Assembly: GCA_003152315.1 (NCBI GenBank) | Contig: PLZV01000026.1 | Coordinates: forward strand, 895 to 55,559 | Reading direction: 5' to 3' | DNA from: Verrucomicrobiota bacterium | Lineage (GTDB): Bacteria; Verrucomicrobiota; Verrucomicrobiia; Palsa-1439 | Length of the DNA stretch: 54,665 nt | In this document: positions 1-54,665 of the stretch, in pieces | Layout: the number at the start of each line of letters is the position of its first letter | Numbering within the stretch: the stretch's first letter is position 1 | Position numbers and translations under genes: made by a program | Notes under the pieces: generated by a model | The model's input: the letters and a program-made list of their open reading frames with translations, nothing else | Told to the model about the DNA's origin: nothing | Database searches by the model: none

Positions 1-1
1 G

Positions 2-967
2 CCGTTCAGCGTCGGCGAAACCGGCCGCACCAGCGGGCCCGGTCGCCGCGAAATCGGACATGGCGCGCTCGCCGAGCGTTCCGTCCAGCCGATGATCCCC
101 GACGAGGTGGATTTCCCCTACACCATCCGCGTCACTTCCGAGATCATGGAATCGAACGGCTCGACCTCCATGGCGAGCGTTTGCGGGGCGACACTTTCTC
201 TGCTGGACGCGGGCGTGCCGATGAAAGCGCCCGTCGCGGGCATCTCCATCGGCCTCGTCGTGGATGAGGAAACCGGCAAGTCCGCCATGCTCACCGACAT
301 CCTGGGTTCCGAAGATCATTTCGGCGACATGGATTTCAAGGTCGCCGGCACCCGCAAAGGCATCACCGGCTTCCAGACCGACCTTAAGCTGCACGGGCTG
401 ACCCTGGAGTTAACGAAGCAGGCGTTTGAACAGGCGCGCGAAGCTCGCGGCCTGATCCTCGACAAGATGACCGAGACGATCAAGTCGAACCGCGCCGAAC
501 TCTCCAAGTACGCGCCGCGCATCACCGCCATCCACATCAACCCGGAAAAAATCGGCGCCGTCATCGGGCCGCAAGGCAAGGTCATCAAGGGAATCGTGGA
601 AGCCACCGGCTGCCAGATCGATATCGAGGACGACGGCACGATCCACATCTTCTCGACGGATGCCGAAGCCGCCAACCGGGCCATCGAGCAGATCAAATCG
701 ATCACGGCGGAAGTCGAGGTCGGCAAGATCTACCGTGGCAAGGTCGTTGGCATCAAAGAATTCGGCGCCTTCGTGGAAATCATGCCCGACCGCGATGGCC
801 TCCTGCATATCAGCGAAATCGCCGATCACCGGGTCAACAAAGTGGAAGACGTATTGAAACTCGGTGATGAAGCGTGGGTCAAGGTGTTGGGAATCGATGA
901 CCGCGGCCGCGTCAAGCTCAGTCGCCGGGCGGCGATGGCCGAGAAGGACGCGGAAGCGAAAACCTAG
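2..967 (+). CDS. pnp: Polyribonucleotide nucleotidyltransferase (PNPase), 3' part
   Basis: This is the C-terminal part of PNPase, the phosphorolytic 3'-5' exoribonuclease of RNA decay; the 5' part lies outside the window. The frame is open from base 2 and begins with the motif [20 protein letters not shown] of the second RNase PH domain, followed by the family-typical segment around [18 protein letters not shown] domain follows (around [16 protein letters not shown]), then an S1 RNA-binding domain (from [19 protein letters not shown]). The protein ends shortly after the S1 domain with a short charged tail, as in normal PNPase, so the 3' end looks intact. In many bacteria rpsO precedes pnp, but that position is off the window. 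Confidence 0.97.
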
Positions 968-971
968 GTAG

Positions 972-1047
972 CTTTCCCGGGTAATTCTTGGACGCGGCTG
1001 GTGGTCCGCAGGACAGGTGATCCTTCGTGCACGCGCGTCCGGGAAAG
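972..1047 (+). other. Structured inverted repeat downstream of pnp
   Basis: The pnp-exbB gap contains a nested inverted repeat: CTTTCCCGG (972-980) pairs with CCGGGAAAG (1039-1047), and GGACGCG (990-996) can pair with CGCGTCC (1034-1040). A small hairpin GTCC-GCA-GGAC lies inside (1004-1014). No T-run follows, so it is not a standard intrinsic terminator. It may protect or process the pnp 3' end; I do not recognise a known RNA family. Confidence 0.4.
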
Positions 1048-1050
1048 TGT

Positions 1051-1079
1051 TTGCCATGTTCGCCGCGGGTACCTATAAA
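1051..1079 (+). promoter_or_regulatory. Sigma70-type promoter of the ExbB operon
   Basis: TTGCCA (1051-1056) and TATAAA (1074-1079) are separated by 17 nt, each one mismatch from consensus. The predicted start near 1086 lies 35 nt upstream of the ATG at 1121, and a strong Shine-Dalgarno GGAGGT sits at 1108-1113. Confidence 0.65.
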
Positions 1080-1120
1080 CGCGACGATGTTGTCAGCGTT
1101 CCTAATCGGAGGTCACCACC

Positions 1121-1870
1121 ATGCCCCTACTGCCTGCTAAAGCGTCCCGCATCTTACTGGCAGCGTTCGCAACAGCTTTGGCCGGCCTCGCCGTGCCAGC
1201 CCTCGCCCAGGAAGCGGCCGGGGCGGCAACGTCTGCAGTCCAGAAAAGTGCTTCTTCCATGATCTGGGAAGTTGCGAAGACACCACCCTATGTATTCCTT
1301 GTGCTCGTCGCTTGTTCGATCCTGACGGTGACACTGATCATTGAGCGGTTCATGTACTATCGCGGCGCGACCGGCAATGCCGAGGAGTTGATCCGGCAAA
1401 TCAAACAGGCGGGCTCGCTCGCGGAAGCACTCACCGCCGTTGAACACACCCCGGGCGTTACCGCCGAGGTGATTCGCACCACGATCCAAGCCGCCCGTGA
1501 TGGCACTACGCCCGAGCAATCGGAAGCCGTCGCGCAAAGCGCGGCGACCAGGGAACTGATCTCCTTGGAAAAGTTCCTACCCCAACTCGATACCATGGTG
1601 ACCCTGTGCCCGTTGCTCGGGCTCCTGGGCACAACCATCGGCATGATCAAGTCGTTCAGCATCGTGGCGGCCATCGGGATGAGCGATCCCACCAGGTTGG
1701 CCGGCGGTATTTCCGAGGCATTGATCAACACGGCAACCGGTCTGGCGGTGGCCATTCCCGCGCTCTTTGCTTACAACTATTTCACCGGCAAGAAGGAGGC
1801 CATCCTTATGGACATGGAGCGGAGCCTCACCGAATTGATGGTCATCCTCAAATCCTCCTTACAGCACTAA
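1121..1870 (+). CDS. MotA/TolQ/ExbB-family proton channel protein
   Basis: This is an inner-membrane proton-channel subunit that works with ExbD/TolR-type partners to power a process in the envelope. The N terminus (residues 1-30) looks like a cleavable signal peptide ending in PALAQ. A membrane segment follows at about 57-75, then a cytoplasmic loop, and the family signature with two further helices (about 157-178 and 198-220, including GLLGTTIGMIKSF). The 249-residue length fits ExbB/TolQ. GGAGGT eight bases upstream supports the ATG. Two ExbD genes follow at 9 nt and with a 4 nt overlap. Whether it serves a Ton, Tol or other system cannot be decided from this gene alone. Confidence 0.93.
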   Translation: MPLLPAKASRILLAAFATALAGLAVPALAQEAAGAATSAVQKSASSMIWEVAKTPPYVFLVLVACSILTVTLIIERFMYYRGATGNAEELIRQIKQAGSLAEALTAVEHTPGVTAEVIRTTIQAARDGTTPEQSEAVAQSAATRELISLEKFLPQLDTMVTLCPLLGLLGTTIGMIKSFSIVAAIGMSDPTRLAGGISEALINTATGLAVAIPALFAYNYFTGKKEAILMDMERSLTELMVILKSSLQH

Positions 1871-1879
1871 GTCGGGCCG

Positions 1880-2290
1880 ATGAAGATCAAGCGTCGGAAG
1901 ATCAAGCGCGGACGGGTCGAGATCATCCCGATGATCGACACGATCGTTATCTTGTTAATCTTCTACATGAGCTTCTCGCGGTTCGCGGAGCTGCAGCGTG
2001 AAGCGAACATCAAACTGCCGCAATCCGTTGTGGGTGCTGATTTCACGCAATCCCCCAATCAGATCATCATCAATATGGTTTCCTCCGACGACGTGACCGT
2101 TGCCGGTCGTCCATACAAAGTGGATGACTTGCCGGGCTTGTTGCGCCGCATGAAGTCAACGGATCCGGGCCTGAACTCGCTGATCCTGCGCGGCAGCCGC
2201 GCCATGACCTACAAGGACCTCAGCGCCTTCCTGAAAGTCTGTTCCAAAGCCGGTATTGCCGATGTGACGTTCGCGACATTGGAAAAATGA
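1880..2290 (+). CDS. ExbD/TolR-family protein (first copy)
   Basis: ExbD/TolR proteins are single-span inner-membrane partners of the ExbB/TolQ channel; a conserved aspartate in the helix carries protons. Here a basic N terminus leads into VEIIPMIDTIVILLIFYM (about 13-30), with the expected aspartate at residue 20, followed by a periplasmic domain. The length of 136 residues is typical. The stop overlaps the start of the second ExbD gene by 4 nt, so the two are probably co-translated. The N-terminal 20 residues are almost identical to those of the neighbouring copy while the periplasmic parts diverge, suggesting duplication followed by specialisation. Confidence 0.93.
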   Translation: MKIKRRKIKRGRVEIIPMIDTIVILLIFYMSFSRFAELQREANIKLPQSVVGADFTQSPNQIIINMVSSDDVTVAGRPYKVDDLPGLLRRMKSTDPGLNSLILRGSRAMTYKDLSAFLKVCSKAGIADVTFATLEK

Positions 2291-2715
2291 AACTCAAACG
2301 TCGAGCGATGAAGCGCGGTCGCGTCGAGATCATCCCAATGATCGACACGATTCTCATCCTGCTTATTTTCTACATGACTTTCTCCACCTTCAAAAAGCGG
2401 GAAAAGCGCATCGACGCCAAACTGCCGCTCGTCAGCGCCAAAGTCGCCCCCACGCAGGTGTCCCTCGACCTCATCTTGCACGTCAAGAACAAGAACAACA
2501 TCGTCGTCAACGAGGCCAACCACTACGACATCGTCAGCCTCCGTGACGCCATGCGGCAACTGACCACGATCGGTCAGGACACCACCATCGTCATCGAGGC
2601 CGATCCTGAAACCAGCTATCAGGACGTGATCAGTGTGCTCGATGCCTGTGCCCAGGCGCACCTGACCAAGGTCGCCTTCCGGCCGCTCGCCGAAAACGTG
2701 GCTTCTGCCCAATGA
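2287..2715 (+). CDS. ExbD/TolR-family protein (second copy)
   Basis: Second ExbD-like subunit, 142 residues, with the same RGRVEIIPMIDTI start and the channel aspartate at residue 20. The periplasmic domain has the usual ExbD/TolR layout but differs from the first copy. ATGA overlaps join it to the gene before (2287-2290) and the gene after (2712-2715), so translation of the three is probably coupled. Paired ExbD genes behind one ExbB are common in Verrucomicrobiota and Planctomycetes operons that also encode TPR proteins; that is family-level knowledge rather than something proven here. Confidence 0.93.
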   Translation: MKLKRRAMKRGRVEIIPMIDTILILLIFYMTFSTFKKREKRIDAKLPLVSAKVAPTQVSLDLILHVKNKNNIVVNEANHYDIVSLRDAMRQLTTIGQDTTIVIEADPETSYQDVISVLDACAQAHLTKVAFRPLAENVASAQ

Positions 2716-4610
2716 CGCCAACTCACAACTCCCCTCGTCTGCTGGTCGTGCTCGTGTCGTTGTTGTTGGGCACGTGGCTGTTGCAGCCAGCCCCGGCGCA
2801 AGCCCCGGAGTCGGCCACTGAGAAGGCCTTCAACGCCGCGCGGCGGCTGTACGACGACGGCAAGATGGCGGAGGCCCGGACCGCCTTTCAACAATTCGAG
2901 AGCCAGAATAGATTCAGCACGGCAGTACCCCAAGCCATCTGCTTCCAAGGTTGGTGCTGCGTCAGCCTTCACAAGTATCCCGAGGCTATCGACACCTTTC
3001 GCCGCCTCATCAAGGCCTACCCGACCGCCTCCCTCGTTCCCGAAGCAATCCTCAAAGAGGCCGACTGCTACCGCGAATCGAAGAACTACCCGAAGGCTCT
3101 CGTTATCTATCGCCAGTTCGAAACGCAATACCCGAAGCACGCCATGATGCCGCAAGCAATGCTTGGCGAGGCGTGGGCGCTTTTCCAGCAGAATGATCTG
3201 AAGACCGCCAGGGATATTGTGGGAAAGGTGCGAGCTCAATTTGCGAATGATCCCGTTGTCTCCCTCGACTCGCAATTCCTCCGCGGCCAGATTCTGACCG
3301 CGGAAAAAAACTACGACGCCGCCAACGAGGTTTACCAGCAAATCACCGCCCAACGCGACAACCCGCACGCCTCCGATGCCCTGTTCCTCCAGGCGGAAAC
3401 ACTCTTCAGTTTGGGCCGGTTCCAGGAGGCACTCGACAATTTCCAGAGTTTTGCCGCCGCCAATAAAGATCCGCAGCTTCTCGAGACCGCCGACTTCCGC
3501 ATCGCCGCCTGCTACTACGGTCTCCATGATTTCGTTCAAGCCCGCGACCACTTCACGGCGTTCCTACAAAGGCATCCAAACGGCACACTGATGCCCGACG
3601 CATTGTTCCATCTTGGCCGCTCCTATTTCGAGATTTCCCAAAAGGTGACCGACCCCAAGGTGGCCCAGGTAAACCTTGCGGACGCGGTGAAGAACTACGA
3701 ATTGATTCGCGCACAGGTCCCGAATAATGAATTATTGCCGGAAGTTACGTTCCAACTCGCCTATCTCTACACTTATCTTGGCGCTGAGGACGCCCCAAAG
3801 TCACTCGCTCTATTTCAGGAATTTGTAGAACGCTGGCCAGAAAACCACCTCGTTCCCGAAGCCCTCTACCAAATCGCTCACAACGAATTCGCACAAGCAA
3901 AGTTTGCTGCCGCCATCAGCGCCTACAAACAACTTATCGATAAATACCCCGAGAATGACCTCACGCCATTCGCTGTTCGCGAGATTGCCGCCGTCTATCG
4001 CACGGTTGGTAGCGCCATGCTCCGGCAGGAACAATTTGCCCAAGCGCGGGACGCTTTCCAACACTCTCTCGTACTTTACCCCACCGACGCGTCTACGGTA
4101 ACGCTTGCCCAGATCGGCCTCGGAGAAGCATGCTTGGGTTTAAGCCAATTCGACGATGCAGAGAAAACTTTCAAACAGATACTCGCTGCCAACTCACAGA
4201 ATACCGACGCCGAATTGGGCCTCGCCAAGGTTTACCTGTCACAAGGGAAAGATTTACCTGCCAACGCGAAGGCGGTCGACCTTCTCAACAAAGTCATGGC
4301 CAGCGCCAGGGGCGAGAATGCCAGCGAGGCCGCGTTCCTGCTCGCCAACTACTTCTTCAACCTTCAGGACAACGAAAGGGAAAACAAGAAGACTGCACTC
4401 GCGTACTATCTGCGCGTGGCCTTGCTGATTAGCGGCCCGCGCGGCGAAGAAGCGTCGCTCCGCAGCGGACAATGTCACAAGGCTCTCGGCAACACGGAAG
4501 CGGCGCGCAGCGCGTTTCAGGCCTATCTCCGCCGGTTCCCCACCGGGAGATTCATTTCCGACGCGCAACAGGAATTGGCGGCGCTGCCGGCATCCCCACC
4601 GCAATCGTAA
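2712..4610 (+). CDS. Exported TPR-repeat protein of the ExbB/ExbD operon
   Basis: This 632-residue protein has an N-terminal signal sequence (hydrophobic segment about 9-25, then PAPAQA) and is otherwise made of tetratricopeptide repeats. Helical pairs with patterns such as YPEAIDTFRRLIKAYP and FAAAISAYKQLIDKYPEND recur through almost the whole chain. This resembles periplasmic TPR proteins such as the C-terminal part of YbgF/CpoB or BamD-like proteins, but it is much longer. It probably acts as a periplasmic scaffold linking the ExbB/ExbD motor to envelope partners; this role is inferred from context. The start overlaps the stop of the second ExbD gene (ATGA). Confidence 0.88.
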   Translation: MTPTHNSPRLLVVLVSLLLGTWLLQPAPAQAPESATEKAFNAARRLYDDGKMAEARTAFQQFESQNRFSTAVPQAICFQGWCCVSLHKYPEAIDTFRRLIKAYPTASLVPEAILKEADCYRESKNYPKALVIYRQFETQYPKHAMMPQAMLGEAWALFQQNDLKTARDIVGKVRAQFANDPVVSLDSQFLRGQILTAEKNYDAANEVYQQITAQRDNPHASDALFLQAETLFSLGRFQEALDNFQSFAAANKDPQLLETADFRIAACYYGLHDFVQARDHFTAFLQRHPNGTLMPDALFHLGRSYFEISQKVTDPKVAQVNLADAVKNYELIRAQVPNNELLPEVTFQLAYLYTYLGAEDAPKSLALFQEFVERWPENHLVPEALYQIAHNEFAQAKFAAAISAYKQLIDKYPENDLTPFAVREIAAVYRTVGSAMLRQEQFAQARDAFQHSLVLYPTDASTVTLAQIGLGEACLGLSQFDDAEKTFKQILAANSQNTDAELGLAKVYLSQGKDLPANAKAVDLLNKVMASARGENASEAAFLLANYFFNLQDNERENKKTALAYYLRVALLISGPRGEEASLRSGQCHKALGNTEAARSAFQAYLRRFPTGRFISDAQQELAALPASPPQS

Positions 4611-4613
4611 GCG

Positions 4614-6212
4614 ATGAAAACTACCACGATCAAATTCCCGGCGTGGTTGATGGCGCAGACCCGTCTCATGCGGTACTTCATCATCGCGTTGCTGCTGCAT
4701 GTGGCTTTGCTGGCCGTTCTGGGATCGATCAAAATCGTAGCCATCCTCCCGAAGGTCGTCGCGTCTTTTGAAGGCACACCCCTGCCTCCACCCCCGGCGG
4801 ACAAGGAACCCGATGACCCCAACGCCGTGTATCGCGATTTCGAATACAAAGGCCCGACGGTTGGTGGTGGCGGCGGAACTCCCGGCAAAGGCGCTGGCGG
4901 CATGCCCGCGGCGGGCGGCACACCGGCAGCCTACAAGGCCCATATCTTGACTCCGTCCGCGCAGGACAACCCGGATAATGCCGCCGAAGTCATTGGTGTT
5001 ATAAGCGACGCGGCCATCGCGATCGCGCGGCCTGTGGGCGGCCCGAGCCTGACATCAATGAGCGGCATGGGCGAGTCAAACGTCGGCACCGCCGGAATCA
5101 AGGGACCCGGCGGCGGCATCTTCGGTGCCCGCATCGGTCCGCAGCGTGCGATCTGCCTCAAGGAATTTCAAGGCAGCGCCGAGACCGAGAAGGCCGTCGT
5201 GGCGGCCCTCCGCTGGTTGAAGGCCAACCAGGAACAGGACGGCTCATGGAAGTGTGGCCAAAGCCCTCCGGCGGGCACTGCCCTCGCGACGCTCGCGTTT
5301 CTCGGGCATGGTGAAACACCAGATTCGGCCGAGTTTGGCCAGACCGTCAGCAAGGGGCTGCAGTACCTGGCGCAACACATTGACGGCAGTGGCCTCGTTA
5401 CTGGCGTGTCCAGGGACTACATCGGGTACGGTTATTCCCAGGGCCCGGTCGTTCTCGCACTTTCCGAAGGTTACGCGATGACGCGATCGCCGGCTCTGCG
5501 GGAACCACTGGATCGAGCCTTGCACGCCGTTTTCCGGGCACAAGCCGCTGCGAAAACCAGGCCGCAGGATGTTGGAGGATGGCGTAATCAGTCCTCGTCC
5601 AACGACTCGGACGTATCGGTTACAGGATGGATGATCATGGCCTTGAAGTCGGCCAGAGCTGCCGGCATTGAAATTCCCCAAGCTGTGTTCGACAAGGCCA
5701 CGCAATATCTTTGGAATATGTATGACACGACAAACCCCGGCTTCGGGTATCAAAAGCCGAAGCGTTACCCGTCCATGACCGCTGTCGGCATTTTGTGCCA
5801 GCAGTTCCTTGGCAACGGCAAGGACCACCGCATCCAGGGCGCACTGGACTACTTGCGCGAGCAGAAAGTCGACTGGGACAAGACCGAGGGTGATTTCGTT
5901 TTGTACGGTTGGTATTACATGACCCAGGCCATGTTTCAGGCAGGCGGTCCTTACTGGCAGTATTGGAACGGGGAAATTCGCGACACGATGGTCAGGAACC
6001 AGCGAGATGACGGACGCTGGATACCGCCCCCCCGGAGCAACATCGAAGGCAAGGACCTCGCCGACACACCGGCCTACTCGACCGCGTTGGGAGCCTTGAT
6101 TCTTGAAGTCTATTACCGCTACCTGCCAATCGACCAACTCGTCGAGCCATCAGCCGAAGGCGGCGCGGTCACAACGACTCCCAAAAGCGAACCCGAAGCC
6201 GCGCCCGACTAG
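4614..6212 (+). CDS. Membrane-anchored squalene-cyclase/prenyltransferase-fold protein
   Basis: The N terminus has one membrane span (about 21-40), followed by a proline-rich stretch ([14 protein letters not shown]) and a glycine-rich linker, a layout like TonB/TolA proteins that reach from the inner membrane into the periplasm. From about residue 190 the protein carries repeats of the prenyltransferase/squalene-oxidase alpha-toroid type: [44 protein letters not shown] see no DXDD-like cyclase acid motif, so enzymatic cyclisation is doubtful; a binding or processing role seems more likely. It starts 3 nt after the TPR gene. Its stop shares a CTAG with the stop of the convergent ferredoxin gene. 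Confidence 0.8.
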
Positions 6213-6520
6213 GGTTTGCGCGCGCCCGGCTGGCACTCAGGCTTGTCCTTGCCCAGTGGCTCTTTCTTGACGGTGATGTTGGCGGCGCCAGCACATTTGT
6301 CGCGGTTCTCGGCAATGAAGCTGTTCCACTTCGCCGGCAGGTCGCTCTCAGTGAATATCGCCTCCACCGGGCAAACCGGAACACACGCCGTGCAGTCAAT
6401 GCATTCGTCGGGGTGGATGTACAACCGATCATCAACCTCGTAGAAGCAGTTAACGGGACAAACCTCCACGCAATCGGTGAATTTGCAACCGACACAAGGT
6501 TCAGCCACAACATGGGCCAT
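6209..6520 (-). CDS. fdxA: Seven-iron ferredoxin (3Fe-4S/4Fe-4S)
   Basis: This is a small electron carrier of the FdxA type. The N-terminal half has two cysteine clusters: [18 protein letters not shown] and the second, classic 4Fe-4S motif [16 protein letters not shown]. The spacing in the first cluster matches the 3Fe-4S plus 4Fe-4S arrangement of FdxA. The length of 103 residues is normal. A good ribosome-binding site (AGGAG, 9 nt before the ATG) supports the start. The 3' end overlaps the convergent cyclase-like gene by 4 nt. It shares its promoter region with the divergent nth gene. Confidence 0.95.
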
Positions 6521-6583
6521 AAGTACTCTCTCCTCTTCCTTTTAGAAATCGCGGCGGTGAAACTGAGTGCGTCCTTCCTGCTA

Positions 6584-6592
6584 TGCTATACT
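6584..6592 (+). promoter_or_regulatory. Extended -10 promoter of nth, probably giving a leaderless mRNA
   Basis: TGCTATACT is an extended -10 element; no good -35 is seen at the right distance. The -10 ends 7 nt before the GTG at 6600, so the predicted transcript begins at or next to the start codon. Confidence 0.45.
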
Positions 6593-6613
6593 GCGAACCG
6601 TGGGCCTTGCCAA
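6585..6613 (-). promoter_or_regulatory. Promoter of fdxA
   Basis: On the minus strand TTGGCA (6613-6608) and TATAGC (6590-6585) are separated by 17 nt. The transcript would start near 6578 with a leader of about 58 nt before the fdxA ATG at 6520. It overlaps the divergent -10 element of nth. Confidence 0.45.
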
Positions 6614-7277
6614 GAGCAAATTATTGCCGCGTTGCCGCGCCATCCTCCGCCGCTTGCGCGTCGCTTACCCAAACGCCCGTTGCGCCCTGGATCACGATAA
6701 CCCGCTCCAACTGCTCGTCGCCACCATCCTCAGTGCCCAATGCACCGACGCGCGCGTAAACCTCGTCACCCCCGCGCTTTTCAAGCGTTATCGCACCACC
6801 GCCGACTTCGCCGCAGCGCAGCCACCGGAACTCGAATCCCTGATTCGTAGCACCGGTTTCTTCCGCAACAAGGCGCGGTCCATCCGCAATTGTTGCCAGG
6901 GCATCAAAGAAAAACACACGGGCAAAGTACCCGACACGCTCGGTGAACTCATCCAACTCGACGGCATCGGCCGCAAGACGGCCAATGTCGTTCTCGGCGT
7001 CGCCTATGGCAAAGCGGAAGGCATTGTCGTGGATACGCACGTCATGCGCCTATCGCGCCGCCTGGGACTGACCCGGCAGACGACACCGGAAAAGATCGAA
7101 CAGGCCCTGATGAAAGTGGTTTCGCGCACAAACTGGATTGACTTCTCCCATCTGCTCATCTGGCACGGAAGGAAACGCTGCAACGCGCGCCGCCCCGACT
7201 GCATCCAATGTGAAGTCGCAGATTTATGTCCGAAAATTGGCGTGAGAATCAAAGGAGATGGCAATGAAAGAACTTAA
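6600..7277 (+). CDS. nth: Endonuclease III
   Basis: This DNA glycosylase/AP lyase removes oxidised pyrimidines in base-excision repair. The protein has the helix-hairpin-helix LDGIGRKTANVVLG with the catalytic lysine (K126), the essential aspartate in VDTHVMRLSRRLG (D145), and the C-terminal 4Fe-4S cluster with C-x6-C-x2-C-x5-C spacing (C194, C201, C204, C210). The GTG at 6600 gives a family-typical length of 225 residues. An upstream GTG at 6567 in the same frame is possible, but its extension shows no homology and contains the -10 element. The 3' end overlaps the peroxiredoxin gene by 14 nt. Confidence 0.95.
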   Translation: MGLAKSKLLPRCRAILRRLRVAYPNARCALDHDNPLQLLVATILSAQCTDARVNLVTPALFKRYRTTADFAAAQPPELESLIRSTGFFRNKARSIRNCCQGIKEKHTGKVPDTLGELIQLDGIGRKTANVVLGVAYGKAEGIVVDTHVMRLSRRLGLTRQTTPEKIEQALMKVVSRTNWIDFSHLLIWHGRKRCNARRPDCIQCEVADLCPKIGVRIKGDGNERT

Positions 7278-7695
7278 GGAAGGCGATAAAGCCCCGTCGT
7301 TTCTCGAACTGGCGGCCAACAAAGGCTCGACCATCGTCGTTTATTTCTACCCCAGGGATTTTACTCCGGGTTGCACGACCGAAGCGTGTGAGTTCCGCGA
7401 CCTCTACGAAAAAATCCAGGACAACAACGCCGTGGTCATCGGCATCAGCCCCGATTCGCCGGAGTCGCACGAAAAGTTCATTGCGAAGCACGGTCTCCCC
7501 TACTCACTCGTTGCTGACGAAGACCACGGAATCGCCAAGGCCTACGGCGTGTGGACAGAGAAATCGATGTACGGCAAAAAGTACATGGGCATCGAACGCA
7601 GCACGTTTGTCATCGGCCCTGACGGCGCCATCAAGAAAATCTTCCACAAAGTGAAGGCCACGGGACACGCGGAGGCGGTTCTGGCCTCAATCTGA
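7264..7695 (+). CDS. bcp: Thiol peroxidase of the Bcp/PrxQ family
   Basis: This is an atypical two-cysteine peroxiredoxin that reduces hydrogen peroxide and organic peroxides. The motif FTPGCTTEACEFRDLY has the peroxidatic cysteine (C37) and the resolving cysteine five residues later (C42), which defines the Bcp/PrxQ type. The C-terminal part (GIERSTFVIGPDG, then KVKATGHAEAVL) is typical. AAAGGAG at 7251-7257 is too close to the ATG at 7258 but well spaced for the ATG at 7264, so I chose the latter (143 residues). The start lies inside the end of nth, which suggests co-transcription of two oxidative-damage genes. Confidence 0.93.
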   Translation: MKELKEGDKAPSFLELAANKGSTIVVYFYPRDFTPGCTTEACEFRDLYEKIQDNNAVVIGISPDSPESHEKFIAKHGLPYSLVADEDHGIAKAYGVWTEKSMYGKKYMGIERSTFVIGPDGAIKKIFHKVKATGHAEAVLASI

Positions 7696-7718
7696 ACGGA
7701 CTTCGCCCAACGCACCCG

Positions 7719-8510
7719 ATGAAAGCCATTGTTACCGGAGCGCACGGGACCGTTGGGCTGGCATTGAACCGTCACCTCAAGCAACTGGGCCATCAGGTTG
7801 TCGCATGGGATCGCAACGCGGTGCCGATCAATCGCTACCAGCCGATGGAAGATTTCGTGCGGCAGGAGAAACCCGATGTCTTGTTTCACCTGGCGATTGC
7901 CTCGCGCTCCACAGGCGTGCCAAACGAGTCCTGGCTCGTCAATTACGAGTGGGCCAGCGAACTCGCCTGGATTACCCGACAGCTCAATACTCGCTTTGTC
8001 TTCACCAGTTCCGTCATGGTGTTTTCCGACAACGCCAAAGGGCCATTCACCCCCGATTCCCAACCAGATGCCGCAACGGGCTACGGCAACGAGAAACGTC
8101 AGGCCGAGTCCCGTGTGCTTTCTCAGAATCTCGAAGCCGTCGTTGCCCGACTCGGCTGGCAGATTGGGGATGCGCCGGGTTCGAACAACATGATCGACTT
8201 CTTCGAGAAGCAGATGGCGCAGAACGGCTGCATCAAGGCCAGCCGCAAGTGGTATCCCGCCTGTTCATTTGTGACCGATACCGCCGCCGTTCTCGTGGAA
8301 CTTGCCAACGCCTCACCCGGGCTTTATCTGGTCAACTCCAACACAAGCTGGAACTTCTACGAGATCGCCTCGGCACTCAATGAGAAGCATAGCCGCCGCT
8401 GGAAAGTGGTGGCGAATGATGACTTCGTCTACGATCAGCGGATGCTCGACTCGCGGGTGCCGATTCGTCCACTGTCAGCCACCCTCACCGCACTGCCTCA
8501 GGGTCAGTGA
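7719..8510 (+). CDS. RmlD-like NAD(P)-dependent sugar-nucleotide reductase/epimerase
   Basis: This is a short-chain dehydrogenase of the extended type, similar to dTDP-4-dehydrorhamnose reductase (RmlD). The glycine-rich nucleotide-binding motif GAHGTVG is at the N terminus; the pair YGNEK supplies the catalytic Tyr and Lys, and FTSSVMVFSD precedes it as in RmlD. It is 263 residues, slightly short for the family. No other dTDP-rhamnose genes are nearby, so the substrate is not known. It follows bcp by 23 nt and converges on malQ with a 12 nt gap. Confidence 0.8.
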   Translation: MKAIVTGAHGTVGLALNRHLKQLGHQVVAWDRNAVPINRYQPMEDFVRQEKPDVLFHLAIASRSTGVPNESWLVNYEWASELAWITRQLNTRFVFTSSVMVFSDNAKGPFTPDSQPDAATGYGNEKRQAESRVLSQNLEAVVARLGWQIGDAPGSNNMIDFFEKQMAQNGCIKASRKWYPACSFVTDTAAVLVELANASPGLYLVNSNTSWNFYEIASALNEKHSRRWKVVANDDFVYDQRMLDSRVPIRPLSATLTALPQGQ

Positions 8511-8522
8511 CGGTGTTCTTCT

Positions 8523-10244
8523 TCAGCCAACGCATGGCTGGCGATGGCTCTCTTTCACCAGCTTGGCAAACATCTGCGTCTTGTGGAGAAGGTGCGGGTC
8601 TTTGTCGAGTTCAGATACTGCCTTGTCGAGCCGGTACGACCAATTGCCTTCGCTAACGGCACCTGGGACATTGAAGCGTCCCTCCGTGCCGAAGACGTCA
8701 GTAATCATGAATACGGCGAGCCAGGAATTGGAGTTGAGCACGCCGCGCAGGATGAGTTGATGGATGTGATCATCGAACTCGCGCGGAGGCGCCTCCAGTT
8801 CCGCGCCGCAGAATTTCATCCAACGCTTCAAATCCCACCGCGCGCCGTCGTCACCGCCGTCGGCTTTCTCCCACAACTCGCGCCACATCATCGCAATCGG
8901 AGGGTGGTCGTGAGTCGCGGGTGTCGCCAGCGACAAACGCGGATAGGTCTTTCCATCAACAAACGCGTAATCCTTTTCGCGCAAAAAGTGCGGAATCTTG
9001 TAGCCGGGAATCTTCAGGCGAGCGAGCGCGATCGGCACATACGGAGGAACCACCCCCAGGTCTTCCGCCACGACAGCGGTGCCCCCTGCCGCTTCCAGTA
9101 CCATGCTCAGTAATTCTTCGCCCTGCTTTTGGTTAAGCTTCGCACCTTCGGGCGTATCATCCGTGTAGGGCTGGAAATGCGGAATACGTCCACCGGTGCG
9201 TTTCACGGCTTCGGCCTCGGTCAGCGGCAGGAATTCCCCGTTCTCCTTCGGCGGCCACGGGAAAGAGTAGATGCGGAAGAACCCAAGCACATGGTCGATG
9301 CGGAAAAGGTGGAACACCTTGTGGATGTTGCCGCAGCGGATGCGCCACCAATCGTGGTTGCGTTCGCGTGAAACCTCCCACTTATATAGCGGAATGCCCC
9401 AGTTCTGCCCCCACTTCTCGGTAAATGGATCGACCTTGAAAACCTTCTCGGGTGGACACCCGCCGCTCCAGGCGAGGTCGAAGATGGCGCGGTTGCCCCA
9501 GACATCCGAACTATAGCGGTTGACGCCAAAGGGGATGTCGCCCATCAGGTACACTTTCTTCTGTGTGCCGTGTTCCTTGACCTTCTGCCATTGATCGTAC
9601 GCGATCCACTGGACGTAGGCGCAAAAGAGGATGCGATTGGCGTACTCATCGCGGCGCTCCGTGGGCAACGACAGGAACCACGACCACGCCTTTTTCGGAT
9701 CCTGGCGGTCCAACGGCCATTCGTCCCACGTTGGCCAGTCGTGGTAATCCTCCATCAGCACGCGGAACATCGCGTAATCAGAAATCCAGTCCCCGTTTTC
9801 GCCAAGAAACGCTCGAAACCCCTCACTGCGCTCGGTCTTGTTGTTCCAGTGCTCCGCGAGGAACGAATAAAATGCCGCGCGCAACAGCAGCCGCTTCAGT
9901 GCCTTCACCTTCGTGTACTTCACCGCACCCGCGCGCAACTCCTTGAGCAACTCCGGCTTCGCAATCTCCTTGAATTTCGCCACCGACAAATCCGGAATGT
10001 ACTTGGGCGACACGGCGATTGTCGTCGGGTCAAGCGCCATAGAACTGATGGCATTGTACGGCGAGTTGTCGTCGCTGGTCTCATTGATCGGCAGCACCTG
10101 CAACATGCTGAACCCGTGCTCGTGACACCAATCAATCATCTGGTTCACGCCCTCGGTATCGCCAATACCAAGGTCACCCTCGGTGCGAATCGCAAAGACG
10201 GGACACAGAATACCCGCGAGCTTCTTGTCGGGAGAGAGCTTCAC
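8523..10244 (-). CDS. malQ: 4-alpha-glucanotransferase (amylomaltase)
   Basis: This GH77 enzyme transfers alpha-1,4-glucan segments in glycogen or maltodextrin metabolism. The N terminus has the typical LAGILCPVFAIRTEGDLGIGD, and the active site is recognisable: the nucleophile aspartate in FRIDHVLGFFRIY and the acid/base glutamate in AVVAEDLGVVPP, followed by ATHDHPPIAMMW. The length of 573 residues is family-typical. The start appears to be a GTG (10244-10242), directly adjoining the serA stop with no spacing, so translation may be coupled to serA. The convergent neighbour ends 12 nt away. Confidence 0.93.
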   Translation of the reverse strand: MKLSPDKKLAGILCPVFAIRTEGDLGIGDTEGVNQMIDWCHEHGFSMLQVLPINETSDDNSPYNAISSMALDPTTIAVSPKYIPDLSVAKFKEIAKPELLKELRAGAVKYTKVKALKRLLLRAAFYSFLAEHWNNKTERSEGFRAFLGENGDWISDYAMFRVLMEDYHDWPTWDEWPLDRQDPKKAWSWFLSLPTERRDEYANRILFCAYVQWIAYDQWQKVKEHGTQKKVYLMGDIPFGVNRYSSDVWGNRAIFDLAWSGGCPPEKVFKVDPFTEKWGQNWGIPLYKWEVSRERNHDWWRIRCGNIHKVFHLFRIDHVLGFFRIYSFPWPPKENGEFLPLTEAEAVKRTGGRIPHFQPYTDDTPEGAKLNQKQGEELLSMVLEAAGGTAVVAEDLGVVPPYVPIALARLKIPGYKIPHFLREKDYAFVDGKTYPRLSLATPATHDHPPIAMMWRELWEKADGGDDGARWDLKRWMKFCGAELEAPPREFDDHIHQLILRGVLNSNSWLAVFMITDVFGTEGRFNVPGAVSEGNWSYRLDKAVSELDKDPHLLHKTQMFAKLVKESHRQPCVG

Positions 10245-11828
10245 TTACAGCTTCGCCACCTTCACGTCGAAGATGTCCTTGTCCTTGCGGATTTCGGCGA
10301 GGAGGGCGTCGCTGGGGGCGCTGTCGAGGTTTAGGACGGTGAGGGCCTGGCCGCCTTCTTTGTCGCGACCGAGCGACATACTGGCGATGTTGACGCCGTG
10401 CTTGCCCATGATCGTGCCAATCCAGCCGACGATGCCGGGACGATCCTTGTTGCTCATGATGAACAGCACACCGTTCGGCACGGCCTCAACGGGCATGTCA
10501 TTGATGCGAACGATGCGTGGATTGTTTGGCGAGCCGTAGAATGTACCGGAGACACTCGCCACCTGTCCCTCGACAAACGCCCGGACATTGATCAGCTCTG
10601 CGTAATCAATCGGCTCGCTGCTCTTCACTTCGCCGATGCGAATACCGAGCGTTTGCGCAATCACGGGCGCGTTGACGTAATTCACATCGCCACCCTGCGC
10701 GTTTTCGAGGAAACCCTTCAGAACCGCCCGCCCAATCGGACCGCTCTCTAACTCCCCCGCCTTGCCGCAGAATTCAATCGCCAACCGTTCGATCCGCTGC
10801 GGCGCGATCTGGGCCAATAGCCGGCCCATCTTCTCGCCAAACGTCAGGTAGGGCTGCAGCACGGCTAACACTTTGGCGTCGATGGTCGGCATGTTCACGG
10901 CGTTGCGAATGGTGCCGCCTGCCAGCACGTCGGCAATCTGCTCGGCGACCTCGACGCCGACCGATTCCTGCGCTTCCTGCGTCGATGCAGCCAGATGCGG
11001 GGTCATCACGACCTGTGGGAGTTCCAGCAACGGCGAATCCTTTGGCGGTTCCTGCTCATACACGTCAAGCGCCGCACCGCCAACCTTGCCGCTCTTAATC
11101 GCGTCGTACAAATCCTTCTCGGTGATAATGCCGCCGCGCGCGCAATTGATCAGCCGCACGCCGTCCTTCATCTTCGCGATCGTGTCCTTGTTGATCATCC
11201 CGCGCGTCTGGTCGGTCATCGGGACATGCACCGTGATGAAGTCCGAGCGCGCGTAGATCTCGTCAAGTTCCACGACCTCGACTTGCAGCGCCTTCGCGCG
11301 GCTGAGGCTCAGGAACGGATCGTACGCCAGCACGCGCATCCCGAACGCAATCGCCCGCCGCGCCACTTCCGTGCCGATGCGTCCCATGCCAATGACGCCA
11401 AGGGTCTTGTTGTAGAGTTCGGTGCCTTCAAAGGATTTGCGGTCCCACTTCCCCGCTTTCATCGACATGTGGGCCTGCGGGATGTTGCGGGCCAGCGCCA
11501 TCATCATCGAGAACGTGTGCTCCGCGGTGGAGATCGTGTTGCCGCCGGGCGTGTTCATCACAATGATGCCCCGGCGCGTTGCGGCATCCACGTCAACATT
11601 ATCGACGCCAACGCCGGCACGACCGATAACGCGGAGCTTCTTTGCGGCCTCGATGACGCGCTTGTTGACCTTGGTCTGGCTGCGAACGATCAGCGCGTCG
11701 TACCCACCAATGATTTCGCAGAGCGCGTCCTCTTTCAGGCCGACGTTTTCATCGATCTGGAACGCCTTATTGGCCCGCAGCAATTCGATTCCACGCTTTG
11801 AGATTGGATCGGCAATCAGGATTTTCAT
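10245..11828 (-). CDS. serA: D-3-phosphoglycerate dehydrogenase (long, ACT-domain form)
   Basis: This enzyme oxidises 3-phosphoglycerate with NAD, the first step of serine biosynthesis. The NAD-binding fold has GVIGMGRIGTEVARR, and the catalytic region is seen in INCARGGIITEKDL and VMTPHLAAST. After the catalytic core there is an intervening domain and a C-terminal ACT domain (from KDRPGIVGWIGTIMGKHGVN), the site of serine feedback in this class. The ATG at 11828 (MKILIADPIS) fits the family; the longer frame upstream is not conserved. The length is about 527 residues. A small perfect hairpin lies just upstream of the start. Confidence 0.95.
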   Translation of the reverse strand: MKILIADPISKRGIELLRANKAFQIDENVGLKEDALCEIIGGYDALIVRSQTKVNKRVIEAAKKLRVIGRAGVGVDNVDVDAATRRGIIVMNTPGGNTISTAEHTFSMMMALARNIPQAHMSMKAGKWDRKSFEGTELYNKTLGVIGMGRIGTEVARRAIAFGMRVLAYDPFLSLSRAKALQVEVVELDEIYARSDFITVHVPMTDQTRGMINKDTIAKMKDGVRLINCARGGIITEKDLYDAIKSGKVGGAALDVYEQEPPKDSPLLELPQVVMTPHLAASTQEAQESVGVEVAEQIADVLAGGTIRNAVNMPTIDAKVLAVLQPYLTFGEKMGRLLAQIAPQRIERLAIEFCGKAGELESGPIGRAVLKGFLENAQGGDVNYVNAPVIAQTLGIRIGEVKSSEPIDYAELINVRAFVEGQVASVSGTFYGSPNNPRIVRINDMPVEAVPNGVLFIMSNKDRPGIVGWIGTIMGKHGVNIASMSLGRDKEGGQALTVLNLDSAPSDALLAEIRKDKDIFDVKVAKL

Positions 11829-11838
11829 GAGTTTACCC

Positions 11839-11858
11839 GCAACCGTAAGGTTGCAACC
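11839..11858 (-). other. Small hairpin in the serA leader
   Basis: GCAACC (11839-11844), a 4 nt loop and GGTTGC (11849-11854) form a perfect 6 bp stem 10 nt upstream of the serA ATG; the sequence continues into a palindrome GGTTGCAACC (11849-11858). The two pairings are mutually exclusive. A role in translation control or as an operator is possible but unproven. Confidence 0.3.
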
Positions 11859-11903
11859 GGCATCCAATCTGCGATGTTAGCGGACGATTCACAAGGAAAA
11901 ATC

Positions 11904-12155
11904 ATGCGGGACGTAAAACTTTACTCGCGTAAGTGGTGCGGCTGGTGCGTCGAAGCCAAGGATTACTTGAAGGAGCATGGCATCCCGTTTAGGGAAATCG
12001 ACGTGGGATGTGACGCGGCTGCCGATAAGGAGATGCAACGTCTTTCCGGTCAATCCTATGTGCCCACCATCGTCGTGGATGGCCACGTCCTCGCCAACTT
12101 CGACACCGGCCAACTCGAAAGGTTCCTCGCCAAGCTCAGTGCCTCACCAAACTGA
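11904..12155 (+). CDS. Glutaredoxin-like protein
   Basis: This is a small thiol-disulfide oxidoreductase of the glutaredoxin/NrdH type. The motif KLYSRKWCGWC carries a two-cysteine active site (C12 and C15), followed by the cis-proline region SYVPTIVVDGHVL. The chain of 83 residues is typical. AAGGA at 11893-11897 is 6 nt from the ATG at 11904, which I prefer over the ATG at 11874. The last 20 nt overlap the 3' end of the convergent pgpA. It diverges from serA. Confidence 0.88.
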   Translation: MRDVKLYSRKWCGWCVEAKDYLKEHGIPFREIDVGCDAAADKEMQRLSGQSYVPTIVVDGHVLANFDTGQLERFLAKLSASPN

Positions 12156-12603
12156 CCAGATACACAACAAGATGCGTCGCCACACAAGCGTAGGCGGCCG
12201 CGAACAGATCGTCCAACACGATCCCAATCCCACCTGAAAAATCCTCCGCGTCACGCACGGGCGGTGGTTTCCAGATATCGAAAAGGCGAAACAGGGCAAA
12301 GGCCACGACTATATGCCACCAACGCGCACCCAATCCGATCATCACCAGCGGCATCGCCACGATCTCGTCGATAACGACACTTGGCGGGTCCGGATGGTGC
12401 ATCAATTCCGCGGCGGCACCCGCGCACCACACGGCCAGCGCAATGGCGAGCACCAGCAGCAGACCGCGCAGCCACAGATGATGCGTTTGGTCTAGCGCCC
12501 ACCAGAAGCCAATCCCGACGAGCGAGCCTGCCGTTCCCGGTGCCACCGGCAGATAACCGATCCCAAAGCCAGTCGCCAGGAATTTGACGAATCGATCACG
12601 CAT
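12136..12603 (-). CDS. pgpA: Phosphatidylglycerophosphatase A
   Basis: This membrane enzyme removes phosphate from phosphatidylglycerophosphate, the last step of phosphatidylglycerol synthesis. The family segment GFGIGYLPVAPGTAGSL is followed by hydrophobic helices and the conserved acidic stretch VVIDEIVAMPLVM, then FRLFDIWKPPPV and GGIGIVLDDLFA. From the ATG at 12603 the protein has 155 residues, as expected; an upstream in-frame start at 12654 adds a non-conserved tail. The start overlaps the 3' end of pgsA by 8 nt, so the two consecutive enzymes are probably made together. Confidence 0.93.
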   Translation of the reverse strand: MRDRFVKFLATGFGIGYLPVAPGTAGSLVGIGFWWALDQTHHLWLRGLLLVLAIALAVWCAGAAAELMHHPDPPSVVIDEIVAMPLVMIGLGARWWHIVVAFALFRLFDIWKPPPVRDAEDFSGGIGIVLDDLFAAAYACVATHLVVYLVSLVRH

Positions 12604-13222
12604 CGCGAAGGAAGCGTTCTCCGTTCTTGTAGAAATAGACAACGCCCGAGACAAGTGTCAGCCCGACGGTCAACAGCATCAATCCGAACGTTGACCGTGA
12701 AAAAAACACGTTGAACCGTTGATAGTCCATGCCAAAACAATTCCAATCCTCACGGGCGGCCAATCCGAGCAGGATGAAAATGATTGTCACCATTTGCGAG
12801 ATGGTCTTGTGTTTACCCAGCCGCTCGGCGCGGAGCAAAACTCCTTGCTGGCCGGCCACCAGCCGCAGCCCCGTGACCAGGAAATCCCGCGCCACGATCA
12901 CCAGCACCATCCACGCCTGGACCAACGGCACATCCGGTCGGTAGCTGGGTTGTTCGATGAAGCAGATGAAAGCGGCCGTCGTCAGGATTTTGTCGGCCAG
13001 CGGGTCGAGCAACATGCCGAAGCTCGTCTCCATCTTGTGCCGCCGCGCGTACCAGCCGTCCCACCAGTCCGTTAGGCTCGCCACAATGAAGATGATCAGC
13101 GCCGTCGTCTTACCAAACGGGAAATGCGACCGAAGCCACCCGGCTGCCGGCAGCAGCAAAGCCATAACAAAATAAACGGTCAGGACGATGCGCGCGACCG
13201 TTAGCCTGTTTGGCAGATTCAT
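12596..13222 (-). CDS. pgsA: CDP-diacylglycerol-glycerol-3-phosphate 3-phosphatidyltransferase
   Basis: This integral membrane enzyme makes phosphatidylglycerophosphate from CDP-diacylglycerol and glycerol 3-phosphate. The CDP-alcohol phosphotransferase signature D-G-x2-A-R-x8-G-x3-D-x3-D is complete, read from DGWYARRHKMETSFG into MLLDPLAD. Several hydrophobic helices flank it. The ATG at 13222 (MNLPNRLTVARI) gives 208 residues and the usual N terminus. pgpA, the next enzyme in the pathway, overlaps its 3' end. A promoter lies so close upstream that the mRNA leader would be only about 3 nt. Confidence 0.95.
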   Translation of the reverse strand: MNLPNRLTVARIVLTVYFVMALLLPAAGWLRSHFPFGKTTALIIFIVASLTDWWDGWYARRHKMETSFGMLLDPLADKILTTAAFICFIEQPSYRPDVPLVQAWMVLVIVARDFLVTGLRLVAGQQGVLLRAERLGKHKTISQMVTIIFILLGLAAREDWNCFGMDYQRFNVFFSRSTFGLMLLTVGLTLVSGVVYFYKNGERFLRDA

Positions 13223-13231
13223 TGGCCGCGC

Positions 13232-13261
13232 ATTGTAAACGCCCGCAGCGCTGTAAAACAA
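13232..13261 (-). promoter_or_regulatory. Promoter of pgsA-pgpA
   Basis: On the minus strand TTGTTT (13261-13256) and TACAAT (13237-13232) are 18 nt apart. The -10 ends 9 nt before the ATG at 13222, predicting an mRNA with almost no leader. It lies back to back with the nusA promoter. Confidence 0.45.
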
Positions 13262-13289
13262 GCCCGTTACGGCCGGTCTTGATATGAGC

Positions 13290-13318
13290 TTGACCGATTT
13301 CGGTGATTCCCCTATATT
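13290..13318 (+). promoter_or_regulatory. Promoter of the nusA operon
   Basis: TTGACC (13290-13295) and TATATT (13313-13318) are separated by exactly 17 nt. The predicted start is near 13325, about 89 nt upstream of the nusA ATG and about 24 nt upstream of a terminator hairpin. Confidence 0.65.
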
Positions 13319-13341
13319 TTACAGGTAGATTTTGGCGGTAT

Positions 13342-13376
13342 GGAACCAGTGGGTCAAAAACCCACTTTTTTGTTCC
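13342..13376 (+). terminator. Intrinsic-terminator hairpin in the nusA leader (putative attenuator)
   Basis: GTGGGT (13349-13354), loop CAAAA and ACCCAC (13360-13365) form a perfect stem followed by six T residues (13366-13371). GGAAC (13342-13346) and GTTCC (13372-13376) flank it and could pair around it. The T-run makes it a terminator only for plus-strand transcription, and no plus-strand gene ends nearby (the last is at 12155), so it most likely acts on nusA transcripts. Confidence 0.6.
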
Positions 13377-13413
13377 CTGAAAGGGTTGTGCCGACGAAGG
13401 ATACGGAACGCTT

Positions 13414-14694
13414 ATGAGCGGTGAACTAATAGTAGCGGTGGAATATTTTCAGCGCGAAAAAGGCATTGACAGGGAAATCCTGTTTGAGGCGGTCGAGCAG
13501 GCTTTGCTCCAAGCCTCCAAGAAAAGTGTCGGTCCCGCGCGCGATCTCCGCATCGAGATCGACCGCAAGACGGGTGCTATTCGCGCCCTCGCGAAGCAAT
13601 TGGTGGTCGAGAACGTCGTTAACAAACACGATGAGATCTCATTGACGGACGCCCGACGCCGCTTTCCAAACGTCCAGCTCGGTGAAAATATCGAGATTGA
13701 GGTCACCCCACAGAATTTTGGCCGCATCGCCGCGCAAACCGCCAAGCAGGCAATGCTCCAGCGCATCCGCCAGGTCGAAAAGAACATGGTGTTCGAGGAG
13801 TTCAAGGGTCGCGCCGGCGATATCCTTTCCGGCACCGTGCGCCGCTTCGAGCGCAGTGATGTGATCATTGATCTCGGCAAAATTGAAGGCATCATGCCCA
13901 GCCGGGAGCGTGTGCCCACGGAGGAATACCAGCCCGGCGACCGCATTCGCGCGTACACGCTGAGCGTCGAAAACGCTTTGCATGGCCCGGAGATCGTTCT
14001 GTCCCGCAGTCATCCCGATTTCGTCCGCAAGCTTTTCGAACTTGAAGTCTCGGAAATCGCGGACAAGACCGTTGAGATCAAAGGCATCGCGCGCGAAGCG
14101 GGTTACCGCACGAAGATTGCCGTCTTGTCGCACGACGAGAAAGTCGATCCCGTTGGCGCTTGCGTCGGCATGCGCGGAATGCGTGTGAAGAATATCGTGC
14201 GTGAACTCAGCGGTGAGAAGATCGACATCATCCGCTGGGACCCGAATGTTCGGCAGTACGTCAACAACGCGCTGGCTCCCGCCAAGCTGCGGAACCTCGT
14301 CATCGACGAAGCACGTCATTCGGTTAAAATTATCGTCGATCCCGACCAGCTTTCACTGGCGATTGGCAAGAAGGGCCAAAATGCGCGCCTCACCGCCAAA
14401 CTGACCAGTTGGAATATCGAGATCGAGAAGGAAGAAACGGCGGAACTGGGTTTCGAGGAGAAAGTCGCGCGCGCGGTGCAGGAGATCATGACGATCCAGG
14501 GAATTGAGCGCGAGACCGCCGCGATCCTGGTCAAGGGTGGTTTCCATTCGCTCGAAAGTTTGCTCGCGGCGGACCTGAATGATTTGACCGATATTCTCGG
14601 TGCCGAAAAAGCCGCGGCCGCGCAACAGGCCGCCAATGCGGAGCAGGAACGGCGTGAAGCCGCCCAGCCCCCGGAGGGTGAACCGAAGGCGTAA
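13414..14694 (+). CDS. nusA: Transcription termination/antitermination factor NusA
   Basis: NusA binds RNA polymerase and nascent RNA and controls pausing, termination and antitermination. The N-terminal polymerase-binding domain includes GIDREILFEAVEQAL; an S1 domain follows (LSGTVRRFERSDVIIDLG), then two KH domains (VGACVGMRGMRVKNIVREL and the LSLAIGKKGQNARLTAKL segment). A C-terminal helix-hairpin-helix-like acidic repeat (from about 360) is present once. The length of 426 residues is normal. The stop and the infB start share one base (TAATG). rimP, which often precedes nusA, is absent here; the upstream neighbour is the divergent pgsA. Confidence 0.97.
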   Translation: MSGELIVAVEYFQREKGIDREILFEAVEQALLQASKKSVGPARDLRIEIDRKTGAIRALAKQLVVENVVNKHDEISLTDARRRFPNVQLGENIEIEVTPQNFGRIAAQTAKQAMLQRIRQVEKNMVFEEFKGRAGDILSGTVRRFERSDVIIDLGKIEGIMPSRERVPTEEYQPGDRIRAYTLSVENALHGPEIVLSRSHPDFVRKLFELEVSEIADKTVEIKGIAREAGYRTKIAVLSHDEKVDPVGACVGMRGMRVKNIVRELSGEKIDIIRWDPNVRQYVNNALAPAKLRNLVIDEARHSVKIIVDPDQLSLAIGKKGQNARLTAKLTSWNIEIEKEETAELGFEEKVARAVQEIMTIQGIERETAAILVKGGFHSLESLLAADLNDLTDILGAEKAAAAQQAANAEQERREAAQPPEGEPKA

Positions 14695-17036
14695 TGAGTA
14701 TTCGCGTACACGATTTGGCAAAGCGGTGCGGCCTGACGAACAAGGGCATGATCGAAAAGCTGCACGCGATGAATTATCCCGTGAAAAGCCATTCGAGCAC
14801 CGTCGACAAGATCACTGCCGAGTCGATCGAGAAGGAATACGGTTACGTCGCGCCGCCACCGCCTCCGCCGCCCGCACCAGAAACGCCCGTCTCCCCAGCC
14901 GCAACAACTGCAGCTGTTGCGACTGAAAAAAATGACGGTGCCGCAACGGTTGCCACCGTCACGGCTCCCGGGCCCGTCGCCGAACCGCCAAAAGCGGCCC
15001 CGGAAGCGCCCCCGCTAATGCCAGCAAAGATCGTCGCACCTCCGATAGCATTCCAAGCTTCAGCGCCAGCACCTGTGGTCCTCCCGAAACCGTCACCGGC
15101 TGCAGCGCCACCGAGACCAACTCCGACGCCGCAACCGACGGTTAAAATCACGACAGCCCAGCGCCCGGTAGCACCGCCAGCTCCTGCGCCGCGACCGACT
15201 TCCTCCGCGCCAGCGACGCCGGCGCAGCCCGCGTACATCGTGGACGAGAAGGGCAACAAGGTGGTGCAGATGAAACCCCCCGTGATCGTGCGCGATTTTG
15301 CCCAGCGCATCGGCATCAAGTCGCACGTCTTGTTGGCCGAGTTAATGACGATGAATGTTTTCGCCAACCCTTCCGAAAGCATTGGCGAAGACATCGCGCG
15401 CAAGATTTGTGAACGTCACGGCTTTCTCTTCGAGCTGGAAAAACGCGAACGCGGCGCCGGCACGGTTCACGCCCCACCCAAGAAGGTCGAACCGCTCGAA
15501 GTGGGAGAACAGGCCACCGACTTGGTGCCGCGACCCCCGGTGGTAACCGTTCTGGGCCACGTCGACCATGGCAAGACCTCGCTTCTCGACGCGATCCGGA
15601 AAACAGACGTTGTCGCCCACGAAAGTGGCGGCATCACGCAGCACATTGGCGCGAGCGTTGTCTCACTGCCAGATGGCAAGACCATCACGTTCCTCGACAC
15701 GCCGGGCCACGAGGCGTTCACCAAGATGCGGGCGCGCGGCGCGAATGTCACGGACATCGCAATTCTTGTCGTCGCCGCGGATGACGGCATCATGCCGCAG
15801 ACCATCGAGGCCCTCAATCACGCCAAGGCCGCCCAGGTGCCGATCCTCGTGGCCATCAATAAATGCGATTTGCCGACCGCCAACCCTGACCGCGTGAAGA
15901 AACAGTTGCAGGAGCACGGTCTCAGTCCCGAGTCCTGGGGCGGCGAAACCATCACCGTCGAGGTCTCCGCAACAACGAAGAAGGGCATCGACACGTTGTT
16001 GGAGATGATTCTGTTGCAGGCCGAAATCATGGAACTGAAGGCCAGCCCGAAAGTTCCGGCAAAAGGTAACGTGATCGAGGCGCAGATCGAGCCGGGCATG
16101 GGACCAACTGCCACCGTGCTGGTGCGCAAAGGCACGCTCCATGTCGGCGACGGCATCGTGTGCGGCCCGTTCTGGGCGAAGATCCGCGCGTTGGTCAACG
16201 ATAAAGGCCAGCGCATCAAGGAAGCCCCGCCCTCGACCCCGGTAAAGATTGTCGGCCTCTCCGGCCTGCCGGAAGCCGGCGCGGAGTTCAACGTCATGAA
16301 GAACGACAAGGAAGCTCGCGCCCTTGGCGAACAACGCCAAATCGAAGCACGGGGCGCGATCATCGGACAAGCCCGCGGCTCGCGGCTTGAAGACCTTTTT
16401 ACGCAATTCAAGGATGGCGAACGGAAGAAACTGCACCTCGTGCTCAAGGCCGATGTGCAAGGTTCGCTCGAGGCCATTGCCGATTCACTCGGCAAACTCA
16501 AGAGCGAGAAGATCGAACTCGATATCATCCATGGGGCGGTCGGCAGCATCACGGAAAATGATGTCCTGCTCGCCAGCGCTTCGACCGCCGTCATCATCGG
16601 GTTCCGCGTGAAACCGGAAAGCGGCGTCACGGACGCGGCGAAGCACGAAGATGTACAGATTAAATTGTACACCATCATTTATGAATTGATCGAGCAGGTC
16701 GAGGAATCGATGGAAGGCCTGCTGGAGCCAGATTCGAAGGAAATCGTCATTGGCCACGCGGAAGTGCGCAAGGTGTTCGAGCTTTCTAAGGGACCGGTGG
16801 TGGCGGGTTGTGTCGTCACCGATGGCCGCATTGCGCGGAGCGCACGGGTCCGGCTGCTGCGCCGCAAGGCTGTTCAGTATGAGGGACGCATTTCGAGCCT
16901 CAAACATTTCCAAGACGACGTCCGGGAGGCTAAAGCCGGGTCGGAGTGTGGTTTGCGGCTGGAGAATTTCCCTGGAATCCAGGAAGGCGACGTCCTGGAG
17001 TGTTACACGGTCGAAAAGGTCGCTGCGAGTCTGTAA
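14694..17036 (+). CDS. infB: Translation initiation factor IF-2
   Basis: IF-2 is the GTPase that delivers initiator tRNA to the ribosome. The N-terminal part carries a small IF-2N-like domain ([21 protein letters not shown]), then a long Pro/Ala-rich linker of low complexity (about 48-180) and a second IF-2N-like segment ([20 protein letters not shown]). The G domain has all motifs: [17 protein letters not shown] and NKCD. Domains II-IV follow to the typical [16 protein letters not shown] and the end. The length of 780 residues is within the family range. It follows nusA with a 1 nt overlap. Confidence 0.97.
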
Positions 17037-17127
17037 CCCATAACTCAACCGCCCAACGCGGAGGACGAAACACGGAATGATTCAGGTCGTGTCGCCCGCT
17101 CTTCTGTTTCCTTGGGCCAGTATTACC

Positions 17128-17481
17128 ATGAGCAGTCATCGAATTGAACGAGTCTCTGAATTGGTCAAACGTGAGGTCAGCGAGATCGTGCTGGAGTTGA
17201 ACCTGACCGATTGCGGTTTCGTCACGATCACTGCGGCAAAGATCAGCCCCGACCTCAAGGAAGGGCGCATTTATATGAGCGTGATTGGTTCGGCCGAACA
17301 GAAGCAGCGCGCCGTCGACACGCTCGATCGCCGACACGGCCACATCCAGCACGAGTTGGCGCACCGCATTGTCCTCAAATACACGCCACGACTGAAGTTC
17401 TTCCTCGACGAAACCGAGGCGCACGCCAGTCACATTGAGCATTTACTCGACGAACTCGGGGGCGAACCAGCTGATGAGTGA
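17128..17481 (+). CDS. rbfA: Ribosome-binding factor A
   Basis: RbfA is a KH-fold protein that helps mature the 16S rRNA 5' end and the 30S subunit. The sequence SSHRIERVSELVKREVSEIV followed by VTITAAKISPDLKEGRIYMS and the C-terminal LKFFLDETEAHASHIEHLL is typical. The ATG at 17128 fits the conserved N terminus (117 residues). An in-frame ATG at 17077 has a better Shine-Dalgarno (GGAGG at 17060-17064) and would add 17 hydrophobic residues not seen in the family, so the start is not certain. The 3' end overlaps nrnA by 8 nt. Confidence 0.9.
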   Translation: MSSHRIERVSELVKREVSEIVLELNLTDCGFVTITAAKISPDLKEGRIYMSVIGSAEQKQRAVDTLDRRHGHIQHELAHRIVLKYTPRLKFFLDETEAHASHIEHLLDELGGEPADE

Positions 17482-18457
17482 TGCCTGCCAGCAGATCTGC
17501 GAGTTGTTGCGGAGCCAGAGCACGTTCCTGGTGCTCACCCACTACCGCCCCGACGGTGACGCGGTGGGCTCGCAGTTGGCGCTCCTGCTTCTCCTCAAGG
17601 ACCTCGGTAAAACGGTCGAGGCCTGGAATGACGACGAGGTTCCCGCGAAGTTCCGTTTTCTGCCGCAAGCCAATCTGATCACCGGACCCTCGTCCGAGCC
17701 GAAGGATTTCGACGTCGTCATCGCCATTGACACATCCACGTGGCAGCGGGTTGGCTTGGCTGCCCAGCGCATCCGCAATAAGAAACATTTCATCAACATC
17801 GACCATCACGTCAGCAACGAGAAGTTCGCCGAGATTAACTGGATTGTGCCCGAAGCACCCGCGGCTGGGCAAATTGCCTACGATCTAATCGATCGGGGCG
17901 GCTTCAAACTGACGAAAGAGATCGCGACCTGCCTGTTCGCAGCCATTTCGACTGACACGGGTTCTTTCAGTTATACAGGCACCACCTCCGAATCGCTTCG
18001 TGTCGCGGCCAAACTGGTCGATACGGGAATCAACGTCGGCGAGATTTGCCGCCAGGTCTATGAGAGCTATCCGTATGCGCGGCTCATGCTGCTCCAGAAG
18101 GCGCTCGCCCTGCTCCAGTTGACCGACCAGAAGCGCATTGCCTACACGTGGGTCACGGTCGAGATGTTCGAGGAATCTGGCGCCAAGCGCGAGGATACGG
18201 AAGGGCTGATTGATTACGCCCGGGCGATTGAAGGCGTCGTCGTGGCGCTGCTCTTTGAAGAAATGGCCGAGCCGGGCAAGATTCGCATCAGTTTGCGCTC
18301 GAAACACCCGAAGATCGACGTGAACTCCGTCGCCCGTCGCTTCGGCGGCGGCGGCCATCGTGAAGCTGCCGGCGCGCGCCTCTCGGGCGAACCGCACGAG
18401 ATCGAGCGCAAAGTGCTCGCGGCCGTTAGCGAAGCGTTGGCTGCGGCAACACTCTAA
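17474..18457 (+). CDS. nrnA: DHH-family oligoribonuclease/pAp-phosphatase
   Basis: NrnA-type enzymes degrade short RNA oligonucleotides and can dephosphorylate 3'-phosphoadenosine 5'-phosphate. The DHH domain is clear: LTHYRPDGDAVGSQLALL, AIDTSTWQRVG and the INIDHHVSN motif that names the family. The C-terminal DHHA1 domain has RFGGGGHREAAGARL. The ATG at 17474 (327 residues) overlaps the rbfA stop. Its place between rbfA and truB matches many bacterial nusA operons. It could supply the final step of RNA decay that pnp cannot complete. Confidence 0.93.
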   Translation: MSDACQQICELLRSQSTFLVLTHYRPDGDAVGSQLALLLLLKDLGKTVEAWNDDEVPAKFRFLPQANLITGPSSEPKDFDVVIAIDTSTWQRVGLAAQRIRNKKHFINIDHHVSNEKFAEINWIVPEAPAAGQIAYDLIDRGGFKLTKEIATCLFAAISTDTGSFSYTGTTSESLRVAAKLVDTGINVGEICRQVYESYPYARLMLLQKALALLQLTDQKRIAYTWVTVEMFEESGAKREDTEGLIDYARAIEGVVVALLFEEMAEPGKIRISLRSKHPKIDVNSVARRFGGGGHREAAGARLSGEPHEIERKVLAAVSEALAAATL

Positions 18458-18469
18458 TTCCTTTGCCCC

Positions 18470-19195
18470 ATGCAACCGCAGCTTTCACCATTTGACGGTG
18501 TACTCTTGATCGACAAGCCTGCGGGCATGACATCGCATGATGTCGTGGACCGTGTGCGCCGCCACTTTGGGTTCAAGAAGGTGGGCCATTGCGGTACGCT
18601 GGATCCGGCGGCAACAGGCCTGCTGATCCTAGTCCTGGAACGCGCAACCAAGCTGCAGGACCGGTTGATGTCCGATGACAAGGCGTACGAAGGCGCGATG
18701 ATCCTCGGCGTTTCGACGGATTCGCAAGATGCCGACGGCGCGATCATCGCGGAGAAACCGGTGCCACCGCTCACCGCGGAAGACATCGAGGAAGTCCTGG
18801 CCAAATTCCGCGGCGACATCCAACAGATTCCGCCGATGGTCAGTGCGGTCAAGTATCGGGGCACGCCGCTCTATAAACTGGCGCGCAAAGGCAAGACGGT
18901 CGAGCGTGAGCCGCGGCTCATTCACATCTATGACCTCCGCGTCCTCGGGCTCGAACTGCCGCGCATCACATTTCGCGTGGCGTGCACGAAGGGCACGTAC
19001 GTGCGCACGATCTGTTCGGACGTCGGCGACCTGCTCGGCTGCGGCGCGCATCTTCACGAGTTGCGGCGCACTCGGTCCGGCAAGTTCGATGTGAACGAAG
19101 CCCACCAACTCCAGGCAGTTGTCGCACTAACGCGCGAAGAATTGAAACCGCTCATCATTCCAATCCTGAAGTTTGTCGGCTCCAGTGCTGCATGA
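18470..19195 (+). CDS. truB: tRNA pseudouridine(55) synthase
   Basis: TruB makes pseudouridine at position 55 in the T-loop of tRNAs. The N terminus GVLLIDKPAGMTSHDVVDRV and the catalytic motif GHCGTLDPAATGLL, whose aspartate is the nucleophile, are typical, as is the RVACTKGTYVRTICSDVGDL segment that positions substrate. The length of 241 residues corresponds to the short form lacking a full C-terminal PUA domain. The stop TGA is part of ATGATG, overlapping the ribF start. Confidence 0.95.
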   Translation: MQPQLSPFDGVLLIDKPAGMTSHDVVDRVRRHFGFKKVGHCGTLDPAATGLLILVLERATKLQDRLMSDDKAYEGAMILGVSTDSQDADGAIIAEKPVPPLTAEDIEEVLAKFRGDIQQIPPMVSAVKYRGTPLYKLARKGKTVEREPRLIHIYDLRVLGLELPRITFRVACTKGTYVRTICSDVGDLLGCGAHLHELRRTRSGKFDVNEAHQLQAVVALTREELKPLIIPILKFVGSSAA

Positions 19196-20130
19196 TGCAG
19201 GTGTTTCGCACATTCGAAGAACTGGCGAAGCACTCCCAAAAGGTGTGCCTGGCCATCGGCGTGTTCGATGGCGTCCATCTGGGTCACCAGCGGGTGATCG
19301 GGCAGGCCCGTGATGACGCGCGGGCGGCGGACGGCACATCCGTGGTGCTGACCTTTGATCCTCACCCGCTCCGCGTTCTGCAGCCCGACAAGGCCCCATT
19401 GCTGCTGACTTCCACCGAACACAAACGGGCGCTCATTGCGAAGCTCGGTGTGGACGCGTGCTTGTTGCTCACCTTCGACAAACCATTCTCGCTCACGCCG
19501 CCGGAACAATTCATCGATGCCGTCGCCCGCCAGACGAATCAACTTCAGGAGATCTGCGTCGGCACGCGCTTCCGCTTCGGCCACAACCGCGCGGGCGACG
19601 TGCGGCTGATGGAAGCGCTCGCACCGCAATACGGATTCGTTGCCAAGGAAATCAAATCGGCGATGCTCGGTGAAGAGATGATCAGCTCAACGGCGGTTCG
19701 ACAGCATGTGCTGAATGGCCGTCTCGATCGCGCCGCCGCGATGTTGGGACGGTCGTTCTCGATCCTTGGCACCGTTGAGCCGGGCGATCACCGTGGGCGC
19801 GAATTGGGTTTCCCGACTGCGAACCTGAATCCCCGTAACGAAGTTCTCCCACCCGATGGCGTGTACACCGTGCGCGTGATCGTCGGTGAGGAGCCGTTCG
19901 GTGGCGTGGTCAATATTGGCGTTCGCCCCACCTTCGCGGGGACGCAGCCACAACGAACGCTGGAAGTACACATCCTCGATTTCGCGCGTGAACTCTACGG
20001 CCAAAATATCGAAGTTCTCTTTCTGTCGAAACTGCGCGACGAGCAGAGGTTCGCGTCGGCTGAAGCTCTGAAGACGCAGATTGCCGCCGACATTTGCGAA
20101 GCCCGTAAAGTCCTCGGACAGCAGCCATGA
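19192..20130 (+). CDS. ribF: Bifunctional riboflavin kinase/FAD synthetase
   Basis: RibF converts riboflavin to FMN and then FAD. The N-terminal adenylyltransferase domain has the nucleotidyl-transferase motif GVFDGVHLGHQ and TFDPHPLRVL; the segment ISSTAVRQHVLNG is also typical. The C-terminal kinase domain has GDHRGRELGFPTANL and the later GVVNIGVRPTF. With the ATG at 19192 (ATGA overlap with truB) the protein has 312 residues, the normal length; the open frame reaching upstream inside truB is a shadow. It is the last gene of the nusA operon and converges on an esterase gene 18 nt away. Confidence 0.95.
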   Translation: MMQVFRTFEELAKHSQKVCLAIGVFDGVHLGHQRVIGQARDDARAADGTSVVLTFDPHPLRVLQPDKAPLLLTSTEHKRALIAKLGVDACLLLTFDKPFSLTPPEQFIDAVARQTNQLQEICVGTRFRFGHNRAGDVRLMEALAPQYGFVAKEIKSAMLGEEMISSTAVRQHVLNGRLDRAAAMLGRSFSILGTVEPGDHRGRELGFPTANLNPRNEVLPPDGVYTVRVIVGEEPFGGVVNIGVRPTFAGTQPQRTLEVHILDFARELYGQNIEVLFLSKLRDEQRFASAEALKTQIAADICEARKVLGQQP

Positions 20131-20148
20131 CCCAGACGCCGCGCCGCG

Positions 20149-21885
20149 TCAGTTCGGCCAATTGGGCACGGACAATTCACGCACGCGAAGGAAATGGAAC
20201 AGGTTGCTGACGCCAACGCTTGGAGAGTTCCACAGAAGAGGCTCCGGCGTTGTCGTTATGAACAGATCACTCCACGTCATCGAACTCGCATACTGTACGT
20301 TGGTCACGCCTTGCACAGCGTACGTGCGCAACCGATAGCTCGTCCAGGTCACGACGTTGCTCGGTCCCGCAAGCTGGAGATTTGTAATTCGCGGCGGTGT
20401 AGCGGTGTCGAGCACGGTGTTGGCCTCGTCGCTGGCAGGAAACAGGAAGGTGAAGCAACGCGGCGAGCGAACATCCCACCACTGCTCACTGTGCCAGTGG
20501 CCGTAGCCGATGGTGTGATCCAGGTCGAGGTTGAAGGCGTAACCATTCTGCATGAGGTTGTCCCGTTCGCCCATCGTGTCCAACAAACTATCGCTCGAAC
20601 CGATCGTGCCCTGGGAATCATGATCGCCGCTGTCGAGGTAGATCCGGATGGAACGTTTGGAGTTCGGAGAAGAAATCGGGAAGCAATCCCAGAATGACGA
20701 GGACATCGCACCGATCTTGTGATACGTCTCCGCGTGCGCCCAGCCGAGCCATGCGGAGATCAGCCCCCCCATTGAAGAGCCGAGGATGCCGGTGTTGTCC
20801 GGATCGGACAATGTGCGATAGCTCGCGTCGACGACCGGCTTGAGTTCATTGATCAAGAGAGCCGCATACTTGTCGCCCCGAGGTGTCGTACACGCATTCG
20901 TGCATGTGGGTTGTGGTGGCGAATACTCACACAATCGGTCGCTCGAATTGTCCACTCCGACAATGATCGTCTCGCGCATCCTGGCAAAGCGGATGAGATT
21001 ATTGGCATTGGTATCAGCGTTCCAACAGCCGAACGGCCCCATCCCCAGAAACAGATTCTGCCCGTCGTGCATGTATAACACGGGGTAGCGCTTCGCCGTA
21101 TTCTCGTTATAGCCACGCGGCAGATAAACGCGAATCGTGCGGCTGGCAAGGTTTGTGGAGCTCAACGTAAAGGTCTCGACCCGGTTCGTGCTCACGAACG
21201 CCGGCGGCCAGTAGTTGTACACCTGTCCGTCCTGCACCACGGCCGCATCCAGCGGCGTCTCATAATTGCGCCCCCCCACCCCGTCCGGATTGTCATAGTG
21301 GCCCTGGTTGTCCGTGAACACAAAGACCAGATTTGTTTCGCCCGGATGGTTAATGCCGTCCACACGCCATAGCTTTTCCCCGCCGCCGCGTCCGGGTCCG
21401 ACCGCGACCATCGACTGCACCGCGAAGGAAGCCGTGGCCGTGTTCGAATACAGCAGCGAAACGCTTGACCAACTCGAGTAATAAAAAACTGTCTTGCCGC
21501 TCCATGGCGCCGGAGGCTCAGCGGGTGTTGAACCTGTACGATTCGCACCGGGCTCGTAGGTGCCATTGCTCGGATTGCTATAACACGTCGCGCAGTCGCT
21601 GCGCTTCACAAACTTGTACTCGTAGCTTGTGCCCTGGAGGATGCCAATGTTCGCGAACCAGGTGCACACCGAGCCGACACAACTTGTCGGCACTAGCTTA
21701 ATGGCGTTGACGATGTTCGAGCTGGACAACTGCGGAATGTTGCCCAAAACGAAGATGCTGTCGCCAAACACCGTGTTCGTGGTGATCTGAAAAGCAACCG
21801 GAATATCGGCGGGACCCGCGAACGCAAAAGCGCCACACATCAACAACCCCAGACCGAAAGTGACTACCCGCGGCAGCTTGCCCAT
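20149..21885 (-). CDS. Secreted esterase with N-terminal starch-binding-like domain
   Basis: From the ATG at 21885 the protein starts with a signal peptide (MGKLPRVVTFGLGLLMCGAF, then AFAG). Residues about 30-130 look like a CBM20-type starch-binding domain (VAFQITTNTVFGDSIFVLGN). A further beta-rich region precedes an alpha/beta-hydrolase of the esterase-D type (VYLPRGYNENTAKRYPVLYM, then the nucleophile motif GSSMGG and a late histidine in GYGHWHSEQWW). A C-terminal beta domain ends in NLFHFLRVREL. It probably releases acyl groups from a polysaccharide outside the cytoplasm. The exact substrate is unknown. Confidence 0.8.
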   Translation of the reverse strand: MGKLPRVVTFGLGLLMCGAFAFAGPADIPVAFQITTNTVFGDSIFVLGNIPQLSSSNIVNAIKLVPTSCVGSVCTWFANIGILQGTSYEYKFVKRSDCATCYSNPSNGTYEPGANRTGSTPAEPPAPWSGKTVFYYSSWSSVSLLYSNTATASFAVQSMVAVGPGRGGGEKLWRVDGINHPGETNLVFVFTDNQGHYDNPDGVGGRNYETPLDAAVVQDGQVYNYWPPAFVSTNRVETFTLSSTNLASRTIRVYLPRGYNENTAKRYPVLYMHDGQNLFLGMGPFGCWNADTNANNLIRFARMRETIIVGVDNSSDRLCEYSPPQPTCTNACTTPRGDKYAALLINELKPVVDASYRTLSDPDNTGILGSSMGGLISAWLGWAHAETYHKIGAMSSSFWDCFPISSPNSKRSIRIYLDSGDHDSQGTIGSSDSLLDTMGERDNLMQNGYAFNLDLDHTIGYGHWHSEQWWDVRSPRCFTFLFPASDEANTVLDTATPPRITNLQLAGPSNVVTWTSYRLRTYAVQGVTNVQYASSMTWSDLFITTTPEPLLWNSPSVGVSNLFHFLRVRELSVPNWPN

Positions 21886-21910
21886 AGCGAGCCGCCAAGG
21901 TAGCAAGAAA

Positions 21911-22447
21911 CTACTTTAGAAGCAAGCGCAGAAGCGTTTGCGCCACCACGAGGGTTTGGCCACTCCCACCAAAAACCCATCCGTAACTGCTGTGCTGGCG
22001 GCCGACCTGGCTGGCTCCTTGCACCCCCACTTCAACTATATCCACCTTCTCCCACTGTAATCTCTGCCACTCACTCTCACTACGATAATTACTTTTCGCC
22101 AGCGCCAGCACCATGTTCTGCAACTCGTCGGCATCGAGCCATACCAGCGCGCACGGATCGCAGCGGTCGATCTGGATCGCAGCGATACCCATGTAGCCGT
22201 ACTTTTCCATTGTCCGGCGGCAATCAGGACAAACGTACTTCGGCTCGTTCTGCCAACCCTCCGTTGGACGAAACTCAGTCGTCTCCGCCGTTTCACAGGA
22301 CACCCCGTGCCAGCTTTTTTCCAGCACGTCGATCAAATCGGGGTGCCGCATCAACATCCCCTTGCAGTCACGGCAACAACGAAACGACAGCGTGTCAAGT
22401 TGCTGCTCTTCGAGCGGTTTCACACAATGTGGACAGTTCGCGCTCAG
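21911..22447 (-). CDS. TFIIB-type zinc-ribbon protein, probable CTG start
   Basis: The protein has two zinc knuckle pairs: CPHC followed by CCRDC, then CPDC (in YVCPDCRRTM) followed by CDPC in IDRCDPCALVWLDADELQNM, the layout of zf-TFIIB domain proteins. The only common start codon, GTG at 22423, would cut off the first CPHC knuckle. The frame upstream is open to about 22486, and a CTG at 22447-22445 overlaps the mutL stop (CTGA) behind an AAGGA, so I use that start. The function is unknown; such proteins are often small DNA- or protein-binding factors. Confidence 0.65.
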   Translation of the reverse strand: MSANCPHCVKPLEEQQLDTLSFRCCRDCKGMLMRHPDLIDVLEKSWHGVSCETAETTEFRPTEGWQNEPKYVCPDCRRTMEKYGYMGIAAIQIDRCDPCALVWLDADELQNMVLALAKSNYRSESEWQRLQWEKVDIVEVGVQGASQVGRQHSSYGWVFGGSGQTLVVAQTLLRLLLK

Positions 22448-24234
22448 GCTTTCCTTCCGAATTTCTTCTCCAGCTCAGCGTACGACATCTGAATCATGGT
22501 CGGACGACCGTGCGGGCACGTGTAGGGCAATTCGCACTCGTGAAGTTGCTGCAGTAACGCGTGCAATTCCTCACCGCGCAATGGGTCATGCGCCTTGACC
22601 GCATGACGACAGACGGTCGTGGCGATCCGGTCCTCACTCAATCGCCGCGCGTGCACTTCCTCACCCGTTTGCCGCAGCTCGTCGATGATATTACGGAATG
22701 TCTGCGCAAGGTTCGCTGTGGGAAAATACGGCGGCAAGGCATCGATCAAAAACGTCTTCTCCCCAAACTCGCTCACACCGATGCCCAGTTTGTGCAGCGT
22801 TTTTTGATTCGCGTGAAGGAACGCCGCGTCGCGTGCATCCAGTTCAAGCGTGAGCGGCAGCAGAAGCTTCTGGGCCGGCGCGGAATCGGTCTCTAATTCC
22901 CGGAGCATTTTCTCGAAAAGCACGCGCTCATGCGCCGCGTGTTGATCCATCAGCACCAGACCTTCCGGCGATTCAACCAGAACGTAGAGCTGGCCGATCA
23001 CGCCAAGGATCCGCCACAACCCTTCCTCGGTTCGTATCTGGGTGGACGGCTCGGCGGGCACCTCTCCCTCCAACGGCAAAGGCATCGTCGGTTGTTGGTG
23101 GGATTGGCTTGCCGAGCCGCCTGTCGTCCGCAAGACCAAGGGTGTACGAGCCGACGGCGTCGCGGGTGAAGCCCCCGATGATGTCATGACAGCACGCGGA
23201 TCTGCCTTCGGCCAACCTTCGCTCTGAACAGGGCGCAAGCCCGCAACTTCCGGCTCCAGCGCGGCGCGGACGGCGTCGATCACGCATTGGCGGACGGCGA
23301 ACTCATCGCGGAAACGCACCTCCCGTTTGGCGGGATGGATGTTCACATCCACCACCTCGGGATCGATCTCGAGGAACAGGAACGTCACGGGAAACTTCCC
23401 CCGCATCAACGCCGTGTGATAACCCTCAAGCAACGCGTAGTTGATGCCTTTGCTCTCGACGGGACGTTGATTGACAAAGAGATGTTGTTGACGGCGATCC
23501 GCCCGGCTGACGCCGGGTTTGCCGATAAATCCCGTGACCCGCACGTCACCGCGTGTCAAATCGACAGCGAGGAGTTCCTCGGCGAGCCGGGCACCATGGA
23601 ATTCGCGCAGGCGCCCAAGGAGGTCCTTCGTCGGCGCGAGGTTGAAGATTTCGCGGCCATCGACGATCAGACGGAACGCCACCTGGGAATGTGCCAGCGC
23701 ACACAGCGTGACGATGTGCTCGATATGCGCCGTCTCGGTCGGTATCGAACGCAGAAACTTGCGGCGCGCTGGCAAATTGAAGAAGAGGTTGCGCACCTCC
23801 ACCACCGTTCCTTCCGCAGCCCCCACATCCGACACGGAAAGGATCTTTCCGCCGGCGATCTCGATCTGCGTGCCGCTCAAGGTGCCGCGCTCGCGACTTG
23901 TAAGCGTGAACCGTGAAACCGCAGCGATGCTTGGAATCGCCTCGCCGCGAAAGCCGAGCGACCTGATACTGTGCAGGTCCTCCGCCTTGGAAATCTTGCT
24001 CGTCGCGTGCGACTCCAACGCCAACAAGGCGTCGTCACGGCCCATGCCGAAGCCGTCGTCGTCAACATTGATGAGCGAGCGCCCGCCGTTCTTGATCGTG
24101 ACCGTAACGCGCCGGGCTTCCGCGTCGAGCGAGTTTTCCACCAACTCCTTCACGATCGAGGCGGGCCGCTCGACCACTTCACCCGCGGCGATCTGGTTGG
24201 CGACGTGCTCAGGAAGAAGACGAATGCGGTTCAC
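22444..24234 (-). CDS. mutL: DNA mismatch repair protein MutL
   Basis: MutL couples mismatch recognition by MutS to downstream repair. The N-terminal GHKL ATPase has LPEHVANQIAAGEVVERPAS, ENSLDAEARRV, DDGFGM and SLGFRGEAIPSIA. After a variable linker (about 340-430) the C-terminal dimerisation domain has LMDQHAAHERVLFEK, the ATVCRHAVKAHD segment and CPHGRPT. No classic metal-binding endonuclease motif DQHA(x)2E(x)4E mutation is obvious: DQHAAHERVLFE is present. The GTG at 24234 gives 596 residues. A strong promoter ends 6 nt upstream, so the mRNA is probably leaderless. Confidence 0.95.
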   Translation of the reverse strand: MNRIRLLPEHVANQIAAGEVVERPASIVKELVENSLDAEARRVTVTIKNGGRSLINVDDDGFGMGRDDALLALESHATSKISKAEDLHSIRSLGFRGEAIPSIAAVSRFTLTSRERGTLSGTQIEIAGGKILSVSDVGAAEGTVVEVRNLFFNLPARRKFLRSIPTETAHIEHIVTLCALAHSQVAFRLIVDGREIFNLAPTKDLLGRLREFHGARLAEELLAVDLTRGDVRVTGFIGKPGVSRADRRQQHLFVNQRPVESKGINYALLEGYHTALMRGKFPVTFLFLEIDPEVVDVNIHPAKREVRFRDEFAVRQCVIDAVRAALEPEVAGLRPVQSEGWPKADPRAVMTSSGASPATPSARTPLVLRTTGGSASQSHQQPTMPLPLEGEVPAEPSTQIRTEEGLWRILGVIGQLYVLVESPEGLVLMDQHAAHERVLFEKMLRELETDSAPAQKLLLPLTLELDARDAAFLHANQKTLHKLGIGVSEFGEKTFLIDALPPYFPTANLAQTFRNIIDELRQTGEEVHARRLSEDRIATTVCRHAVKAHDPLRGEELHALLQQLHECELPYTCPHGRPTMIQMSYAELEKKFGRKA

Positions 24235-24240
24235 AAGCGC

Positions 24241-24268
24241 AGTATACCGCGTCAACGAGGCGTGTAAA
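24241..24268 (-). promoter_or_regulatory. Promoter of mutL, predicted leaderless start
   Basis: On the minus strand TTTACA (24268-24263) and TATACT (24246-24241) are 16 nt apart, each one mismatch from consensus. The -10 ends 6 nt before the GTG at 24234, so the seventh base, the usual start site, is the first base of the start codon. Confidence 0.6.
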
Positions 24269-24289
24269 TCCGAAGTTTGGCGGCCGGCG

Positions 24290-25408
24290 TCAGAATTGCT
24301 TCTGCAACGCGAGGCCAATCTCGTGACCGCCGCGACTACCGTCGCGAATGGCGTTGATGCCATAGCCGTAGCTGATCAACGAATCGATGTCCTTGATCGC
24401 CCGGAAGCTCAGACCCGCGCCGACTCCGAAGATGTTGTCCCAATCGGGTGTGTCGGGCGGCACGGGCTTCAGGACGGCCCAATCTCCATAGAAATGGACG
24501 GTCACGGCATGTTCCTGAGTGAGTTGCTGGTTGACTTCGAGATTGGCAATCCCGAAGTCGGCCGCGTAAAACTCTCGTACGTAATAGCCATGTACGGTCA
24601 CCGTGAACGGCTCGACGCCGAGAAGATTCCCGCCCACTTTGTACGCGTTGAGTTCGTCCAGATCCTCGCCCAAACCCCCGCCGACGCGCGCATAGAAAGT
24701 CGTCTGCTGCACGGGGATCTTCGCCGACAAAGAACCGTAGACACGGTCATACTGTACACGGGCCGGCAACAACAAGCCATTCGGTCCGAAGGCATCGAAA
24801 CCACTGCGGTAGTTCGCATCCGCGGCTACGTAAAGCTCGGCACCGCGTCGCGCAGTGAGTCCCGGTTCGATACCGCCAAAGCGGAATTCGGCCGTCAGCG
24901 ACTGCGTGTAAAAATCATCCGGGATGGTAAAGGCGCTGGTGGTATCCGTCTTGCGGAAGAACGAGCCGGTGACGCTGTAGGTAGCGCGCAAATTCAAGGG
25001 CAGCGGGCTGGGATTCGGTATCGTCTCGTTAACAAACATGCGCGCAGTGATCACGTCGCCGTAGAACTGCTGCTTCCCCAGGCGTTCGCCGTCTTGATAG
25101 GGTATGATACTGTCGATGTACAACCCGCCCCCCAAACCTGCACCGATGGCGATATTGGTGTTCGCCGGCAGGAAATAGCTCAATTCGGTGTCCCCAAAAA
25201 CCCCCGCGAAAATCACCCGCAGTGCCGTGTTCGTCCAGGGATAGTTGTTCTCGTTGAACCAATAGTACCCGAACGCATTCGGCTGTTCTTCGCCGCGGAG
25301 GGAAAGACTCGTTTGCAGTATCAACGTCCGCCGGGATTCGATGTCGACCTGTCCCAGCGCGCCCTGCGCAAGCATCAGGGTCAGGATAAGAAGCGCGATC
25401 TTTTTCAT
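24290..25408 (-). CDS. Putative outer-membrane beta-barrel protein
   Basis: I do not recognise the family. From the ATG at 25408 the protein begins with a signal peptide (MKKIALLILTLMLAQGALGQ) and continues with alternating, aromatic-rich beta-strand-like segments and short turns (for example RGAELYVAADANYR and QTTFYARVGGGLGEDLDEL). It ends in LALQKQF; a C-terminal phenylalanine is the usual signal for insertion by the Bam machinery. These traits suggest an outer-membrane barrel of roughly 370 residues. A GGAGGAG lies about 14 nt upstream of the start, slightly far. It is divergent from the tRNA-His/tRNA-Arg promoter. Confidence 0.65.
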   Translation of the reverse strand: MKKIALLILTLMLAQGALGQVDIESRRTLILQTSLSLRGEEQPNAFGYYWFNENNYPWTNTALRVIFAGVFGDTELSYFLPANTNIAIGAGLGGGLYIDSIIPYQDGERLGKQQFYGDVITARMFVNETIPNPSPLPLNLRATYSVTGSFFRKTDTTSAFTIPDDFYTQSLTAEFRFGGIEPGLTARRGAELYVAADANYRSGFDAFGPNGLLLPARVQYDRVYGSLSAKIPVQQTTFYARVGGGLGEDLDELNAYKVGGNLLGVEPFTVTVHGYYVREFYAADFGIANLEVNQQLTQEHAVTVHFYGDWAVLKPVPPDTPDWDNIFGVGAGLSFRAIKDIDSLISYGYGINAIRDGSRGGHEIGLALQKQF

Positions 25409-25450
25409 CACGGCTCGGGTAACTCCTCCAGTGAGGTTTCGCACGATAAC

Positions 25451-25480
25451 TTGACCCCCACAACGCCGCAATGCTAAATT
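25451..25480 (+). promoter_or_regulatory. Promoter of the tRNA-His/tRNA-Arg unit
   Basis: TTGACC (25451-25456) and an extended -10, TGC-TAAATT (25472-25480), are separated by 18 nt between hexamers. Transcription would start near 25487, about 27 nt before tRNA-His. Confidence 0.45.
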
Positions 25481-25513
25481 CACGCCGCTTCAAGCGAGGC
25501 ATTACTTTGAGAT

Positions 25514-25591
25514 GGTGGCCGTAGCTCAGCCTGGTAGAGCTCCAGATTGTGGATCTGGCTGTCGCGGGTTCAAATCCCGTCGGTCACCCCA
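25514..25591 (+). tRNA. tRNA-His (anticodon GTG)
   Basis: A full cloverleaf can be drawn. The acceptor stem is GTGGCCG/CGGTCAC, with the extra G at position -1 opposite C73 that identifies histidine tRNAs. The anticodon stem CCAGA/TCTGG encloses TTGTGGA, giving anticodon GTG (25549-25551). The T-arm is GCGGG-TTCAAAT-CCCGT. The CCA end is encoded (25589-25591). It lies 9 nt upstream of tRNA-Arg. Confidence 0.95.
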
Positions 25592-25600
25592 TTCTCTTTT

Positions 25601-25677
25601 GCGCCCGTAGCTCAACTGGATAGAGCATCGGTCTTCGGAACCGAGGGTTGGGGGTTCAAATCCCTCCGGGCGTACCA
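25601..25677 (+). tRNA. tRNA-Arg (anticodon TCG), integration target
   Basis: The acceptor stem GCGCCCG/CGGGCGT, D-arm GCTC-AACTGGATA-GAGC, anticodon stem TCGGT/ACCGA with loop CTTCGGA and T-arm GGGGG-TTCAAAT-CCCTC give a normal arginine tRNA, anticodon TCG (25635-25637). CCA is encoded at 25675-25677. The minus-strand serine recombinase gene reads through the tRNA from its CCA end down to position 25612, so this is very probably the attachment site of the neighbouring element. Confidence 0.95.
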
Positions 25678-27168
25678 CTTGCCACGTGACCCCATGCTTT
25701 TGGCGTCGAAACACTGATAAACAAAGGCTTTGGTCGGGGTTCTAATTGCTCCGCAGCGCTCAACCTCCCATCCGCTCGGATTTAGAACCCATAGGAATTT
25801 GCGGCGATTTACCGGTGTCATTTTCGCGTACACGGTCGCCGCATTGGCCAACACCTTGCTTGCCATCCGCAACGCGCCTTCAAGATCGAGGTCGTCCGTC
25901 TGAGGGTCGCTCATAGCGACTCGTGCAACTGTCAATTGCTGCTCCAACACCGTGCGGTGCTGGTCGTATCGCGCGCGGTCGATGGCCCGCTCATAGATGT
26001 AAGCGGTTTCCAACCTGGTCGACTTCGCCTCGACCTGCTTGATGGTTGCGGCGTGATGTGCTGCGCTCGATCTCACCAAGTCTTGCCGCGAGTTCCACCG
26101 TTTGCGGACGACGTGTGAGACCAGTCGCATAACCCCCGGCGTTGGTTGCCACCGGTGCAGGTGCTCCACAAAACCATCCTCCACTTTCTGTTTCGGCACG
26201 GTCACACGGTTCGCGCATTGCTTGTTGTAGCAACCGTAGTATCCAAACTTCCCGCCATGACGACCCGTGGCAAAGTAGCCGGTCATGGTATGACCGCACG
26301 TCCCGCAACGTAATGCGCCGCGTAGCGGTAGATCAACTCGGTCGCGCACGTGGGCCTTGGGCCGATTGGGGCGGCGGTCGTTGACCACGAGTTGAACCCG
26401 GTCGAATAAGTCTTGCGAAACAATCGGCTCGAAATTCCCCTGCACTTTGAGTCCCCATTTCTCGACCACAATCCAGCCCGCGTAAATCGGTCGGCGGAGC
26501 ATTTTCGAGAAGTCGTGCAACGTGACCTTATCCCCTTCGGCGGTCGTCAGCCCCGTTCTTGTAACCTTCTTCAACACGTCCTGCTTGCTGTGAAGTCCCG
26601 TCGCGTACAACCGGAACGCCTCTGCAATCAAGGGCGCGCGCTTCGGGTCGTGTATGAGCGTCGGCTCATTGCGGTCATTGCGTGCGTTGCAGAACCCAAG
26701 CGGTGCCGGAAACGGCCAGCGGCCCTTCTCAACAGCCGCCCTCATACCGGCCTTGCAGCGGTCGGCACGTTGCTCGTTGTCGAGTTGATTGGCCCCGGCC
26801 AGCATGGTCTGGATAAAACGACCAGCGGCCGTATCTTCGAGCCGCTCCTGCACGCTGTGCAGTCGAACGCCGGAGCCGCCCAGGGTGAATGTCACATTGA
26901 GATGGTCGCGGGCATCGCGGGCAAAACGGTTGGTGTGATAGACCACGACCGCGCCGATCTTGCCCTTGTTGCGACCGCAATAGTCCAACATAGCCTGAAA
27001 CTCAGGCCGCGCCGTTGTCTTGGCGGACTCCCCGCGTTCCTCGAAGATTCGCTCTATGCTCAGTCCGTTCCGTAGGCAATACGCTTGGCACTCTCGACGT
27101 TGTAGTTCAAGCGACAGGTTCTTGGTCTGTTCGTCAGTGGACACTCGCGTGTAGATGACTGCTTTCAC
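25612..27168 (-). CDS. Large serine recombinase (integrase)
   Basis: This is a site-specific DNA recombinase of the large serine family. The N-terminal resolvase domain has YTRVSTDEQ with catalytic serine S10 and the later VVVYHTNRFARDARDHL. The recombinase domain follows (from LGFCNARNDRNEP), then a zinc ribbon (CGTCGHTMTGY paired with CYNKQC) and a coiled-coil tail. The final 21 residues, starting at WYARRDLNPQPS, are the antisense translation of tRNA-Arg, so the gene's 3' end is set by the integration junction. The start overlaps the upstream small gene by 4 nt (ATGA). It is transcribed toward the tRNA. Confidence 0.92.
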   Translation of the reverse strand: MKAVIYTRVSTDEQTKNLSLELQRRECQAYCLRNGLSIERIFEERGESAKTTARPEFQAMLDYCGRNKGKIGAVVVYHTNRFARDARDHLNVTFTLGGSGVRLHSVQERLEDTAAGRFIQTMLAGANQLDNEQRADRCKAGMRAAVEKGRWPFPAPLGFCNARNDRNEPTLIHDPKRAPLIAEAFRLYATGLHSKQDVLKKVTRTGLTTAEGDKVTLHDFSKMLRRPIYAGWIVVEKWGLKVQGNFEPIVSQDLFDRVQLVVNDRRPNRPKAHVRDRVDLPLRGALRCGTCGHTMTGYFATGRHGGKFGYYGCYNKQCANRVTVPKQKVEDGFVEHLHRWQPTPGVMRLVSHVVRKRWNSRQDLVRSSAAHHAATIKQVEAKSTRLETAYIYERAIDRARYDQHRTVLEQQLTVARVAMSDPQTDDLDLEGALRMASKVLANAATVYAKMTPVNRRKFLWVLNPSGWEVERCGAIRTPTKAFVYQCFDAKSMGSRGKWYARRDLNPQPSVPKTDALSS

Positions 27169-27329
27169 TTTGTCGCCCTCCGCTCCTCATCCCTGCGTTT
27201 ACGATTCTTCCAACCCTTTTTGGCGATGCGACGGTAGTACGCCTTCCCTCCCCGCCGCTTGGACTTCCCCGTGGTCTTGCCGCCCTTCGCGCCGATCCGA
27301 GCCAGATACTGTGTGATCGTTTCTTCCAT
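27165..27329 (-). CDS. Small basic KGG-type protein upstream of the recombinase
   Basis: This 54-residue protein starts MEETITQYLARIGAKGGKTT and is very rich in Lys, Arg and Gly (later RGGKAYYRRIAKKG). Similar small basic proteins with a KGG motif occur on mobile elements; I infer DNA or RNA binding but cannot name a function. A strong GGAGG lies 9 nt before the ATG at 27329; an alternative ATG at 27335 and a longer frame from 27395 are less well placed. The stop overlaps the recombinase start (ATGA), suggesting coupled translation and a role linked to integration or excision. Confidence 0.7.
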   Translation of the reverse strand: MEETITQYLARIGAKGGKTTGKSKRRGGKAYYRRIAKKGWKNRKRRDEERRATK

Positions 27330-27382
27330 CCCCATGTCCCTCCTTCCAGCATTGGAACACAAGCGGCTTGAGTAGTCAACAA

Positions 27383-27559
27383 TTATGCGGCGCATTGTAC
27401 CACGCTGCTTTGGGCTGCGGCCCCGCGCTCGCTAACGTAGGTGTCGATGATGATGTCGGCCAGCCCTTGCACAAGGGCAACTAATTGTTCGATCTGGGCG
27501 TCGGTCATGCCGACAGCCTCATCACCGAGAAGCTCTCTAGCTTGTTGGACAGTCAACAT
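27383..27559 (-). CDS. Small conserved-looking protein of the integrase cassette
   Basis: This 58-residue frame starts MLTVQQARELLGDEAVGMTD and continues with a helical segment (AQIEQLVALVQGLADIIID), giving an amphipathic two- or three-helix protein. Such short proteins occur upstream of recombinases on mobile elements; no function can be given. It lies 54 nt upstream of the KGG gene on the same strand, so the three genes form a cassette directed at tRNA-Arg. The ribosome-binding site is weak, and the frame is short, so confidence is moderate. Confidence 0.55.
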   Translation of the reverse strand: MLTVQQARELLGDEAVGMTDAQIEQLVALVQGLADIIIDTYVSERGAAAQSSVVQCAA

Positions 27560-27760
27560 CATACATTCCGCTGCTAACGACAGTTCCGGCTCGAATTACG
27601 GGCCTACGGTAGCACGCGGAATAACGAGATTTTGGTGTTCGCCGAGAGGGCGTTTTGCCGCGAATATTCCCAATCACCTACGCTTGGCTATGGTTGCGAA
27701 AGATTCCCGATTTCGGGGTTGACAGGTTTTTAGGACGAATCCGGTAGCCATGAACTTTTC

Positions 27761-27886
27761 GCACGTGAAGCCTTATGAGTCAGGCCGCAGGCGGAGCGAG
27801 CCTGTCACAGGTGGAGACACGAAGTGTTCTACCTTGAAAGGCGCAGCGAGCCGTACAATCGGGGCCGTCTTCACGTGCGCCACCAG
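27761..27886 (+). repeat. Structured repeat, copy 1
   Basis: A segment closed by a perfect 10 bp inverted repeat, GCACGTGAAG (27761-27770) and CTTCACGTGC (27869-27878). Inside are CCTG-TCA-CAGG and a longer stem, AGGTGGA with TCTACCT, capped by ACAC-GAA-GTGT. It shares GGCGGAGCGAGC, AGCGAGCCGTACAATCGGG (27845-27863) and a CACCAG end with copy 2, which lies on the opposite strand. No protein-coding explanation fits both copies. Confidence 0.6.
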
Positions 27887-27986
27887 ACGGCGCGAATGTG
27901 CGGCGAATGCCAATGCTGTTGGCGTGCCATCTACCTGCATTGAGTGGGTCAGTCTATGCATGTGATTTCAGAGCGGACGCCTCACC

Positions 27987-28004
27987 CCTACGCAAATGCG
28001 TAGG
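27987..28004. repeat. Perfect 8 bp palindrome
   Basis: CCTACGCA and TGCGTAGG flank AA. It lacks a T-run long enough for an intrinsic terminator (ATTCTT follows). It could be a hairpin or a protein-binding site. Confidence 0.45.
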
Positions 28005-28048
28005 ATTCTTGACGATGCGCCAGCCAGCGTCTGGTAACGCTATGGAAA

Positions 28049-28079
28049 GGTGTTGAATGGCATTGAACGATTCAACACC
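28049..28079. repeat. Perfect 10 bp inverted repeat with 11 nt spacer
   Basis: GGTGTTGAAT (28049-28058) and ATTCAACACC (28070-28079) are exact reverse complements. It lies 18 nt before the 3' end of the minus-strand frame at 28097-28738. It may be a recombination, replication or operator site; the sequence alone does not decide. Confidence 0.45.
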
Positions 28080-28096
28080 GATCAACGCGATTCAGT

Positions 28097-28738
28097 CTAA
28101 TTGCGCGATGCGCTGTTCAAGGCAACTGGTGGCGTGCCTGCGTCCCGATTGTACGGCTCGCTCTCGCCGTCAAGCTCGTGCGCCCCTCGCACCTCTGCGC
28201 CTCCAGCGTTGACTGCGCTCGCTCCGCCATGGGACGCGCGCTTAAGAGTCACGCTCGTGCTCACATCGCCTGCTCTGAAGTTTATTCGGACTTTTGACCG
28301 CTGATGCAGTAACCGATTGACTTGGCAACTACCTGTCGATCCTGGCTGTCGGTGGCGAGCAGCGTGCAGCCACGAACAGCAACGTGTAATCGGTACGCCT
28401 TGGCAACGCCGCAGACGCGCGCAAGCGACGCGACAGGAGGAGTGTCCACCGCGCCGGGTCTGCCGGCATTCCACGCGAGAGTGAAGGGCACAGATTCCAA
28501 CGCGGTTGCGTTCAACGCGGCGGCAAAACCGCGCGACAGCCGTGCGCGAGACTGGCACATCGGCGGCACGCAGAATTTCCGTGATGGCCTGGTACGACGC
28601 GCCCCTGCGTCGAAGCTCGGCAATCCCCGGCTTGAGCGTGAGAAGTTTCTGCCACTTCCGTGGCACAATCAGGGCATAGTCCCACACGGCCTCGGCAAAT
28701 CGGTGGTTCGTTTGATCGGACGCAGACAGTTCATTCAT
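28097..28738 (-). CDS. Uncertain accessory gene with helix-turn-helix-like N terminus
   Basis: Only the first 80 or so residues look like a real protein: WDYALIVPRKWQKLLTLKPG followed by IAELRRRGASYQAITEILRA and VPVSRTAVARFCRRV, a helix-turn-helix pattern seen in small genes of mobile and conjugative elements. Beyond it the frame is compositionally poor (many Arg and Cys) and its last third runs through structured repeat copy 2, so the long tail is probably not native. A frameshift after FCRRV or a chance extension would explain this. Function unknown. Confidence 0.4.
   Translation of the reverse strand: MNELSASDQTNHRFAEAVWDYALIVPRKWQKLLTLKPGIAELRRRGASYQAITEILRAADVPVSRTAVARFCRRVERNRVGICALHSRVECRQTRRGGHSSCRVACARLRRCQGVPITRCCSWLHAARHRQPGSTGSCQVNRLLHQRSKVRINFRAGDVSTSVTLKRASHGGASAVNAGGAEVRGAHELDGESEPYNRDAGTPPVALNSASRN
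28126..28260 (-). repeat. Structured repeat, copy 2 (inverted)
   Basis: Read on the minus strand this carries the same blocks as copy 1: GGCGGAGCGAGC (28228-28217), AGCGAGCCGTACAATCGGG (28162-28144, 19 of 19 identical) and CGCCACCAG at its end. The closing stem is shorter (GCGTG near 28254 with CACGC near 28132) and the middle differs, although the overall layout is kept. Confidence 0.55.
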
Positions 28739-29463
28739 TGGTATATGTGATGGTCATCCAGGTGGTACACAAACTTCTAACGCCAGTTAGAGGTCGGGCG
28801 TCGCTCTCTATAATATCATATCTGCACAGTGTGAATACCAAGATACTCAAGCGAGAGTCCGCAAAAAAGAATAAAACACCATTCGCGCCAAGGTGCTGGA
28901 CGACAGAGATTCTGTGGCTAAAGGATATATTGGCTGTAGGACTGAATCCCCATCGATACTGTACTGTGAGTAACCTGAGCTCCAATCCGCGCGTATTTCT
29001 GCCCATCTTTGTTCGATACCATCAATGGTATTGGGTACGCTCCTAAAGAACGGTCTCGCTTCGGTCTTTGCCACCGCGTCCATAGTAAAATAACCAAATG
29101 CCAGCCTGTCCTTCGTAGGCAAATAAACTTAGTGATGGCAGTGCTAGTCCCGATAATGCTCCCTAAGGGATCACTTCAACTCTCGTCGAAGGCGAAGCAT
29201 GCCGGTCTTCGCGCTGCCTGTAAAATATCCGGCCTTTTGCAGACTATGTCAATCATCCCCGATGCACACATCGTGCGAAGCTGAGCCAGGATGTTTTTTC
29301 GACCAGCATCTCTCGATGCTACCCCGATGAATGGACGGAAGCTTCAATTGCCTTTTGACATGGCAAGTTATGCTACTACGGTACGCCCATGCCCTCGTGC
29401 CGCTTCCGCAAAACCAAACTTCTATCAGGCCAGTTTCCCGCTTGCTAGCGAAAGGCGACTCCG
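28739..29463. other. Gene-poor gap of about 725 bp
   Basis: The stretch has lower GC than its surroundings and no convincing gene on either strand. Several 60-90 codon frames overlap each other and resemble nothing I know. A TATAAT lies at 28809-28814 without a good -35. TTGACA at 29355-29360 lacks a convincing -10. It may be the distal part of the integrated element or decayed DNA. Confidence 0.4.
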
Positions 29464-31383
29464 ATGATCCCGAACCGCATGACAACAGTAGCTTCTCGCT
29501 GGTTGATCTTTGTACTTCTCGCCTTCTGTGTGTTTGCTTCGCGTGCGCAAGCTCAGAACGACGCGCCCACCGCCATCAATGGCGTTTATACCGGCACCTA
29601 CCAACGTAGTGACGGCAACAAGAAGCTCAAATTTTCGATCAAATCGACGGACGACGGATCCTTAACCGGTCTGTTCACGTTTGATCTACCGGCCTACGTG
29701 GGTGCTTCCGTTACCTACAAGCTGACCGGCCGATATGTCGCGGGGGCCAAAGATTACGGGCTTCAATCGAGCCCGTTTCAATTCACGACCGTTGAGCCTA
29801 TGGGAAGCCTCGCACTGGACGCTTTCGAAGCCTCCAAAGTGAAGGCAGTGCACGTCGGCATCACCGGTCCCGGTTCGATTGTCGGCTCGCTTACCGGGTT
29901 GGCTCCCGGGTCCGGACCGTTTAACTGCGGCTGGCTTAACGCCGCGCGTGACAAGGCCCAGTCAGCCAATCTCGACAGCATCATGGCAGCCCAAGCCAGC
30001 GCCGCCAGCATTGCGAATACGGGTGCGCCCGCCGCGCCAGTCGCCCGTCTCACCTCCATCAACGGTGTTTACAACGGCACCTACGCCGGCCCTGAAGGGC
30101 CAACGAAGTTCAAGCTGACGATCATGCAACTGGGCCAAGGTGCCCTCGGCGGCACGTTCACGATTTATCTGACGAGCAACTCCGGTACGCAGGCCTACAC
30201 CTATAGTATGCAGGGACAGCGGACGCCTGAAGACATAAGGGACCGGCGTTTCCAACTGGATCCCGGCGACTGGGACACGGTCCCGCCCACCAACTTTGAG
30301 AAGAGGGTAATCCAGGGCAGATTCGCTCCCAATGTCAGTCAGAATACCGCGACAATCTCCGGCGTAATGGGCGGCACTGGCTTCCCCAAGTTCGAGGCCA
30401 CTTGGGACGCGGCTGAATCGACAAATTTCGCCGGCGCCATCGCGGCCCAGAAGGCGGCGGGACCTCCGGCCGTTCCCCCTCTGGCGCCGAGCGTTGTGGC
30501 GGCGCGCGCCGCGGCGCATGCCGAAGCGTTAAAGACCGCCCCCCCGGCGCAATTGGCGTCGAAGGATCTCGTCCGCAAATCGAAAGCGTACTGGGATGCT
30601 TACCAGACCGACATCATCCGGCAAGTCTTCGACGGTGGTTTTGGCAGCGACGTAGACGACGATAGACGATTCAAAATACTCTTCTGCGCTTATGTGGAGC
30701 TGTTCTCGAAGAAGTGTCGCGCCTATCTGCCGGCCAACCACCAGACGGTGACCGTCACGCAGTTCACCAACAGGAAGTTTGATAACAATGGCAACCTCAT
30801 CAGCCAAGACAGTCAGTCCATGACGGTCGAAGTTGATTCCCGGTTCGCCGCGAAATATCGCCAGTTTAACGAGTTCCTTGGCTCATCAAAAAATGGGCTC
30901 GCCCCCGCCATCGCCGTCATGTCGGGCAAGGCCAGCCTGAACGACATGCTCGCCCTGGGGATCGACATGGAAAAATTCTTCGCGACCGAAACCGGCCCAA
31001 GTGCGGCCATGCGCCAGTTGGGTGAAAATCTCCTGCGCGGGGCCACGGGCGAACGTTCGCTGCAACAGGACGGCGCGACGATTACCGGAGCGGCCGCGGA
31101 GACCGATCAGTCCCTTCCGCCGGGCCGTTTCGCGCACTTGGTGGACGCCTGCAACGCGTGGCTGCGCGACCCGGCGAACGCCAAGTACCGAACGGGGAAT
31201 GATACCGCGTATTGTCAGTGTCTGGGCGAGAAGGAAGAGAACGTGATGACCTCCGAGGAGGTGTACTATTACGCCAACGATTTCGGAGGTCGCGTCTGGC
31301 GCGGGATCGCACAACCGAAGGAATACTGTACCGACCCCAACTGGCCGCGACTTCATCCGCCCATCGAGGACTGCCGTCAATGA
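29464..31383 (+). CDS. Exported protein of unknown function with two internal repeats
   Basis: I do not recognise this 639-residue protein. It has a signal peptide (hydrophobic WLIFVLLAFCVFAS, cleavage near AQAQ). Two related beta-rich domains follow, marked by INGVYTGTYQRSDGNKKLKF near residue 38 and INGVYNGTYAGPEGPTKFKL near 199, each followed by a similar strand pattern. An Ala/Pro-rich linker (about 315-360) leads to a C-terminal region of mixed composition with five cysteines near its end. The ATG at 29464 is preceded by AAAGG at 8 nt. The stop overlaps a possible in-frame start of the next gene. Confidence 0.75.
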   Translation: MIPNRMTTVASRWLIFVLLAFCVFASRAQAQNDAPTAINGVYTGTYQRSDGNKKLKFSIKSTDDGSLTGLFTFDLPAYVGASVTYKLTGRYVAGAKDYGLQSSPFQFTTVEPMGSLALDAFEASKVKAVHVGITGPGSIVGSLTGLAPGSGPFNCGWLNAARDKAQSANLDSIMAAQASAASIANTGAPAAPVARLTSINGVYNGTYAGPEGPTKFKLTIMQLGQGALGGTFTIYLTSNSGTQAYTYSMQGQRTPEDIRDRRFQLDPGDWDTVPPTNFEKRVIQGRFAPNVSQNTATISGVMGGTGFPKFEATWDAAESTNFAGAIAAQKAAGPPAVPPLAPSVVAARAAAHAEALKTAPPAQLASKDLVRKSKAYWDAYQTDIIRQVFDGGFGSDVDDDRRFKILFCAYVELFSKKCRAYLPANHQTVTVTQFTNRKFDNNGNLISQDSQSMTVEVDSRFAAKYRQFNEFLGSSKNGLAPAIAVMSGKASLNDMLALGIDMEKFFATETGPSAAMRQLGENLLRGATGERSLQQDGATITGAAAETDQSLPPGRFAHLVDACNAWLRDPANAKYRTGNDTAYCQCLGEKEENVMTSEEVYYYANDFGGRVWRGIAQPKEYCTDPNWPRLHPPIEDCRQ

Positions 31384-31565
31384 AACGAGCCGGTGAGGGG
31401 ATTCTCAATCTCCGCGCGCGCCAACAGAATTTCGGTTGGCCCGGCAGTTCGTCCCCACCCTCCTGCAGGCCAAGAAAGCACTCGACTTTGAAGCGGATAT
31501 TTGGTCAAGTGGTGGGAAGGTCGCGAAGGGAATTCCTCCTTGGCGTGGGAAAGTGGCGAGCAGCA

Positions 31566-33144
31566 ATGAAGCAATTCTGGGCAGTCATTCTGTGGACAGT
31601 CGTTCCGTTCTTCCTCACCGGCTCTGCACAGGCCCAATTCACCGCCAACTTCCAGACCAACATCATCAGCGGGGTGAGAAGTAACTGGGCTGGTTTCGGC
31701 GCGTACAACGTGGGCAGCAACACGTACCAGGATGTCTTGATCGTCGAGAACGGGGGCGCGCTGTCGAATTTCGACGGCATCATCGGCAATCTCGGCTCCG
31801 CCAGCAACAATACCGCCATCGTCACGGACCCGGGCTCGACTTGGACCAATTATGATGTGCTGGTCGTTGGTTCGAGTGCCCCGGGCAACAACCTGGTGAT
31901 CAGCAACGGCGACTTGGTTTATTGCCTCGGCGGCACCCTCGTGGGCTACAGCCTCGCCGCCAGCAGTAATAACACGGTGACGGTGACCGGGCCCGGTTCG
32001 GTCTGGACAAACATCGATCTCTACATCGGTTATGCAGGCGGACACAACCGGATGACGATCAGCAACGGCGGCGCGGTGCGCGACCGCACCGGTTTCATGG
32101 GCGAAGGGGGCGCCAGCGTCAGCAATGTTGTGATCATCACCGATCCCGGCTCATTCTGGAGTCATGACTCCGTGGGGCAAGCCGGCGGGGGTCAGATGGT
32201 CTTCGGTGATGTCAGCGTGGGCAACCAACTGATCACCAGCAATGGCGGCGCGATCTATTCGAGTAGCATCATTTTTGGCAACAGCTCTTCCAGCAGCAGC
32301 AACTCGGCAACGGTCACCGGGGCCGGCTCGGTCTGGAACCTTGGCCCCGTGGGCGGAGGAAGTCTGGAAGTTGGCAACGGCGGTCAGGGCAGCCAACTGA
32401 CGATTAGCGATGGCGGTGCCGTGCATGTGACGCATGGTTTCGTGGGTTTCTCGGGCAAGAACGACAGGGTGACCGTAACCGGGGCCGGCGCGGTGTGGGA
32501 TGACATGTTCGACCTCTTCATTGGCAATAACGGCAAGACGAACACCCTGACGATTGGCCCGGGAGGTACGGTAACGGCCACCAACGCTTACGTCAGTTAC
32601 CTTGCTGGCTCTGTCGGGAACCACATCGATGTCGAGGGCGGCACTATGCTTGTCACGTCCAGCGCGACGATCGGCAATTTCAATTGCTCGTCCTCGGGGA
32701 CGATTACCGTGGATGCCGGCGAACTCATTGTGACCAACGCCGCCGGTAATGCCGTGCTGGAGGTTTCTCAGCGGCACGTTCACGCTTAACGGCGGCACCA
32801 CCATCGTGGACCGACTGGTGATCACGAATGCCTGTGCCCGATTCGTCCACGCGGGGGGTACACTGATTGTTGGGAGCTATGTGTTCGATACGAACAAATT
32901 CCGCTCCACCGCTGTGACTCCATCGAGTAACGACGTGCTCCTCACCTGGATGATGGGTCCCGGCGCGACCAACGCACTGCAAGCGGCCGCTGGCAATCCG
33001 AGTGGCGGGTACACCACAAACGCCTTCACTGACATCTTCGTCGTAACCAATAACTCCGCCGCGGGCACCTTGACCAACTACCTCGACGTGGGTGGAGCGA
33101 CCAACAAACCTGCCCGCTACTACCGCGTGTGGCTAGTGCCCTAG
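31566..33144 (+). pseudogene. Secreted beta-strand-repeat protein, frameshifted near 32765
   Basis: From the ATG at 31566 there is a signal peptide (MKQFWAVILWTVVPFFLTGS, then AQAQ) and about ten repeats of a beta-helix type, each with elements like VTGPGSVW, LYIG and LTISNGGAV, as in autotransporter-like passenger proteins. The frame ends at 32789, but the next frame continues the repeat exactly (LSGTFTLNGG...) to a C-terminal domain ending ARYYRVWLVP at 33144. One extra T in the run at 32764-32766 explains the break. It may be a real mutation or a sequence error. An ATG at 31380, in ATGA overlap with the previous gene, would add 62 basic residues. Confidence 0.75.
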
Positions 33145-33236
33145 CGGTGATGAACAGACACGATAGCGTGACGGAGGGACCGAAACGGCAACCAAAGCCG
33201 CATTTACGACTCGGTGAACGAGCTATAACTGGGCTC

Positions 33237-33476
33237 TTATCGACTACCGTCGCGTGAGGGCGCGCTCCCCGCCACAGTCATCCGAGGGTAGCAACCGAGC
33301 CATTCGATTATACGAGGCATCAACCGGTCAATTGGCCGATAGGTATTGTTTTCCCAGTACCGAATGGATGCCTCGTCGACGCCAAACATCTTCGCCAAAT
33401 CAGTCTGAAAAAGGTGAAGCAGAAGTCTGCGTCGTTTTATGTGCTCCCCGATAGTTCTTGGCCGACTTGGGGCAAC
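33237..33476 (-). pseudogene. Degenerate XRE-type HTH gene, copy 1
   Basis: The minus strand encodes an HTH protein (PRTIGEHIKRRRLLLHLFQT, then DLAKMFGVDEASIRYWENNT) that closely matches the gene at 51975-52211. The frame is open through the HTH, but the position of the start codon in the other copy is GTT here, and further upstream a TAG (33503-33501) interrupts a stretch that remains open in the other copy. Nucleotide similarity spans about 33208-33555. It is therefore probably a remnant, unless an unusual start is used. Confidence 0.65.
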
Positions 33477-33606
33477 TTGCGTGCATTTCCAGCGGTACGG
33501 CTACGGGCGGATAACAGCCTTTAGATGCAGGTCACAAAAAGGCAATGAATGGTCATGGATGCTGAACTGTGAACAACCTAAAACTTCCAAAACCCGTAGT
33601 GGGGAT

Positions 33607-33882
33607 CTACTTGGGTGGCGAAACAGCGTGTTGCTTGTTCCCGAAACTCGGCGCTCCTTTCTTTACGTCAGCCGGCGCCAAATTCAGCGCGAGCCTACCC
33701 ACTACAAACTTAAAGCCGCTGTTCTCGATAGCCGTCTTGACTCGATCTCTCGACTCCTTCACAGCAGCGTCGGGAAGACCAACAATGATGACCTGCGGTT
33801 GTCCCCAGCCAGAATTGACTTCGATTTCTATCGGATAAGCGTCGATCCCCAGAACGGCTGCAGAATGAACTTTGGCGAGCAT
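33607..33882 (-). pseudogene. YifB/ComM N-terminal fragment, copy 1
   Basis: The first 75 or so residues match the N terminus of YifB/ComM (Mg-chelatase-like AAA+ helicase of transformation): MLAKVHSAAVLGIDAYPIEI, VIIVGLPDAAVKESRDRV, ENSGFKFVVGR, LNLAPADVKK. Full-length proteins are about 500 residues; this frame diverges after APSF and stops at 91. It has an ATG and an intact frame, so a short product is possible, but it lacks the ATPase domain. About 100 bp upstream is also shared with copy 2 at 51542-51784. Confidence 0.75.
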
Positions 33883-34098
33883 TCGAAGAGCAATAGCGCA
33901 AAGCCTCGCACAAGTCGAACGCGTTTTCTGCGATCCGCTCTTGCGGCCAGATGTAAAACCAGCAGAACCCTTGCGGAGGAGAAACGCCGAAACCCGAACT
34001 CTTAAGGGACCTGTGAGCGTTCGCGTGGCGCAGGCCGAATTCTGAATAGGCCGCGCAGCCTTCGCTCCTCCACTGGCGACAAGTTGCGTCAGACAACC

Positions 34099-35724
34099 TC
34101 ATTCTGGTCGCTTCAGTCCCATTTTCTTCATCCGTGAAAGCAGTGTGGTGGGTTTCAGACCGATAAGTTCAGCGGCACCATCCGGACCTTTGATTTTCCA
34201 GCCGGTCTTTTCGAGCACTGCAAGCAGGTTCTCGCGCTCGCGACGCTGCATTTCCGCTTCGGTGAAGATCTCGAGGCCGGCCTTGGTGTCAGGATGTGGT
34301 GTGGATGAAGGCGGAGGGGGTGCGGAGCTTGTCACTGGCAAGTCGAAGTGCAGAGGGCCCCCACGTGCCAGGATAACGGCGCGTTCGATCACGTTGCGCA
34401 GTTCCCGAACGTTGCCAGGCCAGTCGTAATTCTGCAGTCTGGCAACGGCTGCCCGGGTCAACCGAGGTTTCGGGCATCTGAGTTCTTTCACGGACAGTTC
34501 GACGAAATGTTTCGCCAGAAGTGGGATGTCCTCCGTTCGCTCCTTCAGGGTAGTGACGTGGATCGGGAAAACGTGGAGTCGGTAGTACAGGTCCTCACGG
34601 AAGCGGCCTGCCGCCACTTCTTTCTTCAAGTCCCGATTGGTGGCCCCGATAATTCGCACATCCGCATGCCGCGTTCGGTCATCACCCACGCGCTCGTAAC
34701 GCTTGTCCTGCAAGACGCGCAGCAGTTTGCTCTGCATTTCCCAAGGCACCTCCCCGATTTCGTCCAAGAACAGCGTCCCGCCCTCGGCTGTTTCAAAACG
34801 ACCGGGTCGATCCTTGATGGCCCCGGTGAACGCGCCTTTCACATGGCCGAAAAACTCGCTTTCAAACAACTCCTTTGGGATGGAAGCGCAGTTGACCCGT
34901 ACCAACGGGCTGTCTTTGCGCCGGCTGCGCCGGTGGATTTCGCGCGCGACCAGGTCCTTGCCCGTCCCGGTTTCGCCAAGGATGAGGACCGAGGCTTCCG
35001 TCGGCGCCACCAAGTCAATCTGGCTGATGATCTGTCGCAAGGCGGCACTTTGGCCGACGAGGTCGCCGAAAGCCTTGGCTTCCACCACCTCCTCCTGCAA
35101 GTAGGTGTTTTGCTGTTCGAGCTGTGCCTTAAGTCGCTGAATCTCCTCGAAAGCGCGAGCGTTGGCGATGGCAGCGCCGATATGATCGGCAAAGATTTGT
35201 CCCCAAGGGAGCGCTTCCTCCGGCAAATCCTCACGAACAAACGCGGCGGTGACTCCCAAAACCTCACCCTTGAAAGTGATCGGCGACCCGCTGAACCCAC
35301 GAATTTGCTCGTGCTCCAGCCAGTCAAGCTCAGCCAACTCTCCCGGCCATGTGTCCAAGCCTCTCAGGACCACCTGCTTGCCTGTCGTCGCCACCTTTCC
35401 CACCAAGCCCACTCCCAGCGGCATCCGTACGTGCGGATCATCGAAATGCCGAACGCTCGCTCCGGAATCGGAGAACGATTTGCCCCCGCTGGCAACCAAG
35501 TGCAGGCAGCGGATTTGGTCGGGACACTTCGACCTTTGAGAACAAACCGAGCAGAGGTCCCCTTTATTCACCAGCCAGACCTGGACGCAAACCATGTCAG
35601 GCCGCTCCATCGCACGACAGACTAGCTTCTTCAGCAGGTGCTCCACCGATTGTTCATGCGCGATATCCAAAAGCAGATGCGTGGCGAAATTCGGATCGAA
35701 TCGGCTGTCACTATTTGATTCCAC
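34099..35724 (-). CDS. Sigma54-dependent regulator with GAF sensor domain
   Basis: This NtrC/NorR/FhlA-type activator has an N-terminal GAF domain (about 15-190), an AAA+ sigma54-interaction domain with Walker A GETGTGKD (250-257), GAFTGA (297-302) and Walker B TLFLDE, and a C-terminal Fis-type HTH (GAAELIGLKPTTLLSRMKKM). The GAF domain carries four closely spaced cysteines (C58, C61, C67, C73; spacing C-x2-C-x6-C-x5-C) that could bind a metal or iron-sulfur cluster. The length of 541 residues is typical. It is divergent from the thioredoxin-like gene and probably controls the island; its target sites were not found. Confidence 0.9.
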   Translation of the reverse strand: MESNSDSRFDPNFATHLLLDIAHEQSVEHLLKKLVCRAMERPDMVCVQVWLVNKGDLCSVCSQRSKCPDQIRCLHLVASGGKSFSDSGASVRHFDDPHVRMPLGVGLVGKVATTGKQVVLRGLDTWPGELAELDWLEHEQIRGFSGSPITFKGEVLGVTAAFVREDLPEEALPWGQIFADHIGAAIANARAFEEIQRLKAQLEQQNTYLQEEVVEAKAFGDLVGQSAALRQIISQIDLVAPTEASVLILGETGTGKDLVAREIHRRSRRKDSPLVRVNCASIPKELFESEFFGHVKGAFTGAIKDRPGRFETAEGGTLFLDEIGEVPWEMQSKLLRVLQDKRYERVGDDRTRHADVRIIGATNRDLKKEVAAGRFREDLYYRLHVFPIHVTTLKERTEDIPLLAKHFVELSVKELRCPKPRLTRAAVARLQNYDWPGNVRELRNVIERAVILARGGPLHFDLPVTSSAPPPPSSTPHPDTKAGLEIFTEAEMQRRERENLLAVLEKTGWKIKGPDGAAELIGLKPTTLLSRMKKMGLKRPE

Positions 35725-35919
35725 AAGGGCAGATACTGTCAGAAGTTGGACGATTCCGCAAGTTAATAGGACGATAATTTGGACGTTCAGTATTTCGTAC
35801 CTGTATAAACTGAAGTGTATCTCGCGTTACACAATGTACATCAAGTAGTTGTGAGTATTGAGGGAAGTTGGCATACGACATGTGTATGGAGTGCTGGAGA
35901 TTATGATGCAGTCGAGAAC

Positions 35920-36264
35920 ATGAACTATGACAAATCACAGATCGTTGAGGTCCGCGAAGCGAACTTCGAGTCGGAAGTACTGGAGTCGACGCGGCCCGTC
36001 TTGGTGGCGTTTTTGGCTCCTTGGAGTCGGCCCTGCCAAGTTCTCGCACCGGTTCTTGACGAAGTTGTGACCGCGTGCGCCGGAAGCGTGAAAGTCGCCC
36101 GGATCAACGCCGACGATAATCCCAATCTCAGCATGTGGTATGGAATCCAATCCATTCCAACCTTGCTGTATTTCGTTGACGCACGTCTCCGCGCCAGAGT
36201 GGTTGGGACTGTTAGCAAAGAAGGCATTCTTTCCCAATTGAAACCGTTTACGAAAGCAGCATGA
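35920..36264 (+). CDS. Thioredoxin-like protein with SRPC active site
   Basis: This thioredoxin-fold protein of 114 residues keeps the structural hallmarks: VLVAFLAPW before the active site, the cis-proline in QSIPTLLYF and the C-terminal VGTVSKEGIL. The active site is WSRPC instead of WCGPC, so the first (nucleophilic) cysteine is a serine at residue 36 and only C39 remains. It therefore cannot act as a normal disulfide reductase; a chaperone, mixed-disulfide or regulatory role is more likely. I use the ATG at 35920; an in-frame upstream start at 35815 has no support. A 41-codon frame overlaps its stop. Confidence 0.85.
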   Translation: MNYDKSQIVEVREANFESEVLESTRPVLVAFLAPWSRPCQVLAPVLDEVVTACAGSVKVARINADDNPNLSMWYGIQSIPTLLYFVDARLRARVVGTVSKEGILSQLKPFTKAA

Positions 36265-36386
36265 AACAGGAACGATTGGCATTCATCGACAATTTCTGGC
36301 TGCTGGGCATGTCGGCGCCCGGGCTGGCGCCGTTTGTTTTTCCGATGAAACGACCCGAACATGGAGCTGCCATTGCGGCACATTGA
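36261..36386 (+). CDS. Small coupled open frame (41 residues)
   Basis: The frame starts MKQERLAFIDNFWLLGMSAP in an ATGA overlap with the thioredoxin-like gene and ends 3 nt before the kinase gene. The position between two tightly spaced genes and the balanced composition suggest that it is translated. It has one short hydrophobic stretch (about 10-27). No family recognised; a chance frame cannot be excluded. Confidence 0.4.
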   Translation: MKQERLAFIDNFWLLGMSAPGLAPFVFPMKRPEHGAAIAAH

Positions 36387-36389
36387 TCC

Positions 36390-37016
36390 ATGATCAAGAT
36401 CATCGCTCTTGAACGCGAATACGGTGCCGGCACCACGGTGATTGCTGACCAACTGGCCACGCGACTTGGCTGGAAACTGCTGGACCGGTCGTTGACCGAC
36501 GAGATTGCCAAGCTGGCCCACACTGAACGCGCCAGCGTCCAACACTGCGAAGAACACCTTGATCCGCTCTTGTACCGGCTGGGCAAGGTCTTCTGGCGCG
36601 GCAGCTTTGAAGCCACGTTGCCGATTGAAGGCTGGGACACCTTCGATGCCGACCGAGCCAAAGAACTGGTGCAGCGCGTTATCGCAGCCGCAGCCGCCAC
36701 GGGCAATTGTGTCCTGGTGGGCCGCGGGGCGCCTTGGTTTCTCCACGACCGCGCGGACACGCTACGCGTGTTTTTGTTCGCCCCGCGCCTGTACAAGTTT
36801 CAGCGCGTGCTGGCCCGCACGCACAACGAGGCGGAAGCCAACCGCTGGCTCGACACGATCGACTGCGACCGGGCAGCATTCGTCAAACATTACTATGGCG
36901 GCGAGTGGCCGGCCCGTCACCTGTTTCACCTGATGCTCAACACCGCCGTCGGCTTTGACCTAGTTGTCGAAACCATCTTCCATTTCAAAGCCGACTTGGA
37001 CAAACAAACCCCATGA
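36390..37016 (+). CDS. Cytidylate-kinase-like P-loop protein
   Basis: The 208-residue protein matches the cytidylate-kinase-like family (often annotated AAA family ATPase): it starts IIALEREYGAGTTVIADQLA, a P-loop variant, followed by LGWKLLDRSLTDEIAK, CVLVGRGAPWFLHD and FLFAP, and an arginine-containing helix (FQRVLARTHNEAEA). The P-loop REYGAGTT lacks the standard GKS/T lysine, replaced by a GTT turn, as is usual in this group. The nucleotide substrate is unknown. It follows the small frame by 3 nt, in an island otherwise devoted to efflux and redox functions. Confidence 0.8.
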   Translation: MIKIIALEREYGAGTTVIADQLATRLGWKLLDRSLTDEIAKLAHTERASVQHCEEHLDPLLYRLGKVFWRGSFEATLPIEGWDTFDADRAKELVQRVIAAAAATGNCVLVGRGAPWFLHDRADTLRVFLFAPRLYKFQRVLARTHNEAEANRWLDTIDCDRAAFVKHYYGGEWPARHLFHLMLNTAVGFDLVVETIFHFKADLDKQTP

Positions 37017-37128
37017 ATGCATCTCCACCTTATCATCCGCGGTGGGCAGTTGATCATCTCGTGACACGCACCGAATCATGCTCGACCGCAATTAACGACG
37101 AACCAAAGTCCCGCCGGAGAACCGCAAG

Positions 37129-37638
37129 ATGATGATGACTAACCCAACCCCACCAAACCTCTTGGGGAGAATCATATCTCTCCGGACAAGCGTGGGAGAC
37201 GGCCTCAACGACGAGGAACTGACCCGCCTTTTGCGTCAGGAAGCCTTGCCGTCCGAAGATGGTTTCACGTTTGTGTCCTTGTGCGAGGGATGCGCGACGT
37301 TCAGTGTTCCGCCTCAAGACCTGGCGAAGTGGTATCCCAAAAAGGGCTGGATCGCGACGGAGAAGGAAGCCATCGCCAGGTCGATTGCGGAGAAATGTGG
37401 GCTTTCGCTCTTTGAGCCTCCCGATGTGCGATTCACTTTCAGACCCTCGGGGTCCGAGGTTCATCATCACTTGGAGATGGCTTATCAGTCGGAAGACATC
37501 GTGATCGCGCACCCTCGGTACTTGAAGATCCGTCTGTTTGGTTTCGCGGACAAACGACCGCTGCCGTTGCCTGGGAATCTCTTGGAACGGCTTGCCGCCC
37601 TGTATCTGGAACACCTTGCCGCTTTGTATCGGATCTGA
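37129..37638 (+). CDS. Hypothetical protein in the efflux island
   Basis: I do not recognise this 169-residue protein. It is predicted soluble and mixed alpha/beta, with two cysteines (LCEGC) near residue 53 and a histidine triplet at about 113-115 (EVHHHLEMA). It sits between the kinase-like gene and the first RND operon on the same strand. The start has three successive ATG codons (37129-37137), preceded by GGAG at a workable distance. The codon use resembles its neighbours, so it is probably real. The function is unknown. Confidence 0.6.
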   Translation: MMMTNPTPPNLLGRIISLRTSVGDGLNDEELTRLLRQEALPSEDGFTFVSLCEGCATFSVPPQDLAKWYPKKGWIATEKEAIARSIAEKCGLSLFEPPDVRFTFRPSGSEVHHHLEMAYQSEDIVIAHPRYLKIRLFGFADKRPLPLPGNLLERLAALYLEHLAALYRI

Positions 37639-37699
37639 GGCTCACAATGAGAACAGCGCCACCTTGGATCAACCGCAGCCCTTCACCAGCGACCACTAT

Positions 37700-38839
37700 A
37701 TGAAACACCTATCTATTCTATGCCTCTTGATCGCGGCGAGTACAGTGTCGTGCTCCCGCACACAAGCTCCTCCACCAACCCCGGTGCCGGAAGTGGCGAC
37801 GGTGACGGTTGCCCGGCAGCAGGTCTTGCTGACAACCGAGCTGCCCGGCCGCACGTCTCCGTACCGCATCGCGGAAATCCGGCCCCAGGTCAACGGCCTC
37901 ATTCAGAAACGCCTGTTCACGGAAGGTTCTGACGTCCAGGCCGGCCAGGAACTCTATCAGATCGATCCTGCGCCCTTTCAGGCGGAGCTCGAGAGAGCCA
38001 AGGCCAATCTGCCGTCCCTCCGGTTGAGGGCTGACCGCTACAAGGAAGCACTGGTTGACAAAGCGGTCAGCCAGCAGGACTTCGATGATGCGGATGCCGC
38101 TCTGAAACAGGCCGAAGCAGAATTGGAAACAGCTCGCATCAATCTTAATTACACCCATGTTGTCTCGCCGATCTCCGGTCGCATCGGGACGTCCACAGTA
38201 ACGGATGGCGCCATCGTAACGGCGTACCAACCGGTAGCCCTGGCCACCATTCAGCAACTGGATCCCATCTATGTGGATGTGCCCCAATCCACCGCGGAAC
38301 TGCTGCGATTGGAGCGCCGCCTGCAGGATGGGGGGCTCAGCCGTGACGGGGCGAACCAGAACAAGGTGCAACTCATCCTGGAAGATGGCACGAAGTATCC
38401 TTTCGAGGGCACCCTTCAATTCCGCGACGTCTCGGTGGATCCGACTACTGGATCGGTGATTCTTCGGATGGTCTTTCCGAATCCGAAGGACGTTCTCCTG
38501 CCGGGCATGTTCATCCGGGCAGTGGTGAAAGAAGGCGTCAACAATCAGGCTATTCTGATTCCTCAACAAGCAGTGTCACGCGATCCCAAGGGTAATCCCT
38601 TCGCCTTGATCGTGGATGCCTCCGGCAAAGTCGAGCAACGGATGCTCAACCTTGACCGGGCCATTGGCGACCAATGGCTTGTCTTGTCGGGTCTTGCGTC
38701 CGGCGACCGGGCGATCGCCGAGGGCATGCAAAAAGTCCGGGCCGGCGCTTCGGTGAAAGCGGTTCCCTTTGACACTGACCGGAAACAGGGAGCAGAACCA
38801 CCGGTGAAAGCGGCCCAACAGGCCCCGGCGTCGAACTAA
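37700..38839 (+). CDS. RND efflux periplasmic adaptor (first system)
   Basis: This membrane-fusion lipoprotein of the AcrA/MexA type links an RND pump to its outer-membrane channel. From the ATG at 37700 it has a lipoprotein signal (SILCLLIAASTVSC, cysteine 19), then the hairpin/lipoyl region (RIAEIRPQVNGLIQKRLFTE, GSDVQAGQELYQID), the matching second lipoyl half (NLNYTHVVSPISGRIGTS) and beta-barrel domains to PGMFIRAVVKEG. The length of 379 residues is typical. It is followed after 12 nt by the RND permease. An in-frame start upstream at 37538 overlaps the previous gene and is unlikely. Confidence 0.93.
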   Translation: MKHLSILCLLIAASTVSCSRTQAPPPTPVPEVATVTVARQQVLLTTELPGRTSPYRIAEIRPQVNGLIQKRLFTEGSDVQAGQELYQIDPAPFQAELERAKANLPSLRLRADRYKEALVDKAVSQQDFDDADAALKQAEAELETARINLNYTHVVSPISGRIGTSTVTDGAIVTAYQPVALATIQQLDPIYVDVPQSTAELLRLERRLQDGGLSRDGANQNKVQLILEDGTKYPFEGTLQFRDVSVDPTTGSVILRMVFPNPKDVLLPGMFIRAVVKEGVNNQAILIPQQAVSRDPKGNPFALIVDASGKVEQRMLNLDRAIGDQWLVLSGLASGDRAIAEGMQKVRAGASVKAVPFDTDRKQGAEPPVKAAQQAPASN

Positions 38840-38851
38840 CGGAGACGCGCC

Positions 38852-41800
38852 ATGTTATCGAGATTCTTTCTGAAGCGTCCGGTCTTCGCCTGGGTCATCG
38901 CCATCATCCTGATGGTGGCGGGTGGGCTGGCGATCCACAACCTGCCGATTTCGCAATATCCTCCCATCGCTCCTCCCTCCATTGCCATCACCGCCTTTTA
39001 TCCAGGGGCGTCGGCGGAAACGGTGGAAAACAGCGTGACGCAGATCATCGAGCAGAAGATGACCGGCTTCGACACGATGCTGTACTTGTCCGCCACGAGC
39101 GATTCGTCCGGCAATTCCCGCATTGAGCTGACGTTTGCTCCCGGCACCGATCCAGACCTTGCTTGGGCCCAAGTGCAGAACAAGCTCCAACTCGCCACGG
39201 CGAGCCTGCCGCAGGTGGTGCAGCGCCAGGGAGTGATGGTGAGTAAGTCCACTAAAAACTACCTCTTGGTCGTCGGCCTGATCTCTGTGGATGGGAGCAT
39301 GGATGGGAATGACTTGCGGGACTATGCCCAGTCCAGCTTGGAGAAAGTAATTTCGCGAGTGCCGGGGGTGGGTGAAGTGGACGAATTCGGCAGCCAGTAT
39401 TCGATGCGCATCTGGCTGAATCCCGACAAGCTGACCGAGTATCAGATGACGGTTCAAGATGTAATCATCGGGCTGCAGGCCTACAACGTGGAAGTGTCCG
39501 CAGGGCAGTTCGGCGGAGCGCCAGCGGAGAAAGGCCAGCGCCTGAATGCCTCCATTATTGTCCAGAGTCTGCTCAAGACTCCCGAGGAGTTTGCCGTCAT
39601 CCCCCTCCGCACCAACCCGGATGGATCCATCGTGCGGATCAAGGATGTGGGACGGACAGAACTCGGAACCGAATCGTACGACGTTGAAGTCTTTTTCAAC
39701 GGCAAGCCCGCTGCCGGGATGGCCATCCGACAGGCCGCCGGCGCCAATGCCTTGGACACGGCTAATGCCGTCAGGGCCAAGATGGAAGAGATGAGCCCCT
39801 ACTTTCCTCCCGGCATGAAGGTCATTTATCCCTACGACACCACCCCGTTTGTCAGGGTAGCCATCGGCGAGGTGGTCAAGACTCTGTTCGAGGCGATCCT
39901 GCTCGTTTTCCTGGTGATGTATCTGTTCATGGGAAACATGCGGGCCACGCTGATTCCAACCATTGCCGTGCCGGTGGTTCTCCTGGGGACATTCGCGGTG
40001 CTGGGGCTATTCGGCTTCTCTATCAACATGCTGACCATGTTTGCCATGGTGCTGTCGATCGGCCTCTTGGTAGACGACGCCATTGTCGTGGTGGAGAACG
40101 TGGAACGAATCATGAGCGAGGAAGGGCTTTCGCCCCGGGAAGCCACCGCCAAATCCATGGATCAGATCACCAGCGCCCTGATCGGCATCGGGCTGGTACT
40201 CTCGGCGGTCTTCGGGCCCATGGCGTTCTTTGGCGGTTCGACCGGCGTCATTTACCGGCAGTTTTCCGTGACCATCATCGCCTCCATGCTCCTATCGGTG
40301 GTGGTGGCGTTGATCCTCACGCCGGTCCTCTGCGCCTCGCTCCTCAAGCCGGTGGCCGCGGGACACGAACCAGCCGAAAGTGCGGTCTTCTTCCTGCGCC
40401 CGTTTTTCCTGCGGTTTGACCGCGGCTTTTCCTGGGTCAGAGACCGCTATCTGAGAGTGGTCGGACACACTCTCTCCAGGAAACTACGCTATCTGATTAT
40501 CTACGTTCTGCTCGTCGGAGCGATTGGTTTCCTTTTTTTCCGGCTGCCCACGTCCTACCTCCCGGACGAAGATCAAGGAGTCCTGATCGTTCAAGCCATG
40601 CTCCCGGCCAACTCGACCTTGGAGCAGACCGAAAAGGTCATGGAGGGGGTCAAAGACTATTTTCTGGAGCACGAGAAGGGTGCAGTCGAATCCGTAATGA
40701 CGGCTTCCGGCATCAACCTCTCCGGCCAGGGACAGAATGCGGGTCTGGCCTTCGTCAAGCTGAAGGATTGGAAACTCCGCGAACGCCCGAACCTGAAAGC
40801 CGACGCCGTGGCCGGAAGGGCCATGGGGAAGTTTTCCCAGATCCGCAACGCCATGGTGTTTGCCTTTGCGCCGCCCGCGGTCACTGAACTGGGCATAGCC
40901 AAGGGGTTTGATTTTCAGTTGCTGGATCGCGGCGGTCTGGGCCACGCCAAGCTGGTGGCAGCCCGCAACCAACTCCTCGGCATGGCGGCACAGGACCCGG
41001 TATTGACCAAGGTTCGGCCCAATGGCTTTGAAGACGTGCCCGAATACCGGATTGACGTGGATTGGGAGAAGGCTGGCGCGTTGGGGGTGCCCATCACCTC
41101 GATCCACGATACGATCTCGGCAGCCTTCGGCAGCACATATGTCAATGATTTCATCCAAGGCGGACGTGTGAAGCGGGTATTTGCCCAAGCCGACGCACCC
41201 TACCGCATGTTGCCCAAAGATCTGGAGAAACTCTATGTGCGCAACAACGCGGGCAAGATGGTTCCCTTTTCTTCCTTTGCGTCCGGACACTGGACTTCCG
41301 GTTCTCCGAGGTTGGAGCGCTTCAACGGCTTTTCGTCCATAAACATTTTGGGCGAGCCGGCGGTGGGGAGGAGTTCAGGCGAGGCCATGCAGGCCATGGA
41401 AGGATTCCTGAAGAAGCTTCCCCAAGGGATCGGCTTCGACTGGAACGGGCTTTCCTACCAGGAGCGGATGGCGACTTCCCAGGGACCGATTCTTTACGCC
41501 TTTTCCATCCTCGTCATCTTCCTTTGCGTGGCGGCTTTGTATGAAAGCTGGACGATCCCCTTTGTCAACTTGTTGATGTTGCCGCTGGGTGTATTCGGCG
41601 CCTTGCTGGCGACTTCCTTGCGGGGGCTGTCCAACGATGTTTACTTCCAGATCGGATTCCTTACGACGCTTGGTCTTTCGACCAAGAACGCCATTCTAAT
41701 CATTCAGTTCATCAAAGAGCAGATGCGGCATGGAGTTGGACTGACCGAGGCAACCTTGGGGGCCGTCAGAATACGTTTCCGCCCCGTCATCATGACGTCG

Positions 41801-42031
41801 CTGGCGTTTTTTTTCGGCACTTTGCCGCTGGCCATCGCCTCCGGCGCGGGTGCCGGCGCGATGTGTGCCATTGGAACCGCCGTCACCGGCGGGATGCTCT
41901 CCGCCACATTCATTGATCTGATCTTCATCCCGTTGTTCTTTGTCCTTATATCCCAACTGTTCATGAGAAAGCAGACCCAATCATCCCCTGAGCAATCTCC
42001 CGTTTCCACCAAGACCCCGGAGGTGAGTTGA
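38852..42031 (+). CDS. RND efflux permease, HAE1 (AcrB-like) family (first system)
   Basis: This 1059-residue inner-membrane antiporter exports hydrophobic or amphiphilic compounds using the proton gradient. The N terminus (SRFFLKRPVFAWVIAIILMV) is typical, and the proton-relay residues are present: two aspartates D408-D409 in GLLVDDAIVVVENVERIM and lysine K945 in LSTKNAILIIQF. Two large periplasmic loops and twelve helices can be traced. The substrates cannot be predicted. It lies 12 nt after its adaptor and 1 nt before the outer-membrane factor. Confidence 0.95.
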   Translation: MLSRFFLKRPVFAWVIAIILMVAGGLAIHNLPISQYPPIAPPSIAITAFYPGASAETVENSVTQIIEQKMTGFDTMLYLSATSDSSGNSRIELTFAPGTDPDLAWAQVQNKLQLATASLPQVVQRQGVMVSKSTKNYLLVVGLISVDGSMDGNDLRDYAQSSLEKVISRVPGVGEVDEFGSQYSMRIWLNPDKLTEYQMTVQDVIIGLQAYNVEVSAGQFGGAPAEKGQRLNASIIVQSLLKTPEEFAVIPLRTNPDGSIVRIKDVGRTELGTESYDVEVFFNGKPAAGMAIRQAAGANALDTANAVRAKMEEMSPYFPPGMKVIYPYDTTPFVRVAIGEVVKTLFEAILLVFLVMYLFMGNMRATLIPTIAVPVVLLGTFAVLGLFGFSINMLTMFAMVLSIGLLVDDAIVVVENVERIMSEEGLSPREATAKSMDQITSALIGIGLVLSAVFGPMAFFGGSTGVIYRQFSVTIIASMLLSVVVALILTPVLCASLLKPVAAGHEPAESAVFFLRPFFLRFDRGFSWVRDRYLRVVGHTLSRKLRYLIIYVLLVGAIGFLFFRLPTSYLPDEDQGVLIVQAMLPANSTLEQTEKVMEGVKDYFLEHEKGAVESVMTASGINLSGQGQNAGLAFVKLKDWKLRERPNLKADAVAGRAMGKFSQIRNAMVFAFAPPAVTELGIAKGFDFQLLDRGGLGHAKLVAARNQLLGMAAQDPVLTKVRPNGFEDVPEYRIDVDWEKAGALGVPITSIHDTISAAFGSTYVNDFIQGGRVKRVFAQADAPYRMLPKDLEKLYVRNNAGKMVPFSSFASGHWTSGSPRLERFNGFSSINILGEPAVGRSSGEAMQAMEGFLKKLPQGIGFDWNGLSYQERMATSQGPILYAFSILVIFLCVAALYESWTIPFVNLLMLPLGVFGALLATSLRGLSNDVYFQIGFLTTLGLSTKNAILIIQFIKEQMRHGVGLTEATLGAVRIRFRPVIMTSLAFFFGTLPLAIASGAGAGAMCAIGTAVTGGMLSATFIDLIFIPLFFVLISQLFMRKQTQSSPEQSPVSTKTPEVS

Positions 42032-42032
42032 T

Positions 42033-43499
42033 ATGAAAACTGCCCTGTGCCTCTCTTTGGGGGTGTTCCTTTGCCTGGGCGGCTGCACGATGGCTTCGAA
42101 ATACACCCGGCCGGCAGCTCCAGTCTCCGCCGAATGGCCGACCGGTACAGCTTATGCGGAACCCCGGGTGACGACAACTGCACCACTGGCCCCGGACTTG
42201 AACTGGCAGAAATTCTTCACCGACGAGAAACTTCAACAGGTCATCGGGGCGGCCTTGACGAACAACCGCGATCTGCGGATTGCCGTCTTAAATGTCGAAC
42301 AGGCCCGCGCAATGTACGGCATTCAACGAGCCGAGCTGTTGCCGACAATCAACGCGACAGGTAGCGCGACCAAACAACGGATTCCCGCCAACGTCGAAGG
42401 CTTCCCGGAGCCGATGACGATCGAAAACTACAGCGCCGATCTCGGTGTTGCGTCATGGGAAATCGATTTCTTTGGCCGTATCCGCAGCCTGAAAGATGAG
42501 GCCCTGGAGACTTACCTGGCCACCGAGCAGGCTCGCCGCAGCGCACAGATTTCGCTGATTTCCGCGGTTGCCAACGAGTATCTGACCCTGGCCGCAGATC
42601 GGGAGAATCTCAAACTGGCGGCGACCACCTTCGAAAGCCAGAGGGGCTCCTACGCTTTGGTCAAACGGCGCTATGACCTTGGTCTCGCGACCGAGTTGGA
42701 CCTTCAACGGGCACAATCGCAAATGGATGCCGCACGGGGCGACATCGCCCGTTTCACCCAACTGGTGGCGCAAGATCAGAATGCTTTGAACCTCCTCGCG
42801 GGCTCTCCGGCGCCCAGCGAACTGCCGCCAACGGAGTTGGGGAGCATCACGCCTCCCAAAGAAATTAGACCCGGCCTGCCCTCCGAAGTGCTCCTGCGCC
42901 GGCCAGATATTCTTCAGGCTGAGCATCAGCTAGAAGCGGCCAACGCCGACATCGGGGCCGCCCGTGCGGCATTCTTTCCCCGCATCTCGTTGACGGCCGC
43001 AATTGGCACTTCCAGTAGCGAACTTTCGGGACTCTTCAAGGCAGGTTCCGGAGCGTGGAGCTATGCGCCGCAGATTGTGATGCCGATTTTCGACGCCCGC
43101 ACATGGTCCGCGCACAAGGCCGCCAAGGTGCAACGGGAAATCGCCGTGACCCAATACGAAAAGGCCATTCAGAGCGCCTTCCGGGAAGTGGCCGACACTC
43201 TTGCCGTCTGCGGTACTGTGAACCAGCAGTTGGCAGCGCAACAATCCTACGTCAATGCCGTCGCAGAAGCCTATCGCCTGTCCAATTCCCGTTACGACAA
43301 GGGGATTGACAGCTACTTGAGCGTCCTGGATGCACAACGGTCTCTCTACGCAGGGCAGCAGGGACTCGTCTCCCTGCGCCTGGCAAAACTTGCCAGCCAG
43401 GTGAGGCTTTACGCCGTGCTTGGTGGTGGCTGGCAAACTGAGCAACCGCCTGAGCCTACTGCCAGGTCCACTTCTCGACAAGAGCAGCGAACCAACTGA
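42033..43499 (+). CDS. Outer-membrane efflux lipoprotein, NodT/OprM type (first system)
   Basis: This TolC-family channel of 488 residues forms the outer-membrane part of the first efflux pump. It has a lipoprotein signal (CLSLGVFLCLGGC, cysteine 18 followed by TMASKYTRP), then two repeats of the coiled-coil/beta layout: SWEIDFFGRIRSLKDEALET in the first half and LLRRPDILQAEHQLEAANAD in the second, the family signature. It ends with a low-complexity tail after LGGGWQTEQPPEP. It begins 1 nt after the permease stop and completes a normal three-gene tripartite set. Confidence 0.95.
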   Translation: MKTALCLSLGVFLCLGGCTMASKYTRPAAPVSAEWPTGTAYAEPRVTTTAPLAPDLNWQKFFTDEKLQQVIGAALTNNRDLRIAVLNVEQARAMYGIQRAELLPTINATGSATKQRIPANVEGFPEPMTIENYSADLGVASWEIDFFGRIRSLKDEALETYLATEQARRSAQISLISAVANEYLTLAADRENLKLAATTFESQRGSYALVKRRYDLGLATELDLQRAQSQMDAARGDIARFTQLVAQDQNALNLLAGSPAPSELPPTELGSITPPKEIRPGLPSEVLLRRPDILQAEHQLEAANADIGAARAAFFPRISLTAAIGTSSSELSGLFKAGSGAWSYAPQIVMPIFDARTWSAHKAAKVQREIAVTQYEKAIQSAFREVADTLAVCGTVNQQLAAQQSYVNAVAEAYRLSNSRYDKGIDSYLSVLDAQRSLYAGQQGLVSLRLAKLASQVRLYAVLGGGWQTEQPPEPTARSTSRQEQRTN

Positions 43500-43555
43500 A
43501 CGAAAATGATATCTGGCCAAGAGATGATTGAAGACATGGAGCTATGAACTGCAAC

Positions 43556-44719
43556 ATGAAAATCCGAATAACTGCCTTGCTCGTGGCTTCCATCGCCGCC
43601 ACGCTCATCTCCTGCTCTCGCCCAAAGGCGCCGTCACCACCACCGCCGAAGGTCACTGTGGCCCTGCCCCAGATAATGACCGTGACCAACTGGGACGAGT
43701 ATCCCGGCCACTTGCAGGCCGTGGAGATGGTGGAAACCCGGCCGCGCGTCTCCGGCTACATTGACTCCATCCACTTCACCGATGGCGCGGAGGTAAATGC
43801 CGGGGATTTGCTCTTCGTGATCGATCCCAGGCCTTACCAAGCTGCCGTTGACCAGGCCAAAGCCGAACGCCAGCGCGCCGCGACGCGCTTCGAGTTGACC
43901 AGGAACGACCTCCAGCGCGCGGAGAGTCTGCGGGGCACCAGGGCCATTTCCGAAGAGGAATACGATAGCCGCAGCAACGCCACCCGCGAGGCCGAAGCCG
44001 CCTTGGCCGCCGCCAAGGCCGCGGAAGTTGCTGGTCAACTCAACCTCGATTACACGCGCGTCACGGCCGCGATCAGCGGCAAAATTGGCCGTCGCTTGGT
44101 GACGGTGGGCAATCTGGTGCAGGGCGGGGCTGGCGCCGCCAGCACACTGACGACGATTGTCACGATGGACCCTATTTACTGCTACTTCGACGCGCCTGAA
44201 GAGGCCCTTCCGAGATACAACCACGATGGCCGCGGCCAGAATAGTCCGCTGGCCTGTGAACTTGCCCTGGTGGGAGAGGAAGGCTTCCCCCACAAAGGAC
44301 GCGTGGATTTCTTCGACAACCAGGTGGATGCCAGGACCGGCACCATTCGCGTGCGGGGTGTCTTCGCGAACGTCGACCGGGCCTTGGTGCCGGGAATGTT
44401 CGCCAAGGTTCGCGTCCCGGCCGGCCCGCCCGAGCCGACGCTGTTAATCCCCGACGTGGCGGTCGGCTTCGACCAAAACTACAAGTTCGTCTATGTCGTC
44501 AACTCGACCAACGTCGTCGAAACGCGCATCATCGAACCCGGCCGATCCCTCGGCGCGCTCCGCGCAGTGTTAAAGGGGCTGACACCGCAGGATCGTGTGG
44601 TTGTCAATGGCTTGACCACGTTGCGCCCGGGCACAAGAGTGGAAGCACAGGAAGCTTCCGCCCCGGGAACCCCGTCCGCCGTCGCGGTGGTAACGGCCAA
44701 CTCATCCACGATGCCGTAA
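43556..44719 (+). CDS. RND efflux periplasmic adaptor (second system)
   Basis: A second AcrA/MexE-type adaptor lipoprotein: signal KIRITALLVASIAATLISC, then RPRVSGYIDSIHFTDGAEVN, a coiled-coil hairpin (from AVDQAKAERQRAATRFELTR) and the closing lipoyl half (LNLDYTRVTAAISGKIGRRL). The second half includes VDARTGTIRVRGVFANVDRA and PGMFAKVRVP. It is 387 residues from the ATG at 43556; an ATG at 43544 in the same frame is close to a GGAG but gives a less usual signal sequence. The fused permease gene follows after 31 nt. Confidence 0.92.
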   Translation: MKIRITALLVASIAATLISCSRPKAPSPPPPKVTVALPQIMTVTNWDEYPGHLQAVEMVETRPRVSGYIDSIHFTDGAEVNAGDLLFVIDPRPYQAAVDQAKAERQRAATRFELTRNDLQRAESLRGTRAISEEEYDSRSNATREAEAALAAAKAAEVAGQLNLDYTRVTAAISGKIGRRLVTVGNLVQGGAGAASTLTTIVTMDPIYCYFDAPEEALPRYNHDGRGQNSPLACELALVGEEGFPHKGRVDFFDNQVDARTGTIRVRGVFANVDRALVPGMFAKVRVPAGPPEPTLLIPDVAVGFDQNYKFVYVVNSTNVVETRIIEPGRSLGALRAVLKGLTPQDRVVVNGLTTLRPGTRVEAQEASAPGTPSAVAVVTANSSTMP

Positions 44720-44750
44720 TGCACCCAACAAACCTCAATCTGGAACATCC

Positions 44751-47700
44751 GTGAATTTCTCGCATTTCTTCATTCGTCGGCCGATCTTTGCGGCCGTGCT
44801 CTCGATCTTCATCGTGTTGGTGGGCGTGATCGCTTTGTTCGAGCTGCCCATCGCTCAGTATCCGGAAATCACGCCGCCCACCATCTTTGTCTTGGCCAAT
44901 TATCCCGGTGCCAGCGCCAAGACTGTCGCCGATACCGTCGCCACGCCGCTGGAGCAGGAGATCAACGGCGTCGATGACATGCTCTACATGTCCGCCCAAT
45001 GCAGCAGCGACGGCCAACTGCGCCTGGCGGTGACCTTCAAGGTGGGGACCAACCCAAACATGGCGCAGGTGCTCGTTCAGAACCGCGTGGGTGTCGCGGA
45101 GCCGAAGCTGCCCGAGGATGTGCGCCGGCTGGGTGTCACGGTCCGCAAACGCTCCCCGAGCACCGCCATGATTGTCAGCTTGATTTCGCCGACCGGCAAA
45201 TACGATGCCGTGTATCTGAGCAACTATGCCTACCTCCATGTGCAAGATGTGCTGCGGCGGCTGCCGGGCGTGGGGGACACGATTATCTACGGCGCGCGTG
45301 ATTACTCGATGCGCGTCTGGCTGGATCCCAACAAAGTCTCCGCGCGAGATCTGACGGCTGGAGACGTCGCGGCGGCAATTGGCCGGCAGAATGTCGAGGT
45401 GGCCGCCGGCATCTTCGGCCAGGCCCCGCAGCCGTCCGATAATCTGTTCCAACTGACCGTCCAAACCAGGGGACGGCTGGTTACCCCGGAGGAATTTGGC
45501 GACGTTATTTTAAAGGCCGATGCCGCCGGGCAGATTACCCGGCTGCGGGACGTGGCGCGCATCGAACTGGGCGCCAACAATTACAACATCAACAGCCTGG
45601 TGGACGGTCGGCCGGCGGCCGCCATCGCCATCTTCCAACAGCCCGGCTCCAATGCGATCGAGACCTCCGACGCCATTCGCAATGCGATGGAGGAACTCAA
45701 GAAACAATTCCCAGAAGGGCTGGACTACCGCACTGTCTTTGACACCTCGGCGTTCATCCGCGAGTCCATCCGCGGAGTCATCAAGACGCTCATTGAGGCA
45801 ATACTCCTGGTGGTGATCGTGGTGGTACTGTTTCTGCAGAATTGGCGGGCTTCCATCATCCCGCTGGTGGCGGTCCCGGTCTCGCTCGTCGGCACGTTCG
45901 CGGCCATGGCCGCAATGGGCTTCTCCTTGAACAACCTGACCCTGTTCGGCCTGGTGCTGGCCATCGGCATCGTGGTGGACGACGCGATCGTCGTTGTGGA
46001 GAACGTCGAACGCCATCTTGCGGAAGGCCTGACCCCGGTGGAGGCGGCCAACAAGGCGATGAACGAGGTCAGCGGGGCGGTGATTGCGATCGCTCTCGTG
46101 TTGAGCGCGGTGTTCATTCCCACCGCCTTCGTCGCCGGCATCACGGGCAAGTTCTATCAGCAATTCGCGCTGACCGTGGCGGTCTCCACACTGATCTCGG
46201 CATTCAATTCGCTGACGCTCAGCCCGGCGCTGGCCGCGTTGCTGCTGAAACCGCACCATGAGGAAAAGGATTTCATTGGCCAACTGATTCACTATTCCGT
46301 GGGCTGGCTGTTTAAGGGTTTTAACCACGTGTTCGAATCCAGCCGGCGGGGCTACGTCGCGACACTGCGCAACGTCGTCCTCCGCCATTGCGGCGTTAGC
46401 CTGTTGCTGTATGTGGGTTTGATCGGCCTGACCTGGTTGGGGTTCCGTGAAGTGCCCGGCGGCTTCATTCCGCCGCAGGATAAAGGCAACATTTTCTGTT
46501 ACATGCAGCTTCCCGACGGCTCCTCGTTGCAACGTACGGCGGCTGTTAGTGAGCGCGTGACCAAACTGGTTCGGGAGACTCCAGGTGTCAGCGTCGTCCA
46601 GGAACTTCAAGGCCTGTCGCTCGTGAATCTGGGCAACAGCGCCAATGCCAGCACCTTGTACATTCGCCTGGCCCCCTTCGACGAACGGAGCAAGTCTGGC
46701 CTGACCGCCGACGTTATCATGCGTCAGTTGCGTGCCAAGATCGCGCAAGCCAACATTCAGGACGCGTTTATCGGCGTTTTTGGCGCGCCGCCGGTGGACG
46801 GGTTGGGCCAGTTGGGTGGTTTCAAACTCCAGGTGGAAGACCGCGCCAACCTCGGGTCTTCCGCACTGCAGGCGGCGACCCTCAAACTAGCCGGTGCCGC
46901 CATGCAAGACCCCCGCGTGGCTGCGGCCTTGACCACCTTCCGCGCCAGCGTACCCCAGGTGTACCTGGACGTGGACCGTGCCAAAGCCGAATCCATGGGC
47001 GTGCCGTTGAACAACGTTTGGGACACGTTGCAGATCTACCTCGGCTCGCTCTATGTCAATGACTTCACCTACCTCGGCCGCCCATATCACGTCACGCTGC
47101 AGGCTGAGGCCCCGTTCCGTACCAAGCCCGAAGTCGTGAAAAATCTCAAGACCCGCAACACCAATGGGGAAATGGTTCCGTTGGGCACGCTGGTGACAGT
47201 CCGCGACATCACCGCGCCGGTGCTGGTGGGCCATTACAATATGTACCCAACCGCCGAGATCAGCGGCAGCACCGCGCCTGGTGCCAGTTCGGCCGAGGTG
47301 ATCCAACTCATCAATGATCTTGCCGGAAAAGTGCTCCCGCCAGGCATGGCCATCGAGTGGACTGAACTGAACCTGCTCCAAATCCAGGCGGGCAACACAG
47401 CGATTTACATCCTGCCGCTCTGCGTGCTGATGGTCTTCTTGGTCTTGGCCGCGCAATACGAAAGCTGGTCGCTGCCGCTGGCCATCATCCTCGTCGTTCC
47501 CCTGAGTCTGCTTTTCGCCATTCTTGGAGTGTGGGCGAACGGCTTGGACAACAACCTCTTCACCCAGATCGGTCTGGTGGTGCTGATCGGTCTGGCGTGC
47601 AAGAACGCCATTCTGATCGTCGAATTTGCCCGCCAATTGCAGGAAGCCGGCCAAAACCGGTTGGAAGCCGTCATGGAGGCGAGCCGGTTGCGGTTGCGCC

Positions 47701-49403
47701 CGATCTTGATGACCTCCTTGGCATTCGCTTTCGGTGTGCTACCGCTGATGATTGCCAGGGGAGCCGGTGCCGAAATGCGCGTGGCCATCGGCACCGCCGT
47801 CTTCTGGGGCATGTTGGGCGTAACCTTCTTTGGCGTCATGCTGACACCGGTCTTCTACCTGGTCATCCGCCAAATTCTCGAACGCAAGAAGGAGAGAGTC
47901 AGCGGCCAGGCCCTGCCCGGTGCTACGACGCCGGGCGTCACCACCATCTTGCTCCTCGTCGGTCTGACCTCGGTCATGGTCCTCAGTGGGTGCGCGGTTG
48001 GCCCGAATTATCGGTTGCCCGAAACCAAGGTGGACGCCACCTTCGCCAACGCCGGCCAAACCAACCTCACCAGCGGCACTCCCGAAATCACCTGGTGGCG
48101 TGGTTTCCACGACCCGATCTTGGACGGCCTCGTGGACCAGGCCCTCGCCGCCAACCACGACCTGCGCATCGCCACTGCCCGGGTCCGCGAAGCCCGGGCG
48201 CTCCGTACGACCGTCGTACTGGATTTGGCCCCCACCGTCATCGCCGACAGCGGCTACACCAAATCGGTGTCCAGCAAGGACTCCAATCCCACACCGCTCG
48301 CCCGCGACCAGCGCGAACTGTCCCTGTACGACGCCGGCTTCGACGCCACCTGGGAAATTGATCTTTTCGGCCGGGTCCGCCGGTCCGTCGAAGCCAGCAC
48401 GGCAGAAGTCGCCGCGCTGGAAGCTTCCCGCCGCGGCCTGTTGGTGAGCCTGATCGCCGAAGTGGCTCGTAACCACTTCGAACTGCGCGGCCTGCAAAAC
48501 GAGTTGGACGTTGCCCGCAAGAACGCCGCCAACCAGCGCGACACCCTCGACATCACGAGCGAGAAGCTCAAAGCCGGCCGCGGAACGGAGTTGGACGTGG
48601 CACTCGCCCGCACCCAATTCAACGCGACGTTGGCCATCATCCCGCCGCTGGAAGCTGCGATCCAGCGCACCATCTATCGTCTGAGTGTGCTCACCGGCCG
48701 GCAACCCACGGCCCTCGATGCCGAACTCGCCCCGCCCACGCCGTTGCCTGCGCTGCCTGCGCTTGTGAACATCGGCCGCCCAGAGGAACTCCTCCGCCGC
48801 CGCCCGGACATCCGCGTCGCCGAACGCACCCTGGCCGCCGCCACCGCCCGCATCGGCGTCGCCACCGCCGACCTCTTCCCGCGCGTCACTTTCAACGGCC
48901 AGATCGGTTTCGAAGCCAGTGAATTCTCCAGGCTTTCCAAGGCCGGTGGCGACACCTATTCCTTCGGCCCGCGCATCACTTGGGCTGCGTTCGACCTCGG
49001 TCGTGTCCATGCCCGCCTCAAAGCCGCCGATGCCCGGGCCGACGCCGAGCTGGCCGCTTACGAGAAAACCGTCCTGATCGCGCTCGAAGAAACCGAGGGC
49101 GCACTCGTCGAGTTCGATCACGCGCTGGCCCGCCGCGACCATCTTCGGGATTCAGCACAGGCGGCGGAAGAAGCCGTCTCCTTGGCCAACCAGCGTTATG
49201 AGGCTGGTGTGACCGACTTTCTGACCGTGCTCGATGCCCAGCGCACCCTCTTGTCCATTCAGGAAGAACTGGCCCAGAGCGAAACCCGAACTGCCACCAC
49301 GCTGGTGGCGGTCTATAAGGCGTTGGGTGGTGGCTGGGAAATTGAGCCCCGCTCGCCCGCGTCCGCCAAGATGATTCCCGAAAAAAACCCGAAGAGCAAC
49401 TGA
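44751..49403 (+). CDS. Fusion: RND efflux permease with outer-membrane channel lipoprotein
   Basis: One continuous 1550-residue frame encodes an HAE1-type RND permease (about 1-1045; SHFFIRRPIFAAVLSIFIV at the N terminus, D410-D411 in VVDDAIVVVENVERHL, K951 in LACKNAILIVEFARQL) followed directly by a complete NodT/OprM-type channel (from about 1062). At the junction, after RQILERKKERV, comes a hydrophobic stretch (TTILLLVGLTSVMVLSGC) with the lipobox LSGC at C1081, then CAVGPNYRLPE as in free OprM lipoproteins. No stop, start or Shine-Dalgarno suggests separate translation. The channel part keeps both repeats (FDATWEIDLFGRVRRSVEAS; LLRRRPDIRVAERTL). The start is a GTG. Confidence 0.92.
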   Translation: MNFSHFFIRRPIFAAVLSIFIVLVGVIALFELPIAQYPEITPPTIFVLANYPGASAKTVADTVATPLEQEINGVDDMLYMSAQCSSDGQLRLAVTFKVGTNPNMAQVLVQNRVGVAEPKLPEDVRRLGVTVRKRSPSTAMIVSLISPTGKYDAVYLSNYAYLHVQDVLRRLPGVGDTIIYGARDYSMRVWLDPNKVSARDLTAGDVAAAIGRQNVEVAAGIFGQAPQPSDNLFQLTVQTRGRLVTPEEFGDVILKADAAGQITRLRDVARIELGANNYNINSLVDGRPAAAIAIFQQPGSNAIETSDAIRNAMEELKKQFPEGLDYRTVFDTSAFIRESIRGVIKTLIEAILLVVIVVVLFLQNWRASIIPLVAVPVSLVGTFAAMAAMGFSLNNLTLFGLVLAIGIVVDDAIVVVENVERHLAEGLTPVEAANKAMNEVSGAVIAIALVLSAVFIPTAFVAGITGKFYQQFALTVAVSTLISAFNSLTLSPALAALLLKPHHEEKDFIGQLIHYSVGWLFKGFNHVFESSRRGYVATLRNVVLRHCGVSLLLYVGLIGLTWLGFREVPGGFIPPQDKGNIFCYMQLPDGSSLQRTAAVSERVTKLVRETPGVSVVQELQGLSLVNLGNSANASTLYIRLAPFDERSKSGLTADVIMRQLRAKIAQANIQDAFIGVFGAPPVDGLGQLGGFKLQVEDRANLGSSALQAATLKLAGAAMQDPRVAAALTTFRASVPQVYLDVDRAKAESMGVPLNNVWDTLQIYLGSLYVNDFTYLGRPYHVTLQAEAPFRTKPEVVKNLKTRNTNGEMVPLGTLVTVRDITAPVLVGHYNMYPTAEISGSTAPGASSAEVIQLINDLAGKVLPPGMAIEWTELNLLQIQAGNTAIYILPLCVLMVFLVLAAQYESWSLPLAIILVVPLSLLFAILGVWANGLDNNLFTQIGLVVLIGLACKNAILIVEFARQLQEAGQNRLEAVMEASRLRLRPILMTSLAFAFGVLPLMIARGAGAEMRVAIGTAVFWGMLGVTFFGVMLTPVFYLVIRQILERKKERVSGQALPGATTPGVTTILLLVGLTSVMVLSGCAVGPNYRLPETKVDATFANAGQTNLTSGTPEITWWRGFHDPILDGLVDQALAANHDLRIATARVREARALRTTVVLDLAPTVIADSGYTKSVSSKDSNPTPLARDQRELSLYDAGFDATWEIDLFGRVRRSVEASTAEVAALEASRRGLLVSLIAEVARNHFELRGLQNELDVARKNAANQRDTLDITSEKLKAGRGTELDVALARTQFNATLAIIPPLEAAIQRTIYRLSVLTGRQPTALDAELAPPTPLPALPALVNIGRPEELLRRRPDIRVAERTLAAATARIGVATADLFPRVTFNGQIGFEASEFSRLSKAGGDTYSFGPRITWAAFDLGRVHARLKAADARADAELAAYEKTVLIALEETEGALVEFDHALARRDHLRDSAQAAEEAVSLANQRYEAGVTDFLTVLDAQRTLLSIQEELAQSETRTATTLVAVYKALGGGWEIEPRSPASAKMIPEKNPKSN

Positions 49404-49521
49404 TGATGGAGACTACGAAAGTAAGGACCCCATCAAGAAGCCGAGACGACGAACCTGGGCCGGCGGGACAGCCGGCATGTCATCGCGAATTCTAAACTGT
49501 TTGTGATTACAGATTGGTATT

Positions 49522-50133
49522 ATGAAAGCTATTGCCATAAATGGTAGCCCGCGTAAGGGCGGGAACACTGAGATTCTTTTGAAAAAGGCGCTTGCGCCGC
49601 TGGCGGCCTCCGGTTGGGAAACCGAGTTCGTCCAGATCGGCGGAGCACCCATCCGCGGATGCAAGGCCTGTTACCAGTGTTTCAAGAAGAAGGATTCCCG
49701 GTGCAGCCAGAAGGATGATCTTTTCAATCAATGCTTCGAGAAGATGGTCGCAGCCGATGCGATCATCCTCGGATCACCGACGTACTTCACCGACGTGAGC
49801 GCTGAAATGAAGGCGCTCCTGGATCGCGCAGGGCTCGTGGCGTTGGCCAACGGCGGATTGTTCCGCGGGAAAATCGGAGCCGCCGTGGTGGCGGTCAGAC
49901 GCGGCGGCGGCACGCATGCCTTTGACACGATGAACCACATGTTCCTTATGTCCGGCGTCATCGTGCCAGGATCCACGTATTGGAACCTCGGATTCGGTTT
50001 GGACAAGGGCGCGGTGGCCAAGGACGACGAGGCTTCACGCAACATGAAGGATCTGGGTCAAACCATCGCCTGGTTGGGCGCGGCGATCCATCAACACGCC
50101 GGGAGCCGCCCCGCCGCCGAGGTACGCGAATGA
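49522..50133 (+). CDS. NADPH-dependent FMN reductase / iron-sulfur flavoprotein-like
   Basis: This 203-residue flavodoxin-fold protein starts KAIAINGSPRKGGNTEILLK, the FMN phosphate-binding loop, followed by a cysteine cluster (GCKACYQCFKKKDSRC) that in related proteins holds an iron-sulfur cluster, and then GSPTYFTDVSAEMKALLDR. It probably transfers electrons from NAD(P)H through FMN to an acceptor. It overlaps the aldo/keto reductase start by 4 nt (ATGA), and the pair forms the end of the island's coding part. The substrate is unknown. Confidence 0.88.
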   Translation: MKAIAINGSPRKGGNTEILLKKALAPLAASGWETEFVQIGGAPIRGCKACYQCFKKKDSRCSQKDDLFNQCFEKMVAADAIILGSPTYFTDVSAEMKALLDRAGLVALANGGLFRGKIGAAVVAVRRGGGTHAFDTMNHMFLMSGVIVPGSTYWNLGFGLDKGAVAKDDEASRNMKDLGQTIAWLGAAIHQHAGSRPAAEVRE

Positions 50134-51311
50134 ATTTTCTCAAACTCCACCCGCGAACTGGTGCCATGCAGTTTCGCAAATTTGGCAAACTGGATTGGAA
50201 CGCTTCGGTTCTGGGCTTTGGCTGTATGCGCCTGCCTACTGTAGACGGAGACCCCCACAGCCCCAATATCGATGAAGCGGAAGCTGTGCGCATGATCCGC
50301 CACGCCCTGGATCGGGGCGTGAACTATTTCGACACCGCTTACGTCTATCACGAAGGGCATAGCGAGACCGTTCTCGGCAAGGCACTGCGCGGTCATCGGG
50401 ACCAGTTGAGAATAGCCACCAAGTCCCCGGTGTGGTTGATCCAACAGGAAGCCGATTTTGACCGGATGTTGAACGAGCAACTGGGCCGGCTCCAGACTGA
50501 TTACATTGATTTCTATCTGCTCCACGCTCTGGGTAAAAAGCGCTGGAGCGAATCCGTCCTGAAATACAAGCTCCTCGAAAAGGCCGAGGCCGCGATTCGC
50601 GACGGACGCATCCGCCACCTGGGTTTCTCGTTCCACGACGATTACGAGAGCTTCCCTGACATAATCAACGGCTACGATCGCTGGACGTTCTGCCAGATTC
50701 AGTACAACTACATGGACACGGAAAATCAGGCGGGCACTCAGGGATTGAAGCTCGCCGCCGCAAACGGTTTGGCCGTCGTGATCATGGAGCCGCTGCTCGG
50801 CGGCAGGCTGGCGCATCCACCGTCGTCTATTCGCCAGGTGATCGAACGCTCCAGCGTGAAGCGATCCCCGACGGACTGGGCGTTGCAATGGCTTTGGAAC
50901 CAGCCCGAAGTGTCGGTTGTGTTAAGTGGCATGAGCAACATGGACCAGGTGAAAGCCAACCTGGATTCCGCGTCTCACGCTCGCAGCCATTCGTTTCAGG
51001 CGGTGGACCTGAAGCTGATCGCGGACTTGCAGCAAAAGTACCGGGAACGAGCCGCTATTCCTTGCACCAAGTGCAACTACTGTATGCCCTGCCCAAACGG
51101 AGTGAACATCCCGGCCAATTTTGAAATCTACAACGAGGCGTTTCTCCACGAAGACATTCCGGGCGCGCGCTTCAAGTATCAGATTTTTGTGCCGGAAGCA
51201 ACGCGGGCCAGTGTTTGCATTGCCTGCCACGACTGTGAAGACCGTTGTCCCCAGAAGATCCCGATCAACGAATGGATGCCCAAGGTTGACGCGCTACTCG
51301 GCGCGGCGTGA
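50130..51311 (+). CDS. Aldo/keto reductase with C-terminal iron-sulfur domain
   Basis: The N-terminal part is an aldo/keto reductase barrel (KFGKLDWNASVLGFGCMRLP, NYFDTAYVYHEGHSETVLGK with the catalytic tyrosine, later VSVVLSGMSNMDQVK). The C terminus carries two cysteine clusters of ferredoxin type (CTKCNYCMPCPNGVNIP and CIACHDCEDRCPQKIPI), which define the iron-sulfur subfamily. The GAGGT before 50130 and the ATGA overlap support that ATG (393 residues); a later ATG at 50166 starts at the conserved core. A short hairpin spans the stop codon (51302-51323). The substrate is unknown. Confidence 0.9.
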   Translation: MNFLKLHPRTGAMQFRKFGKLDWNASVLGFGCMRLPTVDGDPHSPNIDEAEAVRMIRHALDRGVNYFDTAYVYHEGHSETVLGKALRGHRDQLRIATKSPVWLIQQEADFDRMLNEQLGRLQTDYIDFYLLHALGKKRWSESVLKYKLLEKAEAAIRDGRIRHLGFSFHDDYESFPDIINGYDRWTFCQIQYNYMDTENQAGTQGLKLAAANGLAVVIMEPLLGGRLAHPPSSIRQVIERSSVKRSPTDWALQWLWNQPEVSVVLSGMSNMDQVKANLDSASHARSHSFQAVDLKLIADLQQKYRERAAIPCTKCNYCMPCPNGVNIPANFEIYNEAFLHEDIPGARFKYQIFVPEATRASVCIACHDCEDRCPQKIPINEWMPKVDALLGAA

Positions 51312-51378
51312 TTCAGCGCCGCGGCACGGATATAGAGCGGATCCGTGATGCAGGCCCGTCAAAAGACTGGAGACGGGC
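51302..51378 (+). other. Hairpins at the 3' end of the aldo/keto reductase gene
   Basis: CGCGGCG (51302-51308) and CGCCGCG (51317-51323) flank the stop codon. GCCCGTC (51354-51360) and GACGGGC (51372-51378) form a second 7 bp stem. Neither has a T-run, so rho-independent termination is uncertain. Confidence 0.35.
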
Positions 51379-51541
51379 AACAAAGGATGTCTTGTGCCGT
51401 CACCAATCCGATCCGAATCGATTTGCTCATACCCGACGATGCTCCCCAAGCCTTTACCAGACTTGCTTCTTGGCCACCTAGACCAACATTCCGGCGAGGC
51501 CAAGTCGAGAGCGTTCCAAGGCAAGCGGCTGCCTCGGAGCA

Positions 51542-51784
51542 CTACCGGCCCTTCTTATTGAAGTGAACATCCGCCGGCGCCAAATTAATGGTCGTCCGTC
51601 CCATGACGTACTTGAACCCGCTATTCTCGATGGCGGTCTTCACGCGGTCGCGCGACTCCTTCACCGCCGCATCGGGCAAGCCCACGATAATGACCGCCGG
51701 CTGCCCCCACCCCGCGTTCACCTCGATTTCAATGGGATAGGAATCAATGCCAAGAACCGCCGCGGAATGGACCTTCGCCAGTAT
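51542..51784 (-). pseudogene. YifB/ComM N-terminal fragment, copy 2
   Basis: The minus strand encodes LAKVHSAAVLGIDSYPIEIE, then VIIVGLPDAAVKESRDRVKT and INLAPADV before a stop at 51544-51542. It is the same N-terminal piece as at 33607-33882, but the initiator ATG is ATA here. Most differences between the copies are at third codon positions, so both descend from functional genes. About 100 bp upstream (to about 51900) is also shared, including a second conserved frame with AENSFDLSEAFGYY (AENAFDLCEALRYC in copy 1). Confidence 0.7.
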
Positions 51785-51974
51785 TTGCAGAGTAGTACCC
51801 GAAAGCCTCGCTCAAGTCGAACGAGTTTTCTGCGACCTGTTTCCTGCACTCCTACGGCGTGATGTCAACCCGACAGAACCCTTGCGGCGGGGCCCTCCTG
51901 ACTTTGCGAGGCACCAGCAACGTTCGCACACGCCTTCTGACACGATTCGGTGAACAATCCCGACTGCGCTCCTG

Positions 51975-52211
51975 TCAACTACCGTCGCCTGAAGGCGGGC
52001 GCCCCACCACAACCTTCCGTGGGTCGTAGCCAAGCCATTTTACGATGGCCGGCATGAGCCGTTCGGCTGGCTGATAGGTATTTTTCTCCCAATTCACGAT
52101 AGACATTGGGTCGACACCAAACATCTTAGCTAAGTCAGCCTGAAAAGGGTGCAGCTCAAGTCTGCGGCGTTTCAGATGCTCCCCAATGGTTTTTGGCACG
52201 GTCGGGATCAC
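51975..52211 (-). CDS. XRE-type HTH regulator, copy 2
   Basis: The frame encodes a helix-turn-helix protein of the XRE/Cro type: PKTIGEHLKRRRLELHPFQA, DLAKMFGVDPMSIVNWEKNT, ending in a segment around FLGY-like KWLGYDPRKVVVG. With the GTG at 52211 it has 78 residues. The frame remains open upstream (HYLFCDLHLKAALRPYPYSW), and that part is shared with copy 1, so the natural gene may have started further upstream and this may also be a remnant. Similarity to copy 1 spans about 51941-52290. Target unknown. Confidence 0.6.
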   Translation of the reverse strand: MIPTVPKTIGEHLKRRRLELHPFQADLAKMFGVDPMSIVNWEKNTYQPAERLMPAIVKWLGYDPRKVVVGRPPSGDGS

Positions 52212-52290
52212 TTGAGTGCATTTCCAGCTGTAGGGGTATGGGCGAAGTGCAGCCTTTAGGTGTAGATCACAAAAAGGTAATGAATGGTTA

Positions 52291-52685
52291 CAGGGACATC
52301 GCTGCCACGAGCATAAGATTCGCGCGCCAGGTCATTGTTAACCGTCTTCGTCCTCGGTTCTTGGACGACAGTCAGTTTTCACGGGACGCAGTTCTGCGAC
52401 CAATTTCTTTTGGTTTGCATGCGCAAAGAATTTTGCGGCTAGGTGCCTGCCAACTGACCTGTTTTAGAACTGAGTGACCGATCCACTCCACGTTCTACTC
52501 TTTCGCCGAGCCACCATACGGCTCACAGAAGAATGGCGATGTCGTAAACCTTACGCGGCCAAAAAGTTCGCCGTCATTTGGTCTGCTGCTAACGCCTCAC
52601 GCAGCTTCCAGAATTCCCGCAACCAGTCGATCATGCCGTCAACGGTTCTAACTTGCTCACCCTGGGCGTACCAAATATCTCTCTT
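52291..52685. other. Intergenic stretch downstream of the chitinase gene
   Basis: I see no complete gene. On the minus strand the chitinase frame continues after its TAG stop (52688-52686) with 44 further codons that look protein-like (IWYAQGEQVRTVDGMIDWLR, then EFWKLREALAA) to a TAA at 52553-52551. It could be the tail of another gene or a lost extension. The rest shows nothing recognisable. Confidence 0.4.
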
Positions 52686-53849
52686 CTACTTCCACTGGGG
52701 GCCAGTGCTCTGGCGGAGACTAGCCAGAGCTTGCTTGACGGATTGCAACAGCAGGTCGCGCTGACCGGCCGGCAAGTTGGCTCGATAGCCGCCACCCAAT
52801 TCCCAGATGATCAACCCGCCCAGCCCTTTCTGTTTGGCGTAGGCGACCTTCGCGCGGCAGGTTGTCTGATCGTCATACGAGATGAACTTGTCATCGGCGG
52901 AGCCGGACTGGTCGATGCTGAGATAAGCCGACTGCGTATTCGTGTCCCAAAAATACAATTGCGGCTGGAAGTAGTTGGACATGATCGCGGAGTAGGCGAC
53001 CTCCGTCGCCGTGGGCGCAGTCGCCCAGGATTGTCGCGGCAGCGCCGCGCCACCGGTGGACGTGCCGCTGCCTCCGCCCCAGGCACAACCATAGAAGGAA
53101 ATCCCGATCCCGAGTTTGCTGGCGACAACGCCATGGGCCAGAAAGTTACTGACGACTCCGTCGGCGGAAGGCACCAGTTGGCCCGTGCTGGGGAATCGAT
53201 ACCCGCCATCATAGATGGGTGAATTGAACCAGGTCACCCAACCGGAATAAGGTCCCGAGAAGCTATACGTCATCAGATTGATCTGATCGAACCGGCTTTG
53301 CAGGGAAGCAAACAGCGCCGGCTGGGATCCCACCGCCGCTGTCAGAAGTGGACGAGGAGAAAGGGCATTCAGCGCGACACGCAGATCGTTGACGAGATTG
53401 GAGTATAGACCGACATCCGCTGCGTCCAAGGGTTCCCAATCCAAATCGACGCCGTCGTAACCCCGCGAGGAGGCGAAACTCACTAGGTTTGTGACGAAAC
53501 GAAGCCGGTTCGCCGCGCTGGCGGCACCCCGAAAACCGTGGGCGCTATCCTCTCCGCCCACGGAGATCAGCACTTTGACGCCTGCGGCATGCGCGCGCGC
53601 GACCACGTCAGTGGAATTTGCCAGCGTGATGGCATTCACCTCGCTATCCAATCTCCCGTCAGCCTTGGGCACCACCGAAAAATGGATGACGTGCGTCATC
53701 GCCGTAAAATCAACCTCTTGCGCCGGCAGGTAGCCTTGCATCCAGCCCGCGTAATAAGCCGAGTTCCAGAGACCGGCATGAACTCTGGTTCCGACAGCAC
53801 CCACCAATCCCGCCAGAATAATGGCTAACATCGGGTTAGCGGTCTTCAT
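52686..53849 (-). CDS. Secreted GH18 chitinase-like protein
   Basis: GH18 enzymes cleave beta-1,4-linked N-acetylglucosamine polymers. The catalytic motif DGVDLDWE (D132 to E139) is complete with the proton donor glutamate. The barrel is further marked by HVIHFSVVPKADGRL, VLISVGGEDSAHG, INLMTYSFSGPYSGW and GLGGLIIWELGGG. A signal peptide is present (MLAIILAGLVGAVGTRVHAG). The length of 387 residues suits a single-domain enzyme with no carbohydrate-binding module. Start: ATG at 53849, or the ATG at codon 7. Substrate could also be another GlcNAc glycan. Confidence 0.9.
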   Translation of the reverse strand: MKTANPMLAIILAGLVGAVGTRVHAGLWNSAYYAGWMQGYLPAQEVDFTAMTHVIHFSVVPKADGRLDSEVNAITLANSTDVVARAHAAGVKVLISVGGEDSAHGFRGAASAANRLRFVTNLVSFASSRGYDGVDLDWEPLDAADVGLYSNLVNDLRVALNALSPRPLLTAAVGSQPALFASLQSRFDQINLMTYSFSGPYSGWVTWFNSPIYDGGYRFPSTGQLVPSADGVVSNFLAHGVVASKLGIGISFYGCAWGGGSGTSTGGAALPRQSWATAPTATEVAYSAIMSNYFQPQLYFWDTNTQSAYLSIDQSGSADDKFISYDDQTTCRAKVAYAKQKGLGGLIIWELGGGYRANLPAGQRDLLLQSVKQALASLRQSTGPQWK

Positions 53850-53976
53850 CGATCACGAAAGACTACATCGCCCTATCCTCCCCATGAACTCTAAAGTGAA
53901 ATAACTTCCGAGTGCAATAACACAATCGGCTGTCCACCAGGCAATTTTGGCCGCTTCGCCGGCAAATCCCGGCAGG

Positions 53977-54429
53977 CTAGGCGTTGTAGGAAGTGAGGAA
54001 CGGCGTGGGGTAAGCCCGCTCGGCATTGCGATGCAGCACGGCGTCAATGCGCGCCACCAACTCCTCGATGCGGAACGGCTTAATCACATAGTCGTCCGCG
54101 CCGAGTTCGAACGCCTGCATCTTGTCGCAGTGCTCGGCGCGGCCGGACATCACGATGATCGGCGTCCACTGGACCGAGCGGCTCTTGCGCACCATGCCGC
54201 AAATCTCAAACCCGCTGAGTCGTGGGAGAACGAGATCCAAAACAATCCCGTCGGGCCGTGATTCGAGAACGTAATTGAGCGCTTCAATCCCGTCCTTGAC
54301 CCAATGCGTCTTGAAGCCCGCGGCGTGCAGGGCTTCACAAACGAGCGCGCCAAGCGCCTCGTCGTCTTCGGCCACCAGTAGATACTTTTTCTTCGAGGAC
54401 GCAGGCTTAGATCTCATACCAATGTTCAT
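53977..54429 (-). CDS. Stand-alone receiver-domain response regulator
   Basis: This is a CheY-like receiver with no output domain. The acidic pocket (LLVAEDDEALG), phosphorylation site in GIVLDLVLPRLSGFE (D65 counted from the ATG at 54429) and the lysine of YVIKPFRIEELV are all present. About 150 residues including a short lysine-rich N terminus and a C-terminal tail. The start is uncertain: GTG 54444, ATG 54429 or ATG 54417, none with a good Shine-Dalgarno. No histidine kinase is visible in the window. It follows purU by about 66 nt on the same strand. Confidence 0.88.
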   Translation of the reverse strand: MNIGMRSKPASSKKKYLLVAEDDEALGALVCEALHAAGFKTHWVKDGIEALNYVLESRPDGIVLDLVLPRLSGFEICGMVRKSRSVQWTPIIVMSGRAEHCDKMQAFELGADDYVIKPFRIEELVARIDAVLHRNAERAYPTPFLTSYNA

Positions 54430-54495
54430 TCCAAAGCAGTCCACGTGCCAGTTTGCAGGAGGGAGCGAAGCGGGCCTATCTAAGTTCCGTCTCGA

Positions 54496-54665
54496 CTAGT
54501 CGAAAACCACGGTCTTCTTCGTGTACACCAAAATGCGGTGCTCAATGTGCCACCGTACCGCTCGGGACAACACCACCTTCTCTAAGTCTCTCCCTCTTTG
54601 AATCAAATCTGCCAACTGATCGCGATGCGAAACGCGCACCACGTCCTGCTCGATGATGGGGCCTT
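54496..54665 (-). CDS. purU: Formyltetrahydrofolate deformylase, 3' end
   Basis: Only the last 56 codons are in the window; the rest continues beyond position 54665. The C terminus (GPIIEQDVVRVSHRDQLADL, then RGRDLEKVVLSRAVRWHIE and HRILVYTKKTVVF) matches PurU, which hydrolyses 10-formyltetrahydrofolate to formate for purine synthesis. The motif EQDVVRVSH and the final KTVVF are family-typical. The stop is TAG at 54498-54496. Confidence 0.9.
   Translation of the reverse strand, partial: GPIIEQDVVRVSHRDQLADLIQRGRDLEKVVLSRAVRWHIEHRILVYTKKTVVFD

Follow-up and report, generated by a model that had tools for sequence, protein, structure and literature searches.

Tripartite pumps play a central part in drug resistance; as a rule, each subunit is produced on its own, and the subunits are then sorted to different membranes. 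In the MexEF-OprN and OqxAB pumps, the permease and the channel are the products of separate genes. RND permeases end in the cytoplasm, and channels of the OprM/OprN type carry a lipidated Cys1 at the outer membrane; OprN and OprM are free proteins, each with its own start codon and an N-terminal signal peptide. Two subunits of a membrane complex made as one chain are known from FbcH of Bradyrhizobium, in which the cytochrome b and c1 subunits are separated at an internal signal peptide. There, the cut is made by signal peptidase I, and both products are found in the inner membrane.

The window analysed here, a stretch of 54,665 nucleotides from a Verrucomicrobiota bacterium (contig PLZV01000026.1), contains on its forward strand a gene (44751–49403) in which an HAE1 RND permease and a NodT/OprN-type outer-membrane channel share a single frame. 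Frame inspection revealed a GTG start and 1550 codons without interruption, so the original prediction of both proteins in one chain of 1550 residues was borne out, the frame being open throughout and both domains full length. The permease part (aa 1–1044, 44751–47882, + strand), which runs through TM12, matched NF000282 over aa 4–1040 with 1381.6 bits (curated cut-off 1250) and TIGR00915 with 1158.3 bits (cut-off 940), as expected of a full-length HAE1 RND permease. Pfam ACR_tran matched aa 3–1040, the VDDA and CKNA proton-relay motifs are legible in the sequence, and the best PDB matches (7wlv, 8yr0, 8zxs, 7cz9) also describe an OqxB/MexF-like protein. The channel part matched TIGR01845 (outer_NodT) over aa 1074–1528, corresponding to model positions 3–460 of 460, with 370.4 bits against a cut-off of 210, which places it among the NodT-type outer-membrane factors. 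It had been described as OprM-like; it is indeed an outer-membrane channel, but OprN, and not OprM, is its nearest relative (44% identity, TM-score 0.90 to 5iuy/5azo). An AlphaFold model of the piece from TM12 to the end (mean pLDDT 80.8, TM-score 0.90 to 5iuy) consisted of TM12, an unstructured linker, a separate helix on the hydrophobic core and, from the lipobox Cys on, an OprN fold, which forms the mature channel domain (aa 1081–1550, 47991–49400, + strand); a mature domain that starts at the lipobox Cys, and the fold itself, are shared with OprN and OprM. Each domain is an ordinary representative of a known family, and their order, permease followed by channel, may well be on record in protein databases. 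A description of a natural RND-channel fusion was not found in the open literature searched, and such fusions are not mentioned in the searched parts of a 2021 review (PMC8277102) and of PMC4446572.

The fused gene lies in an operon, 31 nt behind the end of a gene for a periplasmic adaptor (MFP; 43544–44719, + strand), a MexE/OqxA-like lipoprotein whose best NCBIfam models, NF045904 and NF000272, scored under their curated cut-offs. Adaptor, permease and channel all match MexEF-OprN and OqxAB best among models and structures, although the equivalog cut-offs were not reached (OqxB, 1218.9 vs. 2200 bits; MexE, 327.7 vs. 714; OqxA, 315.6 vs. 835); judged by these scores, the system is OqxAB-like and not an orthologue. 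It would work as those two pumps do, but differs from both in that an internal signal peptide joins permease and channel within a single chain. Upstream, as had been noted originally, is a first RND system with separate permease and channel genes, MFP1-RND1-OMF1 (37700–43499, + strand), complete and unfused, with RND1 at 38852–42031 and OMF1, which has a start with a strong Shine–Dalgarno sequence (SD), at 42033–43499. An ORF of 169 aa without Pfam match is found directly upstream of this first system (37129–37635); downstream of the fused gene, on the same strand, are genes for an NADPH-dependent FMN reductase and for an aldo/keto reductase that carries a 4Fe-4S domain (49522–51308).

At the junction, TM12 is followed by a basic cytoplasmic linker (aa 1045–1062, RKKERVSGQALPGATTPG, 47883–47936, + strand), predicted to be disordered (pLDDT about 41–47) and proposed here as the n-region of a signal peptide. 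Next comes the hydrophobic h-region (aa 1063–1078, 47937–47984), with a Kyte–Doolittle mean of 2.55 over 11 residues, which AlphaFold modelled as a helix (residues 47–62 of the modelled piece). The hydrophobic segment ends, as originally reported, in the lipobox LSGC (aa 1078–1081, 47982–47993), which fits a PROSITE PS51257-style pattern, a simple one that also matches once elsewhere in these permeases; the mature channel is predicted to begin with Cys1081 (codon 47991–47993). Basic n-region, hydrophobic core and lipobox Cys of a lipoprotein are all present, not at an N terminus but within the chain (aa 1045–1081) and with no usable start codon before them. The gene resembles fbcH in that an internal signal peptide lies between two membrane-complex subunits of one chain; it differs in that one product would be destined for the outer membrane, with signal peptidase II as the probable cutting enzyme.

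The same design was found in other genomes. Searches of other assemblies detected orthologous fusions of near-identical layout with 83% (same genus) as well as 69% and 63% identity; more remote fusions shared 40–49%. HAE1 permease-channel fusions amounted to 34 non-redundant cases in Verrucomicrobiota, including the window gene, and two in Acidobacteriota (247 genomes sampled). Within a phylum-wide sample of 388 genomes, many of the sampled genomes being draft metagenome bins, a fusion is found in at least 12 genomes other than that of the window, and two of the fusion-bearing genomes (G118 and G221) are single contigs. No HAE1 fusion was present among the matches listed for 398 Pseudomonadota genomes (E up to 1e-280); ten long Pseudomonadota frames (1485–2157 aa) that were inspected turned out to be upstream out-of-gene extensions, with the channel ORF separate or absent, and a 1568 aa frame from the Burkholderiales genome G428 was likewise an upstream extension. 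Two further observations were made in the course of these searches. Genomes G013, G020, and G052 carry two HAE1-like permease genes side by side in tandem, resembling an MdtBC-type hetero-pump. In addition, the channel N termini of L102, from a bin labelled Verrucomicrobia, and L110, from one labelled Acidobacteria, are letter-for-letter identical, pointing to either misbinning or very recent transfer.

Outside the HAE1 branch, six CzcA-type permeases of Chitinophaga (L184–L189, 1455–1507 aa) similarly run on in frame past a basic tail, a hydrophobic core and an AxA/Q site into a C-terminal extension, which, judged by eye, we take to be of the TolC family. These CzcA/CusA proteins differ from the window gene in belonging to the HME branch and to Bacteroidota, in a mature channel start without the conserved lipoprotein Cys, and in their separate origin; judged from sequence, the heavy-metal pumps of Chitinophaga look like an independent instance of the fused design in another RND branch.

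The order basic stretch, hydrophobic core, cleavage site was conserved at the join in 36 of 36 HAE1 fusions. All 34 from Verrucomicrobiota have a net-positive stretch with 3–7 K/R and then a hydrophobic core (Kyte–Doolittle 2.1–3.3), followed by a cleavage-like site that is a lipobox Cys after G or A in 24 of them, including the non-canonical MNGC of L039 and GGGC of L042, and AxA in the other 10. As for Acidobacteriota, one fusion has STGC and the other an Ala-rich AxA site. The search for further HAE1-channel chains recommended with the original prediction was successful (36 in all, with the window gene counted), but the lipobox, whose constancy had been put in question there, is not present in every one. 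Between members of clades A and C (described below), identity was 20–24% in the linker, 34–42% in the h-region, 58–63% in the mature channel, and 100% at the Cys. Asp at position +2, the inner-membrane retention residue of E. coli, was found in none of the fused channels. Unfused relatives have lipobox signal peptides near clade A and mostly AxA ones near clade B (with L061, a lipobox, as exception); since the cleavage type matches that of the unfused relatives, it appears that the channel gene absorbed in each fusion retained its signal peptide but lost its start codon, with the tail of the permease taken as n-region.

A tree of the permease parts separated the fusions into clade A (the window gene, Limisphaera, and relatives), clade B (Pedosphaera-like fusions), and clade C (other Verrucomicrobiota families, outside the window's class). 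A single fused sequence, L118, grouped with sequences related to the first, unfused system of the window, and both Acidobacteriota fusions were placed apart from all of these. A single origin was rejected by the AU test (p 3e-55 for all fused sequences together), and so were the combinations A + B (6e-65), A + C (9e-6), and A + L118 (1e-25). On this evidence, it seems safe to say that the fusion arose at least four times, and probably six or more, the exact number being uncertain because the trees were quick ones under a simple model (LG+G4) and because names were given to the groups once the tree had been seen. Reversals may have occurred too. Inside clade A, L040 (6056–6275), from a low-coverage metagenome bin, has a stop codon and, in the same frame, a channel ORF of its own; this is likely a natural re-split of the fused gene. 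L016 and L017, also inside clade A, consist of the permease only, the fetched stretch containing no channel. Their relatives L157 and L158, nested in the same clade, have a stop directly past the basic tail and again no channel within the fetched stretch; these permeases have probably lost the channel part.

The reading that we favour, with a probability of roughly 0.8, is that the gene encodes an RND-channel polyprotein for which we propose cleavage by signal peptidase II, or by signal peptidase I in the AxA clade, with release of an OprN-like lipoprotein. A single chain of a MexEF-OprN/OqxAB-type tripartite pump would be translated, its permease would be inserted co-translationally and, as in other RND permeases, TM12 would end in the cytoplasm. 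Because the permease ends there, a further hydrophobic helix would be oriented N-in/C-out, as a signal peptide is, with its cleavage site in the periplasm. The basic tail would serve as n-region, and the next helix would enter the Sec translocon in this orientation, so that the channel is exported. Lipidation of Cys1081 by Lgt would come next, and then a cut by signal peptidase II directly ahead of this residue, this timing being part of the proposal; the window's genome contains both lspA and lgt. After the cut, the permease would keep one extra helix in the inner membrane, and the OprN-like lipoprotein would go to the outer membrane, whereas in AxA-clade fusions signal peptidase I would make the cut instead. 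Originally, a cut by signal peptidase II had been proposed alongside a channel inserted while still tethered; the order at the join (36 of 36), the invariant Cys and the existence of an AxA clade argue for the cut.

If the chain stayed uncut, the hydrophobic helix would be a thirteenth transmembrane segment, and the channel would reach the outer membrane still tethered and form a covalent pump-channel trimer with its permease. RND permeases and channels are both trimers, so that a 3:3 complex would be possible in principle, and the linker is modelled as flexible. However, such a tether needs neither an invariant Cys nor AxA, yet both are kept in place while their neighbours diverge; since these conserved cleavage residues would be left unexplained, a permanent tether is less likely, and we regard it as improbable. 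It would, moreover, hold the residue before the Cys at the inner membrane, against the outer-membrane position of the lipidated Cys1 in OprM and OprN. The re-split relative L040 is nested within clade A, and the tether cannot be essential in that lineage because the channel is again a separate ORF there. Draft metagenome bins are common among the genomes, and an assembly artefact, a missed stop or a decaying gene might be suspected for this reason; orthologous fusions in independent assemblies, the single-contig genomes G118 and G221 among them, and the full length and conservation of both domains led us to reject this, and a chance origin with it. Most likely, the built-in signal peptide has been retained to let the cell split the chain into its two parts.

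The channel could also be made on its own from an internal start, the fused frame being incidental. Near the junction of the window gene, in-frame ATG, GTG, or TTG codons are limited to two, a TTG within the hydrophobic core, which has no charge and a weak SD, and an ATG that precedes the lipobox by two codons, in agreement with the original remark that no start codon with a ribosome site is seen there. We scanned the Verrucomicrobiota fusions for in-frame ATG, GTG, or TTG codons that leave the whole hydrophobic core, scoring SD duplexes of -4.5 kcal/mol or better. No usable internal start was found in nine of the 34, the window gene included, and a start with both following K/R and SD was found in none (0/34), but in the same scan free channels had a K/R start in 33 of 39 cases and an SD as well in 18 of 39. 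Many Verrucomicrobiota starts lack an SD, so that its absence alone says little; besides, an ATG with following K/R is present at the TM12 exit in 14 of the 34 fusions, and in the Acidobacteriota fusion L213 (genome G827) the signal peptide is preceded by an in-frame ATG that has a good SD. The N-terminal part of L213 may be frameshifted. The other Acidobacteriota fusion, L214, has no start codon ahead of its signal peptide. With nine fusions offering no ATG, GTG, or TTG that would leave a full signal peptide, and with the tail of the permease itself as n-region, internal initiation cannot, as far as these frames tell, be the general explanation, and we consider the idea very unlikely.

The recurrent polyprotein offers a test case of whether a lipobox in the middle of a chain, after 12 transmembrane helices, is processed or not. 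A natural fusion of this kind bears on how the outer-membrane channel leaves the inner membrane and on the matching of pump and channel at birth, and the natural swap between lipobox and AxA makes signal peptidases I and II comparable within one architecture. The benefit of a 1:1 supply of pump and channel, mentioned in the original prediction, is a conjecture. A more tentative suggestion, and a rather doubtful one, is that fusion does more than secure supply: the pump trimer would receive, in cis and still uncut, the channel made with it, the peptidase cut being an assembly step that matches co-born partners; if it were true, the repeated independent origin of the fusion with either peptidase would point to a general strategy of RND pump assembly.
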